64,000 nt of DNA, taken from positions 2,418,001 to 2,482,000 of the forward strand of contig NZ_CP113067.1 in NCBI RefSeq assembly GCF_026625865.1, in the 5' to 3' direction. Both the position numbers and the translations under genes were made by a program. How positions within the stretch are numbered: the first letter of the stretch is position 1; each line of letters begins with the position of its first letter. The notes beneath the pieces are model-generated. The model did no database searches, was not told where the DNA came from, and saw only the letters and a list, made by a program, of their open reading frames with translations. Shown here piece after piece: positions 1 to 64,000 of the stretch. The DNA comes from Microbacterium sp. SL75 (GTDB lineage Bacteria > Actinomycetota > Actinomycetes > Actinomycetales > Microbacteriaceae).

Positions 1-12
1 CCCGCCCGTCGG

Positions 13-18
13 TAGACT
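13..18 (+). promoter_or_regulatory. -10 box of pheS, leaderless start
   Basis: TAGACT lies 8 bases before the GTG start of pheS. In actinobacteria a TAnnnT hexamer at this distance puts the transcription start on or next to the start codon, so pheST mRNA is probably leaderless. No Shine-Dalgarno sequence is visible. The -35 region lies outside the window. Confidence 0.6.
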
Positions 19-26
19 CTCATCTC

Positions 27-1067
27 GTGTCCGACGCACCCGAGATCACCCCTGAGGCCGTCGCCTCCGCGGTCGATGACGCGCTTGCCGCCATCGCCGC
101 AGCCGCGACCACGGCCGAGCTGAAGTCCGCCCGTTCCGCGCACACGGGGGAGCAGTCCTCTCTCGCGCAGCTGAACGCCCAGATGCGCAATGTCGCCCCC
201 GAGCACAAGGCCGCCTTCGGCAAGCTCGTCGGGCAGGCGCGCGGTCAGGTGAACCAGGCGCTCGCCGCTCGAGAGAGCGAGCTGGCCGAAGCCGAGACCG
301 CCGCCCAGCTCGAGGCCGAGCGCATCGACGTCACCGCCCTTCCGCAGCGCGCACGCGTCGGGGCCCGGCATCCGATCTCGCTCCTCCAGGAGCAGGTGTC
401 GGACATCTTCGTCGGCATGGGATGGGAGATCGCCGAGGGCCCCGAGCTCGAGCACGAGTGGTTCAACTTCGATGCGCTGAACTTCGACGTCGACCACCCC
501 GCGCGTCAGATGCAGGACACGTTCTTCGTCGACCCGGTCGCGCGCCACCTGGTGCTGCGCACCCACACCAGCCCCGTGCAGGTGCGGTCGATGCTCGAGC
601 GCGACCTGCCGATCTACGTGCTGTGCCCGGGCCGGGTCTACCGCACCGACGAGTTCGATGCGACGCACCTGCCGGTGTTCACGCAGTTCGAGGGTCTTGT
701 CATCGACAAGAACATCACGATGGCGCACCTCAAGGGCACGCTCGATCACGCTGCGCGCGTGCTGTTCGGGCCCGAGGCCAAGACGCGCTTCCGCGCGAAC
801 TTCTTCCCGTTCACCGAGCCGAGTGCCGAGCTCGATCTGTGGCACCCCACCTTCAAGGGCGGGGCGCGCTGGATCGAGTGGGGCGGGTGCGGGATGGTCA
901 ACCCCAACGTCCTTCGGGCCGCAGGCATCGACCCCGAGGAGTACTCGGGCTTCGCCTTCGGCATGGGCATCGAGCGCACGCTCATGTTCCGCAGCGACGT
1001 GCAAGACATGCGCGACATGGCCGAGGGCGATGTGCGCTTCAGCGAGCAGTTCGGAATGGTGGTCTGA
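27..1067 (+). CDS. pheS: phenylalanyl-tRNA synthetase alpha subunit
   Basis: Catalytic alpha subunit of the alpha2-beta2 class II synthetase that charges tRNA-Phe in the cytoplasm. The 346 aa match the usual bacterial length (about 340). The N terminus (residues 1-95) is the helical tRNA-binding arm. The class II core follows, with MQDTFFVDP near residue 160 and the motif 3 segment GFAFGMGIERTLMF near the C terminus. The GTG start is chosen because a -10 hexamer sits immediately upstream. The stop overlaps the pheT start (TGATG), so the two subunits are translationally coupled. Confidence 0.97.
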   Translation: MSDAPEITPEAVASAVDDALAAIAAAATTAELKSARSAHTGEQSSLAQLNAQMRNVAPEHKAAFGKLVGQARGQVNQALAARESELAEAETAAQLEAERIDVTALPQRARVGARHPISLLQEQVSDIFVGMGWEIAEGPELEHEWFNFDALNFDVDHPARQMQDTFFVDPVARHLVLRTHTSPVQVRSMLERDLPIYVLCPGRVYRTDEFDATHLPVFTQFEGLVIDKNITMAHLKGTLDHAARVLFGPEAKTRFRANFFPFTEPSAELDLWHPTFKGGARWIEWGGCGMVNPNVLRAAGIDPEEYSGFAFGMGIERTLMFRSDVQDMRDMAEGDVRFSEQFGMVV

Positions 1068-3577
1068 TGCGCGTCCCGCTCTCCTGGTTGCGCGAGTACG
1101 TCGACGTGCCCGCCGAGGCCACGCCCGACGACGTCCTCGCGGCTCTGGTGTCGGTCGGCTTCGAAGAAGAGGACGTGCACCGCTTCGAACTGTCCGGCCC
1201 GATCGTGGTCGGAGAGGTGAAGGAATTCACTCCCGAGCCGCAGTCCAACGGCAAGACCATCCGCTGGTGCCAGGTCGACGTCGGCGCCGAGCACGGGGGA
1301 GTGCGCGGCATCGTCTGCGGTGCGGGCAACTTCTTCGAGGGCGACAAGGTCGTGGTGACCCTGCCCGGCTCGGTTCTGCCCGGTCCCTTCCCGATCGCCG
1401 CCCGCAAGACCTACGGCCACGTGTCCGACGGCATGATCGCCTCGGCGAAAGAGCTGGGGCTCGGCAGCGAGCACGGCGGCATCCTGCGCCTGGTCGATCT
1501 CGGGATCGATGCGCCGGTCGGAACGGATGCCATCGCGCTCCTCGGTCTCGACGATCTCGCGGTCGAGATCAACGTCACCCCCGACCGCGGCTACGCCCTG
1601 TCGCTGCGCGGTGTCGCCCGCGAGTACTCGCACGCGACCGGGGCGGACTTCCGCGATCCGGGCCTCGGGCACGATGAGGCTGCAGCGCGCACGCCCTCCG
1701 GTTTCCCGGTCACGGTCGCCGATCAGGCACCCATTCGCGGACGCCACGGCGCGACCGAGTTCGTGGCGCGGATCGTGCGAGACGTCGACCCCTCGCGTCC
1801 GACGCCGCCGTGGATGATCACGCGCCTGTCGCTCGCCGGAATCCGCTCCCTCGGGGTGCTCATCGACATCACGAACTACGTCATGCTCGAGCTCGGCCAG
1901 CCGATCCACGGCTACGACCTCGACCGTCTGCGGGGCGGCATCACGGTGCGCCGCGCGGAGCAGGGCGAGAAGCTCGAGACCCTCGACGGCCAGGTTCGTT
2001 CGCTCCACGCCGAAGACCTGCTGATCACCGATGAGTCGGGGCCGATCGGTCTCGCCGGCGTCATGGGCGGCGGGCTCACCGAGATGAGCGACGCCACGCG
2101 CAACGTGCTCATCGAGGCCGCCACCTTCGACCAGGTATCGATCGCCCGCACCGCGCGTCGACACAAGCTGCCCTCCGAGGCCTCGCGCCGTTTCGAGCGC
2201 GGCGTCGACCCGCTCGTCCCGTACGTGGCGGCGGAGCGCGTCGCCACGCTGATGGTCGAGCTGGCCGGCGGCACGCTCGACACCGAGCTGGGCGCCTCGC
2301 TCGGTTCGACCTACCGTCGCGAGGCCATCACGCTTCCGTCGGGCTTCGTGCCCGGTCTGATCGGCGTCGAGTACACCGACGACGAGATCGTCTCGGCCCT
2401 GCGCCTCATCGGCTGCACGGTCGACGAGCGCGACGGCGGCTGGTCCGTGACCGCACCGTCCTGGCGTCACGACCTCGGCGACAAGTGGACGTTGGCCGAA
2501 GAGGTCGCGCGCATCGAGGGTTACGACCGCATCCCGTCCGTGCTCCCGACGCCCCCGTCGGGTCGCGGCCTCACCTCCGCTCAGCAGGGGCGCCGTCGCG
2601 TGGCGAACGCTCTGGCCTCGGCCGGCTTCGTCGAGACGCCGTCGTTCCCGTTCACCACCGAAGAGCAGAACGCCCTGCACGGCTCGCCGTCAGGCGACCG
2701 GCTGCCGAGCGTGAAGCTCGCGAACCCGCTCGACGGCCTGGCGCCGTTCCTGCGCCGCTCCCTCGTCCCGGCTCTGCTGCAGGTCGCGCACCGCAACGTC
2801 TCACGCGGCATCGTGGATCTCGCGCTGTTCGAGACCGGCACGGTGTTCCTGCCGAAGCCCGGCGTGCAGTACGGCACCCCGTCGGTGCCGCCGCTGGCCG
2901 TGCGACCGGACGCCGCGACGCTCACGGCCCTCGACGCATCGATTCCGCCGCAGCGTCGCCATATCGCCGTGCTGCTGACGGGACACACCGTGGCCAAGCA
3001 GCCCGGCCAGGCCGCGGTGGCAGCGGACCTCGCCGCCGCCGTCGACGCCGTGCGCGTACTCACCGCCGCCGCGGGTCTCGACATCGAGCTGGTGCAGGCG
3101 CAGCGTGCAGCCCTGCACCCGGGTCGCACGGCTCGCGTGCTCGCCGCGGGGACCGACATCGGCTACGTCGGCGAGCTGCTGCCCGCGGTCGCTGCCGCCG
3201 CCGACCTGCCCGGTCGCGTTCTCGTGGCCGAGCTCGACCTCGACGCGATGCTCGAGCTCGCTCACGCGCGCGTGGTCGCGGCATCCCTCTCGAGCTTCCC
3301 GGCCGCGACTCAGGACGTGTCGTTGACCATTTCGACCGACGTCGCCGCCGGCGCGGTGCGTGCCGCGCTTCTCGAGGGCGGGGCTCCGCTTCTCGAAGGC
3401 GCTCGGCTCGTCGACGACTACCGCGGCCCGGGTCTGGCCGAGGGAACGAAGAGCCTGACCTTCGCCCTGCGCTTCCGGGCCGAGGACCGCACGCTCACCG
3501 CAGCCGAGGCGACCGAGGCGAAGCTCGCCGGTGTCGCCGTGGCCGCCGAGCGTTTCGGCGCCGCGATTCGCGACTGA
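1067..3577 (+). CDS. pheT: phenylalanyl-tRNA synthetase beta subunit
   Basis: Beta subunit of PheRS, 836 aa, normal for the family. It starts MRVPLSWLREYVDV, the typical PheT N terminus. Residues about 40-150 are the OB-fold tRNA-binding domain, the middle carries the B3/B4 editing and B5 domains, and the C-terminal 95 residues (FPAATQDVSLTI onward) are the FDX-ACB anticodon-binding domain. The ATG at 1067 overlaps the pheS stop by one base. An open frame continues upstream but only shadows pheS. Confidence 0.97.
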   Translation: MRVPLSWLREYVDVPAEATPDDVLAALVSVGFEEEDVHRFELSGPIVVGEVKEFTPEPQSNGKTIRWCQVDVGAEHGGVRGIVCGAGNFFEGDKVVVTLPGSVLPGPFPIAARKTYGHVSDGMIASAKELGLGSEHGGILRLVDLGIDAPVGTDAIALLGLDDLAVEINVTPDRGYALSLRGVAREYSHATGADFRDPGLGHDEAAARTPSGFPVTVADQAPIRGRHGATEFVARIVRDVDPSRPTPPWMITRLSLAGIRSLGVLIDITNYVMLELGQPIHGYDLDRLRGGITVRRAEQGEKLETLDGQVRSLHAEDLLITDESGPIGLAGVMGGGLTEMSDATRNVLIEAATFDQVSIARTARRHKLPSEASRRFERGVDPLVPYVAAERVATLMVELAGGTLDTELGASLGSTYRREAITLPSGFVPGLIGVEYTDDEIVSALRLIGCTVDERDGGWSVTAPSWRHDLGDKWTLAEEVARIEGYDRIPSVLPTPPSGRGLTSAQQGRRRVANALASAGFVETPSFPFTTEEQNALHGSPSGDRLPSVKLANPLDGLAPFLRRSLVPALLQVAHRNVSRGIVDLALFETGTVFLPKPGVQYGTPSVPPLAVRPDAATLTALDASIPPQRRHIAVLLTGHTVAKQPGQAAVAADLAAAVDAVRVLTAAAGLDIELVQAQRAALHPGRTARVLAAGTDIGYVGELLPAVAAAADLPGRVLVAELDLDAMLELAHARVVAASLSSFPAATQDVSLTISTDVAAGAVRAALLEGGAPLLEGARLVDDYRGPGLAEGTKSLTFALRFRAEDRTLTAAEATEAKLAGVAVAAERFGAAIRD

Positions 3578-3705
3578 GCATTCCACGCGTTCTGGAGCGT
3601 CGCCGGCTCAGGCCGTGCGGCGCTTCGGCGTTCCCGCCGTCGGCGGATTCTCTCGTCGACGGCGTGGTGTGCGTCACACGCTCGGACGCGATCGCGCACG
3701 GTGGG

Positions 3706-3804
3706 CCTGCCCTCACCGCCGGTAAGGGGGGCTGCCGGAAGCGCCCGGCGATGAGGGCAGGTACTTCATCATACCGGTTGTTTGTCCCCCATTTGGGGGA
3801 CAAA
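3706..3804. other. structured intergenic region with three hairpins
   Basis: Between pheT and the arg leader lie three inverted repeats in series. CCTGCCCTCA (3706-3715) pairs exactly with TGAGGGCAGG (3752-3761). GGTA/TACC forms a small stem at 3761-3776. TTTGTCCCCC (3781-3790) pairs exactly with GGGGGACAAA (3795-3804) across a 4-base loop. The last could act as a terminator for pheST, although it lies 200 bases after the stop and has no T tract. A small RNA is also possible. The rest of 3578-3900 shows no gene. Confidence 0.5.
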
Positions 3805-3865
3805 GGGGGGCGGGCATCTCAGTTCGTGCTCGCATCGATCGTCACCGGCCGGCGGGAGGCTCGAT

Positions 3866-3895
3866 TTGCCCCCATCCCTGCGCTGCGGATACCCT
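3866..3895 (+). promoter_or_regulatory. promoter of the arginine leader ORF
   Basis: A TTGCCC -35-like box (3866-3871) and a TACCCT -10 box (3890-3895) are 18 bases apart. The ATG of the leader peptide is 6 bases after the -10 box, so this transcript should start leaderless at the leader ORF. Confidence 0.5.
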
Positions 3896-3901
3896 CGCCA
3901 C

Positions 3902-3997
3902 ATGTCGTCGATCACCGTGCGCACCGAGGAGCTCTTCGTGAGCACCGGTGGCGAGCGTCGACGTCGGGTCGCGCGCCGATTCTCGGCGACCTCGTAA
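3902..3997 (+). CDS. arginine-rich leader peptide upstream of argC
   Basis: A 31-codon ORF ending in TAA 82 bases before argC. Residues 18-27 are ERRRRVARRF, with six arginine codons in eight consecutive positions (CGT CGA CGT CGG GTC GCG CGC CGA). That is the classic layout of an amino-acid leader peptide sensing charged tRNA-Arg, here in front of the arginine biosynthesis genes. Its ATG sits 6 bases after a -10 box and no ribosome-binding site is seen, so it is probably translated leaderless. The arginine run overlaps a hairpin (3967-3991). Inference: cis-acting attenuation leader, not an independent protein. I do not know of a described homologue. Confidence 0.7.
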   Translation: MSSITVRTEELFVSTGGERRRRVARRFSATS

Positions 3998-4034
3998 CCC
4001 GCCTTCGGTCGGGCGTACGGGCGTCGCCGCCCCG
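3967..4034 (+). promoter_or_regulatory. candidate arg attenuator hairpins
   Basis: Hairpin 1 (3967-3991) has GCCGA and TCGGC around a 3-base loop, extended by GGTC/GACC, and overlaps the arginine codon run. Hairpin 2 (4006-4034) pairs CGG...GGCG with CGCC...CCG around a 9-base loop with a 3x3 internal loop. CGACC (3987-3991) can instead pair with GGTCG (4007-4011), linking the two as alternatives. This fits ribosome-mediated attenuation, but no T tract follows hairpin 2, so termination might be Rho-dependent. Confidence 0.45.
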
Positions 4035-4068
4035 GTTCACGCTGATTTCAGCACCAGCCCCGACTCGT

Positions 4069-4075
4069 AAGGTGG
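4069..4075 (+). promoter_or_regulatory. argC ribosome-binding site
   Basis: AAGGTGG, 4 bases before the argC ATG, is a good Shine-Dalgarno sequence, so argC is read from a leadered mRNA. The same bases also make a TAAGGT -10-like box (4068-4073), so an extra leaderless argC promoter cannot be excluded. Confidence 0.55.
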
Positions 4076-4079
4076 ATAC

Positions 4080-5129
4080 ATGACCCTCTCGGTCGCCGTC
4101 TCCGGCGCTTCCGGCTATGCGGGCGGCGAGATCCTCCGCCTCCTGGCCTCTCATCCCGACGTCGAGATCCGCACCGTCACCGCGCACTCCAGCGCGGGGC
4201 AGCCCCTCGTCGCCCACCAGCCGCACCTGCGTTCCCTCGCGCACCTCGAGCTGAAACCGACGACTCCCGAGGTGCTCGCCGGGCACGACGTGGTGTTCCT
4301 CGCCCTGCCGCACGGGCAGTCCGCGCAGTACACCGACGCCCTGGCCGAGACCCCGCTCGTGATCGATGCGGGTGCCGACCACCGCCTCACCTCGGCGGAG
4401 GACTGGGCGGCGTTCTACGGCGGGGCTCACCCCGACCCGTGGGCCTACGGCGTCCCCGAACTGCCCGTCGCGGGGGGAAAGCAGCGCGAGAACCTCCGCG
4501 GGGCCGCGCGTATCGCCGCTCCCGGCTGCAACGCCTCCACCGTCGCTCTCTCCCTCGCTCCCGGTGTCGCCGCCGGAGTCATCGATCCTTTCGACATCGT
4601 GTCGGTGCTCGCCGTGGGTCCCAGTGGTGCCGGGAAGTCGGCCAAGACGAACCTCCTCGCGAGTGAGATCCTCGGCTCCGCCAACCCATATGCCGTTGGC
4701 GGTACGCACCGTCACATTCCCGAGATCCGCCAGGCGCTGGTGGCAGCCGGAGCGCCGAGCGACGGCGTACGGCTCTCTTTCACTCCCGTTCTGGTTCCGA
4801 TGTCGCGCGGCATCCTCGCCACCTCGTCCGCTCCGATCCGGGAGGGAGTGACGGATGCCGAGATCCGCGGTGCCTGGGAGACGGCTTACGCCGACGAGCC
4901 CTTCGTCGAGCTGCTTCCCCAGGGCGTCTTCCCGCGGACGGCCGACGTGCTCGGCGCCAATATCGCATCGATGGGAATCGCGATCGATCGCGCGGCGAAC
5001 CGGGTGACGGTCGTCGCGGCGGTCGACAATCTCGTCAAGGGCACCGCCGGCGCTGCCATCCAGTCCATGAACCTGGCGCTGGGTCTCGCCGAGACCACCG
5101 CCCTTCCCCTGAACGGAGTCGCCCCGTGA
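4080..5129 (+). CDS. argC: N-acetyl-gamma-glutamyl-phosphate reductase
   Basis: NADPH-dependent third step of arginine biosynthesis, reducing N-acetylglutamyl phosphate to the semialdehyde. It is 349 aa. The Rossmann motif GASGYAGGE is at residues 9-17 and the catalytic cysteine is C150 in APGCNAST. It is the first gene of argCJBDF; its stop overlaps the argJ GTG start by 4 bases. Expression is probably controlled by the leader ORF upstream. Confidence 0.97.
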
Positions 5130-6279
5130 GCGTGACCGCCCCCGCAGGATTCGAGGCCGCCGGTGTGGCGGTCGGCCTGAAATCGACCGGCGCGCGCGAC
5201 GTCGCCCTCGTGGTCAACCGCGGCCCGCTCAAAGTGGGTGCCGCCGTCTTCACGTCGAACCGCGCCAAGGCCAACCCGATCCTCTGGTCGGAGCAGGTCG
5301 TCAAGGACGGCACGATCGAGGCGGTCGTCCTGAACTCCGGCGGGGCCAACTGTTTTACCGGTTCGTTCGGCTTCCAGACCACTCATCAAACCGCTGAGCG
5401 CGCCGCCGAGCTCCTCGGCGTCGGGGCGGGCGATGTGGTGGTGTGCTCCACCGGCCTCATCGGCACGGGGGACGAGGCGTTCCGGGCCAAGGTTCTGCGG
5501 GGCGTCGACGAGGGCGTGGCCGCCCTGTCCGCCGAGGGCGGAGAAGACGCGTCGCTGGCGATCATGACCACCGACTCCCGGCCCAAGCGCGCGGTCCACG
5601 CCGGTGAGGGATGGTCGATCGGCGGGATGGCGAAGGGCGCCGGCATGCTCGCCCCGGGCCTGGCGACCATGCTCGTCGTTCTCACGACCGACGTCGTGCT
5701 CGACGCCGCCGAGGCCGACGCGGCCCTTCGCTCTGCGACGCGGGTCAGCTTCGACCGCCTCGACTCCGACGGGTGCATGTCGACCAATGACCAGGTCACG
5801 CTCCTCGCCAGCGGAGCCAGTGGCATCCGCGTGGATGCCGATGAGTTCGCCGCCGCGCTCGCCGCGGTGTGCGACGATCTGGCCGCGCAACTGCAGGGCG
5901 ATGCCGAGGGCTCCAGCCACGACATCACGATCGAGGTCGTGAACGCCGCGAGCGAGGACGATGCCGTCGAGGTCGGTCGCTCGGTCGCTCGGAACAATCT
6001 GTTCAAGGCGGCGATCTTCGGCAACGACCCCAACTGGGGCCGCGTGCTCGCCGCGATCGGCACGACCGACGCGGCCTTCGACCCGTACGACGTGGACGTA
6101 TGGATGAACGGGGTGCGCGTGTGCACCGCCGGCGGCCCCGACCGCCCCCGCGAAGACGTCGACCTCACCCCGCGCGCCACCGACCTCGTCATCGACCTGC
6201 GCGTCGGCGTGGCGACGGCGACGATCCGCACCAACGACCTCACGCACGACTACGTCCACGAGAACAGCGCTTACTCCTC

Positions 6280-6283
<4 letters not shown>
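5126..6283 (+). CDS. argJ: glutamate N-acetyltransferase/amino-acid acetyltransferase
   Basis: Moves the acetyl group from N-acetylornithine to glutamate, making arginine synthesis a cycle. It is 385 aa. The self-cleavage site is Ala180-Thr181 in GLATML, where Thr becomes the nucleophile of the beta chain. The GTG start overlaps the end of argC, and the stop overlaps the ATG of argB (ATGA). Presence of ArgJ explains why no argE-type deacetylase is needed here. Whether it is mono- or bifunctional cannot be told from sequence alone. Confidence 0.96.
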
Positions 6284-12046
<5,763 letters not shown>

Positions 12047-12058
12047 GTATCAGCTATT

Positions 12059-12097
12059 CGCTTATCAAGACGAGATAATAAGCGTTAGACTTATCTC
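12059..12097 (+). promoter_or_regulatory. satD promoter with two overlapping operator-like repeats
   Basis: The -10 box TAGACT (12086-12091) is 6 bases before the ATG of the next gene. Two inverted repeats with the same 12-base spacing overlap it: CGCTTAT (12059-12065) with ATAAGCG (12078-12084), and GAGATAA (12072-12078) with TTATCTC (12091-12097). A protein bound here would block the promoter. The satD product has its own helix-turn-helix, so autoregulation is the simplest reading. Confidence 0.6.
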
Positions 12098-12745
12098 ATG
12101 ACCGTCGCTGTGATCGCCGACATCATCGCCTCTCGGCGACTCGACGATCGCGCCGGCGCGCAGCGGGCCATCGTCGAGTCGGTGCGCATGGTTCAGCATG
12201 ATCTGCCCGTCGCCGGGGGCCCCCTCGCGCCCGTCGTGGGCGACGAGCTGCAAGGCGAGTACGACGACCTCTCCGGTGCGCTCGCCTCGCTCCTGCTGCT
12301 GCGCCTGGCCCTGCCCGACGACGTCGACTGCCGTTTCGGTGTGGGAGTGGGGGAGGTGCGACCGATCGAGCTCGCCGACCGCACCGTCCCCGAGGGTCCG
12401 GCATGGTGGGCCGCTCGAGAGGCCATCGACCACATCGAACGGCTGCAGACCCGCGCCGCGCCGCTCGCGCGCACCTGGATCGTTCTCGCCGAGGGGCAGG
12501 ATGCCAGCATGACCGAGACCATCGCGCTGGCCCGCGCCTACGCCCTGAGCCGCGACCAGCTCGTGTCGGCCATGAGCGAGCGATCGCGTCGGTTGACCTA
12601 CGGACGCTGCGTCGGACGCTCTCAGCGCGAACTCGCCGACATCGAGGGCATCAGTCAGTCCGCGGTATCGCAGGCGCTCTCCGCCGCAGGCTCCGCCGCT
12701 CTCGTCGAGGGCTTCGCGGCTCTCACCGCGCGGGTGCGCTCATGA
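12098..12745 (+). CDS. SatD family protein
   Basis: 215 aa. The N-terminal MTVAVIADIIASRRLDDR and the VVGDELQGEYDD segment are typical of SatD proteins (satD-satE of the Streptococcus mutans sat locus). Residues about 170-195 (SQRELADIEGISQSAVSQAL) form a sigma-70 region 4-like helix-turn-helix, so DNA binding is likely. ATGA overlap with the following membrane protein gene makes a satDE-like pair. Molecular function unproven; the operator-like repeats at its promoter suggest it represses itself. Confidence 0.8.
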   Translation: MTVAVIADIIASRRLDDRAGAQRAIVESVRMVQHDLPVAGGPLAPVVGDELQGEYDDLSGALASLLLLRLALPDDVDCRFGVGVGEVRPIELADRTVPEGPAWWAAREAIDHIERLQTRAAPLARTWIVLAEGQDASMTETIALARAYALSRDQLVSAMSERSRRLTYGRCVGRSQRELADIEGISQSAVSQALSAAGSAALVEGFAALTARVRS

Positions 12746-13455
12746 TCGCCGCCGGCCTCCTGCTGCTCGCGGTGGGCGCGGTCGACCTCATCCGTCAGAT
12801 GATCCGCACGCGGCGCTGGCTCGCCTTCGCCGTGGCATCCCTAGCTCTCGTCGTCGTCTCGGCGGGACTGGATGCCGTGATCGCCGGGCTCCTCGCCGTC
12901 GCCGTCGCCGCCATCTGGACGTGGGTCGTGCCCGAAGACGGTCCCGCTCGAGCGGGGCTGTGGCCGGTCGCCCTGCTCGCGCTCGCCGCAGCGGCGTGCG
13001 TGGTCATCGCGCCGGGGCGCGAGCGGCCGGGCCTGCTCGGCGAGGCGTGGGCCGCCTATCGGCCGGGGGCGTCGGCGTCGATCGACGTCGCCGTCCTCGT
13101 CATCGGCTCGCTGGTGTTCCTGCTGGAGTCGGGCAACGCGGTGGTGCGCATCGCGTTGCGGTCCGAGATGGGCGGGCGCGCGGCCGATCCCGAGCGCGAC
13201 GCGGTGCCGACCCTCAGAGGCGGTCGACTCATCGGGCCGCTCGAGCGCATCCTCGTCTTCGTGCTGACGCTGACCGGGGCGTACACGCTGCTCGCCGCGG
13301 TGCTCGCGGCGAAGGGAATCGTGCGATTCCCCGAGATCTCGCGCGACCGCGACGACGGAGACCGCGCCGAGTACTTCCTCATCGGCAGCCTCGTGAGCTG
13401 GGTCACCTCGCTCGCGGTCGCATTCCTCGTGTGGTGGGGCGTGCACGCGCACTGA
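12742..13455 (+). CDS. membrane protein paired with SatD (SatE-like position)
   Basis: 237 aa with five to six hydrophobic segments and a short charged region near residues 155-180. It starts at the ATG overlapping the satD stop. Co-transcription with satD matches the satD/satE arrangement, and membrane placement is clear from the sequence. I recognise no catalytic motif. Its role may be to relay a membrane signal to the DNA-binding partner; this is inference from gene order only. Confidence 0.7.
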   Translation: MIAAGLLLLAVGAVDLIRQMIRTRRWLAFAVASLALVVVSAGLDAVIAGLLAVAVAAIWTWVVPEDGPARAGLWPVALLALAAAACVVIAPGRERPGLLGEAWAAYRPGASASIDVAVLVIGSLVFLLESGNAVVRIALRSEMGGRAADPERDAVPTLRGGRLIGPLERILVFVLTLTGAYTLLAAVLAAKGIVRFPEISRDRDDGDRAEYFLIGSLVSWVTSLAVAFLVWWGVHAH

Positions 13456-13627
13456 CGCGTCGCGCGAGGGACACCGACTGAGGCCGACACGGTCGATGGT
13501 CATCACCGAGGGAGACGGCTTCGAGAACGCTGCTTCTTCCCGCTGAGCCGCCCGCCGCCGGCCAGTCTCCGCGGCGACCCCGCTGAGCGCCCGGGCGATG
13601 GCATCCGGACTCGGACACCCCCGCTGA

Positions 13628-13633
13628 TAGCCT
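13628..13633 (+). promoter_or_regulatory. -10 box of tyrS
   Basis: TAGCCT is 6 bases upstream of the GTG start of tyrS, supporting a leaderless mRNA and this start codon. The 13456-13627 stretch before it holds no gene I can support. Confidence 0.5.
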
Positions 13634-13639
13634 AAACCG

Positions 13640-14953
13640 GTGTCTGCCTCCACCGATGCGGCGCCCGTGAGCGCCCTCGCCCCCGCCAACGACCCGACCT
13701 TCGACAACGTCTGGGACGAGCTGGTGTATCGCGGTCTGGTGCACGTCTCGACCGATGAGGGCGAGCTGCGCGAGCTCCTCGGTGGCGACCCCATCACGTT
13801 CTACTGCGGCTTCGACCCGACCGCCCCGAGCCTGCACCTGGGCAACCTCGTGCAGCTGCTCACCATGCGCCGGTTGCAGCTCGCCGGGCACCGCCCACTC
13901 GGGCTCGTCGGCGGGTCGACGGGCCTGATCGGCGATCCTCGCCCGACGGCCGAGCGCACCCTGAATACGCCCGAGACGGTGGCCGAGTGGGTCGGCAAAC
14001 TCCGGGATCAGGTCGAGCGCTACCTCAGCTTCGAGGGCGAGAACGCCGCGCGCATCGTCAACAATCTCGACTGGACGGCGCCGCTCAGCGCCATCGACTT
14101 CCTCCGCGAGATCGGCAAGCACTTCCGCGTCGGCACGATGCTGAAGAAAGACGCGGTCAGCGCGCGCCTGAACTCCGAGGCCGGAATCAGCTACACCGAG
14201 TTCAGCTACCAGATCCTTCAGGGCATGGACTACCTCGAGCTGTTCCGCCAGTACGGCTGCATCCTGCAGACCGGCGGCAGCGACCAGTGGGGCAACCTCA
14301 CCAGCGGCACCGATCTCGTTCGCCGCGTCGAAGGGGGCTCGGTTCACGCCATCGGCACGCCGCTGATCACCAACAGCGACGGCACGAAGTTCGGCAAGAG
14401 CGAGGGCAACGCCATCTGGCTCGATGCCGAGATGTGCAGTCCGTGGGTCATGTACCAGTTCTGGCTCAACACCGACGACCGCGACGTGATCGAGCGCCTC
14501 AGGGTGTTCACGTTCCTCACGCGCGCCGAGATCGAGGAGTACGAGACCCTCGTCGAGGCGGAGCCGTTCCGTCGTGCGGCGCAGAAGCGTCTCGCTCGTG
14601 AGGTGCTGACGACCGTGCACGGCGTCGAGGCGACCGAGGCCGTCATCGCCGCGACCGAGGCGCTGTTCGGGCAGGGCGATATGACCGTGCTCGACGCCGC
14701 CGTGCTGCGCAGTGCGCTCGAGGAGCTGCCCCACGCGACCGTCGCCGCCGGATCCACCGTCGTCGAAGCGCTCACCGCCACGGGGCTGTGCGCGAGCCTC
14801 AGCGAAGCGCGACGAGCGATCTCGCAGGGCGGTGTCTCGCTCGACGGCGAGAAGGTCACGAGCGACGAGGCGGTCGTCGAGGGCACGCTCCCCGGCGGTG
14901 TCTCGGTGCTCCGCCGCGGCAAGAAGACGCTCGCGGGGCTGTTCCTGAGCTGA
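13640..14953 (+). CDS. tyrS: tyrosyl-tRNA synthetase
   Basis: Class I synthetase for tRNA-Tyr, 437 aa. The HIGH-type motif appears as HLGN in PTAPSLHLGNLVQL, and the KMSKS-type loop as KFGKSEG. The C-terminal 70 residues (LCASLSEARRAISQGGVSLDG) are an S4 RNA-binding domain. The start is GTG, chosen for the -10 box just upstream. The next gene starts one base after the stop. Confidence 0.97.
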   Translation: MSASTDAAPVSALAPANDPTFDNVWDELVYRGLVHVSTDEGELRELLGGDPITFYCGFDPTAPSLHLGNLVQLLTMRRLQLAGHRPLGLVGGSTGLIGDPRPTAERTLNTPETVAEWVGKLRDQVERYLSFEGENAARIVNNLDWTAPLSAIDFLREIGKHFRVGTMLKKDAVSARLNSEAGISYTEFSYQILQGMDYLELFRQYGCILQTGGSDQWGNLTSGTDLVRRVEGGSVHAIGTPLITNSDGTKFGKSEGNAIWLDAEMCSPWVMYQFWLNTDDRDVIERLRVFTFLTRAEIEEYETLVEAEPFRRAAQKRLAREVLTTVHGVEATEAVIAATEALFGQGDMTVLDAAVLRSALEELPHATVAAGSTVVEALTATGLCASLSEARRAISQGGVSLDGEKVTSDEAVVEGTLPGGVSVLRRGKKTLAGLFLS

Positions 14954-14954
14954 C

Positions 14955-15764
14955 ATGCCGTTCACACCGAGCCACGCCGTCGTCGCGCTGCCCTTCCTGC
15001 GCACGCGGCTGGTTCCGGCGGCGATCGCGATCGGGGCGATGACTCCGGACCTGCCGCTCTTCGTTCGCGGGATGTGGCCCGGCTACGGACTCACGCACGA
15101 TTTCGCGTGGGTGCCGATCACCGTCGTGGTGGCGTTCGTGCTCCTGCTCGTGTGGCGGTGCGTGCTGCGACCGGCGAGCCGGGAGCTGCTGCCGCGCGCG
15201 GTCGCGGAGCGCCTGCCGGCGGAGTGGGATGCCGGTGCCCGCACGGCGCTGCGCGAGAGCGTGGGCGGGGGAGTCGTCGGCATCCTGTGGCTCGTCGTCT
15301 CGCTCGCGCTGGGCGTCGTCTCGCACATCGCGTGGGACCTGTTCACGCACGAAGGCCGGGTGGGGGAGCAACTGTTCCCGGCGCTCTCGGGGCAGTGGGG
15401 GATGTTCACGGGCGCGAAGTGGCTGCAGCATGCGTCGAGCGCGTTCGGCCTGCTCGTGCTCGCCATCTTCGCTCTCGTGTGGCTGTCGCGGCACGCGCCG
15501 CACCCGGTGCGGAGGGTGATCCCGGATGCCGCCCGCGCGGCGTGGTGGCTCTCGCTCCCGGTCGCGCTGGTCGGTGCCGCGCTCGTCGCGCTCGCGGTGC
15601 AGGGCGGGTTCGGCGCGGACTACACGCCCACGCACCTCATCTACGGCGTGCTGACGAAGGTCGCCGCGGCCTGGGCGGCGCTGACGCTCGCGCTGGCGGT
15701 GGTCGTGCAGGTGCGGCGCGCGCGGGCGGTCGACGCGAAGCGGGCTTCGACGTACGGTCAGTGA
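14955..15764 (+). CDS. DUF4184 family membrane protein
   Basis: 269 aa with about six membrane helices. The opening MPFTPSHAVVALPF, the TPDLPLF segment and the SHIAWDLFTHEGR segment are characteristic of DUF4184, whose conserved His/Asp residues resemble the YdjM-type membrane metal-dependent hydrolase fold. Function unknown. It follows tyrS with one base between and is probably co-transcribed. Downstream lie REP-like palindromes. Confidence 0.75.
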   Translation: MPFTPSHAVVALPFLRTRLVPAAIAIGAMTPDLPLFVRGMWPGYGLTHDFAWVPITVVVAFVLLLVWRCVLRPASRELLPRAVAERLPAEWDAGARTALRESVGGGVVGILWLVVSLALGVVSHIAWDLFTHEGRVGEQLFPALSGQWGMFTGAKWLQHASSAFGLLVLAIFALVWLSRHAPHPVRRVIPDAARAAWWLSLPVALVGAALVALAVQGGFGADYTPTHLIYGVLTKVAAAWAALTLALAVVVQVRRARAVDAKRASTYGQ

Positions 15765-15949
15765 TTCGCGCAGCCTCAGCGGGATGCGGGCCTTTCGCGC
15801 GGAGGGTGTACGAATCACGGAGGTTGTGCGACGGGTTGCGGTCCTTCGACAGGTGCGGGGACCGCGGGCCGGGCTGCGGCGCGCGCGAGGTCAGTGATTC
15901 GCGCAGACTCAGCGGGACGTGGTCCTCTCGCGCTGAGGTCGTGCGAATC
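15761..15949. repeat. two REP-like palindromic elements
   Basis: Element 1 has arms at 15761-15781 and 15798-15818, 17 of 21 positions complementary. Element 2 has arms at 15896-15914 and 15931-15949. Both loops are exactly 16 bases. Each arm follows GATTCGCGCAG(N)CTCAGCG, and each right arm is followed by a second GAGGTTGTGCG or GAGGTCGTGCG half copy. The same family builds the array at 25.1-25.9 kb. No associated transposase (RAYT) gene is in the window. Confidence 0.7.
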
Positions 15950-16034
15950 GCTGAGGTCGTGCGGGGCGGAGGGATGCCGTGTGCCGAGGCGGCGACCACC
16001 CGCGGGTCACACGGGCTCGGCGGCGGGCGGCGGC

Positions 16035-16040
16035 TAGACT
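16035..16040 (+). promoter_or_regulatory. -10 box of the parA-scp operon
   Basis: TAGACT, 10 bases before the parA ATG. The transcript would have at most a few bases before the start codon. This is the only clear promoter of the parA-scpA-scpB-rluB run. Confidence 0.5.
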
Positions 16041-16050
16041 CGGGGACGTT

Positions 16051-16953
16051 ATGACGAAGGCGGGAGACTCGGTGTCGGCGAGCACAAAGGGCCAGAAGAC
16101 GGGCGCAGACGAGGTCATCCTCGGACCCACCGGTCGCCCCTACCAGGGGTTCCCCACCCCCAAGCCGCTCGACAGCCACGGCCCGGCTCGCATCATCGCC
16201 CTCTGCAACCAGAAGGGCGGCGTCGGCAAGACGACGACCACGATCAACCTGGCGGCCTCGCTCGCGGGCTACGGTCGTCGCGTTCTCGCGATCGACTTCG
16301 ACCCGCAGGGCGCGCTGTCGGCGGGCCTGGGCATCCAGACGCACGATGTGCCGACCATCTACGACCTGCTGCTCGACACCAAGCGCGACCCCCGCGAGGT
16401 CATCGTCTCGACGCGCGTCGACGGTCTCGACATCCTCCCCGCGAACATCGACCTCTCGGCCGCCGAGGTGCACCTCGTCAACGAGGTCGCGCGCGAGACG
16501 ATCCTCGCCCGGGTGCTGCGCAAGGTCGCGGCGGACTACGACGTCATCCTCATCGACTGCCAGCCCTCGCTCGGTCTGCTGACCGTCAACGCCCTGACCG
16601 CCGCGCACGGCGTGCTGATCCCGCTCGAGTGCGAGTTCTTCGCCCTCCGCGGTGTCGCCCTGCTCGTGGAGACCATCGACAAGGTGCGCGATCGCCTCAA
16701 CCCGGCGATCGAGCTCGACGGCGTCCTCGCCACGATGTACGACCCCCGCACGCTCCACTCGCGCGAGGTGCTCGAGCGCGTGGTCGAGGCCTTCGGCGAC
16801 GACGTGCTCGAGACGGTCATCGGTCGCACGGTGAAGTTCCCGGATGCCTCGGTCTCGGGCATGCCGATCACCGAGTTCGCTCCCGAGCACGCAGCCGCCC
16901 AGGCCTACCTGCGGTTGGCGCGGGAGCTGGTCGCCCGTGGCGCCGTCGCCTGA
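16051..16953 (+). CDS. ParA family ATPase next to scpAB
   Basis: 300 aa. After a 45-residue polar N terminus comes the deviant Walker A motif CNQKGGVGKTTTTINLAASL, then DFDPQGALSAGLGIQ and the Walker B-like VILIDCQPSLGLLTVNAL. This is the chromosome-segregation ParA/Soj fold. No parB follows; instead it is fused in operon with scpA and scpB, a common actinobacterial arrangement, so it is probably a second ParA acting with the condensin complex. The ATG follows a TAGACT box. Confidence 0.9.
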   Translation: MTKAGDSVSASTKGQKTGADEVILGPTGRPYQGFPTPKPLDSHGPARIIALCNQKGGVGKTTTTINLAASLAGYGRRVLAIDFDPQGALSAGLGIQTHDVPTIYDLLLDTKRDPREVIVSTRVDGLDILPANIDLSAAEVHLVNEVARETILARVLRKVAADYDVILIDCQPSLGLLTVNALTAAHGVLIPLECEFFALRGVALLVETIDKVRDRLNPAIELDGVLATMYDPRTLHSREVLERVVEAFGDDVLETVIGRTVKFPDASVSGMPITEFAPEHAAAQAYLRLARELVARGAVA

Positions 16954-17809
16954 CGACGCCCCCGCCGGCACCGGCCTCGCGGTGCCATCGGTCCTCGAGG
17001 CCGTCGACGGGTCTGGAACCCCCGACGCCCCCGGCTTCCGTGTCACCCTCCCCGTTTTCGACGGACCCTTCGACCTGCTGCTCACCCTCATCGCGCGCGC
17101 CGAGCTCGACATCACCGAGGTCGCACTGAGCCGCGTGACCGACGAGTTCATCGCGTACCTGCGCGAGATGGGCCCGGAGAGCGATCTCGACGAGGCCTCC
17201 GAGTTCCTCGTCGTCGCCGCGACCCTCCTCGACATGAAGATCGCCGGCCTCCTCCCGCAGGGGGAGCTGGTCGATGCCGAGTCGGTGGCGCTCCTCGAAG
17301 CTCGCGACCTGCTGTTCGCGCGCCTGCTGCAGTACCGCGCCTTCAAGGAGGTGTCGGCGTGGTTCGCCCGGTGCCTGCAGCGCGAGGACAAGCGGCACAC
17401 GCGCAACGTGCGACTCGATGAGAAGTACCGCAGCGCGGTGCCCGAGCTGAAGTGGACCCTCAGCGTCGACGATTTCGCCGCGCTGGCCGTCGTCGCCTTC
17501 GCGCCCAAGCAGATCCCCACGGTGGGTCTCGACCACCTGCACGCGCCCCTCGTGAGCATCCGCGAGCAGGCCGCGATCGTGGTGACCCTGCTGCGATCGG
17601 CGGGAACACTGAACTTCCGCGACCTCGTCGCCGGCGTCACCGAGACCGGGGTCGTCGTCGCTCGGTTCCTGTCGATCCTCGAGCTGTACCGCCACGCGGC
17701 ACTGTCGTTCGAGCAGCTCGAACCGCTGGGGGAGCTGACGCTCCGCTGGACCGCCGAGCGGTGGTCGGAAGAGAACCTCGCCGCCCTGGGAGCCGACTAT
17801 GACCGATGA
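16937..17809 (+). CDS. scpA: segregation and condensation protein A
   Basis: Kleisin subunit of the SMC-ScpAB condensin. It is 290 aa. The conserved N-terminal segment FDGPFDLLLTLIARAELDIT starts near residue 42, followed by the ASEFLVVAATLLDMKIAGLLP helix, and a C-terminal winged-helix region. The GTG start at 16937 overlaps the end of parA by 17 bases; the start could be a few codons off because the first 40 residues are poorly conserved. Confidence 0.93.
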   Translation: MAPSPDDAPAGTGLAVPSVLEAVDGSGTPDAPGFRVTLPVFDGPFDLLLTLIARAELDITEVALSRVTDEFIAYLREMGPESDLDEASEFLVVAATLLDMKIAGLLPQGELVDAESVALLEARDLLFARLLQYRAFKEVSAWFARCLQREDKRHTRNVRLDEKYRSAVPELKWTLSVDDFAALAVVAFAPKQIPTVGLDHLHAPLVSIREQAAIVVTLLRSAGTLNFRDLVAGVTETGVVVARFLSILELYRHAALSFEQLEPLGELTLRWTAERWSEENLAALGADYDR

Positions 17810-18425
17810 CGCCACGTTCCCGTCGCCACAGCTCACCGACGCCGCTCCGGCCCCGCGCCCGAGCGATCCGGCATCCGTCGCCCGTCGCCTCGAGGCGATC
17901 CTGCTGGTCCTCGACGAGCCGCAGAGCCTCGTCAGCCTCGCCGCCGCCGTGGGTGCGCCCGTCCCGGCCGTCCGCCAGGCCGTCGAGGCGCTCGTCGCCG
18001 ACTATGACGGCCAGACCGGGGGACCGGTCCGCGGCTTCGAGCTGCGCGAGGTCGGCGGCGGCTGGCGCCTCTACGTACGCGAAGAGTACGACGACGTCGT
18101 CGGCGAGTTCGTGAACACCCAGGCGCCCTCGCGCCTGTCTCAGGCGGCGCTCGAGACCCTGGCCGTCATCGCGTACAAGCAGCCCGTCACGCGCGGGCAG
18201 GTGGCATCCATCCGCGCGGTGAACGTGGACTCCGTGGTGCGCACGCTGCTGTCGCGCGGACTCATCACGGAGGTCTTCACTGACTCCGACACGGGCGCGA
18301 TCCACTACGGAACGACCGACCAGTTGCTGGTCAACCTCGGCATCAACTCGCTCGACGAGCTGCCGCACATCTCGCCGTTGCTCGACGACGGCTCGGACGG
18401 ATTCGACGGAGAGGTATTGAAATGA
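17799..18425 (+). CDS. scpB: segregation and condensation protein B
   Basis: Kite subunit binding ScpA in the SMC complex. It is 208 aa. The segments RLEAILLVLDEPQSLVSLAAA and LSQAALETLAVIAYKQPVTRGQV are characteristic of the two winged-helix domains. It overlaps scpA by 11 bases and rluB by 4, so it is tightly coupled in the operon. Confidence 0.95.
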   Translation: MTDDATFPSPQLTDAAPAPRPSDPASVARRLEAILLVLDEPQSLVSLAAAVGAPVPAVRQAVEALVADYDGQTGGPVRGFELREVGGGWRLYVREEYDDVVGEFVNTQAPSRLSQAALETLAVIAYKQPVTRGQVASIRAVNVDSVVRTLLSRGLITEVFTDSDTGAIHYGTTDQLLVNLGINSLDELPHISPLLDDGSDGFDGEVLK

Positions 18426-19207
18426 GCGACGATTCGACGGGAGCCGCGAGCGAGGACGGCATCCGCCTGCAGAAGGTGCTGGCGAACAGGGGAGTGGCCT
18501 CGCGCCGCGTCGCCGAGCAGATGATCGTCGAGGGACGCGTGCGAGTGAACGGCGTCGTCGTCACCGAGCTCGGCCGCCGCATCCACCCCGAGACCGACCT
18601 CGTCGACGTGGACGGTACGGCCATCCAGCTCGACGAGTCCAAGCGCTACGTCATCCTCAACAAGCCCACCGGCGTCGTCAGCTCCATGAGCGACGACCGC
18701 GGCCGCCCCGATCTGCGCCAGTACACGAAGGACTGGGAGGAGCGCCTCTACAACGTCGGACGACTGGATGCCGACACGAGCGGTCTTCTCGTCCTCACCA
18801 ACGACGGCGACCTCGCGCACGTGCTCGCGCACCCCTCGTTCGGGGTGACCAAGGTGTACATCGCCAAGGTCGAGGGGCAGGTGCTGCCCCAGACGATCCA
18901 ACGCCTCATCAAGGGCGTCGACCTCGAAGACGGGCGGATCGTCGCCGACAAGGCGCGCCTGCTCGACGCCTCCCGCGGCGAGAGCCTGGTCGAGCTGACC
19001 CTGCATTCGGGCAAGAACCGGATCGTCCGCCGCATGATGGCTGCGGTCGGTCACCCGGTCATCGAGTTGGTCCGGCGGCAGTTCGGACCGCTCCACCTGG
19101 GAACTCTCCCGGTGGGCAAGGCCCGCGAGTTGACTACAGTAGAACGCGGTGCCCTGCTCACGCTGTCCCGCCAGGACGACAGCGCTCCGGCCGATCCGGC
19201 GGAGTGA
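18422..19207 (+). CDS. rluB: 23S rRNA pseudouridine synthase, RluB type
   Basis: 261 aa. The N terminus has an S4 domain (RLQKVLANRGVASRRVAEQM), and the catalytic aspartate lies in GRLDADTSGLLVLTNDG. The RsuA/RluB/E/F class is clear, and position after scpB matches rluB in Gram-positive genomes; the exact target uridine is inferred from E. coli RluB. It overlaps scpB by 4 bases. Confidence 0.9.
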   Translation: MSDDSTGAASEDGIRLQKVLANRGVASRRVAEQMIVEGRVRVNGVVVTELGRRIHPETDLVDVDGTAIQLDESKRYVILNKPTGVVSSMSDDRGRPDLRQYTKDWEERLYNVGRLDADTSGLLVLTNDGDLAHVLAHPSFGVTKVYIAKVEGQVLPQTIQRLIKGVDLEDGRIVADKARLLDASRGESLVELTLHSGKNRIVRRMMAAVGHPVIELVRRQFGPLHLGTLPVGKARELTTVERGALLTLSRQDDSAPADPAE

Positions 19208-19259
19208 GCCTCTCGGGCGCTTCGCGGTGCCAGCGGCGCCGCCCAGGGCAGGAGACCCG

Positions 19260-20393
19260 ATGAGCGAAGTCAACGGAACGTCCGCGCGCGCGGCCGGGTC
19301 TTTGGCGACCCGTACGAGCGGCACCGTCCGCATCGTCGGCTCGGGGCTGCTGGGAGCCAGCATCGGCCACGCGCTCACCGCCCGCGGTGTCGACGTCGTG
19401 CTCGTCGACGCGTCGCCGTCGCAGCTGCGGCTCGCCATCGACTACGGTGCCGGTCGGGCCGAACGACCCGACGACAGGCCCTCGCTGATCGTGGTGGCTG
19501 TTCCGCCCGATGTCACGGCCGACGTCGTGCAGCGCGAGCTCGAGACATTCCCGGATGCCGTGGTCACCGACGTCGCGAGCGTGAAGCTCGAGCCGCTGCG
19601 CACGCTGCGTGAACGTGGCGTCGACCTCACCCACTACATCGGCTCGCACCCCATGGCCGGTCGTGAGCGCGGCGGAGCCATCTCGGCCCGCGCCGACATC
19701 TTCGTGGGGCGCCCGTGGGTGGTCTGCCGCGACGGCGAGACCTCCGCGCACGATCTCTCCCTGGTCGAGGGCCTCGCTCTCGATCTCGGCGCGACCCTGA
19801 TCGAGATGACGCCGGAGGAGCACGACGAGTCCGTCGCGCTCATGTCGCACGTTCCGCAGCTCGTGGCGAGCCTTCTCGCCGGGCGCTTCGTCGAGGCCCC
19901 CGACGGTTCGCTGCGTCTCGCGGGTCAGGGCGTGCGCGACACGACGCGCATCGCGGCCTCCGCTCCGGAACTGTGGGTGCAGATCCTCGGGGCGAACGCG
20001 GCGCCCGTCGTCGAGGTGCTCGATCAGCTCGCCGCCGACCTCACCGCTGTCGCCGGGGCCCTGCGCGATCCCGAGGTGCCCGGTGCACGTCGCGCGGTCG
20101 CCGACACCATTCGCCGCGGCAACGAGGGCGTGGAGCGCCTGCCGGGCAAGCACGGCCAGAATCGCCGTTTCGATACCTTCGTCGTCATGGTCGACGACAC
20201 CTCCGGCCAGCTGGGGCGCCTGTTCGGCGAGCTCGGCGACCTCGACGTCAACGTCGAAGACCTACGCCTCGAGCACTCGCCCGGAGCCCCGTTCGGCCTG
20301 GCCGAGATCAGCGTCGTCCCCGACGCGGTCCGCCGCGCCGTCGACGGCCTCCAGCAGCGCGGTTGGCGGATTGCGAGCACCACCCATGACTGA
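19260..20393 (+). CDS. tyrA: prephenate dehydrogenase
   Basis: Tyrosine biosynthesis, oxidative decarboxylation of prephenate. It is 377 aa. The NAD-binding motif [13 protein letters not shown] is near residue 27, with [11 protein letters not shown] in the substrate region and a C-terminal ACT domain ([20 protein letters not shown]) for feedback sensing. The ATG follows GGCAGGAGACCC, which holds a usable Shine-Dalgarno sequence. It overlaps the cmk gene by 8 bases. Confidence 0.93.
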
Positions 20394-21129
20394 TTCCACC
20401 TCCGCGCTCTTCCGGCCCGGTCTCGCCGCGCCCGCCGAGGGTTCGGCATCCGCCCCCGCCGTCATCGCGATCGACGGCCCCGCCGGCAGCGGCAAGTCCA
20501 GCGTGTCCAAGGCCGCCGCCACCCGTCTCGAATACGGCTTCCTCGACACCGGTGCCGCCTACCGCGCCCTCGCCTGGCACGCCCTCGCGCACGAGGCCGA
20601 CACCTCCGACGCGACGGCGGTGCTCGAGGTCTTCGGCGACTTCGACTACGCGATCTCGCTCGACCCGACCGATCGCTGGGTACGCGTCGGCGGCACCGAC
20701 GTCACCGCCGCCATCCGCGAACCCCGCGTGACCGATGCCGTGAGCGGCGTGGCCCGCGTTCCCGCGGTGCGCCACGCGGTGAACGAGCTGTTCCGCCGGC
20801 TCGTGGCATCCGCTGCTCTTCCGGGCGTCGTGGTCGAAGGCCGCGACATCACCACGGTCGTGTTCCCCGACGCCCCCGTGCGCATCCTCCTCACCGCCGC
20901 TCCCGAGGTGCGCGCCGCGCGCCGCAGTGCGGAGCTGACGGATCAGGATGCCGCGAAGGTCGCCGCCGCCCTCCACCAGCGCGACGCCGCTGATTCCACG
21001 GTCGTCGACTTCCTCACCGCCGCCCCCGGCGTGCAGGTCGTTGATTCGACCCACCTTGATTTCGAACAGACCGTCGACGCCGTGCTGAGCGTCGTCGACT
21101 CCACGATGGGAGCCCGCGATGGGCGTTGA
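20386..21129 (+). CDS. cmk: cytidylate kinase
   Basis: Phosphorylates CMP and dCMP. It is 247 aa. The P-loop [16 protein letters not shown] starts near residue 29, the [13 protein letters not shown] segment binds CMP, and [15 protein letters not shown] is the conserved central motif. The first 25 residues are a variable extension. The gene overlaps tyrA upstream and der downstream, a conserved tyrA-cmk-der order. Confidence 0.95.
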
Positions 21130-22642
21130 AGACGAGTACGAGGGCGGGCCCGACCAGCTCGCCGAGAAGATGGAGCAGCTCGACGAGGTGCTCGCCGAAC
21201 AGCGGGCCGAAGCGTTGCGCGCGGGCCTCGAGGACTTCGACCTCGACGAGGAGGACGCGGCGCTGCTCGCCGGTCTCGCCTCGGGCGAGGGAGCGATCGA
21301 GTTCCTGCCGGCGCTGCCGGTGGTCGCGATCGTCGGCCGCCCGAACGTGGGCAAGTCGGCGCTGGTGAACCGCATCCTCGGTCGCCGCGAGGCCGTGGTC
21401 GAGGACACCCCCGGTGTCACCCGCGACCGCGTGACCTACAAGGCCGAGTGGCTCGACCGGCGCTTCTCGCTGGTCGACACCGGCGGCTGGGAGCCCGACG
21501 CGAAGGGCATCGACCGCTCGGTCGCAGCGCAAGCCGAGGTCGCGATCGATCTCGCCGACATCGTCCTGTTCGTGGTGGATGCCACGGTGGGAGCGACCTC
21601 GACCGACGAGCACGTCGTGAAGCTGCTGCGAAAGAGCGGCAAGCCGGTCTTCCTCATCGCGAACAAGGTCGATGACGCCCGCCACGAGCCCGAGGCCGCC
21701 GCCCTGTGGAACCTCGGACTCGGCGAGCCGCACCCCGTGTCGGCGATCCACGGCCGCGGCGTGGCCGACCTGCTCGACGAGATCATGAAGGTGCTGCCCG
21801 ACGTGTCGGCGGTCGCCCGATACGAGATCGGCGGACCTCGCCGCGTCGCGATCCTCGGTCGCCCGAACGTCGGCAAGTCGTCTCTCCTCAACAAGGCGGC
21901 CGGCGAAGAGCGCGTCGTCGTCAACGAGCTCGCCGGCACCACCCGCGACCCCGTCGACGAGGTCGTGGAGCTCGGTGGCAAGCTCTGGACGCTGGTGGAC
22001 ACCGCCGGCATCCGTCGCCGCGTGCACCTGTCGCAGGGCGCCGACTTCTACGCGTCACTGCGCACCTCGACGGCGCTGGAGAAGTCCGAGGTCGCGGTCG
22101 TCGTCATCGACGTGTCGCAGCCCATCAGCGTGCAGGATCTCAACATCATCGACCTCGTGCTCGAGTCGGGTCGCGCGCTCGTGCTGGCGTTCAACAAGTG
22201 GGATCGCCTCAACGACGACGACATGGAGAACCAGGACCGTCGCCGCTACCTCGAGCGCGAGATCGAGCAGGACCTCGCGCACGTCGCCTGGGCCCCGCGC
22301 GTGAACATCTCGGCCCGCACCGGTCGCCACCTCGACAAGCTCGTGCCGGCCCTCGAGCAGGCGCTCGAGTCGTGGGACACCCGCATCCCGACCGGAAAGT
22401 TCAACGCCTTCCTGTCGGAGCTCGTCGCCGAGCACCCGCACCCGCTGCGCGGTGGCAAGCAGCCGCGCATCCTGTTCGGCACGCAGGCGGCGACGCGTCC
22501 GCCGACATTCGTGCTGTTCACGACCGGGTTCCTCGACCCGGGCTACCGCCGGTTCATCCAGCGGCGCCTGCGCGAGATCTACGGCTTCGAGGGCACGCCG
22601 ATCGTGCTCAACATGCGTATTCGCGAGAAGCGCCAGCGCTGA
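21119..22642 (+). CDS. der: ribosome biogenesis GTPase Der
   Basis: Essential double-GTPase for 50S assembly. It is 507 aa. Two G domains are visible: [12 protein letters not shown] with DTPGVTRDR and NKVD, and [12 protein letters not shown] with NKWD. The C terminus is the KH-like domain ending in [10 protein letters not shown]. An acidic N-terminal extension of about 65 residues is an actinobacterial feature. The operon ends here; a strong terminator follows. Confidence 0.96.
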
Positions 22643-22653
22643 GTCGCGCAGCG

Positions 22654-22690
22654 AGCGCCCCGATCCCCACGTGGGGGGTCGGGGCGCTTT
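22654..22690 (+). terminator. terminator after der
   Basis: AGCGCCCCGATCCCC and GGGGGTCGGGGCGCT form a near-perfect stem of about 14 pairs with a short loop, followed by TTTCG. It lies 12 bases after the der stop and closes the parA-to-der run. Confidence 0.85.
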
Positions 22691-22909
22691 CGCGTGCTGG
22701 GGCGTGTGCCTCGCGCGCACGGCGGTGGGGCGGCGGCGTGTGTGCGCTGCGTCTGCGGGCCCGTATGTCGCGCGAGACTGCAACTCGCTGACGAGTCGGT
22801 TGCAGGCTGACGTGGGTGTGTCAGCGAGATGCCGTCTCGCGCGCGGTGGGTGCCGTGAGGCACGGACGGGCACGAGCGCAAGCGGGGTCGGGCCGGACCG
22901 GGTGGTCGA

Positions 22910-22915
22910 TACAGT
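22910..22915 (+). promoter_or_regulatory. -10 box of the DUF805 gene
   Basis: TACAGT lies 55 bases before the ATG of the DUF805 gene and gives a leadered mRNA. The rest of 22691-22909 holds no gene I can support. Confidence 0.35.
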
Positions 22916-22970
22916 GCTCTCGCGACGGCGACGCCGTGGCATCCGCCCTCCACTGACGCCGGGAGACCCC

Positions 22971-23408
22971 ATGACCACCGCCGTCCCGCCGCTCGACCAG
23001 CCGTATTACGGCGCGCCGTTGGGCGCTGCGGTCCGCCGCGTCTTCGCGAAGTACGCCACCTTCCGTGGGCGCGCGAGCCGCAGCGAGTACTGGTGGTGGG
23101 TGCTGACCGCCGCCGTCGTAGGCACGGTGCTGAACGCGCTGCCCACGCTGACCGATGGCATCCGTATCGAAGCCAATGGCTCGACGACCGTCACCGGACC
23201 GCTCGGGGTGGTCCTCGGGACGATCTGGCTCGTGTGGGCCCTCGCAACCATCGTCCCGACGTTCGCGGTGCTCGTGCGGCGCCTGCACGACACCGGTCAC
23301 AGCGGCTTCTGGGTGTTCATCGGGGTGGTGCCGCTCATCGGCGTCCTGGTTCTCTTCGTCTTCACGCTCCAGGGGCCGCGGCCGGAGGGCGCGCGTTTCG
23401 ACGCGTGA
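22971..23408 (+). CDS. DUF805 family membrane protein
   Basis: 145 aa with four membrane helices. The segment FRGRASRSEYWWWVL and the later VRRLHDTGHSGFWVF are the DUF805 hallmarks (YhaH/inner membrane protein type). Function of the family is not established. GGGAGACCCC before the ATG holds a ribosome-binding site. It stands alone between the der terminator and a GNAT gene on the other strand. Confidence 0.85.
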   Translation: MTTAVPPLDQPYYGAPLGAAVRRVFAKYATFRGRASRSEYWWWVLTAAVVGTVLNALPTLTDGIRIEANGSTTVTGPLGVVLGTIWLVWALATIVPTFAVLVRRLHDTGHSGFWVFIGVVPLIGVLVLFVFTLQGPRPEGARFDA

Positions 23409-23545
23409 GGCATCGGCGCTCGTCGTTCCGGATGCCGTGGGCCCGGCGCTCCACTCGCGCGCGGCCTCGGCGGTGGGGGATGACGGGCGGCGACCGACGT
23501 GTCAGCGGGATGCGGCGTCGGCGGGGGGAGCCGGCATCCGGTGTC

Positions 23546-23959
23546 TCAGAGGGGCGCCGCGGGGCGCACGAGAGCCGTCTGGTCGGGCTCGGCGAAACCG
23601 AACTGACGGTAGAGGCCGTGCGCGTCGCTCGTGAAGAGGGTCCAGCGGAAGTGAGGACCCGGACCCTCGTCGATCATCAGCGAGACCAGGCCCTTGCCGA
23701 GGCCGTGGCCGCGGTGCGCGGCGACGACGAAGACGTCGGCCAGGTAGGCGAATCCGACGCCGTCGGAGATCGCCCGCGCGAAGCCCACCAACGCGCCCGT
23801 CTCTCGGTGGTACGCGGCGACGACACGCCAGGCGCTGTCGAGCTGGGCCTCGACGTCGGTTCGGGTGCGCCAGCGCCCCCAGTACGCCTCGGTGCTCAGC
23901 CACTGCCAGACCGCGTCGCGGTCGACCCGTTCGGGGTTGTCGTCGAATTCATACTCCAT
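23546..23959 (-). CDS. GNAT family N-acetyltransferase
   Basis: 137 aa. The acetyl-CoA-binding motif is seen in FVVAAHRGHGLGKGLVSLMI and the LYRQFGF segment closes the fold. It is close to the short single-domain GNATs acting on small molecules or protein N termini; the substrate is unknown. A CACAAT box lies 6 bases before the ATG, suggesting a leaderless mRNA. Confidence 0.85.
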   Translation of the reverse strand: MEYEFDDNPERVDRDAVWQWLSTEAYWGRWRTRTDVEAQLDSAWRVVAAYHRETGALVGFARAISDGVGFAYLADVFVVAAHRGHGLGKGLVSLMIDEGPGPHFRWTLFTSDAHGLYRQFGFAEPDQTALVRPAAPL

Positions 23960-24123
23960 CCGACGATTGTGGCAACTCCAGGCGAGTCGGACTTCCCCGC
24001 GGCCGAGGGGTGGCGGTCATATCGCGCTTCTCGGCGCGGTATGTGCGTTGGCGCGGGTGATCTCATGGCGTCTCGTGACGCTCGGCGGGGACCGTCGGTC
24101 CTGTGTGTGCCAGGCTGGAGACG

Positions 24124-25026
24124 ATGACGATCGAGCCCCCCGCCCCCGGCGAGCCGCGACGCCCGCACGGGCCTCGCGACCCGGGCGATGCCTGGGTCGT
24201 CGCGCCCACGGGCGAGAAGTACTGGGGTCGTTTCGGCGCCGCGGGTCTGCTCGCCCTCGACCCCGAGCGCGGAGTGCTGCTGCAGCATCGCGTCTCGTGG
24301 AGCCACTTCGGCAACACGTGGGCCCTGCCGGGTGGCGCGCGGCACGAGGGCGAATCCGCTCGAGACGGCGCCCTGCGCGAATCGGGCGAAGAGGCGGGAG
24401 TGCCGGCGGATGCCGTGAGTGCGCGCTTCGAGAGCGTTCTCGACCTCGGCATCTGGTCGTATTCGACTCTCGTCGCCGATGTGACGACCCCGTTCGAGCC
24501 CGTGATCAGCGATCCCGAGAGCGTCGCCCTGAAGTGGGTCGCCGTCGACGACGTCGATTCCCTGCCGCTGCACCCCGGCTTCGCCGCCTCGTGGCCGGCC
24601 CTGCGCCAAGCGCTCACCGCGCGGCCGGCGATCGTCGTCGACGTGGCCAACGTCATGGGTTCGGTTCCCGACGGGTGGTGGAAGGATCGCGCCGGTGCCG
24701 CGACCCGTTTGGTTACGAAGCTCTCGCGGCTGGCGGAGCGGGGAGTGGATGCCGAGGCGCTCGGGCTGTCCGCGACGCGCTGGTTCCCGGTGGTCACGGC
24801 GGTGCTGGAGGGCCAGGCGCGGTCTGCCGAGCCGGTGGCACCCCCGGTCGAGGTGCGGCACGCGCCGGGCGAGGGCGACGACGAGATCGTCGCGGTCGTG
24901 CGCGAGGTCGCGGGGGCGTGCCGCCCGGTGGTCGTCGTGACGAGCGACCGCGAGCTGTCGGCGCGCGTCGAGGAGCTCGGGGCGAGCGTGCGCGGTGCGC
25001 GCTGGTTGTTGGATCAGCTGGACTGA
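24124..25026 (+). CDS. NUDIX hydrolase fused to a NYN/PIN-like domain
   Basis: 300 aa. The NUDIX box reads GGARHEGESARDGALRESGE followed by EAG, matching G(x5)E(x7)RExxEE, at residues about 70-92. After residue 160 a second domain begins with AIVVDVANVMGSVPDGWW and ends with VVVVTSDRELSARVEELGAS, which has the spaced aspartates of NYN/PIN-like nucleases. Substrate unknown; the pairing suggests nucleotide or RNA-end processing. The ATG at 24124 has GGAGACG before it. A CAGGCT box sits 7 bases upstream. Confidence 0.8.
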   Translation: MTIEPPAPGEPRRPHGPRDPGDAWVVAPTGEKYWGRFGAAGLLALDPERGVLLQHRVSWSHFGNTWALPGGARHEGESARDGALRESGEEAGVPADAVSARFESVLDLGIWSYSTLVADVTTPFEPVISDPESVALKWVAVDDVDSLPLHPGFAASWPALRQALTARPAIVVDVANVMGSVPDGWWKDRAGAATRLVTKLSRLAERGVDAEALGLSATRWFPVVTAVLEGQARSAEPVAPPVEVRHAPGEGDDEIVAVVREVAGACRPVVVVTSDRELSARVEELGASVRGARWLLDQLD

Positions 25027-25145
25027 CGGCTGTGGGGCGTCACCGCCCCGACGTCGTGCGTGCGGCGAGGGGTCTGCGGTGTCGTTAGGTCAGCGGTGTC
25101 GCTGGGTCAGCGGTGTCGCTGGGTCGGCGGTGTCGCTGGGTCGGC

Positions 25146-25930
25146 GATTCGCGCAAGGTCAGTTGGCGGGGTCGGCTGAGGTTGTGCGGATTGCGGAGGT
25201 TCTGCGAGCGTGCGGGGGCGGCGCCTGTCCAGGGTCTGAGATTCGCACAAGGTCAGTTGGCGGGGCCGGGGGTCGGCTGAGGTTGTGTGGATTGCCGAGG
25301 TTGTGCGGGGCGTGCTGAGGCGGCGCGTGCACAAGGTTTGAGATTCGCGCAAGGTCAGTTGGCGGGGCCGGGGGTCGGCTGAGGTTGTGCGGATTGTGGA
25401 GGTTGTGCGGGGCGTGCGGGGGCGGCGGGTGCACGAGGTTTGAGATTCGCGCAAGGTCAGTTGGCGGGGGTGCTGCTTGGCTGAGGTTCTGCGGATTGCC
25501 GAGGATGTGCGGGGCGTGCTGAGGCGGCGCGTGCACAAGGTTTGAGATTCGCGCACGATCAGGTGCGGGGGTCGCTGCTTGGCTGGGGTTGTGCGGGTTA
25601 CCGAGGTTGTGACGCGCCGGTCAGTCGGGGTCGCGGCCGCGGAGTTTCTCGGTGTCGCGCAGGTCGCGCTAGATCTGAAATTCGCGCAAGGTCAGTTGGC
25701 GGGGGCGCGGTTCGGCTGGGGTGTGGGGGTTGTGCCGGGATGTGCGGGGCGGCGGGTGCACGAGGTTTGAGATTCGCGCGAGGTCAGCCGGCGGGGCCGG
25801 GGGTCGGCTGAGGTTGTGCGAATTGTGGAGGTTGCTCGGGGCGGGGCGTGCTCAGGGTCTGAGATTGGCACAAGGTCAGTTGGCGGGGCCGGGGGCCGGC
25901 TGAGGTTCTGCGGATTGCCGAGGCTGTGAC
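25146..25930. repeat. array of about eight ~102-bp imperfect repeats
   Basis: Units begin with GATTCGCGCAAGGTCAG near 25146, 25240, 25342, 25444, 25546, 25678, 25771 and 25863. Spacing is 94, 102, 102, 102, 132, 93 and 92 bases. Each unit contains CTGAGGTTGTGCGGATTG, which is partly complementary to its start, then GAGGTTGTGCGGGGCGTG and GGTTTGA. It is the same family as the palindromes near 15.8 kb. The longer fifth interval carries a copy of the tail of the adjacent S4 gene. No gene is supported in 25027-25936. Confidence 0.85.
25611..25675 (-). pseudogene. duplicated 3' end of the S4-domain gene
   Basis: The stretch GACGCGCCGGTCAGTCGGGG...CGCGCT closely matches 25929-25993, which contains the last codons and stop of the S4 gene on the minus strand. 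The copy has no upstream coding sequence. It was probably created when the repeat array expanded by unequal exchange. Confidence 0.6.
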
Positions 25931-25936
25931 GCGCGG

Positions 25937-26320
25937 TCAGTTGGGGTCGCGGCCTCGGAGCTTTTCGATGTCGCGGCGGTCCCGCTTGGTGGGGCGACCG
26001 GCGCCGCGATCGCGCACCGGAACGAACGGCATGCTCTCTTTCGAGGGCGGCGGGGGAGTGCGGTCGTCCACCGACTCCGCGACGAGGGCCGCGCCGACAC
26101 GCTTCGCGATCGTCTTCTTCACGACGAGGATCCGGTCGAAGCCCTGGATGCGCACACGCAACTCATCGCCGGGGCGCACAGGTTGGGCGGCCTTGGCCCG
26201 CTCACCGTTGACCCGGACGTGCCCCGCGCGGCACGCGGTGGTCGCCGCAGACCGGGTCTTGTAGACGCGCACCGCCCAGAGCCACGCATCGACGCGTGCG
26301 GTGGTCGCGGCATCCGTCAT
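25937..26320 (-). CDS. S4-domain RNA-binding protein (Hsp15-like)
   Basis: 127 aa. The S4 domain spans residues 9-60 (VDAWLWAVRVYKTRSAATTA, then GHVRVNGE). The basic C-terminal tail (RDRGAGRPTKRDRRDIEKLR) is typical of the heat-shock protein 15/RluA-like S4 group that binds 50S subunits carrying nascent chains. Target RNA is inferred from E. coli Hsp15. Its 3' end borders the repeat array. Confidence 0.88.
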   Translation of the reverse strand: MTDAATTARVDAWLWAVRVYKTRSAATTACRAGHVRVNGERAKAAQPVRPGDELRVRIQGFDRILVVKKTIAKRVGAALVAESVDDRTPPPPSKESMPFVPVRDRGAGRPTKRDRRDIEKLRGRDPN

Positions 26321-26362
26321 GTCAGGTCTTTCGTCGGCGAACCTCCATCGTAGGTCGGGCGG

Positions 26363-26941
26363 TCAGTCGCGCAGGCTCAGCGAGACGAGGGCGCGATCGG
26401 GCTTGGGGCGATCGACGATGTCGAAGCCCGCCTTCTCGAACATCGACACGGTGCCGCGATACAGCTGGTTGGCGGAGCGCTTCGTGACGGTGGTGTCGAG
26501 GGGATACGCCTCGATGACGCGGGCGTCGGCCTCGCGGGCGGTGGAGACCGCGGCATCCAGGAGCCTCTTCATCAGGCCTTGACCGCGGTGGGTCGTGCGA
26601 ACGACGAAGCACGAGATCGACCAGACGTCGTCGGCGTCGAGGGGCTCGTCCGTCGCGGTCGTGACGTCGCGTGTACGCAGGAGGCGCGCCTGGTCGATGC
26701 GGGGACCGACGCGTACCCAGCCCGCGGGCTCGCCGTCGACGTAGGCGATGAGTCCGGGAGCGCGATCGCCGTGCATCTCGGCGTGAAATCGCGCGGTGAG
26801 GTCGTCGCGCGAGGTCTTCTGAAACTCGGCGTTCGTGAGCAGCCACCATTGGCACTGGCAGCCGGGACCGTCTCCGCTGTCGAGCGCCGTCTCGGCGTCG
26901 TCGAAGCGGTCGCCGGTGGCGGGGAGGATCTCGATCGTCAT
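26363..26941 (-). CDS. GNAT family N-acetyltransferase
   Basis: 192 aa. The acetyl-CoA motif is in ISCFVVRTTHRGQGLMKRLL, followed by an AVSTAREADARVIEAYPL helix and strand. A Cys pair with tryptophans (GPGCQCQWW) near residue 30 is shared by a known actinobacterial GNAT subgroup. The ATG at 26941 is preferred to one 16 codons upstream because TACGGT lies exactly 7 bases before it. Substrate unknown. Confidence 0.85.
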   Translation of the reverse strand: MTIEILPATGDRFDDAETALDSGDGPGCQCQWWLLTNAEFQKTSRDDLTARFHAEMHGDRAPGLIAYVDGEPAGWVRVGPRIDQARLLRTRDVTTATDEPLDADDVWSISCFVVRTTHRGQGLMKRLLDAAVSTAREADARVIEAYPLDTTVTKRSANQLYRGTVSMFEKAGFDIVDRPKPDRALVSLSLRD

Positions 26942-26948
26942 GCCCGAG

Positions 26949-26954
26949 ACCGTA
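26949..26954 (-). promoter_or_regulatory. -10 box of the GNAT gene
   Basis: TACGGT on the minus strand, 7 bases before the ATG at 26941, indicates a leaderless mRNA and decides the start codon. Confidence 0.5.
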
Positions 26955-27064
26955 GCGAGGGGTTCCGACATCGACAAGGGAGTGCGCACACGCCCGGGGT
27001 GGCCGTTGGTTCGCGGGGGAGTCGGCGAGGGGCTAATATAGGGGAGTTGCCCGCTCGCGGGTAA

Positions 27065-27138
<74 letters not shown>

Positions 27139-27144
27139 CGGAAT

Positions 27145-27184
27145 GGGTCGGAACTCGCAAGAGTTTCCGGCCCTTCGTCTTTTC
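27145..27184 (+). terminator. terminator after tRNA-Pro
   Basis: GGGTCGGAACTC and GAGTTTCCGGCCC pair around GCAA with one bulge and one G-U pair, followed by TTCGTCTTTTC, a good Rho-independent signal. Confidence 0.8.
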
Positions 27185-27234
27185 TCGGGGGATGTCCGAG
27201 AGCTCGTCACCGCAGCGCCCATCGGGTGAGCCTC

Positions 27235-27393
27235 ATGTTCGATTTCGACGAGTTCGTGATCGCGCTTCCGTCCATCGTGATCATCGGTGGGATCTCGGCC
27301 CTGGTGTCGTGGCTAGTCATCCGCGGCGCAGTCCTCTCCGCACAGCGCACGTACCGCCGGGAGCAGATCGAGGGGCACTCGGACCAGCTCTGA
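27235..27393 (+). CDS. small single-pass membrane protein
   Basis: 52 aa. It opens MFDFDEFVIALPSIVIIGGI; one hydrophobic helix spans residues about 8-32, followed by a charged tail (AQRTYRREQIEGHSDQL). GGGTGAG lies 5 bases before the ATG as a weak ribosome-binding site. No family recognised. Codon third positions are mostly G/C, which supports real coding. Function unknown. Confidence 0.5.
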   Translation: MFDFDEFVIALPSIVIIGGISALVSWLVIRGAVLSAQRTYRREQIEGHSDQL

Positions 27394-27427
27394 GGCGCGG
27401 CCGGTCGAACCACCCCCGTCCGCCCGA

Positions 27428-27730
27428 TCACGAGAAGTCGAACGTCAACACCGCCGTACGCGTCTCGGGTTCGAAGAACAGCAGGATCGCGTCGGCGCCG
27501 TGCCATCGCCAGGGGTACCCCGACGTCGCCGCGATGAACTGGAACGGGCGGCCGTCGGCCACCGCCGCGTCATCTCCGCGCGCCGCGTCGTCAGACACAG
27601 CCAGGACGCGAACGTGGCCGACGAAATGCCAGTGCCCGTCAGCCTAGGGAGCCCCCGGCCCCGCCGTCCTCCTCGAGATCCACGTCGACCCTCTCGACCA
27701 GCTCACCCACCGCGCGGCAGCCCTGAAAAC
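27428..27730 (-). pseudogene. decayed gene of unknown function
   Basis: The minus strand from about 27640 to 27428 encodes a protein-like 71-residue segment with GHVRVLAVSDD, PFQFIAATSGYPWRWHGADA and FEPETRTAVLTFDFS before TGA, but an in-frame TAG stands before it and no ATG is available. The neighbouring frame just upstream reads AVGELVERVDVDLEEDGGAG and stops at 27639. A one-base shift would join the two, so this looks like the 3' part of a frameshifted gene. The rest of 27394-27912 shows only the desaturase promoter region. Confidence 0.4.
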
Positions 27731-27912
27731 GGCCCGAGACTGGCAATCGCCTGGGCAACGCCATCGCCATCGACCCGGAACATGCGGAATTCCGGGGATC
27801 ACGGCGTCGCCGTATGCGCCTGCGCGCATACGCTCCCCGTAGCGTGGCCAACAAGTCGTCGGCATCTGCCCCCGGCTTCGAGACTTCGGTCACCCCCACC
27901 GAGGAGCACGCA

Positions 27913-29019
27913 TTGGCTGCACCCGTCATCGAGTCCCGGATGGGACCGATCCGTCAGACCTACAAGGGAACGACGGAGTTCCCGCCCATGGCCAAGGCCT
28001 ACACGGAGTTGTCGCAGGTCGTCCGTGAGACGGGCCTGCTCGTTCGCGCCCGCCGGTTCTACGCCCTGGTCGGCACCGTCCTCGCCCTCGGGTTCGGCGG
28101 GGCGATCACCGGCTTCGTCCTGCTCGGCGACAGCTGGTTCCAGCTGCTGATCGCCGCGGCCCTCGGCATCCTGTTCACCCAGGTGGCGTTCCTCGCCCAC
28201 GAGGCCGCGCACAAGCAGATCTTCTCCTCGGGTAAAGCCAACGACCGCCTCGCGCTGTGGCTCGCGGCCGGTGTCGTCGGCATGAGCCTGTCGTGGTGGA
28301 CCTCGAAGCACACCCGCCACCACGCCAACCCCAACCGCGTGGGCAAAGACCCCGACATCGAGATCGACACGATCTCGTTCATCGAGGTCGACGCCGCCAA
28401 GGCGCGCGGCCTGCAGCGTTGGATCACCCAGCGCCAGGGGTGGGCGTTCTTCCCCCTGCTCACGCTCGAGGGCGCCAACCTCCACTTCATCGGTCTGCGC
28501 CACCTGCTCTCGAAGGAGCCGGTCAAGGGCCGCTGGACGGAGCTCGGCCTCATCGCCCTGCGCTTCGCGGTCTTCGTGGCTCCGGTGTTCGTCTTCCTGC
28601 CGCTCGGCATGGCCTTCGCCTTCGTCGGCGTGCAGCTCGCCGTGTTCGGTCTGTACATGGGTGCCTCGTTCGCGCCGAACCACAAGGGCATGGCCGTCAT
28701 CGCTCCCGATGCGAAGCTCGACTTCTTCAGCAAGCAGGTGCGTACCTCGCGCAACATCACCGGCGGGTGGTGGGCCACGTGGCTCATGGGCGGTCTGAAC
28801 TACCAGATCGAGCACCACCTGTTCCCGAACATGCCGCGCCCGCACCTCAGCAAGGCCCGTGCGATCGTCAAGGAGCACAGCCAGACGCTCAACGTCCCCT
28901 ACGTCGAGACCACCTTGTTCGAGTCGTACGGCATCGTCATCCGTTACCTGAACCAGGTGGGGCTCGCCGCTCGCGACCCGTTCGAGTGCCCCATGACTTC
29001 GGCGGCCGCGCGGGCCTGA
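27913..29019 (+). CDS. membrane fatty acid (acyl-CoA/acyl-lipid) desaturase
   Basis: 368 aa, di-iron desaturase that puts a double bond into acyl chains, adjusting membrane fluidity. The three histidine boxes are HEAAHK, HTRHH and QIEHH (in QIEHHLFPNMPRPHL). Two membrane-helix pairs separate them. The start is TTG, preceded by GAGGAG six bases upstream; the frame is open further upstream but lacks family similarity. TACGCT and TAGCGT boxes near 27830-27845 may be the promoter. Regioselectivity cannot be read from the sequence. Confidence 0.88.
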   Translation: MAAPVIESRMGPIRQTYKGTTEFPPMAKAYTELSQVVRETGLLVRARRFYALVGTVLALGFGGAITGFVLLGDSWFQLLIAAALGILFTQVAFLAHEAAHKQIFSSGKANDRLALWLAAGVVGMSLSWWTSKHTRHHANPNRVGKDPDIEIDTISFIEVDAAKARGLQRWITQRQGWAFFPLLTLEGANLHFIGLRHLLSKEPVKGRWTELGLIALRFAVFVAPVFVFLPLGMAFAFVGVQLAVFGLYMGASFAPNHKGMAVIAPDAKLDFFSKQVRTSRNITGGWWATWLMGGLNYQIEHHLFPNMPRPHLSKARAIVKEHSQTLNVPYVETTLFESYGIVIRYLNQVGLAARDPFECPMTSAAARA

Positions 29020-29041
29020 CGCCCGCACGACCATCCATCCC

Positions 29042-29070
29042 AGAGGGCCCCGCATCGCGCGGGGCCCTCT
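29042..29070 (+). terminator. terminator after the desaturase
   Basis: AGAGGGCCCCGC (29042-29053) and GCGGGGCCCTCT (29059-29070) form a perfect 12-pair stem with a 5-base loop. No long T tract follows, as is usual in this GC range. Confidence 0.85.
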
Positions 29071-29174
29071 GTCGTGGTTTCGGTGACAAATGTCACCGCG
29101 AGTGGTGACCGACGGCTCTCCCGCCCACGGGGGTCCGCTGGTCGACTGGAGGAACCTCGACCCGAAGGATCCCC

Positions 29175-30110
29175 GTGAAGAAATCCACCCGCCTCGCCCT
29201 CCTGTTCCCACCCGTCGTGATCGTCGGCGTCCTCGCGGCGACGCTGGCCACCACGGCCGCCGTCAACGCCGTGGCCACCCGCGCCGAGGCCGCGGAGATC
29301 ACCCCGTACGGCCAGCGGGTTCCCGTGGGGGGTCGTTCGATGAACGTCGTCGTGAGCGGTGACCACGCGGAGACCATCGTGCTGCTGCCGGGCCTGGGCA
29401 CCGCGGCACCCGGCCTCGACTTCGCCCCGCTCATCGACCAGCTCGACGACACGTACCGCGTCGTCGCCGTCGAGCCGTTCGGAACCGGGCTGAGCGATCA
29501 GACCGACGTACCGCGCACGGCCGCGAACATCACGAGCGAGGTGCACACGGCGCTGGAGTACCTCGGCGTCGACCGCTACGCGCTCATGGGGCACTCGATC
29601 TCGGGCATCTACGCGCTGACCTACGTCGAGGCGTATCGCGATGAGGTGACGGCGTTCGTCGGCATCGACAGCAGCGTGCCGGACCAACCCGGCGGTGACG
29701 AACCGATCGCGACCGACTCCCTCGCCCTCTTGAACACTCTCGGCCTCACCCGCGCCCTTCGAGCGCTCGCCCCCGACCCGTACGAGGGACTGCCCTACGG
29801 CGCGAACGAGAGGGAGCAGATGCGTCTGCTCACGAACGCGAACTCCGCGGCGCCGACCGTGCTCGACGAGATGGCCCACGCATCGACGAATTTCGCCGAC
29901 GCGGGAGGTCGACGCTTCCCCGCCGACCTCCCGGTGCTGCTGTTCGCGCGCGTGGCCGACGACGACGTCGAGGGATGGGTCGACCTTCACCGCGCCCAGG
30001 CGGCATCCGTCGACCGGGGCGAGATGGTGCCGATGGCGGGCGAGCACTACCTGCACCACACGCTCTCGCGCGAGATCGCCGAGGGTACGCGCCGCTTCGT
30101 CGGCGGCTGA
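29175..30110 (+). CDS. membrane-anchored or secreted alpha/beta hydrolase
   Basis: 311 aa. Residues 8-35 form a signal anchor or signal peptide (LLFPPVVIVGVLAATLATTA). The nucleophile elbow is GHSISG near residue 140, an acidic residue follows in FARVADDDVEGW, and the catalytic histidine is in AGEHYLHH. The lid and substrate are not recognisable. The GTG start follows AAGGATCCCC. It runs convergently into the oxidoreductase with 3 bases between stops. Confidence 0.83.
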   Translation: MKKSTRLALLFPPVVIVGVLAATLATTAAVNAVATRAEAAEITPYGQRVPVGGRSMNVVVSGDHAETIVLLPGLGTAAPGLDFAPLIDQLDDTYRVVAVEPFGTGLSDQTDVPRTAANITSEVHTALEYLGVDRYALMGHSISGIYALTYVEAYRDEVTAFVGIDSSVPDQPGGDEPIATDSLALLNTLGLTRALRALAPDPYEGLPYGANEREQMRLLTNANSAAPTVLDEMAHASTNFADAGGRRFPADLPVLLFARVADDDVEGWVDLHRAQAASVDRGEMVPMAGEHYLHHTLSREIAEGTRRFVGG

Positions 30111-30113
30111 GGC

Positions 30114-31076
30114 TCAGGGCACGAGAACGATCTTTCCCGTCCCCGTCCCCGCCTGCCCGAACGCGTGCGCTGCCGCGGCGTCGGACAGGGGGAACGTCTT
30201 CGCGACGACCACACGCACCTGGCCGCTCGCCGCGAACTCGGCGAGGCGTTCCCGGAACGAGAGTCGGTAGGCGGTGCCGGCATCCTGACCCGGTCCATAG
30301 CCGAGGAGCTTGATGCCGGTGCCGTGGCGTCGGTCCGAGCCCGTGATCGAGGCGATGCGGGCGGGATCCGCGACGAGCGCGAGCGAGACGTCGAGCGCTT
30401 CGTCGGTGCCGACGGTGTCGATCGCGGCGTCGATTCCGTCCGGCGCGACGCCGCGCACTCGATCGGCGAGCCCCGCACCGTACTCGACGGGGATCGCGCC
30501 GAGTTCGCGCAGCAGCTCGTGATGACGGGCTGAGGCGGTGGCGATCACCCGCGCGCCGAGCTGCCTCGCGAGTTGCACGGCCATGAGCCCGACTCCGCCC
30601 GCGCCGCCGTGGACGAGCACGGTCTCTCGTGCGCCGAGCCCGGTCGCCGCGAGGGTGTGGGCGGCGGTGAGGCCCGCGAGCATGAGCGACCCGGCCTCCG
30701 CCCAGCCCAGCGCGGCGGGTTTGGGAATGAGGGATGCCACGGGTGCGACGACGTGATCCGCATACGCCGCGTGCGCGGGATAGACGATGACATCGTCGCC
30801 CACCGCGGTGCCCTCGACGCTCGAGCCGACCGCGATGACCGTTCCCGCGGCATCCATGCCGAGCGCCGGAAGCGTCTCGGTCAATCCGGCCTCCTCTTTC
30901 TCGTCGTCGTCCACGTCGTGGAAGGCTCCGCTGTAGAGCTTCCAGTCGAGCGGGTTCACGCCGGCAGCGCGCACGCGCACCACGACCTCGTCGGGCCCGG
31001 GCTCGGGGGTGTCGATCTCGATCACCTCGAGTACGTCGGGACCGCCGAAGGCGCGCGGGCGGATGACTCTGGACAT
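30114..31076 (-). CDS. NADP-dependent oxidoreductase, quinone-reductase/MDR type
   Basis: 320 aa, medium-chain dehydrogenase/reductase without the zinc ligands. It has the N-terminal FGGPDVLEVIEIDTPEPGPD, the NADP-binding VHGGAGGVGLMAVQLARQLG and the C-terminal GKIVLVP. This is the quinone oxidoreductase-like group. The substrate is unknown. It is divergent from a LysR regulator gene whose product may control it. Confidence 0.88.
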   Translation of the reverse strand: MSRVIRPRAFGGPDVLEVIEIDTPEPGPDEVVVRVRAAGVNPLDWKLYSGAFHDVDDDEKEEAGLTETLPALGMDAAGTVIAVGSSVEGTAVGDDVIVYPAHAAYADHVVAPVASLIPKPAALGWAEAGSLMLAGLTAAHTLAATGLGARETVLVHGGAGGVGLMAVQLARQLGARVIATASARHHELLRELGAIPVEYGAGLADRVRGVAPDGIDAAIDTVGTDEALDVSLALVADPARIASITGSDRRHGTGIKLLGYGPGQDAGTAYRLSFRERLAEFAASGQVRVVVAKTFPLSDAAAAHAFGQAGTGTGKIVLVP

Positions 31077-31159
31077 GGGGACCTCCGGGATCAGGGGGCG
31101 GCTCGATCTCGCGCCCGATCCATCGTCGCCCGGGGAATGGGTTTCAGAAAGCGCAACAT

Positions 31160-31189
31160 ACGCAAACCGTCATTGCGTCAGACACAATG
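31160..31189. promoter_or_regulatory. operator-like inverted repeats between MDR and lysR genes
   Basis: ACGCAA (31160-31165) and TTGCGT (31173-31178) are a perfect repeat with 7 bases between. CATTG (31171-31175) and CAATG (31185-31189) form a second dyad with the ATTG(N9)CAAT shape expected of LysR T-N11-A sites. The position in the divergent gap supports autoregulation and control of the MDR gene. Confidence 0.5.
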
Positions 31190-32146
31190 ATGAAGGTGGC
31201 GATCGAACAGATGGACCTCAATCTCCTGCGCGCACTCGACGCGCTCCTGCAGACGGGCAGCGTGTCGCTGGCCGCGGAGCGTCTGCATCTTTCCGTGCCC
31301 GCGACCAGCCGGGCGCTGGGTCGTCTGCGCCAGACGATGAACGACCCGCTGCTCGTGCGCGCGGGCCGCGGCATGGTTCCCACCCCGTTCGCGCTGCGGA
31401 CGGCGCCGCGCGTGCGGTCTCTCCTCGAGGAGATCGAACGCCTCCGGCGTCCCGCCGCCGACGACCCGTCCGCGTGGCACCGAACGTTCTCGATCCGCAT
31501 CAACGACGCCCTGTCGCCCGTGCTCGCGCCGCGGCTCACGCGTCTGGTCGCCACCCGTGCCCCGCACGTCCAGCTGCGGTTCGTGGCGCAGCAGTCCAAG
31601 ACGGTCGAACTCCTACGCGATGGCACCCTCGATCTCGACGTGGGCGTCGTCGATCCCGGTCCGCCCGACGTGCGAGCATCCGTCCTCTTCGCCGACACCT
31701 TCGTCGCCGTGGTCTCGGCGGCATCGAGAATCGGACGGATGCCGCGGCTCGATCTCGACGAGCTGTGCGCGGTGCCGCACGTCTCGGCATCGCGCCGCGG
31801 ACTCGATCGCGGTCCGCTTGATGAGGCCCTGGAAGCGCGGGGGCGGAGCCGGCGCGTCGTCGCTGTGGTCCCGACCTACGCGGTCGGTGCGCTGATGGCG
31901 CTCGAGGACGACGTGCTGTGCCTCATCCCCTCGGTGCTCGCCCGGCACCTGACCGAGCGCGGGGTGCCCTTGCGCGTGCACGAGGTTCCCGTCGACCTGC
32001 CGAAGGCCACCGTGCAGCAACGGTGGCACGAGCGGGTCGAAGCCGATCCGGCATCGCTCTGGCTGCGCGCGATGACGCAGGAGGCGGTCGGTGAACTCCG
32101 GCTCACAGACTCCCCGCCAACGCCCTCCCCACCGTCCGCCCAGTGA
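31187..32146 (+). CDS. LysR family transcriptional regulator
   Basis: About 319 aa. The N-terminal winged helix-turn-helix reads LLRALDALLQTGSVSLAAER with SRALGRLRQTMNDPLLVR, and the C-terminal substrate-binding domain fills residues 95-300. Two ATG codons (31187, 31190) and MDLNLL at 31211 are possible starts; the operator-like repeats reach the first. Probably regulates the divergent oxidoreductase. The 3' end overlaps the convergent FAD dehydrogenase by 44 bases. Confidence 0.87.
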   Translation: MMKVAIEQMDLNLLRALDALLQTGSVSLAAERLHLSVPATSRALGRLRQTMNDPLLVRAGRGMVPTPFALRTAPRVRSLLEEIERLRRPAADDPSAWHRTFSIRINDALSPVLAPRLTRLVATRAPHVQLRFVAQQSKTVELLRDGTLDLDVGVVDPGPPDVRASVLFADTFVAVVSAASRIGRMPRLDLDELCAVPHVSASRRGLDRGPLDEALEARGRSRRVVAVVPTYAVGALMALEDDVLCLIPSVLARHLTERGVPLRVHEVPVDLPKATVQQRWHERVEADPASLWLRAMTQEAVGELRLTDSPPTPSPPSAQ

Positions 32147-33770
32147 ACAGGCACCCGCCGAGGAAGGTCCCCTCGAGGGCGTTGTACCCGTGGGCCCCGC
32201 CGCCGCCGAAGCCCGCGGCCTCGCCCGCCGAGTAGAGGCCGGGGATCGGCATCCCGGATCCGTTCAGGGCGCGGCCGTCGAGGTCGGTCTGGATGCCGCC
32301 GAGCGTCTTGCGCGTGACGATCCAGAGTCGTACGGCGATGAGCGGGCCGTGGCGGGGGTCGAGGATCGCGTGGGCGGGGACCGTGCGGAAGAGTCGATCG
32401 CCGCGAAAGCGTCGACTGTTCTGGATGCCGATGGTCTGAGCGTCTTTCGAGTACGGGTTCACGACCTCGCGGTCACGCGCCTCGAGCTGCCGGCGGATCA
32501 AGTCCTCGTCGAGGAGGTCGTCTCCGGTGAGGGCGTTCATTCCGCGCACGAGCTCGGCCAGGGTGTCGGCGACGACGAAGTCGGCTCCCTCCCGCTTGAA
32601 GTCCTCGACCGGGCCGGGAGCGGCACGCCCGAGCCGCGTGCGCAGCAGCAGAGCCAGGTCGCGGTTGGTGATGTCGGGGTTCTGCTCCGACCCCGACAGC
32701 GCGAACTCCTTCTTGATGATCGTCTGATCGAGCACGAACCACGAGTAGTCGTATTCGACGAGGTCGGGCGTCGATCGCAGGATCTTCAACGTTCCGAGGG
32801 TGTCGTACCCGGGCAGCCCCGGGAGGGGCAACCGGCGACCGCGCGCGTCGAGCCACATCGAGGAGGGACCGGGCAGGATCCGGATGCCGTGACCCGGCCA
32901 CACGGGGTTCCAGTTCTGCAGCCCCTCGGTGTAATGCCACATACGATCGCGGTTCACCAGCCGCACGCCCTGGTCGGCGGCGATGTCGAGCATGCGTCCG
33001 TCGACGTGCGCGGGGACGCCGGTGACCATCGTGCGCGCGGGAGTGCCGAGGCGATCGGGCCACCAGCGGCGCACTCGCTCGTGGTCGCCGCCGATACCGC
33101 CCGAGGCGATGACGACGGCCTGCGCCGAGAGCTCGAACTCGCCGACCACCTCACGTGACGACGACACCCCGCGCGGGGAATCGTCGGGGGCGAGGATCGC
33201 GCCGCGCACGCCCGTCACGGCGCCGTCGGTGAAGACCAGTTCGTCGACCCGGTGGCGGAACCGCAGGTCGACGGCATCCGCCTTTCTCGCTTTTTCGGCG
33301 AAGGGTTCCGAGATCCCGGTGCCCGTTCCCCACGGCACGTGGAAGCGGGGAACGGAGTTGCCGTGGCCCCCGGCGCTGAGCGACCCGCGTTCCGCCCAGC
33401 CGACGACGGGGGTGAACCTCACGCCCTGCTGTTGCAGCCACGCGCGCTTCTCGCCGGCGGCGAACTCGACGTACGCCCGCCCCCACTTCTGCGCCCACTC
33501 GTCCTCGGGGTGCGCGCCATCCAGGCGGTCCCAGCCGGCGGAGCCCTGCCAGTCCTGCCAAGCGAGCTCGAACGAGTCCTTGACCCGGAGACGGCGTTGC
33601 ATGGGGGAGTCGACGAGGAAGATCCCGCCGAACGACCAGAACGCCTGCCCGCCCAGGTTGGCGGCGTTCTCTTGCTCGACGATGATCACGCGCTTTCCCA
33701 CGCGCACGAGCTCGTTGCTGGCGACGAGGCCCGCGAGCCCTGCTCCGATGATGATGACGTCGGCGTCCAT
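32103..33770 (-). CDS. FAD-binding dehydrogenase (fumarate reductase/ketosteroid dehydrogenase-like)
   Basis: 555 aa. The FAD motif DADVIIIGAGLAGLVASNEL is at the N terminus, the second nucleotide segment VVIASGGIGG lies mid-protein, and GLYSAGEAAGFGGGGAHGYN near the C terminus is the flavin-contact signature of the FAD_binding_2 family. It belongs to the long form annotated as FAD-binding dehydrogenase. The hydride acceptor and substrate are not identifiable. No signal peptide. Confidence 0.85.
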   Translation of the reverse strand: MDADVIIIGAGLAGLVASNELVRVGKRVIIVEQENAANLGGQAFWSFGGIFLVDSPMQRRLRVKDSFELAWQDWQGSAGWDRLDGAHPEDEWAQKWGRAYVEFAAGEKRAWLQQQGVRFTPVVGWAERGSLSAGGHGNSVPRFHVPWGTGTGISEPFAEKARKADAVDLRFRHRVDELVFTDGAVTGVRGAILAPDDSPRGVSSSREVVGEFELSAQAVVIASGGIGGDHERVRRWWPDRLGTPARTMVTGVPAHVDGRMLDIAADQGVRLVNRDRMWHYTEGLQNWNPVWPGHGIRILPGPSSMWLDARGRRLPLPGLPGYDTLGTLKILRSTPDLVEYDYSWFVLDQTIIKKEFALSGSEQNPDITNRDLALLLRTRLGRAAPGPVEDFKREGADFVVADTLAELVRGMNALTGDDLLDEDLIRRQLEARDREVVNPYSKDAQTIGIQNSRRFRGDRLFRTVPAHAILDPRHGPLIAVRLWIVTRKTLGGIQTDLDGRALNGSGMPIPGLYSAGEAAGFGGGGAHGYNALEGTFLGGCLFTGRTVGRALAGSL

Positions 33771-33821
33771 GTTCTCCCTCGGCGTCGAGTGGCGGGACCC
33801 ACGCTACGCCGGTCGACGCGT

Positions 33822-33860
33822 CGAGGGCCGGTGCGGGGAGTCCCCGCGCACCGGCCCTCG
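33822..33860 (-). terminator. terminator of the ABC exporter operon
   Basis: CGAGGGCCGGTGC (33822-33834) and GCACCGGCCCTCG (33848-33860) are perfectly complementary over 13 bases, with an inner GGGGA/TCCCC stem. It lies 2 bases past the permease stop on the minus strand. Confidence 0.8.
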
Positions 33861-33862
33861 TC

Positions 33863-35155
33863 TCACTCGTATCGCAGCGACTCGACCGGGTCGGCGCGCG
33901 CGGCACGCGCCGCCGGCAATGTTCCGGCGAGGAAAGCGATCCCCATCACCGCCAGCGTCGTCACGACGATCGACACCGGATCGAAGGCGATGAGCTGCAG
34001 GCCGGGTAGGTCGCTGAACAGGCTCGTCGCGAGTTGGGCGCTGACCGCCGTCCCCACCCCGATCGCCACGACCGCGCCGAGCGCACTGCCCAGCAGACCG
34101 ATGAAGATCGCCTCGAGGCTGAAGAGCGTGAACACGCGTCCGCTCCCCATGCCCATCGCCTTCATCAGGCCGATTTCCCGCGTGCGTTCCTGCACCGACA
34201 TGAGCAGGGTGTTGACGATGCCGAAGCTCGCGGCCAGCAGCGCGATGATCGCGAAGGCGTTCAGGACCAGCACGATCCCGTTGATCACCGCTTCGAAGGT
34301 GCCCAGCTGATCGGCGACCGTCGTGCCGGTGTAGCCGGCGTCGGTGAGCGCGGCCTTCACGTCGGTCCCTTTCGCACCCGCTGCCATCGTCGCGCTTGCC
34401 GAGGCGTACCGGTCGAGCTGGTCGGCGGGGACGCCGGTGTTCTGCGCGGCCGACAGGGCGTCCTCGAGCGCGGCGTTCGTCCTCAGCGTCGTGGTGCTGC
34501 CGAAGGCCTCCTCGGTCACCCCGGTCACCGTCGCCTCGACCGTGTGTCGCGTGCGCACCGGATCGGTGACCGCGATGGTCACGGTGGCACCCACGGCCGC
34601 TTCGGCGTCGGCGAAGCCCATCGGCGCCACCAGGCCGTCGGGCAGGGCGACCTCCAACGTCTCGGTACCGTCGTCGGGCGCTGCCCCCGCTCCCAGCTGC
34701 GGCGTCTGTCCCGCCACGAGGCTCCCGGCCCGCGCGACATACGGGTCACCGCCGGGCGCCTGCACGTAGTCGATCGTCACGGACTTCACCGGTACGACCC
34801 GCGCGATACCCGGCACCGCTGCGAGCGTCGTGATGTCCTGATCCGTGAGCGCTGTCACCTCGCTCGTCGTTCCGGGAGGGCCCGACTGACGCCCCGACGA
34901 GATGGCACCCGGATCGTATTTCTGAGGACCCGTGGATGCCGTAGCGTCGGTGCTCGTCTTCGTCACGGTCAGCGCATCGGAGGCGCCCATCGCGCTGACG
35001 GTGCTGTCGATGAAGGCGTTGATGCCGGTTCCGAGCCCGTTGGTGATGGTGAGGGTGAAGGCGCCGACGAAGATCGCCAGCACCGTCAGGATCGTGCGGG
35101 TCTTCGAGCGGAAGGTGTTGGCGACGGCGGTGCCGACGAGGTCGAGGATTTTCAT
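33863..35155 (-). CDS. ABC transporter permease, MacB/FtsX type
   Basis: 430 aa. One N-terminal membrane helix (TILTVLAIFVGAFTLTITNG) is followed by an extracellular domain of about 220 residues and three C-terminal helices, the standard FtsX/MacB topology. The family drives mechanotransmission or export of peptides and antibiotics. The ATG overlaps the stop of the ATPase gene (ATGA). A divergent two-component system beside it suggests stress-induced antimicrobial resistance, an inference from gene order. Confidence 0.88.
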   Translation of the reverse strand: MKILDLVGTAVANTFRSKTRTILTVLAIFVGAFTLTITNGLGTGINAFIDSTVSAMGASDALTVTKTSTDATASTGPQKYDPGAISSGRQSGPPGTTSEVTALTDQDITTLAAVPGIARVVPVKSVTIDYVQAPGGDPYVARAGSLVAGQTPQLGAGAAPDDGTETLEVALPDGLVAPMGFADAEAAVGATVTIAVTDPVRTRHTVEATVTGVTEEAFGSTTTLRTNAALEDALSAAQNTGVPADQLDRYASASATMAAGAKGTDVKAALTDAGYTGTTVADQLGTFEAVINGIVLVLNAFAIIALLAASFGIVNTLLMSVQERTREIGLMKAMGMGSGRVFTLFSLEAIFIGLLGSALGAVVAIGVGTAVSAQLATSLFSDLPGLQLIAFDPVSIVVTTLAVMGIAFLAGTLPAARAARADPVESLRYE

Positions 35156-35859
35156 GCCGCGCTCCGCTCTTCGGCGACGATCAGGCCGTCGCGGATCTGC
35201 ACGCGGCGGTCGCACCGCGCCGCCAGGTCTTCGTCGTGCGTCACCACGATCAGGGTGATGCCGTGCTCGCGATTGAGGCGGAAGAGGATGTCCTCCACGA
35301 CCGCTCCGGTCGCCGAGTCGAGGTTGCCGGTGGGCTCGTCGGCGAAGATCACCTGCGGGTCGTTCACGAGCGCCCGCGCGATCACCGCGCGCTGCTTCTG
35401 TCCGCCCGACAGAGCGGTGGCCTTGTTGCGGGCCTTGTCGCCCATGTCGAGCTCGGCCAGGGCGGCCAGCCCTCGACGCTTGCGCTCGGCGCGTCCCACC
35501 CCGGCGATCTTCAGCGGCAGCACGACGTTGTCGAACACCGACGCGGTCGGCGTCAGGAAGAACTGCTGGAACACGAAACCGAAGGTCTTGTTGCGCGTGC
35601 GGTTGAGCCGGCGTCCGCGCAGGGTCGTGGCATCCACTCCGTCGAGGCGCACGGTGCCGCGCGTAGGTGCGTCCATCAGTGCCAAGAGGTGCATGAGCGT
35701 GGACTTGCCCGAGCCGCTCTTGCCGAGGATCGCGATGCTCTCGCCGCGATGGATGTCGAGGGTCACCCCGCGCAGCGCGTCGAAGCGGGCGGAACCTCGG
35801 CCGTACGACTTGTGCAGGTCGGTGACCGAGAGGAGTGGGGGAGCGGGATCGGATGCCAT
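35152..35859 (-). CDS. ABC transporter ATP-binding protein, MacB/LolD type
   Basis: 235 aa. It has the Walker A motif [13 protein letters not shown]-loop FVFQQFFL, signature ALSGGQKQRAVIARAL, and Walker B VIFADEPTGNLDS with the following H-loop VVTHDEDLA. It pairs with the permease immediately downstream. The ATG at 35859 is the first giving the family N terminus; a very long open frame further upstream is only the shadow of the histidine kinase gene. Confidence 0.93.
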   Translation of the reverse strand: MASDPAPPLLSVTDLHKSYGRGSARFDALRGVTLDIHRGESIAILGKSGSGKSTLMHLLALMDAPTRGTVRLDGVDATTLRGRRLNRTRNKTFGFVFQQFFLTPTASVFDNVVLPLKIAGVGRAERKRRGLAALAELDMGDKARNKATALSGGQKQRAVIARALVNDPQVIFADEPTGNLDSATGAVVEDILFRLNREHGITLIVVTHDEDLAARCDRRVQIRDGLIVAEERSAA

Positions 35860-35991
35860 GACCTCACCCTCGCGCTCGAACCTCGGATGCCGCGTCCCAC
35901 CGCCGGGGAGGACGCCTCCCCCCACGGGGGTATTCGACAATGACCCGCCGGGGCGATCGTCGGACAGGGAGCGAGGGGACAGACTGGTCGG

Positions 35992-37200
35992 GTGAGCGCC
36001 CCCGGATCGACGATGCCCGCGCGTCGCGCGATGCGGGCGGCGCGTCCGTGGCTCGTCGACCTCGGCTTCGGCTTCCTCATCGTCGGACCCGCGTTCGCGC
36101 CCATCCCCGTCGCCGAGATGCGTCCGGCGAACACCCTCGCCCTTGTCCTGGTGCTGCTTCCGGCCGCGGTGCTGCCGCTGCGGCGCGTGCGTCCCCGGGT
36201 CGCGCTCGCCGCGTGCGCGGCGCTGTACCTGGGGGCGTTGAGCCTGGGAACCCTCTCTCCCGGCGCGACCCTCGCGCTGATCGTCTCGATGTACGCCGTC
36301 GCCCAGCGCACGACCCGGCGGGTGTCGGTCCCGGCTGGCCTCGTGGCCGTGATGGTCGTGGCGGGGGTGAGCATCGCCATCACGCTCGTCACCGGCATGG
36401 ACACGCGTTTTCTTCAGGTGGCCCTCGCCCTCGCCCTCGCGGGCGCCGTCGGCGACGCATCCCGATCGCGACGCGCGTACGTCGAAGCGGTGGAGGAGCG
36501 GGCACGACGGGCCGAAGAGACCCGTGAGGCCGAGGCCCGTCGGCGCGTCACCGAGGAGCGCCTGCGCATCGCGCGCGACCTGCACGACGCGGTCGCGCAC
36601 CGCATCTCGGTGATCAGCCTGAACGCCGGTGTCGCGTCGTCGTCGATCGAGACGCGACCCGAGAAGGCACGTGAGGCGCTCGCCACCATCCGCACCACCT
36701 CGCGCGACGTGCTCGGCGAGATCGGCGGGATGCTCAGCGTGCTCCGCACCCCCGACGAGGCCGTGGCCCTCGAGCAGCCCGGGCTCGCGCGCGTTCCCGA
36801 GGTGGTCGAGTCGGTGCGCGTGGCGGGGTGGGACGTCGTGGTGCGCGACGAGATCGGAACGGATGCCGAGGCCTCCGCCATCCCGATCGGAATCGGCATC
36901 GTGGCCTATCGCGTCGTGCAGGAGGGCCTCACGAACGCGATGAAGCACGGCAGCACGCGCCGCGCGCACGTCCTGATGCGTCGCGACGGGGACGTTCTCG
37001 AAGTCGTCGTCACGAACCCCCTGGATCGCATGCCCGACCCCGAGGACGCACCGCCGACGTCGGGGTTCGGGCTCGTCGGTCTGCGCGAGCGCGTCGACGC
37101 CGTGCGCGGTGAGCTCGACGCCGGCCTCGCCCCCGGCGGCTACCGGCTGGCCGCGCGTCTTCCCCTCCCCGCCGCCGCTCGATCGGAGACCGCCCCGTGA
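35992..37200 (+). CDS. sensor histidine kinase, NarL/LiaS type
   Basis: 402 aa. Four to six N-terminal membrane helices (residues 20-150) have little extracellular sequence, so it probably senses the membrane itself. The HisKA_3 box RIARDLHDAVAHR places the phosphorylated histidine at H198, and the ATPase domain ends with GFGLVGLRERVDAVRGELD. The stop overlaps the response regulator start. The kinase gene is divergent from the ABC exporter genes. Confidence 0.9.
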   Translation: MSAPGSTMPARRAMRAARPWLVDLGFGFLIVGPAFAPIPVAEMRPANTLALVLVLLPAAVLPLRRVRPRVALAACAALYLGALSLGTLSPGATLALIVSMYAVAQRTTRRVSVPAGLVAVMVVAGVSIAITLVTGMDTRFLQVALALALAGAVGDASRSRRAYVEAVEERARRAEETREAEARRRVTEERLRIARDLHDAVAHRISVISLNAGVASSSIETRPEKAREALATIRTTSRDVLGEIGGMLSVLRTPDEAVALEQPGLARVPEVVESVRVAGWDVVVRDEIGTDAEASAIPIGIGIVAYRVVQEGLTNAMKHGSTRRAHVLMRRDGDVLEVVVTNPLDRMPDPEDAPPTSGFGLVGLRERVDAVRGELDAGLAPGGYRLAARLPLPAAARSETAP

Positions 37201-37859
37201 CCACCGTGATCGTCGTCGACGACCAGTCGCTCATCCGCTCCGCCGTTCGCGATCTGCTCGACGCAGCCGAGGGGATCACGGTCGTGGGCGAGGCCGTCGA
37301 CGGCGAGACTGCTGTCGCGCTCGCCCGGCACCTCCGACCCGATGTGGTCGTGTGCGACATCCGGATGCCGCGGATGGACGGCATCGACGCCACCGCGGTG
37401 ATCTGCGCCGACCCGGCCCTCACCGACACCCGGGTGCTCATCCTGACCACCTTCGAGGAGGACGAGTACGTCGTTTCGGCTCTGCGGGCCGGGGCGAGCG
37501 GGTTCATCGGCAAGGGCGCCGAGCCCGACGACATCGTGCGGGCGGTGCGAGCGGTGCACGAGGGGGGAGCCCTGCTCTCTCCGACGGCCACGCGCGCGCT
37601 GATCGAGACCTGGGTGCGCGCGGCTCCCGCGCCGGTGGGTGCGCCCCCGTCGCTCGAGGCATTGACCGATCGCGAACGCGAGGTCTTGCTGCTCATCGCG
37701 CGCGGGCACTCGAACGACGAGATCGCCGCCCAGCTGTTCATCTCTCCGCACACGGCGAAGTCGCACGTGAAGAACACGATGCTCAAGCTCGGGGCCCACG
37801 ATCGCGCGCAACTGGTGATCGCGGCGTACGAGAGCGGGCTGCTCCGCCCCGGTCACTGA
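37197..37859 (+). CDS. LuxR/NarL family response regulator
   Basis: 220 aa. The receiver domain has VVDDQSLIR at the N terminus, the phosphorylatable D54 in VVVCDIRMPRMDG, and a conserved lysine in FIGKGA. The C-terminal LuxR-type HTH is LTDREREVLLLIARGHSNDE. GTG start overlapping the kinase stop. Likely target: the adjacent MacB-type exporter operon. Confidence 0.93.
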   Translation: MTTVIVVDDQSLIRSAVRDLLDAAEGITVVGEAVDGETAVALARHLRPDVVVCDIRMPRMDGIDATAVICADPALTDTRVLILTTFEEDEYVVSALRAGASGFIGKGAEPDDIVRAVRAVHEGGALLSPTATRALIETWVRAAPAPVGAPPSLEALTDREREVLLLIARGHSNDEIAAQLFISPHTAKSHVKNTMLKLGAHDRAQLVIAAYESGLLRPGH

Positions 37860-37872
37860 CGGTTCTCGCTCG

Positions 37873-37878
37873 TACGAT
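37873..37878 (+). promoter_or_regulatory. -10 box of the pentapeptide gene
   Basis: TACGAT sits just before three tandem GTG codons (37881, 37884, 37887). The usual 6-8 base spacing would make 37887 or 37884 the leaderless start. Confidence 0.4.
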
Positions 37879-37880
37879 CG

Positions 37881-38189
37881 GTGGTGGTGATCACGGCGAA
37901 ACAGATCGGTGAACTTCGCCAGCGGTGGAAACGGGAGAGCTACCGGATCGATCGACGACGAGCGGGGGTCGCGGTGCGGTGTTCCGTGGGTGCGCGATTC
38001 ACGGGACAGCAATGGCGGCAAGCGACATTCATCGACTGCCGGTTCCGGCACACGGTCGTCACGCAGTCCGATTTCGGTGCGGCGACGTTCTCCGAGTGTC
38101 GATTCGAGGGGGGTTCTTGGGACCCGGACTCCATCTCTCGAGCGAGATTCGACGGGGAGCAGCCGCGCGTCCGCAGCGAGGCGCACTGA
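37881..38189 (+). CDS. small pentapeptide-repeat-like protein
   Basis: About 102 aa. Residues 48-80 contain FIDCRFRHTVVTQSDFGAAT and FSECRFEGGSWD, which fit the A(D/N)LxF pentapeptide pattern forming a short right-handed beta helix. The first 45 residues are basic. Three in-frame GTG codons leave the start uncertain by two residues. Function unknown; such proteins range from DNA mimics to scaffolds. Confidence 0.6.
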   Translation: MVVITAKQIGELRQRWKRESYRIDRRRAGVAVRCSVGARFTGQQWRQATFIDCRFRHTVVTQSDFGAATFSECRFEGGSWDPDSISRARFDGEQPRVRSEAH

Positions 38190-38222
38190 CCGCCCGTGCG
38201 CGGATCATGCGCGCACTCACTC

Positions 38223-38271
38223 GCCGGGGCCGGGTGATCTTCGCGTCGAGGTTCGGGATGCAGGCCCCGGC
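38223..38271. terminator. bidirectional terminator-like inverted repeat
   Basis: GCCGGGGCC (38223-38231) and GGCCCCGGC (38263-38271) are perfect complements with a 31-base loop. They lie between the pentapeptide gene and the convergent hypothetical gene. Confidence 0.4.
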
Positions 38272-38304
38272 GGTCGGCCGCCTCCGTCCGCTCGCTGCCG
38301 GTTC

Positions 38305-38517
38305 TCAGCGCGGGACGACGGGCGCCTCCGCTCGCCGCGGTGGGTAGTCGCGAAGCGAGATCTCGCGGCTGTCGAACATGCCTCGACGCGCGCGGACCAT
38401 GGTCATGCCGGAGCGGCGCAGATTCTCGGCGAGTTCTGCCGTCAAGGGCGCGTGATGCGCTTTCTGCCATCCGCCCGCCAGCGTGTAGGTGTGGGTCACC
38501 GTGCGGGGTCGAGTCAT
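38305..38517 (-). CDS. hypothetical protein
   Basis: 70 aa beginning MTRPRTVTHTYTLAGGWQKA and containing LTAELAENLRRSGMTMVRAR. A strong AGGAGG lies 5 bases before the ATG, which decides the start and supports expression. No family recognised. Slightly basic, no membrane segment. Confidence 0.6.
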   Translation of the reverse strand: MTRPRTVTHTYTLAGGWQKAHHAPLTAELAENLRRSGMTMVRARRGMFDSREISLRDYPPRRAEAPVVPR

Positions 38518-38768
38518 GGATGCCTCCTGAGGGAACCGTAGCGCCCGTGAATCGCCCTCATCCCAAATGTCTCGCACCCGTCATCTGCCGGTTTTCCGGC
38601 GTAACCCGGTCGGTCACGATCGGAGCCGAAGCGCCCCCGACAATGTCGCTATGACCACCGCGCGCATCGTGATCCTGTTCGCCCTGGCCGCGGTCGACGG
38701 CGTCGGTTACCTGGAGCGGCGCATCCAATCTCTAGAGGGATGAGTAGTTAGCTAGGCGAAATATTGGT

Positions 38769-38781
38769 CGCTTGTCAAGCG
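38769..38781. promoter_or_regulatory. short palindrome upstream of the 35-aa peptide gene
   Basis: CGCTTG-T-CAAGCG is a perfect dyad 38 bases before the peptide ATG in an AT-richer stretch. It could be an operator. No clear promoter is seen in 38518-38818, and that stretch holds no other gene I can support. Confidence 0.3.
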
Positions 38782-38818
38782 CCCTCCGTGGCGATGGCCT
38801 CTCGCGGACACTTGATCC

Positions 38819-38926
38819 ATGAAGAACGAGAACACGCCTCACGAGGGCCTTGCCGACGACTTCGCCGATCTCGACACCTCGCGCCCCTTCGGCTCGTACC
38901 TGTCGGTGATCAACGGCGGCAACTAG
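38819..38926 (+). CDS. 35-aa acidic peptide, precursor-peptide-like
   Basis: The N-terminal half is acidic (HEGLADDFADLD), the C-terminal part is aromatic, serine- and glycine-rich (RPFGSYLSVINGGN), and there is no cysteine. This two-part look resembles leader-core precursors of modified peptides, but no modification enzyme gene is in the window. A strong terminator follows 34 bases after the stop, so the gene can form its own short transcript. The ribosome-binding site is weak. It may instead be a leader ORF for the barstar gene behind the terminator. Confidence 0.45.
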   Translation: MKNENTPHEGLADDFADLDTSRPFGSYLSVINGGN

Positions 38927-38960
38927 TCGTCCGGAACCTCCGAGCGAGGTTCGTACGAGA

Positions 38961-38987
38961 GGGCCGGATGCCGTGGGCGTCCGGCCC
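38961..38987 (+). terminator. terminator after the 35-aa peptide gene
   Basis: GGGCCGGA (38961-38968) and TCCGGCCC (38980-38987) are a perfect 8-pair stem with an 11-base loop, followed by TTCGTCGTT. Confidence 0.75.
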
Positions 38988-39025
38988 TTCGTCGTTAGCT
39001 CCCACCGTCCAGAAGAAGGGATTCC

Positions 39026-39421
39026 ATGACCCCACGCACCATCGAGATCGACGGCACGACGATCCACGGCATCCCGTCGCTCTACGCCGAACTTAACCGC
39101 GTGTTCATGCCCGACGAGGAGTGGACGCTGGGCGAGAGCCTCGATGCCCTCGACGACCTGCTGTACGGCGGGTTCGGGGTGCTCAACGGGGCGGAGTCGG
39201 CGCTGGTGGTGTGGAAGCGGGCTGACATCGCGCGGGAAGCGCTGGGGATCGATGCGACGCGCGAGTACTACCGCGCCAAGCTCGCCCGGCCGGAGGTTTA
39301 CTCCGCGGCCACCGCTCAGCGCGCCCTCGCTGCGCTCGAGTCGGGGGCAGGGGAGACGTACTTCGAGCTGGTGGTGAGGGTTTTCCGGGATCACCGGAAC
39401 ATCGAGCTGGTGCTCGACTGA
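39026..39421 (+). CDS. barstar family protein
   Basis: 131 aa. The opening TIEIDGTTIHGIPSLYAELN, then ESLDALDDLLYGG, and the end FELVVRVFRDHRNIELVLD match barstar, the inhibitor that covers the active site of barnase-type RNases. The loop WTLGESLDALDDLL corresponds to the toxin-contact helix. No barnase-like gene is nearby, so it looks like an orphan immunity gene at the edge of a toxin/immunity island. GAAGAAGGG serves as ribosome-binding site. Confidence 0.85.
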   Translation: MTPRTIEIDGTTIHGIPSLYAELNRVFMPDEEWTLGESLDALDDLLYGGFGVLNGAESALVVWKRADIAREALGIDATREYYRAKLARPEVYSAATAQRALAALESGAGETYFELVVRVFRDHRNIELVLD

Positions 39422-39469
39422 CGGGGGAGGGTGATCCGGTTCCGGTGGGAGAGTGCGATCCTGCCGCAA

Positions 39470-39646
39470 TCATGCGTGGTCGCGCAGAGACGCTTCCATC
39501 CGAGCCAGGATCGCGCTCCGATACGAGAGCTTCTTGGCGGCGGTCAAAGAGGAGAGCCCGAAGCGCGATGCCGTAGTGAAGTCGGGGTTCGGTTGCGCCA
39601 ACCAGAGGTTATAGACCGTCTAGGGCTGGTCGTCGGAGTATTTCAT
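39470..39646 (-). pseudogene. decayed duplicate of the ankyrin gene 3' end
   Basis: Minus-strand reading gives AVLAMKYSDDQP, an in-frame TAG, then TVYNLWLAQPNPDFTTASRF and AAKKLSYRSAILARMEASL before TGA. It matches the end of the ankyrin gene upstream (EVLNMKYSDEDLNPIYDLWF and FAKKLPFRGSVVDRMESY). Only the tail is present, so it is a tandem partial copy or remnant of a related gene. The live gene's stop overlaps its first codons. Confidence 0.8.
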
Positions 39647-40185
39647 GGCGAGGACGGCGACGAATGCGAGTGGACATAGCTCTCCATCCGGTCCACGACG
39701 GAGCCGCGGAACGGGAGCTTCTTGGCGAAACTGATCGGGGACACTCCGTGTACCGATACCAACGTGAAATCGGCATCTTCACGCTCGAACCACAGGTCGT
39801 AGATCGGATTCAGGTCCTCGTCGCTGTACTTCATGTTGAGGACTTCAAGAAAAGGGACGCGTCCGTTCTCGTCCAGCGCGTTGATATCGGCGCCGGCATC
39901 GATCAGACGTCGCGCGATGCGCGCGTCTTCTCCGACGTCGTGGGAGACCTGACCGAAGAGGACGTGAAGAGCGGTTGCCCCACCATCACCAGCCGTGAGG
40001 GGGGCGCCCTCGTCGAGCAAGAAGTGGCCGAGGCTGTATCTACTCGGCAGGTCTTTATTGGCGAGTGCCTGCAGCAGGAGCCCACGTCCTCTCGCGTCCA
40101 CCTTTTGAGCGTCGCCGGGGCGAAAGAGTGAAAAGAAGGTGCGTGCGGGTTCCCTAGAGGCGGTCGCGAAGAGATCGATGATCAA
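39643..40185 (-). CDS. ankyrin-repeat protein in toxin/immunity cluster
   Basis: 180 aa. Ankyrin-type helix pairs are seen in LLLQALANKDLPSRYSLGHF and GGATALHVLFGQ, and in RRLIDAGADINALDENGRVP. The TTG start at 40185 overlaps the TGA of the upstream immunity gene (TTGA), which couples translation; no better start is available. Ankyrin proteins often serve as immunity partners in polymorphic toxin loci, the likely role here. Base composition is visibly lower in GC than the flanking housekeeping genes. Confidence 0.65.
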   Translation of the reverse strand: MIIDLFATASREPARTFFSLFRPGDAQKVDARGRGLLLQALANKDLPSRYSLGHFLLDEGAPLTAGDGGATALHVLFGQVSHDVGEDARIARRLIDAGADINALDENGRVPFLEVLNMKYSDEDLNPIYDLWFEREDADFTLVSVHGVSPISFAKKLPFRGSVVDRMESYVHSHSSPSSP

Positions 40186-40751
40186 CTCGCAAACGGAATC
40201 GGCCCCGCAAGCTGCGTGGTGAACGCGATGTGCTCGAAAATGCGGGAACGGGTCAGGTACTCGACCCCTTCTGGACCTCCTGCAGGCAACGGAAGCTTGT
40301 ACGCATAGATGTAATCGAAATCCTCGAGGGTGTTGAGTGAGCCATACGTCACGGCAGCCTCGGCGTACGGCGCGTAGTCCATGAATCTGTTGAGCCAGCT
40401 CTCCTGGGCTGCGAACAGTCCGATGAGGTCCAGACTCGATCCGACTCCGCCGGTTGCCCGGGCATAGCGGAACTGCAGGACGCGGTACTTCCCGTCGAAC
40501 GAGACCACCACGTCCCCCATGGCCGTGGCGAGGACCGGAATCATGTCCGACCGGGGAAGAAATTCTCCGATCATCGAGGTGTAGTAATCCGGGTTCACCA
40601 CGCGCAGGAACCCGTCGGCAGCCAGGCCGAATCCTTGCGCCTGCCACAGCTCGACGAGAGCCGGCTCTACCGACGGGCGGTATCGGTCGATGACCGCCTC
40701 GGGAACCGGGGCAACCGGCACGAAATCTCTAAACAGTTCGACACTCATCAT
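40182..40751 (-). CDS. GAD-like/DUF1851 immunity protein (Tdi1-type)
   Basis: 189 aa. The N terminus FVPVAPVPEAVIDRYRPSVE followed by WQAQGFGLAADGFLRVVNPD is the GAD-like domain, and the C-terminal half matches the Tdi1 (T6SS immunity, DUF1851) domain. In Agrobacterium the Tdi1 protein neutralises the Tde1 DNase, whose domain resembles the toxin encoded just upstream here. The gene starts 7 bases after the toxin stop. Immunity function is inferred from family and position. Confidence 0.8.
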   Translation of the reverse strand: MMSVELFRDFVPVAPVPEAVIDRYRPSVEPALVELWQAQGFGLAADGFLRVVNPDYYTSMIGEFLPRSDMIPVLATAMGDVVVSFDGKYRVLQFRYARATGGVGSSLDLIGLFAAQESWLNRFMDYAPYAEAAVTYGSLNTLEDFDYIYAYKLPLPAGGPEGVEYLTRSRIFEHIAFTTQLAGPIPFAS

Positions 40752-40758
40752 CGAAATC

Positions 40759-42054
40759 CTATCCGCCGAGTTTGATGTTGAGGAGGGTGTTCCGGAGTTG
40801 CTCCGGCGTCATAGTCGCAGCGATGTCTCTAACCGCTTGCTCGAGATCCGGGACGCGTGACCGCCATTGAGAACCGATTGATGAGTTGACAGCGGCATCC
40901 CCGACTCCGTCGAAGTCGAGGGGATCCCCGCCAGCCACAGCATCCAACCGATGGATGGCATGTTGAGACTTCATCCACTCAAGGGCAGCTTGCTCCGCCT
41001 CGTCGTACGGCATGCCCGACCGCACGCGCTGGGCGATCGCGTCACTCAGGGCGACCTCTCTCACCGCGGCCTGTTCGGCCTTCACTGCGCTCGAGCGGTC
41101 CCCGGTGAACTCATCCCTCCGCTGCAGCCATGTCTCGAACGTCGTGTTGTCCAAGACGTCCTGAGCGTTGGTGATCTGACGATCCCACTCGGGGCGACTG
41201 TGCTTCGTGTTGTACGTGAAGTCGACGTCCAACTGAGTCGGATGGCGCACGAGGCTCTCGGCTGCAGTTTCCGCGGCGTGTACCGTGCTGGAGCCTTTGC
41301 CGCCCCCGGCCCACTTCGTCAGGAACTGCAACGCCTTGCCCGCCATGCCGCTCAGCTCGTCGACGAGCCCGCGGAGCTTCGTGAAGGCGTTCACGACGGT
41401 GGTGATGGTCTTGCTGATGCGCGGGACGAGTGCGGAGACCCGCGAGCCGACCTGCGCCGCGATCACGGGCGTCGCGAGACCGACTGTCGCGACGGCGGTG
41501 ATGGCGGCGGAGATCGCCATGCCGACGATCTGACTGATGGCGTCTCGGACGAGATCATGGGTCATCTGCACGAGCGACGACGCCATCGACAAGCCCGTCG
41601 AGATCGCCCCCGCCCATTGGCCCGAGGTCGTGAGGTGCTGCGACAGCCCCTGCACGTGCGCCGTGTACGCGGTGATGGTCTCACCCGATAGCCCGTCGAG
41701 GTCAGCGAGCCGGTTCTGCGCGGTGACGCCGAGCTCGCTCATCCGGGCGCCCACGTTGCTCCAGGTCGCGGCGAATGCCTGGACTTCGGCCGCGTTCCCC
41801 GTGAGATCGTTCAGCCATCCCTTGAGCGGCTCGATGTGGTCGAGCAGCCACCCCAGGCCGTTAGCGATCAGCGTGCCGATGGGGTCCATCACGGCGGCGA
41901 CGGTGTTCATCGCGGCCGAGAATCCCGCGATCCCTCCCTCGACCCAGTTGCCGCTCTGGATGGCATCGGCCAGAGCCTGCCCATCGGTGACGAGGAAGGC
42001 GCCCGAGAACGCGGATGTCGTATCCACGGGAGCCGCCACGAGCGAGTTGCTCAT
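40759..42054 (-). CDS. type VII-style polymorphic toxin with Ntox15-like nuclease C terminus
   Basis: 431 aa. The N-terminal half (1-250) is helical and alanine-rich with a hydrophobic stretch at 170-215, as in WXG/LXG-type secreted effectors. From about residue 275 (DVDFTYNTKHSRPEWDRQI) comes a toxin domain like polymorphic toxin type 15, with the HxxD motif HRLD at 368-371 and NSSIGSQW at 390-397. HxxD is the catalytic motif of the Tde1 DNase group. The ATG overlaps the WXG100 gene stop (ATGA). No secretion ATPase is in the window. Confidence 0.8.
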   Translation of the reverse strand: MSNSLVAAPVDTTSAFSGAFLVTDGQALADAIQSGNWVEGGIAGFSAAMNTVAAVMDPIGTLIANGLGWLLDHIEPLKGWLNDLTGNAAEVQAFAATWSNVGARMSELGVTAQNRLADLDGLSGETITAYTAHVQGLSQHLTTSGQWAGAISTGLSMASSLVQMTHDLVRDAISQIVGMAISAAITAVATVGLATPVIAAQVGSRVSALVPRISKTITTVVNAFTKLRGLVDELSGMAGKALQFLTKWAGGGKGSSTVHAAETAAESLVRHPTQLDVDFTYNTKHSRPEWDRQITNAQDVLDNTTFETWLQRRDEFTGDRSSAVKAEQAAVREVALSDAIAQRVRSGMPYDEAEQAALEWMKSQHAIHRLDAVAGGDPLDFDGVGDAAVNSSIGSQWRSRVPDLEQAVRDIAATMTPEQLRNTLLNIKLGG

Positions 42055-42368
42055 CCAAGGCCTCCCTCGAGGTGCTTCGTCACCTGGATGACGGTCTCTT
42101 CGAACGTGTCGAAGTCGGTGACGACTGCGCGTAACTCCTGCCCCGTGCGTTCGAGTACGCCCTCCGCGCCGTTGATGTGCTGAGAGACCGCCCCCGACAC
42201 CATTCCGACAGGGGGAACGATCCAGGCGCAGAGAACGCCGAACGCCCCTCCGCCGAGGTTGACGCTCTGAATCGCCGATGCGGCCTCGGCAGCATCCGAG
42301 GCCAGCTGCTGCACGCGCGAGGCGTGCTGCAGCAGAATGTCCGCATCCATCCGGATCTGCTGGCTCAT
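42051..42368 (-). CDS. WXG100-like small secreted partner protein
   Basis: 105 aa, helical. It begins MSQQIRMDADILLQHASRVQ, and GGGAFGVLCAW lies in the turn region where WXG100 proteins have their W-x-G. GGAGG lies 7 bases before the ATG. It overlaps the upstream YbaB-like gene and the downstream toxin gene by 4 bases each, so the three are made together. Likely co-secreted with, or chaperone for, the toxin. Confidence 0.65.
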   Translation of the reverse strand: MSQQIRMDADILLQHASRVQQLASDAAEAASAIQSVNLGGGAFGVLCAWIVPPVGMVSGAVSQHINGAEGVLERTGQELRAVVTDFDTFEETVIQVTKHLEGGLG

Positions 42369-42760
42369 CGCAGCCCTCCTCGGCGCGTCACTCCGTCGTC
42401 TTCCTGGTCGGGAATGAGCTCCGCGGCCACGACGCCGACGATGGGGTCGGATTCGCCCATGATCTCGGTGGTCACCTCTAGGGTGCGAACGCGGGCGTTC
42501 TTCGTCGCCTTCGCGATCAGCTCCATCACCTCGGCGCTGACGCGTCGGCCCCCGCGGTCCAGCGCCGCGTCCGCGATCTCGAGGTCGCGCACGACCCCCG
42601 CCGCGTCCACCTCGACTGAGATGTCCCGGGTGCGTGCCACGGCCTTCGCTCGCACATCGGCGATCGCGGCCTGCAGCGCGGGCAGCTTCTCGCCGCGTTC
42701 CTGCGCTCGACGCGTATCTTCTTCGATCCGCGCGAGCGTCTCTTCCGGTGATCCGTACAC
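42365..42760 (-). CDS. YbaB/EbfC-like protein of a type VII locus
   Basis: About 131 aa from a GTG start (a TTG at 42805 is an alternative). The segment VRDLEIADAALDRGGRRVSA followed by EVMELIAKATKNAR is the YbaB/EbfC fold. Such proteins (EspL-like) commonly accompany WXG100 and toxin genes in actinobacteria. First gene of a four- or five-gene minus-strand operon. DNA binding is possible but the role in secretion loci is not settled. Confidence 0.65.
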   Translation of the reverse strand: MYGSPEETLARIEEDTRRAQERGEKLPALQAAIADVRAKAVARTRDISVEVDAAGVVRDLEIADAALDRGGRRVSAEVMELIAKATKNARVRTLEVTTEIMGESDPIVGVVAAELIPDQEDDGVTRRGGLR

Positions 42761-42883
42761 GCTGCGCCCCCACCCCGGCCACTCGCGGCAGACGTTCCTC
42801 CACAACGCGCGGCAATCGTCACTTATCCACAGACGAGGGTAGGTCGGAAAGCCGTCGAACAGGATGAGAATCGTCTCATCCGC

Positions 42884-43186
42884 GTGCGAGCGCCTGGCTC
42901 AGACGACGGCCTGCAGGGCACCCGCGCGCGCGGCGACGTCGACTGGCCGTGGGACCTGGTGGGCGAGGTCACCGTCGCCGGGCCGCCCGCGACGCTGTCG
43001 CTCACGATGGTCGACGGGTACGTGCCGGTCACGTGTTCGATGCGCTACCTCGGCGCAGATCCCCATCAGGTAGCGGCGATCGTCCGTTTCTTCCGCGACC
43101 ATCCCGAAGAGCGCGGTGTGCTCGAGACCGGGGGAGAGGCGGCGCTCAACCGCGCAGCAGACGTGCTCCGTCCCGTCGGGGGCTGA
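42884..43186 (+). pseudogene. C-terminal remnant of a PH-like membrane protein gene
   Basis: The 100 codons encode DWPWDLVGEV and YLGADPHQVAAIVRFFRDHP, clearly related to NWSWDELAEV and ALGSDPNQVATVVRYFRDDP at the end of the 259-aa membrane protein at 48950-49729. The membrane-spanning half is missing. In another frame just upstream, RLAQ may be a trace of the lost part, so a frameshift is likely. It is divergent from the toxin operon and looks like a leftover module. Confidence 0.7.
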
Positions 43187-43215
43187 TTACGACGCGGGAC
43201 ATCCCGCCGATCCCC

Positions 43216-44994
43216 CTACTCGCTCGCCTTCTCGAGCCCCCGCGTGCGGATCTCCTCGAGGTCGAGGCCCGCGAGGATCTTCCGCGCGACGAGGTCGTCG
43301 ATGGTGCCCTCGCGGCGCAGTCGCAGCAGCACCTCGCGCTTGCGGTCCAGCACCGCCAGCCGCAGTCGCTGCGCCTCCTTGTGGCGAAGCAGGGGAGAGC
43401 GCTGGGTGACGTCGATGTCGTCGCTCACGGCGATCATCTGCAGGGGCCCGGTGAAGGCCGCTGCCTCGTCGGGGCTGTCCGCCGTGCTGTCGGCGCCCGC
43501 GCGGCGACGCTCGGCTTCGGGCACGTCGGGCGGCACCGGTCCCGTGGAGGAGGGCTCATCGCCGAGTGACGCGTCGAGCTCGGCGAGGTCGCGCTCTTCG
43601 ATCGCGCGTTGACGCGCGATCGCGCGGGCGTTCGCCAGCTCGAGACGCTCGTAGCCTTCCCGTCGCGCACGGTCGCGCACGCGATCGCTGATGCCGTGCT
43701 CGGTCGCCAGGTCGTCGAGGGCGGCGAGGGCGGCACCCGAGATCGCGCGCTCGGCGAGCTCGTACTCCTCGATCGCGGCGTCGTCGTTCGGAAGCTTCGC
43801 CCACCGGATCACGGCGGGCAGCAGGGGACCCTGGACGAGCAGGGTGAGCACGATCACGCCCGCCGTGACGAACACGATGGCGTCGCGACCGGCCACGGGT
43901 GCGCCCTCGGCCGTGGTAACCGGCACCGACAACGCGATCGCTAGCGATACGGCGCCGCGGAATCCCGCCACCGTACTCACCACGCGAGATCGATGCCTCA
44001 GCGACCGCGATGATCCGGCGGCGGGTCGCGAGAACGGCGAGAAGAGCCACTGGAACAGGTACCGCACGACGAAGAGAGCGACCCACGCCGCAACGGTGAC
44101 CAGGAGCAGCAGACCGATCTCCGACCCCGAGATCTCGTGCAGCACGAGTTGCACCTCGAGCCCGATCAGCACGAAGAGCGCACCGTTGAGCAGGTAGACG
44201 CCGAAGGGCCACGTGGCATCCGCCGCTCGTCGCGACATCGCGGTGGTGATGCGCGGCGACACCCACGCCATGATGAGGCCGGCGAACACCACGGCGAGCA
44301 CTCCCGAGGCCTCGACGAGTTCGGCGATGAGGAACGACACGAACGGGACGAGCACCATCGTGAGGTTGATCGTGAGCGTCGACTGCATGCGGCGCAGGGC
44401 GAAGAAGGCGGCGGCCGCCACCGCGACACCGGCCGCCGCGCCACCGAGGTACGACAGCAGCACCATGCCGGTGATCTGCAGCGGCGTGATCTGGTCACCG
44501 AGCAGCAGGGCGACGGCGATCGCGTAGAGAACGAGCGCGGTGCCGTCGTTGGTGAGGCTCTCGGCCTTGAGCTTCATGAAGGTCTTGGCGGGCAACAGTC
44601 GTCCGAGCGCTGCGACGGCCGTGGCGTCGGGCGGAGCGACTGCGGCACCGAGCACGAGGGCTGCTTCCCACGGCACCCCCATCCACGTCGCGACCCCGGC
44701 GACGGCGAAAGCGGATGCCACGACGAGAAGCGTGCTCATGGGGATGATGTAGCGCAGCGACCGGCGCACCGACCTCAGAGAGGTCGTCCACGCCTCGCGG
44801 AACAGCATGACGGGCAGGAAGAGCAGCAGCACGGTCTCGGGCGGGAGCTCGATCTGACGGAGCTCCGGGATGAAGCCCAGGGCGAGGCCGATGACGAGCA
44901 GCACGAGCGGTGTGGCCACGCGCAGTCGCGGTGCAAGGACCGTGCCCACGAGCATCGCGAGGCCCAGCAGAACCGTGATCTCGAGTCCCTGCAT
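43216..44994 (-). CDS. Na+/H+ antiporter, CPA1 family
   Basis: 592 aa with about 12 membrane helices. The ion-site segment LGAAVAPPDATAVAALGRLL and the ESLTNDGTALVLYA helix (ND pair) are typical of NhaP/CPA1 exchangers. A cytoplasmic tail of about 180 residues follows helix 12, ending with a helical region (QRLRLAVLDRKREVLLRLRR), likely regulatory. Role: pH and sodium homeostasis at the cell membrane. Confidence 0.9.
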   Translation of the reverse strand: MQGLEITVLLGLAMLVGTVLAPRLRVATPLVLLVIGLALGFIPELRQIELPPETVLLLFLPVMLFREAWTTSLRSVRRSLRYIIPMSTLLVVASAFAVAGVATWMGVPWEAALVLGAAVAPPDATAVAALGRLLPAKTFMKLKAESLTNDGTALVLYAIAVALLLGDQITPLQITGMVLLSYLGGAAAGVAVAAAAFFALRRMQSTLTINLTMVLVPFVSFLIAELVEASGVLAVVFAGLIMAWVSPRITTAMSRRAADATWPFGVYLLNGALFVLIGLEVQLVLHEISGSEIGLLLLVTVAAWVALFVVRYLFQWLFSPFSRPAAGSSRSLRHRSRVVSTVAGFRGAVSLAIALSVPVTTAEGAPVAGRDAIVFVTAGVIVLTLLVQGPLLPAVIRWAKLPNDDAAIEEYELAERAISGAALAALDDLATEHGISDRVRDRARREGYERLELANARAIARQRAIEERDLAELDASLGDEPSSTGPVPPDVPEAERRRAGADSTADSPDEAAAFTGPLQMIAVSDDIDVTQRSPLLRHKEAQRLRLAVLDRKREVLLRLRREGTIDDLVARKILAGLDLEEIRTRGLEKASE

Positions 44995-45106
44995 GCCTGC
45001 CGCCCTTCGTCGTGCCCCTGGACACAGCGTAGAGAGCGTGCGGAGAATTCCCGAGCGGCGTCAGCCGCGGGGTGGGAGGGCCGACGTCCCCGTGCGCGCG
45101 TCGTCT

Positions 45107-46549
45107 TCAGTCGCGATCTCGATATCCCTCCCACGCGTCGGCGAGTCGCCGCAGTCCCTCATCGAGCAGGGGCGAGGTGATCGGCACACGAATCCGATCG
45201 TCGGTGTCGATGTCGGACGAGAACGCGGCCGACCCGGCGACCGAGACGCCGAAAGCCGCAGCGTGCCGCGCGAACGCCGCGGCCGAGCCCACCGGCATCC
45301 GGGCCCAGATGCAGAGGCCTCCGCGGGGCGGTCGCCATTCCCAGTCGGGCAGGTGCGACGTCAGGAGGGCGCCGGCGCGCAGGGCGGCCTCGCGGTGCGT
45401 CACGACGGCATCCCGTCGCAGTGCGGGCGCCTCGGCGAGCAGATCGAGCGCGAGCAGTTGGGCGGGCACGCTCGTCGACAGATCCGTCGTCTGGCGGAGG
45501 CCCCGTAAGCGCCTCACGAGTACTGGATCGGCGCGCACCCACCCCACCCGCAGACCCTCCCAGGCCCACTTCGACAGCGACTCGACGGCGATGATCGGCG
45601 CGTCCGGCCGCAGGGCCGCGAGCGAGGGGGGAGTGACGCCGTCGAATGACAGGTGCGCGAGCACGCGATCCTCCACCACGGTGATGCCGTGCTCGGCCGC
45701 GAGGTCGGCGATCCGCTGTCGGACGAGCGGGTGGGTCTGGATGCCGGTCGGATTGTGATTGTGCGGGTTCAAGGCGATGAGCACGGGGCGGCGCACGACG
45801 ATGGCGGCCTCGAGCTCTGCGACGTCGATCCCGTCGGCGGTCAGGCGGATGCCGTGCACCAGGCCGCCGCGGCGGCGCACCGCGTCCGTGAGTCCGGGCC
45901 AGCTGACGTTCTCGGTGAGCACGGTGTCGCCGGGGGAGACGAGCTCTTCCACGAGGAGGCTGAGCGCCTGCTGGCCGCCGTGCGTGACGAGGATCTGCGC
46001 GGGCGTGGTGGGCGTTCCGTCGTCGGTCACGGTCTGGGCGATCAGTGCGCGCAGGGCGGGCAGGCCCGCGGGGTCGGCCTCGGCGGTGGTGGCGTCGAGC
46101 ACCGGTCGGTGACGGTGCACGATCTCGACGGCGCGCGGCGCGATCGCCGGTACCGCGCGCAGCAGATCGATGTTCGACGACAGCGATGCGTAGAGGGCCT
46201 CGCCGCGCCCGGCCCGTGAGCGCGCGGCGGTGGGCGCCGCCCCCGCGATCCGCGTCCCGCTGCCTTGCCGGCGGTCCAGGATGCCGTCCTCGTACAGCCG
46301 CGCGTACGCGCTGACGACCGTGCCGCGCGAGACGGCGACGGTCGCGGCGAGGGTGCGTTCCGAGGGGAGGCGGTCTCCGCCGCGCAGTTCTCCCTCACGG
46401 ACGAGGCGGGCGATGCCGTCGGCGAGACTGGCGGACAGAGTCGCGTCGGTCGTCGCCCAGCGTCCGAGGCGCGCGGCGAGGGCTTCGGCCGAGACGACAG
46501 CCGTCCGGTGGTCCACCAGGGCGGAAGTGGCTCTGTCGACGAGGGTCAT
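45107..46549 (-). CDS. MocR/PdxR-like regulator (GntR HTH plus aminotransferase domain)
   Basis: 480 aa. The GntR winged helix includes LRGGDRLPSERTLAATVAVS, and the class I aminotransferase-like domain follows from residue 110 with the PLP lysine in ESLSKWAWEGLRVG. MocR proteins bind PLP as effector and often control vitamin B6 or aminotransferase genes. The ATG at 46549 gives the usual N terminus. The divergent upstream region carries two TGGACCA repeats. Confidence 0.9.
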   Translation of the reverse strand: MTLVDRATSALVDHRTAVVSAEALAARLGRWATTDATLSASLADGIARLVREGELRGGDRLPSERTLAATVAVSRGTVVSAYARLYEDGILDRRQGSGTRIAGAAPTAARSRAGRGEALYASLSSNIDLLRAVPAIAPRAVEIVHRHRPVLDATTAEADPAGLPALRALIAQTVTDDGTPTTPAQILVTHGGQQALSLLVEELVSPGDTVLTENVSWPGLTDAVRRRGGLVHGIRLTADGIDVAELEAAIVVRRPVLIALNPHNHNPTGIQTHPLVRQRIADLAAEHGITVVEDRVLAHLSFDGVTPPSLAALRPDAPIIAVESLSKWAWEGLRVGWVRADPVLVRRLRGLRQTTDLSTSVPAQLLALDLLAEAPALRRDAVVTHREAALRAGALLTSHLPDWEWRPPRGGLCIWARMPVGSAAAFARHAAAFGVSVAGSAAFSSDIDTDDRIRVPITSPLLDEGLRRLADAWEGYRDRD

Positions 46550-46561
46550 AGCCCCCGATTC

Positions 46562-46629
46562 TGGACCAATGACTCGTCGTGAATCAGCCGAACCGTTCGT
46601 TCTCAGTCCACTGACCCTCGATTGGACCA
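46562..46629. promoter_or_regulatory. putative MocR operator direct repeats
   Basis: TGGACCA occurs at 46562-46568 and 46623-46629 in the same orientation, 61 bases apart, each followed by AT (TGGACCAAT, TTGGACCATTGG). Direct repeats of GGACC type are usual for this regulator family. The second copy lies inside the divergent hypothetical ORF. Confidence 0.4.
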
Positions 46630-46985
46630 TTGGCGAGCTGCTCGCGTGGATCGGCGCCGAAGATGCGCGCTGTCACGACGAGGGGCTGGCGGAGCTTCTG
46701 GATGCCGTGCTCTCGGCGCTGCGTCCCGGGTCGCCGCGCGCGGCCGGATCGCCGTCCAGCACGGTTTCACTCGTGCGGGAGGTCGCGGTGCGGGTGTCGG
46801 AGGAGCCCGCAGTGGGACGACGACGACTGGCCGAGCTGACCGTCGCCGCCGTCCACCGTCGCGGCGATCGCGAGAGCAGTGCCCCGCTCGCCGTCGCGTC
46901 CGTCGCGACGATCGTGGCGGCGGCCCAGCCCCTGATGGCGAGGGCCGTGCCGGCGATACCCGCTCCCGCGGTGCCGGCGTTGTAG
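46569..46985 (+). CDS. hypothetical protein divergent from the MocR gene
   Basis: 138 aa if started at ATG 46569, including LTLDWTIGELLAWIGAEDAR and LAELLDAVLSALRPGS, and ending in a hydrophobic, proline-rich tail. From about codon 20 third positions are mostly G/C, supporting coding. No family recognised. The first codons overlap the putative MocR operator, so the real start may be further downstream. Confidence 0.4.
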   Translation: MTRRESAEPFVLSPLTLDWTIGELLAWIGAEDARCHDEGLAELLDAVLSALRPGSPRAAGSPSSTVSLVREVAVRVSEEPAVGRRRLAELTVAAVHRRGDRESSAPLAVASVATIVAAAQPLMARAVPAIPAPAVPAL

Positions 46986-47170
46986 TACCGCGTGAGGGGA
47001 CGGCGACGCGGCGGCGAGTGCGAGGCATCGGGACAGGGCGGCGTGCACCGAAGGGAAGCGAGCGCGCGGTCGGTGGGCGATGGTGTCGCCCCGCCTCGCC
47101 CTTGACCGGCTGGACGCGGACACGAGGGTCCTACTAGTCTCGTCGGACGAACTCGACGTGGGGGGCGAGG

Positions 47171-47485
47171 ATGTCACTGGGCGGAAGTCTGAAAGACACG
47201 ATGCGCAAAGAGATCCTCGTTCCGCCGGCCCTGTACCTTCCCCTCGTGGATGATCCCGACGGTCAGGGCCAGCTCGCGGTCGTTCAGAAGCTCGCCGATG
47301 GTCGGCGTGGACTGCTCGCCTACACCGCACTCGACAGGCTTGCCGACGCATGTGGTCATGAACAGCCCTGGATGCTGTTGATGACGTCGCAGCTCGATCG
47401 GATCCGGCAGGTCCAGCCCTTCGATGTCGTCGCCTTCGACATCGATGTGCCACCACATTCTCGTCGGGGAGGGCGGCTCGGATGA
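47171..47485 (+). CDS. SAV_915/SseB-like small protein
   Basis: 104 aa. The core PPALYLPLVDDPDGQGQLAV followed by DGRRGLLAYTALDRLADACG is shared with actinobacterial SAV_915-type proteins, which often sit beside type VII secretion genes. ATGA overlap with the next gene makes it the first of a four-gene operon. A TAGTCT box at 47135-47140 may be the promoter. Function unknown; chaperone or regulatory part is a guess. 46986-47134 holds nothing I can support. Confidence 0.65.
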   Translation: MSLGGSLKDTMRKEILVPPALYLPLVDDPDGQGQLAVVQKLADGRRGLLAYTALDRLADACGHEQPWMLLMTSQLDRIRQVQPFDVVAFDIDVPPHSRRGGRLG

Positions 47486-47778
47486 GTGACCCCATCTATG
47501 TCGACCGAGAGAACATGACGCGCCGGATGGGTCTCGTCGTCGACGAGGTGGATCGTGTCGATGATGCGTTGGCTTCCCTTCCCGGTGCCGCGGACGGCGG
47601 GGCCGCCTCCGCGCTCATCGGTTTCATCGCTGGTGCTGCCGCGGAAGCGGCGAACGAGTACGCCGGCGCGGTGCGCCTCGTGGGTGCCGTGACCGACAGC
47701 GTCCTCGACGACGTACGAGCGACCGAAGAGCAGATCCAGAGCGAGATCTCGCAACTCGAGGAGGGGCTCCAAGACTGA
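47482..47778 (+). CDS. WXG100-like helical protein
   Basis: 98 aa, almost fully helical, acidic, no cysteine. It opens MSDPIYVDRENMTRRMGLVV; the central GGAASALIGFIAGAAAEAAN separates two helices, as in ESAT-6/WXG100 hairpins, though the tryptophan is missing. It overlaps both neighbours (ATGA and TGATG). Probably a partner of the larger WXG protein encoded next. Confidence 0.6.
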   Translation: MSDPIYVDRENMTRRMGLVVDEVDRVDDALASLPGAADGGAASALIGFIAGAAAEAANEYAGAVRLVGAVTDSVLDDVRATEEQIQSEISQLEEGLQD

Positions 47779-48947
47779 TGCCGATCGATGCGAGAATTCC
47801 CGGCGACCCGGCGAGTGTGCGCGCGACTGCCGACTGGCTCGATCGCGTCAAGGAGGCGTACACGGGTGCCGACCTCGAACTCACCTCCCTCTGGAGCGAC
47901 TCGAACTCTTACTGGACGGGCGAAGCGGGTCATGCGTGGAGGTCCGCGGTCGGCGACATCCGCAGTCGCGCGGACGAGGTGCTGGGTTATCTCGGGGATG
48001 CGGTAGAGGTTTTCCGCGCGTACGCCGCGCGATTGGAGCGAGCCCAGGATGATGTGGCGACGCTGCGCTCTCAAGCGGACTCCGTGGGGCTCGAGGTCAT
48101 CGGTACCAACGTTCTCCCTCCGACGACCTCGCTCTCTTACTGCCCCGGTCCCGGTGCGCCCTCCGCCGATCTCGAGGCATACGACAGATACATCTCGCTG
48201 GTTGCGAGCTACAACGACCTCGGTACTCAGATCGGCACGATGATCGGAGAACTGGACGAGTGGGTCGCTGAGCACATGGCCCCTCTTGTCGCCCGGGTGG
48301 ACACACTTCAGAAGCTCGCGGGCACGGTTTCCGCCCTTGCCGCAAAGGGGAACGAGTCGCTCGCGACGTCGGTGCTCGACGGATACGAGAGTTTTTACGA
48401 TCAGACCCTGAGCACCTGGCGTAAGGATCACGACGCTCTGCAGTCGGCGGCCGAGACGTTCCGCGATCAGCTGCGCTCCGGTAACCCTGCTCTCCGTGCG
48501 GCGGCTGAGGCAGCGGATCCGAACGGGATGCGCGCAGGGGTAGAAGAGCTGGCAGAGCAGATAGGTCGAGTTTCGCGGGTGACGCGTGTTCTCCCCGTCG
48601 CGGGTAACGTCATCGACGTCGTCTCCCTCGCCGCGGACGTCGCCGACGGTGGGTCCCTCAGCTCGGGCGTTGCAGAGATCGCCGGGGGCGTGGCCGGAGG
48701 CGCTGGAGGCGCTGCGGTCGGCGGTGCCGCGGCGGCTGCGTTGGGCAGCAACCCGGTCGGCTGGGTCATCGGCGGCACCGTGCTCGGTGGTCTGGCCGTC
48801 GGTGCCGGGGCCAGGTGGCTCTGGGAGGCCGCCGTCCCCCTCGAGTCGCGCGAGAGCATCGACGACTTCTTCACCGGTAGCCCGCCGCGGCTGGAGGGGT
48901 ACGTGCCCCCGTCTCCCCGGTCACGGCCATACGTAGGAGCGAACTGA
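47778..48947 (+). CDS. putative type VII-secreted effector with glycine-zipper C terminus
   Basis: 389 aa. Residues 1-110 form the putative T7SS secretion-signal domain (ARIPGDPASVRATADWLDRV, with YWTGEAG carrying W-x-G). The middle is coiled-coil-rich. Residues about 285-345 (IAGGVAGGAGGAAVGGAAAA then LGSNPVGWVIGGTVLGGLAV) are glycine-zipper membrane segments, suggesting membrane insertion. No known nuclease or enzyme motif is seen. A membrane protein is encoded next. Possibly a pore-forming toxin; this is inference. Confidence 0.65.
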   Translation: MPIDARIPGDPASVRATADWLDRVKEAYTGADLELTSLWSDSNSYWTGEAGHAWRSAVGDIRSRADEVLGYLGDAVEVFRAYAARLERAQDDVATLRSQADSVGLEVIGTNVLPPTTSLSYCPGPGAPSADLEAYDRYISLVASYNDLGTQIGTMIGELDEWVAEHMAPLVARVDTLQKLAGTVSALAAKGNESLATSVLDGYESFYDQTLSTWRKDHDALQSAAETFRDQLRSGNPALRAAAEAADPNGMRAGVEELAEQIGRVSRVTRVLPVAGNVIDVVSLAADVADGGSLSSGVAEIAGGVAGGAGGAAVGGAAAAALGSNPVGWVIGGTVLGGLAVGAGARWLWEAAVPLESRESIDDFFTGSPPRLEGYVPPSPRSRPYVGAN

Positions 48948-48949
48948 CA

Positions 48950-49729
48950 GTGGCCATCAATACGTCGTCGCCGAGACTCCCGTCCACCGCGCCCCGCGTC
49001 CCCGTGTTCCCGAATGGTCGACGCCCGTCGTGGCTCGTCGTCGTCATCGCCCTGTTCGCCGTCCTCCCCGTTCTGATGGTCGCCGCCGACGACCGACTCG
49101 GGCTCCGCCTCGTCATGGGCGCTCTCACCGTGACCATCCTCGGGGCCGCGATATGTCTGAACGTGCTCTTCGGAACGATTCAGGAACGTCTGCTGCGCGT
49201 CGACGCCTCAGCATCCGGGATCTGGTTCCGTCCGGCTCCGGCGGCGACCGCGGTGCCCTTCGTGCTGGGAGCCCTGCTCCTTCTTCCCGCGATCGCCCAG
49301 ATCGTGGTGGATGCCGGGAACCTGGCCACCATGCCGTCGTTCCTCCTGACTCGCGCGCCCTATGCCCTGGGCCTCTTCGGCGTCGGCGTAATCGTCGTGA
49401 GTGCTCTGCGTCTGCGCGAGCCCGCCGGTCTGCGTCTGGCGCAGGAAGGTCTCACAGGCATCCGGGGCCGCGGTCGAGTGAACTGGTCGTGGGATGAGCT
49501 CGCTGAGGTCGGGGTCGGTTCGGGGCCGGTCGCCAAGCTTCACCTCATCGCGACGGGCGCGGGCCCGCGCGTCGAGGCGCCGATGCTCGCGCTCGGCTCA
49601 GACCCCAATCAGGTCGCCACTGTGGTCCGGTACTTCCGCGACGACCCTGCGGCTCGTTCGCAGTTGAGCGAGAAGGGTCCCATGATCCTTCGCCGAGTGG
49701 ACGACTCTCTTCGCGCTCTCGAGCGCTGA
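48950..49729 (+). CDS. membrane protein with C-terminal PH-like domain, possible immunity partner
   Basis: 259 aa, GTG start 2 bases after the effector stop. Four membrane helices (residues 28-165) are followed by a soluble domain with LTGIRGRGRVNWSWDELAEV, resembling a bacterial PH-like (YdbT/DUF) fold. Position directly after a membrane-active effector, plus the orphan homologous fragment at 42884-43186, fits an immunity protein, though a secretion accessory role is equally possible. Confidence 0.6.
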   Translation: MAINTSSPRLPSTAPRVPVFPNGRRPSWLVVVIALFAVLPVLMVAADDRLGLRLVMGALTVTILGAAICLNVLFGTIQERLLRVDASASGIWFRPAPAATAVPFVLGALLLLPAIAQIVVDAGNLATMPSFLLTRAPYALGLFGVGVIVVSALRLREPAGLRLAQEGLTGIRGRGRVNWSWDELAEVGVGSGPVAKLHLIATGAGPRVEAPMLALGSDPNQVATVVRYFRDDPAARSQLSEKGPMILRRVDDSLRALER

Positions 49730-49811
49730 CCGACGGCGCGCAGGAATCCCGCGATGCCGCGAGTGCGGACCTCGCAAGCCCCCGCACCGCCACCAGCGCG
49801 AGGCGCGGCGC

Positions 49812-52800
49812 TCACTCCGCCGCCAGCCCCACCTTCGCCTTCGCCCACGAGCGCCCGCGCGTGTCCTTGAGGATGTCGTACTCGACGTCGACGTGCGGTT
49901 CGATCGCGCTGTACTTGTCGTTCGGGGCCCCGATGACGAGCTGGAAGCCGAGGCCGCGCCACGCGCCGATCGCGCGCTTGGTGAAGTGGGCGTCGGCCTT
50001 GATGAGCGCCTCGTCGAGGAACACCGGGGCATACCGCGGCCGTTCGGCACCGGCATCCCCGAGCTGATACCGCAGAGCGGCGCCGACGATGAAGGCGATG
50101 AGCTCCTGCGACTCGCCTCCCGACTTCTCGCCGATGTGGTCGTAGAGGGCGACGTGCTCGCCGGTGTCGGCGCGGAAGCGCTCGGCGCTGACCCGCACGT
50201 GGTTACGCACGTCGACGAGGTCGGCGAAGTCGGGTGCGGTCGGCCGGATGCGGCCGATGAGCCGCGCCATCCGCCCGTACACGGCTTCGCGCTCCTCATC
50301 GGATGAGGCGGCGTCGATCGCGGCCCGCACGTCGCGGAGCTCCCGGCGGAAGCGCTTGCGCACCTCGGACTGGCTCTCGCGCGGCACGATCTGCAGCCGG
50401 TGCTCGTCGTCATAGAACGGCAGATCCTGCATGATGTCGTTGATCGGCGCGATGCGTTCGCGGATCTCGCGCAGGGCCCGGGTGAGAGCGGAGTCGAGGC
50501 TGGTGAGGTCGTTGCCCGACAGGCGTAGCAGCGAGTCGCGCCACTCCGCTTCGAGCTCGTGCAGGCCGCTGGCCTCGAGGTCGGCGAGGATCCGCTCGAA
50601 GTCGCCGAGCGAGTCGTCGGGGTCGGCGAGCAGGTTGGGGCTCGGCCACCGGTCGGTGAACGCGGTCATCGTGCGGCGGAGGCTCTCGCGTTGGTCGCTC
50701 CACGTCTCTTGCGCGCTCCGCTGTTCCTCGAGCAGGCGCTTCGACGCGGACTCGAGGGCCGCGTCGAAGCGTGCGAGTCGCTGCGACGGCGAGAGGTCGT
50801 CGCCGGAGGGCGCCACGAACAGCCCGTCCAGGTAGGCGACCTCATCGGGGGTGAGCGTCATCTCGAGGTCTTCGGCCCGTTCGAGCAGGATCTGCGCGGC
50901 ATCCACGTCGTCGGTGATCTCGGCCCAGCGCGCGGCCAGCGCCTGCTGCTCGGTCTTGGCTCCGCCGATCTCCTCGCGCAGGCGCGCCACGCGGGCCTTC
51001 GCGCCCGAGATCTGCTCCTGCAGCTCGGCGATGCGGGGGTTGCCCGCGGTGATGTCGACCACGGTCTCGTTCCAGCGGTCGAGTTCGCGTTGAACGGATG
51101 CCACGTCCACCTGGTCCCACGACAGATCGGCGATCTTCTCGAGGGCACCGCGCCGGTTGTCGAAGGCGTCGAGGGCGGCGGCGGCCTCATCGACCGCGGT
51201 CTTGGCGGTGGCGAGGTCGCGGCGCACGGTGACGATCTGTTCGCCGAGCTCGGTGAGGCGCACGCGCGACGAGAATCCCAGGATGCTCTGACGCGCCGAC
51301 CCGCCGTGAGCGCCGCGTGCGCCCTGGCTCGTCTGTCCCGAGATGGTCAGGGCCATGCGGTGCTGCGACAGCTCCGATACGGAATCGACGCACACGAAGG
51401 CGAACTGCTGCTCGAGTCGGTCCTGCAGCCACCCGGTGAAGGGGGAGCGGCGGAACTCGAGGCGCCCGGGAAGGGTCGCGGGGTCGAGCCCGCCGCGCTC
51501 GGGCAGGTCGGTGGGAACGCCCTCGAAGCGCAGTCGCTCGGCGAGGCGCACGCCGTCGATCGCGGAGCGGAAGGATGCCAGATGCGCGGCGTCGACGAGC
51601 AGTGTCGTCGCGAATCCGCCCAGGGCGAGGGTGAACGCCCCGCGCCACGGCTCGAACTCGGTGCGCACGTCGACGAGCTCGGCGACGAAGGGCAGCTCGG
51701 CGGCGGTGAGTCCCGCGGCCTCGGCGAGAGCTTCGCGGGCTTCGTGGAGACGCTGTGGGATGTTGTCGTCGCGGGTCTGCGTGCGCCGGTGCTCGGTCTC
51801 GAGGGCGGCGAGCTGCTGGCGCAGATCGGTGTGCCGGCTGCTGGCGGCGACGAAGGCGTTGCGCACCGCGCTCTTGGCATCCGCGTCGGCGAGGGTGCGA
51901 CGCGCCTCGGCGACGAGGGCGGCGAACTGCTTCTCGGTGGCGACCTCGACCGACAGCACCGCCAGCGCCGCCTCGAATCGCTCGCGGTCGCGCTGCATGC
52001 CGGCGAGGCGCCGCTCGAGGTTCCGGAGCTCGCGTTGGGCGGCGTCGAGCCGGTCACCGCCGGCTGCGCGCAGCACGTCGCCGAGTCCCTCGCGCTCCGC
52101 TTCGGCGGCGTCGGCGAGGGACTGGCGTTCGCGCACGAGCGCGTCGGTGGCGTGGGTGCGCTCGCGCAGCTCGGCCTCGACCGCTTCGAGCAGGTCGACC
52201 CGGCGCTGGGCGCGCCAGAGCGAGGCGCGCGAGTCGGGGTCGCCCAGACGGCCGAGCGCGTCGATCAGGCGCAAGCGCTCGGCGGCGTCGTCGATGCGCG
52301 TCTTCATCCCGCGGATGGGCTGCAGCGCACGCACCTGCTGGCGGGCTTCGAGCATGCGCGTACGCGTCGACTCGAGTCCGTCGAAGTGCGTGACGACGGC
52401 GTCGGCGACGACGAGCGTCTCGGGCTCCTCGAGCACCATGCGCTTGTACAGGTCGTCGACGGTGGTGATCTGCTGCCCGGCCTGGATGCGCGCGAGAAGG
52501 CTCATGGCTTTCGTTCCCGCGCCCGCCGCCCCGATGCCGAGCACCGCGTGCAGCCGCGCCGAGAACTCGCGGTCGGTCGCGAGGGTGTCGAGGCCCGTGG
52601 CCCGGACCGCGGAGTCGGAGAGGTGGCTCTGCGCCGCCCGGTCGAGCTGGCGCAGGTCGAACGCGCCGTGCACGGTTGCGCGCACCTTGACGGCGTCGTC
52701 GAGCGTGCGCGCTGCCGCCGGGATGTACCAGGCGCGCACCGCGGTGAACCGGGCGCCGTCGTGATCGGCCCACGTCATGGCGATCGCGGTCCACGTGTCG

Positions 52801-53162
52801 ACGCCGTCGCCGCGCAGCACCCGCACCTTGGTGCCCTCGTCGGTGCGCGACTCGTCGAGCTTGCCGCGGCCGTACGAGAGGATGTTGCGTTGCTCCTGCC
52901 CGCGCGGGCGCCCCACGACCGCGCCGTTCGACGCGCCGTTGAAGGGGGTGGTGTGCGGCATCATGAGCGCCACGTAGGCGTCCATGAGCGTCGACTTGCC
53001 CGAGCCCGACCCGCCGCACAGCAGCGTCGCGGTCGGCGCGAAGCGCACACGGTGCGTGCCGTCGTAGCCACCCCAGTTGATGAGCTGGAGGTCTTCGGCG
53101 ACCCACTGCTGCCCACGCGATGCCGCGGGGATCAGCCCGAACAGCGTCTCGAGCATCGTCAT
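49812..53162 (-). CDS. jetC: Wadjet JetC/MksB-like SMC ATPase
   Basis: 1116 aa. Walker A is [17 protein letters not shown] (residues 47-63), followed by long coiled coils with a hinge-like domain (about residues 480-630). The C-terminal head has the [10 protein letters not shown] signature and [11 protein letters not shown]alker B. This is the MukB-type subunit that extrudes DNA loops in Wadjet/MksBEF complexes, which act against plasmids. The ATG overlaps the jetB stop (ATGA). No jetD follows; the next gene is convergent. Confidence 0.88.
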
Positions 53163-53899
53163 GCGCTCTCCTCCTCGAATTCTCCGGATGCCACGACCTC
53201 GGTGTCGGCGTCCGCCTCGTCGAGGACCGCCGCCGGGGTGCCGGCATCCGGGATCTGCTCTTCCAGCCAGCGCTGGAGCTCGCGGAGGACCTCGGCGCTG
53301 AGCACGATCTCGATGAGCGGGCCGATGCGGTAGCGCCCCTCGGACTCCTCCTCGATGATGCCCTCGCGATCGAGACGGGCGATGGCGGTGCGGACGGCCC
53401 GCTGCTGGCTCGCGCGCGTGCCGTCCGTTTCGCTGAAGTAGGTGAGCACGGTCTGCTCGACCTCTTCGACGTCGACGCGGGCCGAGGCGGTGCCGGCGGT
53501 CGTCTCGCGCTGGAACACGGTCCGCAGATAGACGAGCACGAGCGTCTCGGCGCGAGAGTACGCCTCGTCCTTGAGCAGGATCGGCACGTCGACGTCGTCG
53601 CTGCGCACCTGTTCCTTGTAGGCGACCCCGCGCGCGTGGTCGACGACGAGCCGCACGAACAGATCGTTCAGGCGGGACTCGATCATCTGCTGGTGCTCGA
53701 GCAGCAGCTTCCACTCGGCGGGGGAGTTCTCGGCGACGAGGAAGCGCCGCTGCAGGATGCGCACCAGCACGCGCCGCACGTCGGCGTCCAGGATGCCGCG
53801 GTCCCCGGCGAACAGCGCGTCGGGATCGTTCTCCATCGCGACGGGCGAGATGAACGCGGGGGTGTCCGTGTCGGGGGCGGACGGGTCGATGTCAGTCAT
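53159..53899 (-). CDS. jetB: Wadjet JetB/MksE-like DUF4194 protein
   Basis: 246 aa from the second of two close ATG codons (53905 adds two residues). The segment [20 protein letters not shown] and the [21 protein letters not shown] winged-helix region match DUF4194, the KITE-type subunit binding the JetA kleisin. It overlaps jetA by 8 bases and jetC by 4. Confidence 0.85.
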
Positions 53900-55367
53900 C
53901 GGCATCCGTTTCTGTCGTGCGGGAGGCGGTGACCGCCCCGAAGGCGAAGCGACGGGTCGTGCCGTCGGGGCGGACGGCCTCGACGATCGAGACGTCGTCG
54001 GTCTCGATCAGTCCTCCGCGGTGGACGATCTCGAGCAGGCCCACGAGGTCGACCGGGCGCCGGGTGTCGGCCCCGGCTGCGGCGAACGCGGTCGCGAGGT
54101 CGAAGCCCTCGCCGAGGGTGGCGACGTAGGCCTCGAGCTCGGGGTAGTGCGGCCCGCCCCACGCGCGCGTGTCGGCGTCGACGAATTCGACGTCCTCGTC
54201 TCCGGATGCCAGGGGCTCCGGCGCCCCGGGAGGACGCACGTCGCTGAGAGACCGGCGCAGGTGCCCGATGTCGGCGAGGGGGAGCGTCCGCACGGGCTCG
54301 ACGCGGCCGGGGGAGCGGGTCTGGCTCCAGCGGTGCAGGCCCGCCATGACCGCGCGCAGCAGATCGTCGACCTGGCGGTCGCGGATGGGGTCGTGGGTGC
54401 GCACCTGCGCGGTGATGACGTGCGAGGCCCGCCGCTGGGCGGTGAGCACCTCCTGCACGCCGGCCTCGACGCGGCGCGCGATCGCGTCGAGCTCGCCGCG
54501 CTGCTCGGGCGTCATGAGGCGCGAGAAGGGCTGGGCGAGCACCGCGTGCAGCTGGTCGGTGAGGTCGTCGATGTTCTCGGGGTCGCCGATCAGACGCAGC
54601 GCGCCCTGGAACGCGCGGCCCTCGGGGGTGGCCTGCATCACCTGGCGCCCGCGCTCGAGGTATTCGCGCAGCACCTCGCCGGTGGGGCGCACGTCGCGAC
54701 GCAGCTCGGCGACCACGTCGCGCTGCATCGCGGCGATCGACTCGGCCACGCGCGAGAAGTCGGCGGGGAGTTCTCGCGCGAGGTGGATGACGTTCTCGGC
54801 CTCTTCGAGCAGGTGATCGTCGTCGAGAGGTTCGACGATCCCCTCGTCGAGGGCGGCGATCTCGGCGTCCAGGGCCGCTCTCTCTTCGAGCAGCGCCTCG
54901 CGGCGACGGGCGGGGTCGCTCTCGGCGTCGCGCGCGAGCCGGTCGACGGCATCGAGCAGGGTCCGCACGCGAGAGCGCGAGACGCGCGCGCGCCCGCCGC
55001 CGGCGCGACCGGCGATCTCGAGGGCGCCGACCGCGTGCGCCGAGAGCCGGTACACCTCGACGTCGTCTTCAATCTGCAGACCGAGCCACCCCACGCGCAC
55101 CCATCCGCGGCAGATCTCTCGAGCGGAACCCGCGGGGATCCGCCGGTCGTCGTCGGTGTCGATGCCCGCGGCCCGCAGCTCCTCGATCGCCTCCGCGACC
55201 TCGACGTGGGCGTCGGCGACCGCGACGGCGGGGCGGTCGGGGGTGAAGACGATCGACAGCACCGCGACGACGAACGGCGCGAAGCGTCCGTGCAGCAGGT
55301 CGAGGGTCGGGTTCTTGAACGCCGTCACCGAGCGCAGGTACGCGGCTTCGGTTCGGGTGCTGCTCAC
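53892..55367 (-). CDS. jetA: Wadjet JetA/MksF-like DUF3375 protein
   Basis: 491 aa, kleisin-like subunit. The N terminus [20 protein letters not shown] is the DUF3375 hallmark, the middle is helical and charged, and the end carries a small winged-helix domain ([20 protein letters not shown]). The GTG start is fixed by a TAGACT box 7 bases upstream. First gene of the jetABC operon. Confidence 0.87.
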
Positions 55368-55374
55368 TGGCTGA

Positions 55375-55380
55375 AGTCTA
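55375..55380 (-). promoter_or_regulatory. -10 box of the jetABC operon
   Basis: TAGACT on the minus strand, 7 bases before the jetA GTG, gives a leaderless jetA mRNA. Confidence 0.6.
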
Positions 55381-55484
55381 CCGGCGGCGCAGTGAGCGCC
55401 GTGGCGCGACCTGTCGGGGCGAGACCGCGCCGTTCGTCCGCCTGTTCCGGCGACGTGCACGCGAGGCGGCAGGGCCGCAGCCGG

Positions 55485-57461
55485 TCACCCACCCGTGCAC
55501 TGATAGAGAGTGGCGCCGGTGACCTTGTTGATCTCGCCGCCCTCCTTCGATTGGCTGAAGTCCCATTCCTTCACCTCGTGGCAGCCGGGGCCGGTCGCCA
55601 CGCGTCTCACCGGGTCGCCCTCGGGAGCACCGGATGCCACGACGAACACCCGCGCGTGACCCGTCTGGACCATCTGCTCGAGGTCGTCCGTCGTGAACAC
55701 GGGCACGTGTCCGCTGTAGCCGCCGTCGGTGAGCACGCTCGAGCCGGTGGCGTCGATCACCTGCGACGACAGGGCCCACGAGTCGGTCACGAAGAGCGGG
55801 GTGCCGTTCTCGCCGCCGCCGTGTTGACGGGCAGCCTCGGCGATCTGCGCGACCGCGGGGCTCATCTGCGGGGTTCCGCCCCAGATCGAAGGGGACGAGA
55901 CCGTGAACGTCTCGTCGGGGTGGCCGCCGCGCGCGGTGACGCCGACGTAGGCGTCGCCTCCGCTGCCGTCGCGCGCGTCGTCGAGCACTTGGAGGCTGGT
56001 CGCCACGGGCAGGCAGATCAGGGCGACGGCCAAAGCGGCCGGGGCGGCACGGCCGAGACGGGGGAGCGAACCGGGTGATGCCAGGGCGGCGGTCACGCCC
56101 ACCGCGAGCCCGAGCGCTCCGATCGCGATCGCGGGGACCAGCAGCACCGCGGGCAGACGCGCCTGGCCGATGAGCGCGACCCACCAGGCGGCCTGCACCA
56201 CGACGACGGCCGGCAGCGCGAGCCGCCACCGTCTGAGGGGCGCACGAAGCAGCCGTACCCCCTCGACCCAGGCGACGGCGACGAGCAGAACCATCGGGAC
56301 GCCGAGGGCAGCGACGTACGCCGTGTGCGGCACGTGGGTGAAGGAGAGGACGGCCGCGGCAGTCGCGAACCACACCGCGGCGACGACGACGAGCGGCAGG
56401 CGGGCCGTGCTCAGCGGCGTGCGTGGGCGGCCGCGTCGGGGCAGATACCGCCAGAGGCCCAGGGCGATACCGGCGAGCGCCGCCGGGTACAGCCAGCCGA
56501 TCTGGCTCACGAGCGGCAGCTCCAGCAGTTTCGTGAGGGTCGGGGAGCCTCCCGAGCCGGAGGGGGCGGGCGTCGTGAGCGCATGGCCGAGGGCGGCGAG
56601 GGTCGCGCCGAGCCCGCCCGTGGAGCTCGAGGCGCCCACCGAGCCCGGGACCGCTCCGGGCACGAAGCGGTCGAGGCCGTTGTATCCGAAGACCATCGCG
56701 AAGACGTCGTTCGTCGTCGACCCGTCGATATAGGGGCGCGCGTCGGCGGGAACGAGGGCGACCACGGTGATCCAGGCGACGGATGCCGCGAGCGCGGCGC
56801 CCGTGACGGCTCCGGCGCGAACGAGGCCACGACGCCATCCCGGGGTCGCGATGTGGGTGCCCGCGACGAGGGCGGGAAGGACGAACCACGCGGCCATCAT
56901 CTTCGCCTGGAAGCCCACGCCGATGAACACCGCACAGAGCACCAGCGGCCACCATCTCGCGGTGAGCACCGCGCGCTGCCACCACACCAGGGCCACGGCG
57001 AGGGCCATGGTGAGCAGCCCGTCCTCCATCGGGTGGGCGAACATCGACACGAAGATCGGGGTCGAGGCCGCCGCGGCGGCGACGAGCAGCCCGGCGCCGC
57101 GTCCTCCCCAGCGGAGGGCCAGCACCGCGCACGCGACGACGGTGACGACACCCTCGATCACCTGGGGGAGGGCGATGGCCGAGATCGACATCCCGAAGAG
57201 ACGGATGCTGAGCGCCTGGGGCACGGCGAAGCCGCTGAGCTTGTCGAGGGTGACCGTGGCATCCGGATCGAAGGCCCCGAAGAAGAGCGCGTGCCACGAC
57301 TGCGACATCGACCGGGCCGAAGCCTCGTAGAAGGAGAAGTCACCGCCGCGCGAGAGGTTCCAGCAGGTCAGCACGACGAAACCCGCGACGATCAGCGTCA
57401 GCGCGATCCGTGCCCACCGGGGTTCGCGCCACCAGCGCGCGAGAGGGACGGGAGAGGTCAC
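55485..57461 (-). CDS. GT39 family glycosyltransferase, membrane-bound
   Basis: 658 aa. GGDFSFYEASARSMSQSWHA followed by FFGAFDPDATVTLDK is the conserved N-terminal loop of ArnT/PMT-like (YkcB-type) enzymes that use polyprenyl-phosphate sugars outside the membrane. About 11 helices are followed by a soluble C-terminal domain of about 160 residues (ending LYQCTGG). GTG start. It is paralogous to the protein at 59409-61406; both flank a secreted cellulase. Acceptor unknown. Confidence 0.85.
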   Translation of the reverse strand: MTSPVPLARWWREPRWARIALTLIVAGFVVLTCWNLSRGGDFSFYEASARSMSQSWHALFFGAFDPDATVTLDKLSGFAVPQALSIRLFGMSISAIALPQVIEGVVTVVACAVLALRWGGRGAGLLVAAAAASTPIFVSMFAHPMEDGLLTMALAVALVWWQRAVLTARWWPLVLCAVFIGVGFQAKMMAAWFVLPALVAGTHIATPGWRRGLVRAGAVTGAALAASVAWITVVALVPADARPYIDGSTTNDVFAMVFGYNGLDRFVPGAVPGSVGASSSTGGLGATLAALGHALTTPAPSGSGGSPTLTKLLELPLVSQIGWLYPAALAGIALGLWRYLPRRGRPRTPLSTARLPLVVVAAVWFATAAAVLSFTHVPHTAYVAALGVPMVLLVAVAWVEGVRLLRAPLRRWRLALPAVVVVQAAWWVALIGQARLPAVLLVPAIAIGALGLAVGVTAALASPGSLPRLGRAAPAALAVALICLPVATSLQVLDDARDGSGGDAYVGVTARGGHPDETFTVSSPSIWGGTPQMSPAVAQIAEAARQHGGGENGTPLFVTDSWALSSQVIDATGSSVLTDGGYSGHVPVFTTDDLEQMVQTGHARVFVVASGAPEGDPVRRVATGPGCHEVKEWDFSQSKEGGEINKVTGATLYQCTGG

Positions 57462-57662
57462 GACGCACAGATTCCCTCGGTGAGAACGGGAGCGGGTATC
57501 AATCGGCTATGCCGCCGCTGTGGGTGACACGACCGGCGAGAACCGCGCTTGCGATCGTCTTGGGGCACGCACCGAGGACCGCCTTCCGAGACGACCGCGG
57601 CGGGCGGCGTCGCCGCGCCGAGAAGATCGCCGAATCCGCTCCGCCGCAGCGCTCGCGCCCCC

Positions 57663-57680
57663 TACGATGATCGCGGAGGT
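57663..57680 (+). promoter_or_regulatory. -10 box and ribosome-binding site of the cellulase gene
   Basis: A TACGAT box lies at 57663-57668. GGAGGT at 57675-57680 is 4 bases before ATG 57685 and decides that start over the ATG at 57667. 57462-57662 shows no other feature I can support. Confidence 0.45.
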
Positions 57681-57684
57681 GCCC

Positions 57685-59316
57685 ATGTCCGTTTGGCGCA
57701 AGAACCGCTCGTTCACGCGTCGTGCGCTGCGGCGCGCTGCGGCTATCGTCGCGGGCGCAACCCTCGTCGCCGCGGGGGCGATCGCCTCTCCCGCGTCTGC
57801 CGCGACGGCGCTGCCCGGCTGGCTCTCGACCAACGGGTCGACGATCGTCACGGCATCCGGTGCACCGTTCACCATCAAGGCGGCCGCGTGGTTCGGCATG
57901 GAGACCTCGAACTGCGCCCCGCACGGGCTGTGGTCGATTCCCCTCGACGACGGCCTCGCCGCAATCGCGGGGATGGGGTTCAACGCCATCCGCCTCCCCT
58001 TCTCGAACGAGTGCCTCGCCGCCAAGACGTCGAACTCGATCAATGCGAACGCCAACCCGGGACTGGTCTCGCTCACCCCCCTGCAGCTCATGGACACCGT
58101 GATCGCGCGGGCCAAGGCGCACGGTCTCTCGGTGATCCTCGATCGGCACCGTCCTGATTCCGCGGCCCAGAGCGAGCTCTGGTACACCGCGCAGTACAGC
58201 GAACAGCGGTGGATCGACGACTGGAAGATGCTTGCCGCTCGCTACAAGAACGAGTCCGCCGTCATCGGCGTCGATCTGCACAACGAACCTCACGGGTCGG
58301 CCTGCTGGAACTGCGGCGACCCCGCGCGCGACTGGCGCGCGGCGGCCACCCGCGCCGGCAATGCGGTGCTGGCGGTGAACCCGAACCTGCTCATCATCGT
58401 CGAGGGCGTCGAACGCCAGAACGACGGATCGAGCACGTGGTGGGGCGGCGGCCTGAAAGACGCGGGCGCCGCACCGGTCGCTCTCGAGGTGAAGAACCGC
58501 GTGGTCTACTCGCCGCACGACTACCCGGCGAGCGTCTACGCGCAGACCTGGTTCTCGGCATCCGGTTATCCCGCCAATCTCGAAGCGGTGTGGGATGCCA
58601 ACTGGGGTTACCTCGTGCGGGGGAACATCGCTCCCGTGCTGCTCGGAGAGTTCGGCACGAAGCTCGAGACGGCGAGCGACCGCGCCTGGCTCGACGCGCT
58701 CGTGGGGTACCTCGCGAAGACCAAGATCAGCTACGCCTACTGGTCGTTCAACCCGAACAGCGGCGACACCGGTGGGCTCGTCGGCGACGACTGGCGAACC
58801 CCGCAGAAGGCCAAACTCGCCGCTCTCGCGCCGATCCTGACACCGGTCGCCTCGCCGGCGCCGCAGCCGAACCCCGCGCCGACGGCCACGCCGAAGCCGA
58901 CGGCGTCTCCCACGGTGTCACCGAAGCCGACGGCGTCTCCCAAACCGGCGGCTCCCAGCCCGTCGCCCACCGCGTCGCCCACCCCTGCACCCACGCCGAA
59001 GCCGGGTGCGAGCGCGGCGGCTGGCATCACCGCTACCTGGGTTCCGCAGAGCACCTGGGGCGAGGGATACGTCGCCGAGCTCACGGTGACCGCCACCGGG
59101 CCGGTGAAGAAGTGGTCCGTATCCTTCGACGCCCCCGGCACCACCGCGGTGTCGAACGCGTGGGGCATGAGCTGCTCCGTGGCCGCGGGCCGTGTCACGT
59201 GCACCGGAAGCGCCTGGGCGGCTGCGCTCGCTCCCGGTCAGAGCGTGCGGGTGGGCCTGCAGGCGGCAGCCACGCGGGCACCGTCCGCTCCGAAGCTCAT
59301 CGTCACGGCATCCTGA
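57685..59316 (+). CDS. secreted GH5 endoglucanase with CBM2
   Basis: 543 aa. A signal peptide (basic RRALRR, then AAIVAGATLVAAG, cleavage near ASA-AT at 39) precedes a GH5 domain of about residues 42-385. The acid/base is E201 in LHNEPHG, the nucleophile E322 in LLGEFGTK. A proline/threonine linker (386-455) leads to a C-terminal CBM2-type cellulose-binding module (VTATWVPQSTWGEGYVAELT-like, with two cysteines). It hydrolyses cellulose or related beta-glucan outside the cell. Confidence 0.9.
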   Translation: MSVWRKNRSFTRRALRRAAAIVAGATLVAAGAIASPASAATALPGWLSTNGSTIVTASGAPFTIKAAAWFGMETSNCAPHGLWSIPLDDGLAAIAGMGFNAIRLPFSNECLAAKTSNSINANANPGLVSLTPLQLMDTVIARAKAHGLSVILDRHRPDSAAQSELWYTAQYSEQRWIDDWKMLAARYKNESAVIGVDLHNEPHGSACWNCGDPARDWRAAATRAGNAVLAVNPNLLIIVEGVERQNDGSSTWWGGGLKDAGAAPVALEVKNRVVYSPHDYPASVYAQTWFSASGYPANLEAVWDANWGYLVRGNIAPVLLGEFGTKLETASDRAWLDALVGYLAKTKISYAYWSFNPNSGDTGGLVGDDWRTPQKAKLAALAPILTPVASPAPQPNPAPTATPKPTASPTVSPKPTASPKPAAPSPSPTASPTPAPTPKPGASAAAGITATWVPQSTWGEGYVAELTVTATGPVKKWSVSFDAPGTTAVSNAWGMSCSVAAGRVTCTGSAWAAALAPGQSVRVGLQAAATRAPSAPKLIVTAS

Positions 59317-59396
59317 GGTCCTCCTGCGAGGGGGACGACCTCGCATCCATCGCTGGCGCATAGGGTACCCAGGGCTGCGATGGGGGAAGCGTTGCC

Positions 59397-59402
59397 TACG
59401 AT
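59397..59402 (+). promoter_or_regulatory. -10 box of the second GT39 gene
   Basis: TACGAT, 6 bases before the GTG start at 59409, indicates a leaderless mRNA. Confidence 0.5.
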
Positions 59403-59408
59403 GCGCCG

Positions 59409-61406
59409 GTGGCCGCTGCATCTCCTCTCGTTCCCACCCCGACGCTTCCGCTGACGTCGGGTCTGCGTCGACCTCGACGCTGGACCGTCGGCCTCGCCGC
59501 CGTCGGACTCGTCGCGCTCGCCCTCACAGGGTGGCAGGTATGGGCGGGGGCTCCGAGCGAGTACTACGCCTCCATCGCGCTGTCGATGAGTCGCTCGTGG
59601 TCGAACTTCTTCTTCGGAGCCGTCGACCCCGCCGGCACCGTGACGCTCGACAAGATCCCCGGGTCGTTCTGGATCCCGGCGCTCTTCGTGCGCGCCTTCG
59701 GGTACTCGGCGTGGGCGGTGATCCTGCCGAACGCGTTCGCGGCGGTCGCCGCGGCACTCGTCGCCGCCTTCGCCGCACGACGCGTGGCAGGGGAGCGCGC
59801 CGGGCTCATCGCCGGCGCGGTGGTTGCCGTGACGCCCATCCTGGTCGCGGTCGCGCGCTCGAACCAGCCCGAGACGTTCTTCGTGCTCGGTCTGTCGCTG
59901 ACGGCCTGGGCGGCGGTGCGCGCCGTTCAGGCGCGCAGTTTCGGGTGGCTCATTGCCGCGGGCGCCCTGATCGGCCTGTCGTTCCAGTTCTACGAGCTCG
60001 AGGCCTGGGCGGTCTGGCCGGCACTGGCCGCCGCATACCTGTGTACCCGGCAGCCGTGGTCTCGACGCATCGGTCACCTCGCGCTCGCGGGTGCGGTGAG
60101 CCTCGCGGCCTCGCTGTGGTGGGTCGCGATCGTGTCGCTCATCCCCGCGGGAAGCCGGCCCTACATCGGCAGCACACTCACGAACAACCCGTGGGAGATG
60201 GTGTTCGGCTACAACGGCCTGGGCCGGTTCTCGGCGACCGCCGACAGCGGTGCGTACGAGTCGTTCACCCCTCCGTTCTCGGGAGAGCCCGGGGTGCTGC
60301 GCCTGTTCAACGCCCAGCTCGCGGGGCAGGTGGCGTGGCTCGTTCCGGCCGCCGTCATCGCTCTCGTCGTCCTGTGGGTGCTGCGCTTCTCGCGACCGCT
60401 CACGGTGTTGCTGACCGTGTGGCTCGCCACCTTCGCCGCGATGTTCTCCGCCGTCGCGGGAATGCACCAGTTCTACACGGCATCGCTCGCGATACCCCTC
60501 GCCCTCGCCATCGGTACCGCGCTCGCCGTGGCTCATCGCGCGGGCAGGGTGTGGCCGCAGATCGCGATCGTGGCCTCCGCGGGGGCGACGGCTCTCGGCA
60601 TCGGCATCTCGACCGGCGGATACAGCGTGCCCGTCTCGATCGCTCAGGCCATCGCCGCCGTGATTGCAATCGTGCTGCTGTCGACACGCCACCGTAGGCG
60701 TCCGGTCACCACCGTCGCGCTGATGATCGGGCTGCTGCTGACCCCGGCCGTCTGGTCGGCGGTCACCGTCGCCCACCCCAACTCGATCAATCCCGTCGCG
60801 GGAGGGGTATCGGAGACCTCGGGTTTCGGTGGCCGGGGCTTCGGCGGCGGAGATTTCGCCGGCGGGATGCCGACCGGCGGACGCGGCAGCCAGGGACTCG
60901 GCGCCGCACACGGGGGAGGAGGAACGCCGGGCCAGGGGTTTGGGCAGGGATCCGGCCCTGCGACGGCGCCCGGCGGCTCGGCCTCGGGGCACGCGCGCGG
61001 GGGAGCGGGCGGAGCGCCGACCGGCGGCGCAGGCTTCGGCGCCGGTGGCGGCGAGGACAGCGACGCTCTCGTCTCGTGGCTGCAGGCCCGCGGTACGGGA
61101 TCCACGTATCTGGCCGCGACCTTCGGGGCGCAGTCGGCGGCGCAGTTGATCATCGCCTCGGACGGCGGCTCGTTCCTGCCGATCGGCGGCTTCAACGGCA
61201 CCGACGATGTGCCGACCCTGCAGGCCTTCACCGCCATGGTCGACTCGGGCCAGGTGCGATACGTCATCGGCGGCGACCAGCGCGGCGGGGGCACGTCGAT
61301 GGCCGCCGCGGCCACGACCACCGCGTCGTCGCAGATCCGCACCTGGGTGACGCAGCACTGCGCCACCGACAGCTCCGCCCCCTCTACGGTCTACGACTGC
61401 GGCTGA
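59409..61406 (+). CDS. GT39 family glycosyltransferase with glycine-rich linker
   Basis: 665 aa. SEYYASIALSMSRSWSNFFF and DPAGTVTLDKIPGSFW mark the same ArnT/PMT-like family as the gene at 55485. About 11-12 helices are followed by a very glycine-rich linker (residues about 475-550, including GFGGRGFGGGDFAGG) and an extracellular domain (FLPIGGFNGTDDVPTLQAF). The linker is absent in the paralogue. GTG start supported by the -10 box. Acceptor and sugar unknown. Confidence 0.85.
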   Translation: MAAASPLVPTPTLPLTSGLRRPRRWTVGLAAVGLVALALTGWQVWAGAPSEYYASIALSMSRSWSNFFFGAVDPAGTVTLDKIPGSFWIPALFVRAFGYSAWAVILPNAFAAVAAALVAAFAARRVAGERAGLIAGAVVAVTPILVAVARSNQPETFFVLGLSLTAWAAVRAVQARSFGWLIAAGALIGLSFQFYELEAWAVWPALAAAYLCTRQPWSRRIGHLALAGAVSLAASLWWVAIVSLIPAGSRPYIGSTLTNNPWEMVFGYNGLGRFSATADSGAYESFTPPFSGEPGVLRLFNAQLAGQVAWLVPAAVIALVVLWVLRFSRPLTVLLTVWLATFAAMFSAVAGMHQFYTASLAIPLALAIGTALAVAHRAGRVWPQIAIVASAGATALGIGISTGGYSVPVSIAQAIAAVIAIVLLSTRHRRRPVTTVALMIGLLLTPAVWSAVTVAHPNSINPVAGGVSETSGFGGRGFGGGDFAGGMPTGGRGSQGLGAAHGGGGTPGQGFGQGSGPATAPGGSASGHARGGAGGAPTGGAGFGAGGGEDSDALVSWLQARGTGSTYLAATFGAQSAAQLIIASDGGSFLPIGGFNGTDDVPTLQAFTAMVDSGQVRYVIGGDQRGGGTSMAAAATTTASSQIRTWVTQHCATDSSAPSTVYDCG

Positions 61407-61424
61407 GACGGCGCTTTTCCGGTT

Positions 61425-61589
61425 GAGTGTCCACGACACTCCGGGTCCCGGGACGCGCGTGCGGCGTGCCTTGGACACTCGACGGAGGGCAACCGCCGCC
61501 CATGCATCTCGCGCACGTTCAGCCCGGGTACGTCGAGTGTCCAAAACACCCGGACGAATTCGAAATCTCTCCGGGTGTTCTGGACACTC
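61425..61589. repeat. pair of ~55-bp palindromes bounded by GAGTGTCCA
   Basis: GAGTGTCCA occurs at 61425 and 61535, and its complement TGGACACTC at 61472-61480 and 61581-61589, giving two palindromic units of 56 and 55 bases. In unit 2 the arms GAGTGTCCAAAACACCCGGA and TCCGGGTGTTCTGGACACTC pair at 19 of 20 positions. Unit 1 also has GAGTGTC-CAC-GACACTC at its left end. They lie between convergent genes and could act as terminators or be REP-like elements. Confidence 0.75.
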
Positions 61590-61592
61590 AAC

Positions 61593-61658
61593 GAGCGGGA
61601 GCGGGAGCGGGAGCGGGAGCGGGAGCGGGAGCGGGAGCGGGAGCAAGAGCGGGAGCGG
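61593..61658. repeat. GAGCGG hexamer microsatellite
   Basis: Eleven hexamer units: eight GAGCGG, one GAGCAA, two GAGCGG. It lies between the palindromes and the 3' end of the hydrolase gene. Copy number is likely to vary by slippage. Together with the palindromes it fills the 324-base gap 61407-61730. Confidence 0.9.
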
Positions 61659-61730
61659 GACACCCCGCGAGAGAACGCGGGATGCCGTCGGGACGGCGCC
61701 GCGGCAACTCCGCGCACCGCGGCTCGCGGC

Positions 61731-62522
61731 TCAGCGCCCCAGGAACTCCATGCCCGCTTCGCGGAACGTCCGAGCGCCGGGGGCATTCACGTGGTGGCGG
61801 CCCGGGATGTCGGCGAACTCACCCTGGGGGAGGAGCCCGGCCAGGTGCTTCGACTGGTCGTGGATGGGGTCTTCCGTTCCCGTGGCGATGAGCACGGGCT
61901 GCTGTGGGGGCGACGAGGGGTCGGGATCGGTCTCACCCAGGCGCATCCCCTCTGCGATCGCGACGAGCGCACGCAGGTCGTTGCCCGGCACGCGTTCGGC
62001 GAGCGAGACGTAACGCTGGGTCGTGGCATCCTGAACGGGTTCACCGTGGTCGAGGAATGCCCGAGCCTGGTCGACCTGCAGTCGCGCGAGAGGACGACCG
62101 TCCGGGATGCCGCCCAGAACCGCGCGCTCCACGTGTTCGGGGGCGTCGACGGCGAGCTGCCAGCCGACCCGCCCGCCGAGGGAGTAGCCGAGGTAGCGCA
62201 CCTGATCGAGGAGGTACGTGTCGAGCACGGCGACGAGGTCGCTGACGAGCGTGGGCATGGTGTACGACGCGGCGTCGTGCGGTTTCTCGCTGGCGCCGTG
62301 ACCGCGCTGATCCACCGCGATCACGCGGTAACCGGCGCGGAGCAGGTCGCGCACCCACCCGGTGTTGACCCAGTTGTCGCGGGTGCTCGAACCGAAGCCG
62401 TGGACGCACAGGACGGGATCTGCCTCGACGTCGCCCCACGAGTAGGTCGCGAGGCGCACGTTGTCGCCGACGATGACGAACTGCGCGGGAGGGACCTCGG
62501 TCAGGGCGGGAACGGCATCCAT
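61731..62522 (-). CDS. alpha/beta hydrolase
   Basis: 263 aa from ATG 62522 (an ATG 16 codons upstream is possible). It has the oxyanion-hole segment CVHGFGSSTRDNWV, the nucleophile elbow GYSLGG near residue 110, an acidic residue in TGTEDPIHD and the catalytic histidine in PGRHHVNAP. This is a generic small-molecule esterase/hydrolase; substrate unknown. Divergent from mug with 57 bases between the starts. Confidence 0.85.
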   Translation of the reverse strand: MDAVPALTEVPPAQFVIVGDNVRLATYSWGDVEADPVLCVHGFGSSTRDNWVNTGWVRDLLRAGYRVIAVDQRGHGASEKPHDAASYTMPTLVSDLVAVLDTYLLDQVRYLGYSLGGRVGWQLAVDAPEHVERAVLGGIPDGRPLARLQVDQARAFLDHGEPVQDATTQRYVSLAERVPGNDLRALVAIAEGMRLGETDPDPSSPPQQPVLIATGTEDPIHDQSKHLAGLLPQGEFADIPGRHHVNAPGARTFREAGMEFLGR

Positions 62523-62579
62523 TCCTCCGATCCTGGCAGAGCGCGCCGGCCCGCACCGCGTAGTGGTCATAGTGGTCTC

Positions 62580-63146
62580 ATGGGGTATACGCGCGCCGAA
62601 CTCGAGTCCTATCGGGATGCCACGAGGCCCGACCTCGTCGAGCCGGGCGTGCGATTGCTGTTCGTCGGCATCAACCCGGGCCTCTGGACCGCGGCGACCG
62701 GGACCCCGTTCGCACGCCCGGGCAACCGCTTCTGGCCGGCGCTGGTGAGGGCGGGGATCCTTCCGCGTCTGCCCGCCTACTCCGAGCCGCTCGGCGACGA
62801 GGACCGCCGCATGATCTTCGACGCGGGAGTCGGCGTGTCGAACCTCGTCGCGCGAGCGACCGCGCGAGCCGATGAGCTGTCACGGGAGGAGCTCCGGGCG
62901 GGTGCGGCGTCGCTCGTCGAGCGGGTCGCCGGGTGGCAGCCTCGGGCCGTCGCGGTCGTCGGGCTCACCGCCTACCGCCAGGGCTTCCAGCGGCCCCGCG
63001 CGGCCGCGGGGCGACAGGAGGAGTCGATCGCGGACGTCCCCACCTGGGTGCTGCCCAACCCCAGCGGGCTGAACGCCCACGACACCGTCGACTCGCTCGC
63101 TCGCGCGTACGCCGACCCGGCGCGGGCCGCGGGGGTCATCCGCTGA
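62580..63146 (+). CDS. mug: G/U mismatch-specific DNA glycosylase
   Basis: 188 aa. LLFVGINPGLWTAATGTPFA followed by RPGNRFWPALVRAG is the active-site region of the Mug/TDG family (NPG motif), and VLPNPSGLNAH is the second conserved loop. It removes uracil or ethenocytosine from mismatches, which matters in a GC-rich genome with many cytosines. The ATG gives the family N terminus; the frame is open upstream through the repeats but that is not coding. Confidence 0.93.
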   Translation: MGYTRAELESYRDATRPDLVEPGVRLLFVGINPGLWTAATGTPFARPGNRFWPALVRAGILPRLPAYSEPLGDEDRRMIFDAGVGVSNLVARATARADELSREELRAGAASLVERVAGWQPRAVAVVGLTAYRQGFQRPRAAAGRQEESIADVPTWVLPNPSGLNAHDTVDSLARAYADPARAAGVIR

Positions 63147-63187
63147 CGCGCGTCTCACGCCGCGGCGGAAGGTGTCACGATGGCAGG

Positions 63188-63586
63188 ATGCCGCCCACTC
63201 GACGCCGCACGATAGCCCTGTTCGCACTGGCTGCGGTGGTCGCCGCCGGGCTCGTCGTCCACCTCGTGCTGCCCTCGAACACCGCGACCGATATCGCCGG
63301 CGACGCGCTCTACACGGTCGCGGTCTACGCCGCGCTCGTGATGGTGCTCCCGCGCCTGCGCCCGTTCGTCGTCGGCCTGATCGCCGGGGGATGGAGCGTG
63401 GCCGTGGAACTCTTCCAGGCCACGGGAATCCCCGTCGACCTGGCGGAACGGTTCCGTCCCATCGCGCTCGTGCTCGGCACCGGGTTCGACGCACGCGACA
63501 TCGTCGTCTACGTGTGCGCGGCGATCGTCGCCGTCGGCGCGGATGTCGCCGTCGGACGCTCGCCGAGGCGCGAACCGCAACGATGA
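63188..63586 (+). CDS. DUF2809 family membrane protein
   Basis: 132 aa with four membrane helices. The segments LYTVAVYAALVMVLPRLRP and VAVELFQATGIPVDLAERFR are typical of DUF2809. Function unknown. A CACGAT box lies 6 bases before the ATG. Confidence 0.8.
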   Translation: MPPTRRRTIALFALAAVVAAGLVVHLVLPSNTATDIAGDALYTVAVYAALVMVLPRLRPFVVGLIAGGWSVAVELFQATGIPVDLAERFRPIALVLGTGFDARDIVVYVCAAIVAVGADVAVGRSPRREPQR

Positions 63587-63676
63587 GCGTCGACGTTCCT
63601 CCCCAGGGGATGACGCGGCCCGCCGTCAGCCGCTCACCGGTATCGTGACCACCTCGCACGACGGAGGGGAGCGGCG

Positions 63677-63973
63677 ATGAGAGTGCGGTTCGAGGGCGAC
63701 GTCTTCCGGTGGGAGGCGCGCAGCGACAGCGACTGGTACTTCGTCGCGCTGCCGCCCGAGCTCAGCGCGGAGATCCGTGAGACGCAGACGTATCGGCGCG
63801 GTTTCGGCGGGGTGCGGGTCGACGCCACGATCGGCGCCACGACCTTCCGTACCTCGATCTTCCCGCAGGCCGGGGGCGTCTACGTCCTGCCCCTCAAGCG
63901 TGCGGTGCGCGACGCCGAAGCCATCGACCCCGGGTCGTTCGTGCGCGTCGACCTCTTCGTGATCGACGCCTGA
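63677..63973 (+). CDS. DUF1905 domain protein
   Basis: 98 aa, a small beta-barrel-like domain. RFEGDVFRWEARSDSDWYFV and FRTSIFPQAGGVYVLPLKRA match DUF1905. GGGGAGCGGCG before the ATG serves as ribosome-binding site. Function of the family is not known. After the stop an ATG at 63983 could open another gene that runs out of the window; six codons are too few to judge. Confidence 0.82.
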   Translation: MRVRFEGDVFRWEARSDSDWYFVALPPELSAEIRETQTYRRGFGGVRVDATIGATTFRTSIFPQAGGVYVLPLKRAVRDAEAIDPGSFVRVDLFVIDA

Positions 63974-64000
63974 GCCGTGCCGATGCTGATCGCACTGGCC

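Follow-up and report, generated by a model that had tools for sequence, protein, structure and literature searches.

The DNA analyzed here (the window) was a stretch of 64,000 nucleotides, positions 2418001-2482000 of a one-contig, 3.44-Mb genome. A short leader ORF (ATG at 3902, TAA at 3995-3997, translation MSSITVRTEELFVSTGGERRRRVARRFSATS) was located between pheT, which ends at 3577, and argC, whose ATG (4080) follows the leader stop codon at a distance of 82 nt. The leader peptide features the Arg run RRRRVARR (six Arg in eight residues), and its start codon is separated from a TACCCT box by a 6-nt gap. This layout had been described in an earlier, sequence-only reading of the window, and its coordinates proved to be right. 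The features of the locus are collected in Table 1. In addition to the genes listed there, argH was found downstream of argC, beyond argF; the spacing suggests that argC-argJ-argB-argD-argF constitute one operon.

Table 1. Features of the leader-argC locus (window coordinates).
Feature	Position	Strand	Basis
-35 region GATTTGC of the leader promoter	3863..3869	+	0.8-1.5 bits per position in 83 aligned leaders
-10 box TACCCT (TAnnnT)	3890..3895	+	6-nt gap to start codon in relatives
Putative leaderless leader ORF, 31 codons	3902..3997	+	sequence, relatives and comparison with shuffles
First Arg run, codons 19-22 (CGT CGA CGT CGG)	3956..3967	+	sequence; relatives keep Arg here with free third positions
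Element E1, Arg codons 25-26 (CGC CGA), 5' arm of small hairpin	3974..3979	+	codon pair constant in picked relatives
Element E2, GGCGAC, pairs with E1 (small hairpin) or E3	3985..3990	+	fold energy, covariation tests
CCGCCTT, predicted anti-SD in this species	3999..4005	+	predicted pairing with 4069-4075
Element E3, GTCGCC, partner of E2 in relatives	4023..4028	+	fold energy, covariation of E2:E3
C-rich stretch between E3 and the argC RBS	4029..4066	+	base composition of relatives
argC SD AAGG in TAAGGTGGA, within near-invariant TAAGGTNGA	4068..4076	+	AAGG at the searched place in 81/83 leaders
argC, then argJ, argB, argD, argF	4080..5129 (argC)	+	TIGR01850 above cut-off; other four likewise above cut-off

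A Microbacteriaceae metagenome bin encodes an ArgC identical to the one in the window; the identity of the window protein was 95% to the ArgC of an uncultured Microbacterium and 94% to those of two Microbacterium testaceum strains. Both strands of the window were scanned for ORFs of 8-45 residues that start 5-8 nt after TAnnnT and contain at least four equal residues in eight; the leader ORF was the sole match. No Arg leader was present in the ca. 400 nt upstream of argG or argS of the same genome. A TAnnnT box precedes the candidate starts of these two genes (L191 and L192, respectively) by 7 and 9 nt, and thus both may be leaderless too. The only match in an Rfam search of the window was a tRNA at 27065; at the locus itself, one match far below the gathering score was returned (sR53, minus strand, 4133-4156), and no T-box or riboswitch family was represented. 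Two inverted repeats were noted upstream of the leader promoter. One is a perfect palindrome, TTTGTCCCCC-ATTT-GGGGGACAAA, at 3781-3804, which occurs once in the window; nine of 80 loci, all of them in the L001-L014 range, have a GTCCCC..GGGGAC palindrome ca. 295 nt upstream of argC. The other, CCTGCCCTCA ... TGAGGGCAGG at 3706-3761, comes after pheT and is perhaps the terminator of that gene.

For comparison, 150 argC upstream regions from Microbacteriaceae were assembled: 80 were fetched by ArgC, most of them named Microbacterium, and 70 were further family regions. Two of the 150 (L001 and L081) share an identical ArgC and possibly represent one genome; both were counted. Forty regions from outside the family were a hand-picked spread of 139 genomes and covered 18 of the 19 other families of the order. 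A leader was scored when an ORF started 5-8 nt after TAnnnT and had at least three Arg in eight residues. By this definition, the layout was found upstream of argC in 127 of the 150 family regions (80/80 of the ArgC-fetched loci and 47/70 of the further regions) and in 0/40 of the regions from the 18 other families. At least four Arg were present in 119 of the 150 and at least five in 104. Among 1500 Markov-shuffled family upstream regions, at least three Arg were encountered in 26, four in 7, five in 1, and six in 0. The leader ORF is not a chance ORF. The sequence-only reading had suggested that other Microbacteriaceae be searched for the ORF and its Arg run, and both were recovered in the 127 regions.

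A covariance model, R1, was built from 56 leaders, and the training sequences match it by construction. Of 149 genomes sampled across the order, 10 belong to the family, and R1 matched 8 of these at E<=1e-4. The 139 from outside the family gave no match at that level, the best value there being 4e-4. Seven of the eight matches lay just upstream of argC. The eighth was at a contig end, and in that genome argC starts at the end of another contig. When 120 family genomes were searched, 47 had one match at E<=1e-4 and none had two; the match was just upstream of argC in 35/35 of those for which the argC coordinate was known.

The start region of the leader was examined in 129 leaders, of which one (L114) was later judged to be a false match and removed. 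The gap from the -10 box to the start codon was 6 nt in 116 of the 129 and 7 nt in 10, and the start codon was ATG in 120 and GTG in 9. Leaders more than 92% alike were thinned to 88, and five more (L073, L099, L120, L127 and L129) that had no clear E2 or E3 were left out, so the structure and codon counts on the remaining 83 describe only leaders with both motifs. In the alignment of these 83, a conserved, GATTTGC-like -35 region sits 27 to 21 nt upstream of the -10 box. The transcription start is predicted to be the A of the leader ATG, at 3902, and the mRNA is read as leaderless because of the spacing between the -10 box and the start codon. To judge by sequence, the leader thus has the arrangement of the polycysteine-type leaderless uORFs, i.e. 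TAnnnT 6-7 nt before the start and no 5' leader.

Twenty-three of the 150 family regions were scored as having no leader. Two of these are misses of other kinds: the L083 region is truncated where its contig ends, and the leader present in L129 has a gap of 9 nt. Of 20 other leader-free regions, 10 have argC 6-7 nt behind TAnnnT, as do 3 more when the start is taken to be a GTG three bases upstream. In the 450 nt upstream of argC, L121, L141, L146, L147 and L150 are leader-free and have argC directly behind TAnnnT with a 6-nt gap; with this spacing, argC itself looks leaderless in such members. These regions bear on the proposal that argC is driven mainly by a leaderless promoter of its own (TAAGGT, 6-7 nt before the ATG) and that the leader transcript is a side product. 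TAnnnT is also found 5-8 nt before argC in 76 of the 83 leader-bearing regions, and boxes resembling TGTATAGT precede many argC starts in the regions from outside the family. The proposal is nonetheless improbable: AAGG is kept in 81/83 as compared to 76/83 for TAnnnT, as expected if the SD is the kept feature; no conserved -35 region is seen upstream of TAAGGT, whereas the leader promoter has one; and the conserved Arg run is left unexplained. When 81 of the 83 sequences were aligned on AAGG, the frequencies in TAAGGTNGA were T.96, AAGG 1.00, T.98, G.95 and A.95. The flanking T..T and the GA are unexplained by SD pairing, and TAAGGTNGA could double as a -10 box.

On a single-gene ArgC tree of 69 chosen rows, leaders occurred on both sides of the deepest split in the family. 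The leader label needed 10 changes on this tree, at least five of them forced by well-supported branches. Most simply, this distribution would reflect an ancestral leader with several losses, although there may instead have been several gains.

The sequence-only reading had noted that argR is missing from its usual place in the cluster. The absence extends further: no match to ArgR (PF01316) was found anywhere in the genome containing the window, and the same search was positive in 9 of 14 control genomes. Only the PF01316 domain was used in the ArgR searches. None of 298 family genomes gave a match (completeness was 90% or more and contamination 5% or less in 267 of them), as compared to 138 of the 139 order genomes outside the family, the single miss being a 0.8-Mb genome. 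Control by ArgR and an ARG box is thus not indicated by the domain content of this genome. The earlier suggestion that a leader-based control would be useful where argR is missing is borne out to this extent, since no ArgR was found across the family. Short motifs near argC had a parallel distribution. TGCAT or ATGCA was seen no farther than 50 nt from argC in 28 of the 40 regions from outside the family and in 4 of the 150 inside; for TGTATA near argC, the counts were 19/40 and 0/150. These motifs may be ArgR operators placed on a leaderless argC promoter. In the last 30 nt before argC of the regions from outside the family (L151-L190), many starts resemble TGTATAGTTATGCAC-ATG, a leaderless promoter with TGCAT/ATGCA overlaid; the overlaid motif is possibly an ArgR operator.

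Codon use in the Arg run was tabulated for 49 Microbacterium leaders, chosen because they end in RR, one further residue and TAG; the window leader is not among them. Positions -9, -8 and -7 encode Arg in 40, 42 and 46 of the 49, respectively. At these positions, the third base varies by 1.3-1.5 bits and the first and second bases by 0.3-0.9 bits. This pattern supports the view that the Arg run is read as codons and is kept at the codon level across the family; conserved Arg codons in relatives had been among the checks proposed in the sequence-only reading. The final Arg pair was CGC CGA in 49/49, and codon and hairpin arm coincide there; because the leaders had been selected for a terminal RR, only the codon choice at this pair, not Arg itself, is informative. 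The distance from the first Arg of the cluster to E2 was 29 nt in 43 of the 83 leaders, 32 nt in 14, and 26 nt in 8. The ribosome footprint extends ca. 12-15 nt ahead of the A site, and a ribosome held in the second half of the Arg run would cover E1 but not E2, which would stay free.

Arginine codons could slow a ribosome in ways other than through the charging of tRNA-Arg. According to one such proposal, the element causes constitutive pausing at polybasic or CGA-rich codons and senses no arginine. CGA serves as the final Arg codon in 72 of the 83 leaders, compared to 33 of 254 Arg codons in seven genes of the window, as this proposal would have it, but that codon doubles as a hairpin arm. 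Strong R1 matches occurred only before argC where this could be checked, and an Arg leader is lacking before argG and argS of the same genome, both of which argue against a general pausing element; we consider it very improbable. The absence of lysine from the Arg run was dropped as an argument, because the leader peptides as a whole have no lysine and the absence is uninformative on constitutive pausing. In a second proposal, the nascent peptide itself is the sensor, not tRNA charging, as is the case for SpeFL and the fungal arginine attenuator peptide. The C-terminal residues of the leader peptides are conserved and arginine-rich, as peptide-based arrest would suggest. Yet the sequence changes from one genus to the next in the N-terminal half, the part that would line the exit tunnel, and the C-terminal endings differ (RRL, ERR and SATP types); this explanation is highly improbable as well. 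We regard sensing by the Arg codons as very likely.

The sequence-only reading had placed a hairpin over the Arg run and, following it, a second one with a competing pairing. The first was confirmed: it covers the last two Arg codons, as CGCCGA (3974-3979)-UUC-UCGGCG (3983-3988). For the competing pairing of CGACC (3987-3991) with GGTCG (4007-4011), only the complementarity held. It had a probability of 0.00 in every ribosome state that allows it, and was rejected as a switch; the partner of the CGACC arm that is kept in relatives is GTCGCC, i.e. E3. A conserved GC hairpin, GGCGAC:GUCGCC (E2:E3), starts at the leader stop. Compared to dinucleotide shuffles, the E2..E3 segment had a mean z of -3.62 and a z below -1 in 98% of the 83 leaders, values that are flattered by the placement of both ends on complementary motifs. 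Mean z values were -1.92 from E2 to the SD, -0.67 from after E2 to the SD, and -0.08 at the argC start. In L086, a unit around TCGACAAGCTCAGGGACCCATA is repeated about three times in the E2-E3 loop, and E2 and E3 are intact.

Covariation was examined in a 56-row alignment (A1) drawn from the 83 leaders, comprising every second Microbacterium row and the rows with an E2-E3 distance of up to 62. For a 10-pair E2:E3 helix, 85.5% of the cells were paired, as compared to 82.7% in shuffles (0/500 as high), 24 cells were changed on both sides vs. 14.4 (0/500), and the covariation score was 0.136 vs. 0.108 (2/500). The numbers of covarying pairs and of pair types in this helix were not above shuffles (273 and 268 of 500 as high, respectively). 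Four of the ten pairs never vary, and one fails in 27 of 55 rows. Sliding the helix by -3 resulted in 64.5% paired cells and a covariation score of 0.145, and sliding it by +3 gave 67.0% paired. A separate pair count, not independent of the helix test, returned 0.855 paired against a best value of 0.851 in 500 shuffles. Unguided RNAalifold on the same 56 rows found only the four invariant pairs, with a covariation term of 0. The E1:E2 pairing never covaries; only one of its six pairs holds in every row, and one is broken in 46/56. Thus, of the compensatory stem changes that the earlier reading had proposed to seek, modest ones were found in E2:E3, and E1:E2 was uninformative. The E2:E3 hairpin is backed by energy and, modestly, by covariation. 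A comparison of own with swapped duplex energies was set aside. It gave z values of about -7 for E2:E3, -2.5 for E3 with the pre-SD stretch, and -5.3 for E3 with the SD region, but an unrelated pairing of the ORF end with the SD region also gave -6.6, indicating that relatedness and base composition confound this comparison.

The locus has the basic composition of an attenuator, a short leader ORF that precedes an operon and is rich in codons for its end product, and E2 could pair with either E1 or E3, pairings that would exclude each other according to where the ribosome stands; support was moderate for E2:E3, E1:E2 was uninformative, and the ribosome-state folds were mixed. No U-tract intrinsic terminator of the kind found in classical attenuators was seen ahead of the first structural gene. 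Between E3 and the SD, five T in eight occurred anywhere in only 4 of the 83 leaders, and a terminator scan found no terminator-like site at the leader-argC locus. In the first 20 kb, the scan returned 4 sites, compared to 3.7 in shuffles; such sites being no commoner than in shuffles, this genome may rarely use them. The idea, from the sequence-only reading, that transcription is let through to argC is therefore unsupported in its classical sense, there being no U-tract terminator. In the 83 leaders, C makes up 46% and G 24% of the bases from E3 to the SD, as compared to 33% and 34.5% in argC +1..+60. Rho sites are described as being of such a C-rich, G-poor type in a study of Salmonella (PMC6386406). 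The stretch at 4029-4066 could be a loading site for Rho.

A different off-step is offered by translational attenuation, in which the leader sets the masking of the argC RBS and transcription is not terminated. In the window, CCGCCUU paired with the SD (4069-4075) at a probability of 0.93 or more in every folded ribosome state in which both were free. The SD was held by CCGCCUU except when the ribosome stood on the leader stop; E2:E3 was at 0.06 or less in these folds because an SD-sequestering fold wins. The SD of the window is consequently freed by a ribosome at the stop codon, not by a stalled one, which is opposite to the proposed direction if translation is gated. Across the 83 species, masking of E1 lowered the cost of RBS opening by more than 1 kcal/mol relative to the released state in 36 and raised it in 10. 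Compared to a ribosome at the stop (edge +12), opening with E1 masked was easier in 36/83 and harder in 12. This latter split was 25/1 in 48 other Microbacterium leaders, 11/8 in other genera, and 0/3 in the window's own group of five. The mean SD-unpaired probability was 0.45-0.47 in all four ribosome states. Folding thus weakly backs masking of the RBS, and translational attenuation appears rather unlikely.

We favor a ribosome-mediated attenuator on a leaderless mRNA that senses tRNA-Arg, with a probability of roughly three in four. Transcription would start at the leader ATG, and the ribosome would load on the 5' end. With ample Arg-tRNA, it would pass the Arg cluster, reach the stop codon, and cover E2, such that E2:E3 could not form and the C-rich stretch before argC would be open. 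Expression of argC would then be cut, most likely by Rho acting on that open stretch, or by masking of the argC RBS; we give even odds to Rho as the off-step and lower odds to masking. When Arg-tRNA is short, the ribosome would halt on the Arg codons, covering E1 and leaving E2 free to pair with E3; the off-path would be blocked, and the arg genes would be made. That E2:E3 is the on-structure is fairly probable, an estimate reduced on account of how the ends of this helix were selected. We infer translation of the leader ORF, stalling, the direction of control, and the off-step. The leader thus probably lets the ribosome sense arginine shortage and turn on the arg genes. The attenuator proposed in the sequence-only reading therefore stands in its leaderless layout, codon-level Arg run, alternative pairings, and lack of ArgR; the competing pairing that was named, and the passage of transcription to argC in the classical sense, are unsupported.

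On the best reading of these sequences, the attenuator took over from ArgR. It is somewhat probable that, at the root of the Microbacteriaceae, ArgR and the argC operator were lost and replaced by a leaderless Arg-codon attenuator without an intrinsic terminator, the first for a bacterial arginine biosynthetic operon in the literature searched, and that this was later lost several times in favor of a plain leaderless argC. A whole family seems to have exchanged protein control of arginine synthesis for ribosome-based sensing of arginine, which would illustrate a substitute for an amino-acid repressor that is among the most widespread. If this is true, leaderless leader ORFs are a wider actinobacterial route to attenuators, beyond cysteine, and the switch provides a clear setting for asking how attenuation operates when few U-tract terminators are available. 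The switch is also relevant to arginine production in these genera, where removal of ArgR is no option.

In the open-licence literature that was searched, no arginine leader at argC was described. Leifsonia xyli is a member of the Microbacteriaceae, and Tropheryma whipplei is placed near that family by some. Both are in the genome list of Seliverstov et al. 2005 (PMC1262725), who searched Actinobacteria and report that conserved RNA structures were not seen upstream of arginine operons. Two Arg-codon leaders are known from elsewhere, and neither controls an arginine biosynthetic operon. Salmonella orf34/speF (PMC6386406) likewise has consecutive Arg codons in a leader ORF and involves Rho and RBS masking; that ORF, however, is SD-led, has a conserved domain, and controls ornithine decarboxylase, and the Arg-dependent step is mRNA decay by RNase G. 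In S. aureus rbfL/rbf (PMC13009471), a leader ORF also senses arginine via Arg codons, but these are the rare codons AGA/AGG, and the system represses at low arginine by covering of the rbf RBS. Classical attenuators, including those of trp in Corynebacterium and Streptomyces as presented in PMC1262725, share a leader ORF with regulatory codons and alternative end pairings; the argC leader differs from them in being leaderless and in having no U-tract terminator.

Leaderless polycysteine short ORFs in mycobacteria were reportedly described by Canestrari et al. in 2020. Such cysteine ORFs (Shell et al. 2015, PMC4633059) are nearest in kind to the Arg leader. Like it, they are actinobacterial and leaderless, and a run of the regulated residue near the C-terminus precedes genes of that amino acid's metabolism; Seliverstov et al. 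(PMC1262725) likewise found no conserved terminator hairpin for the mycobacterial cysteine leaders. The argC leader differs from them in its use of arginine, its occurrence in another family, its GC hairpin at the stop codon, and its link to the absence of ArgR.
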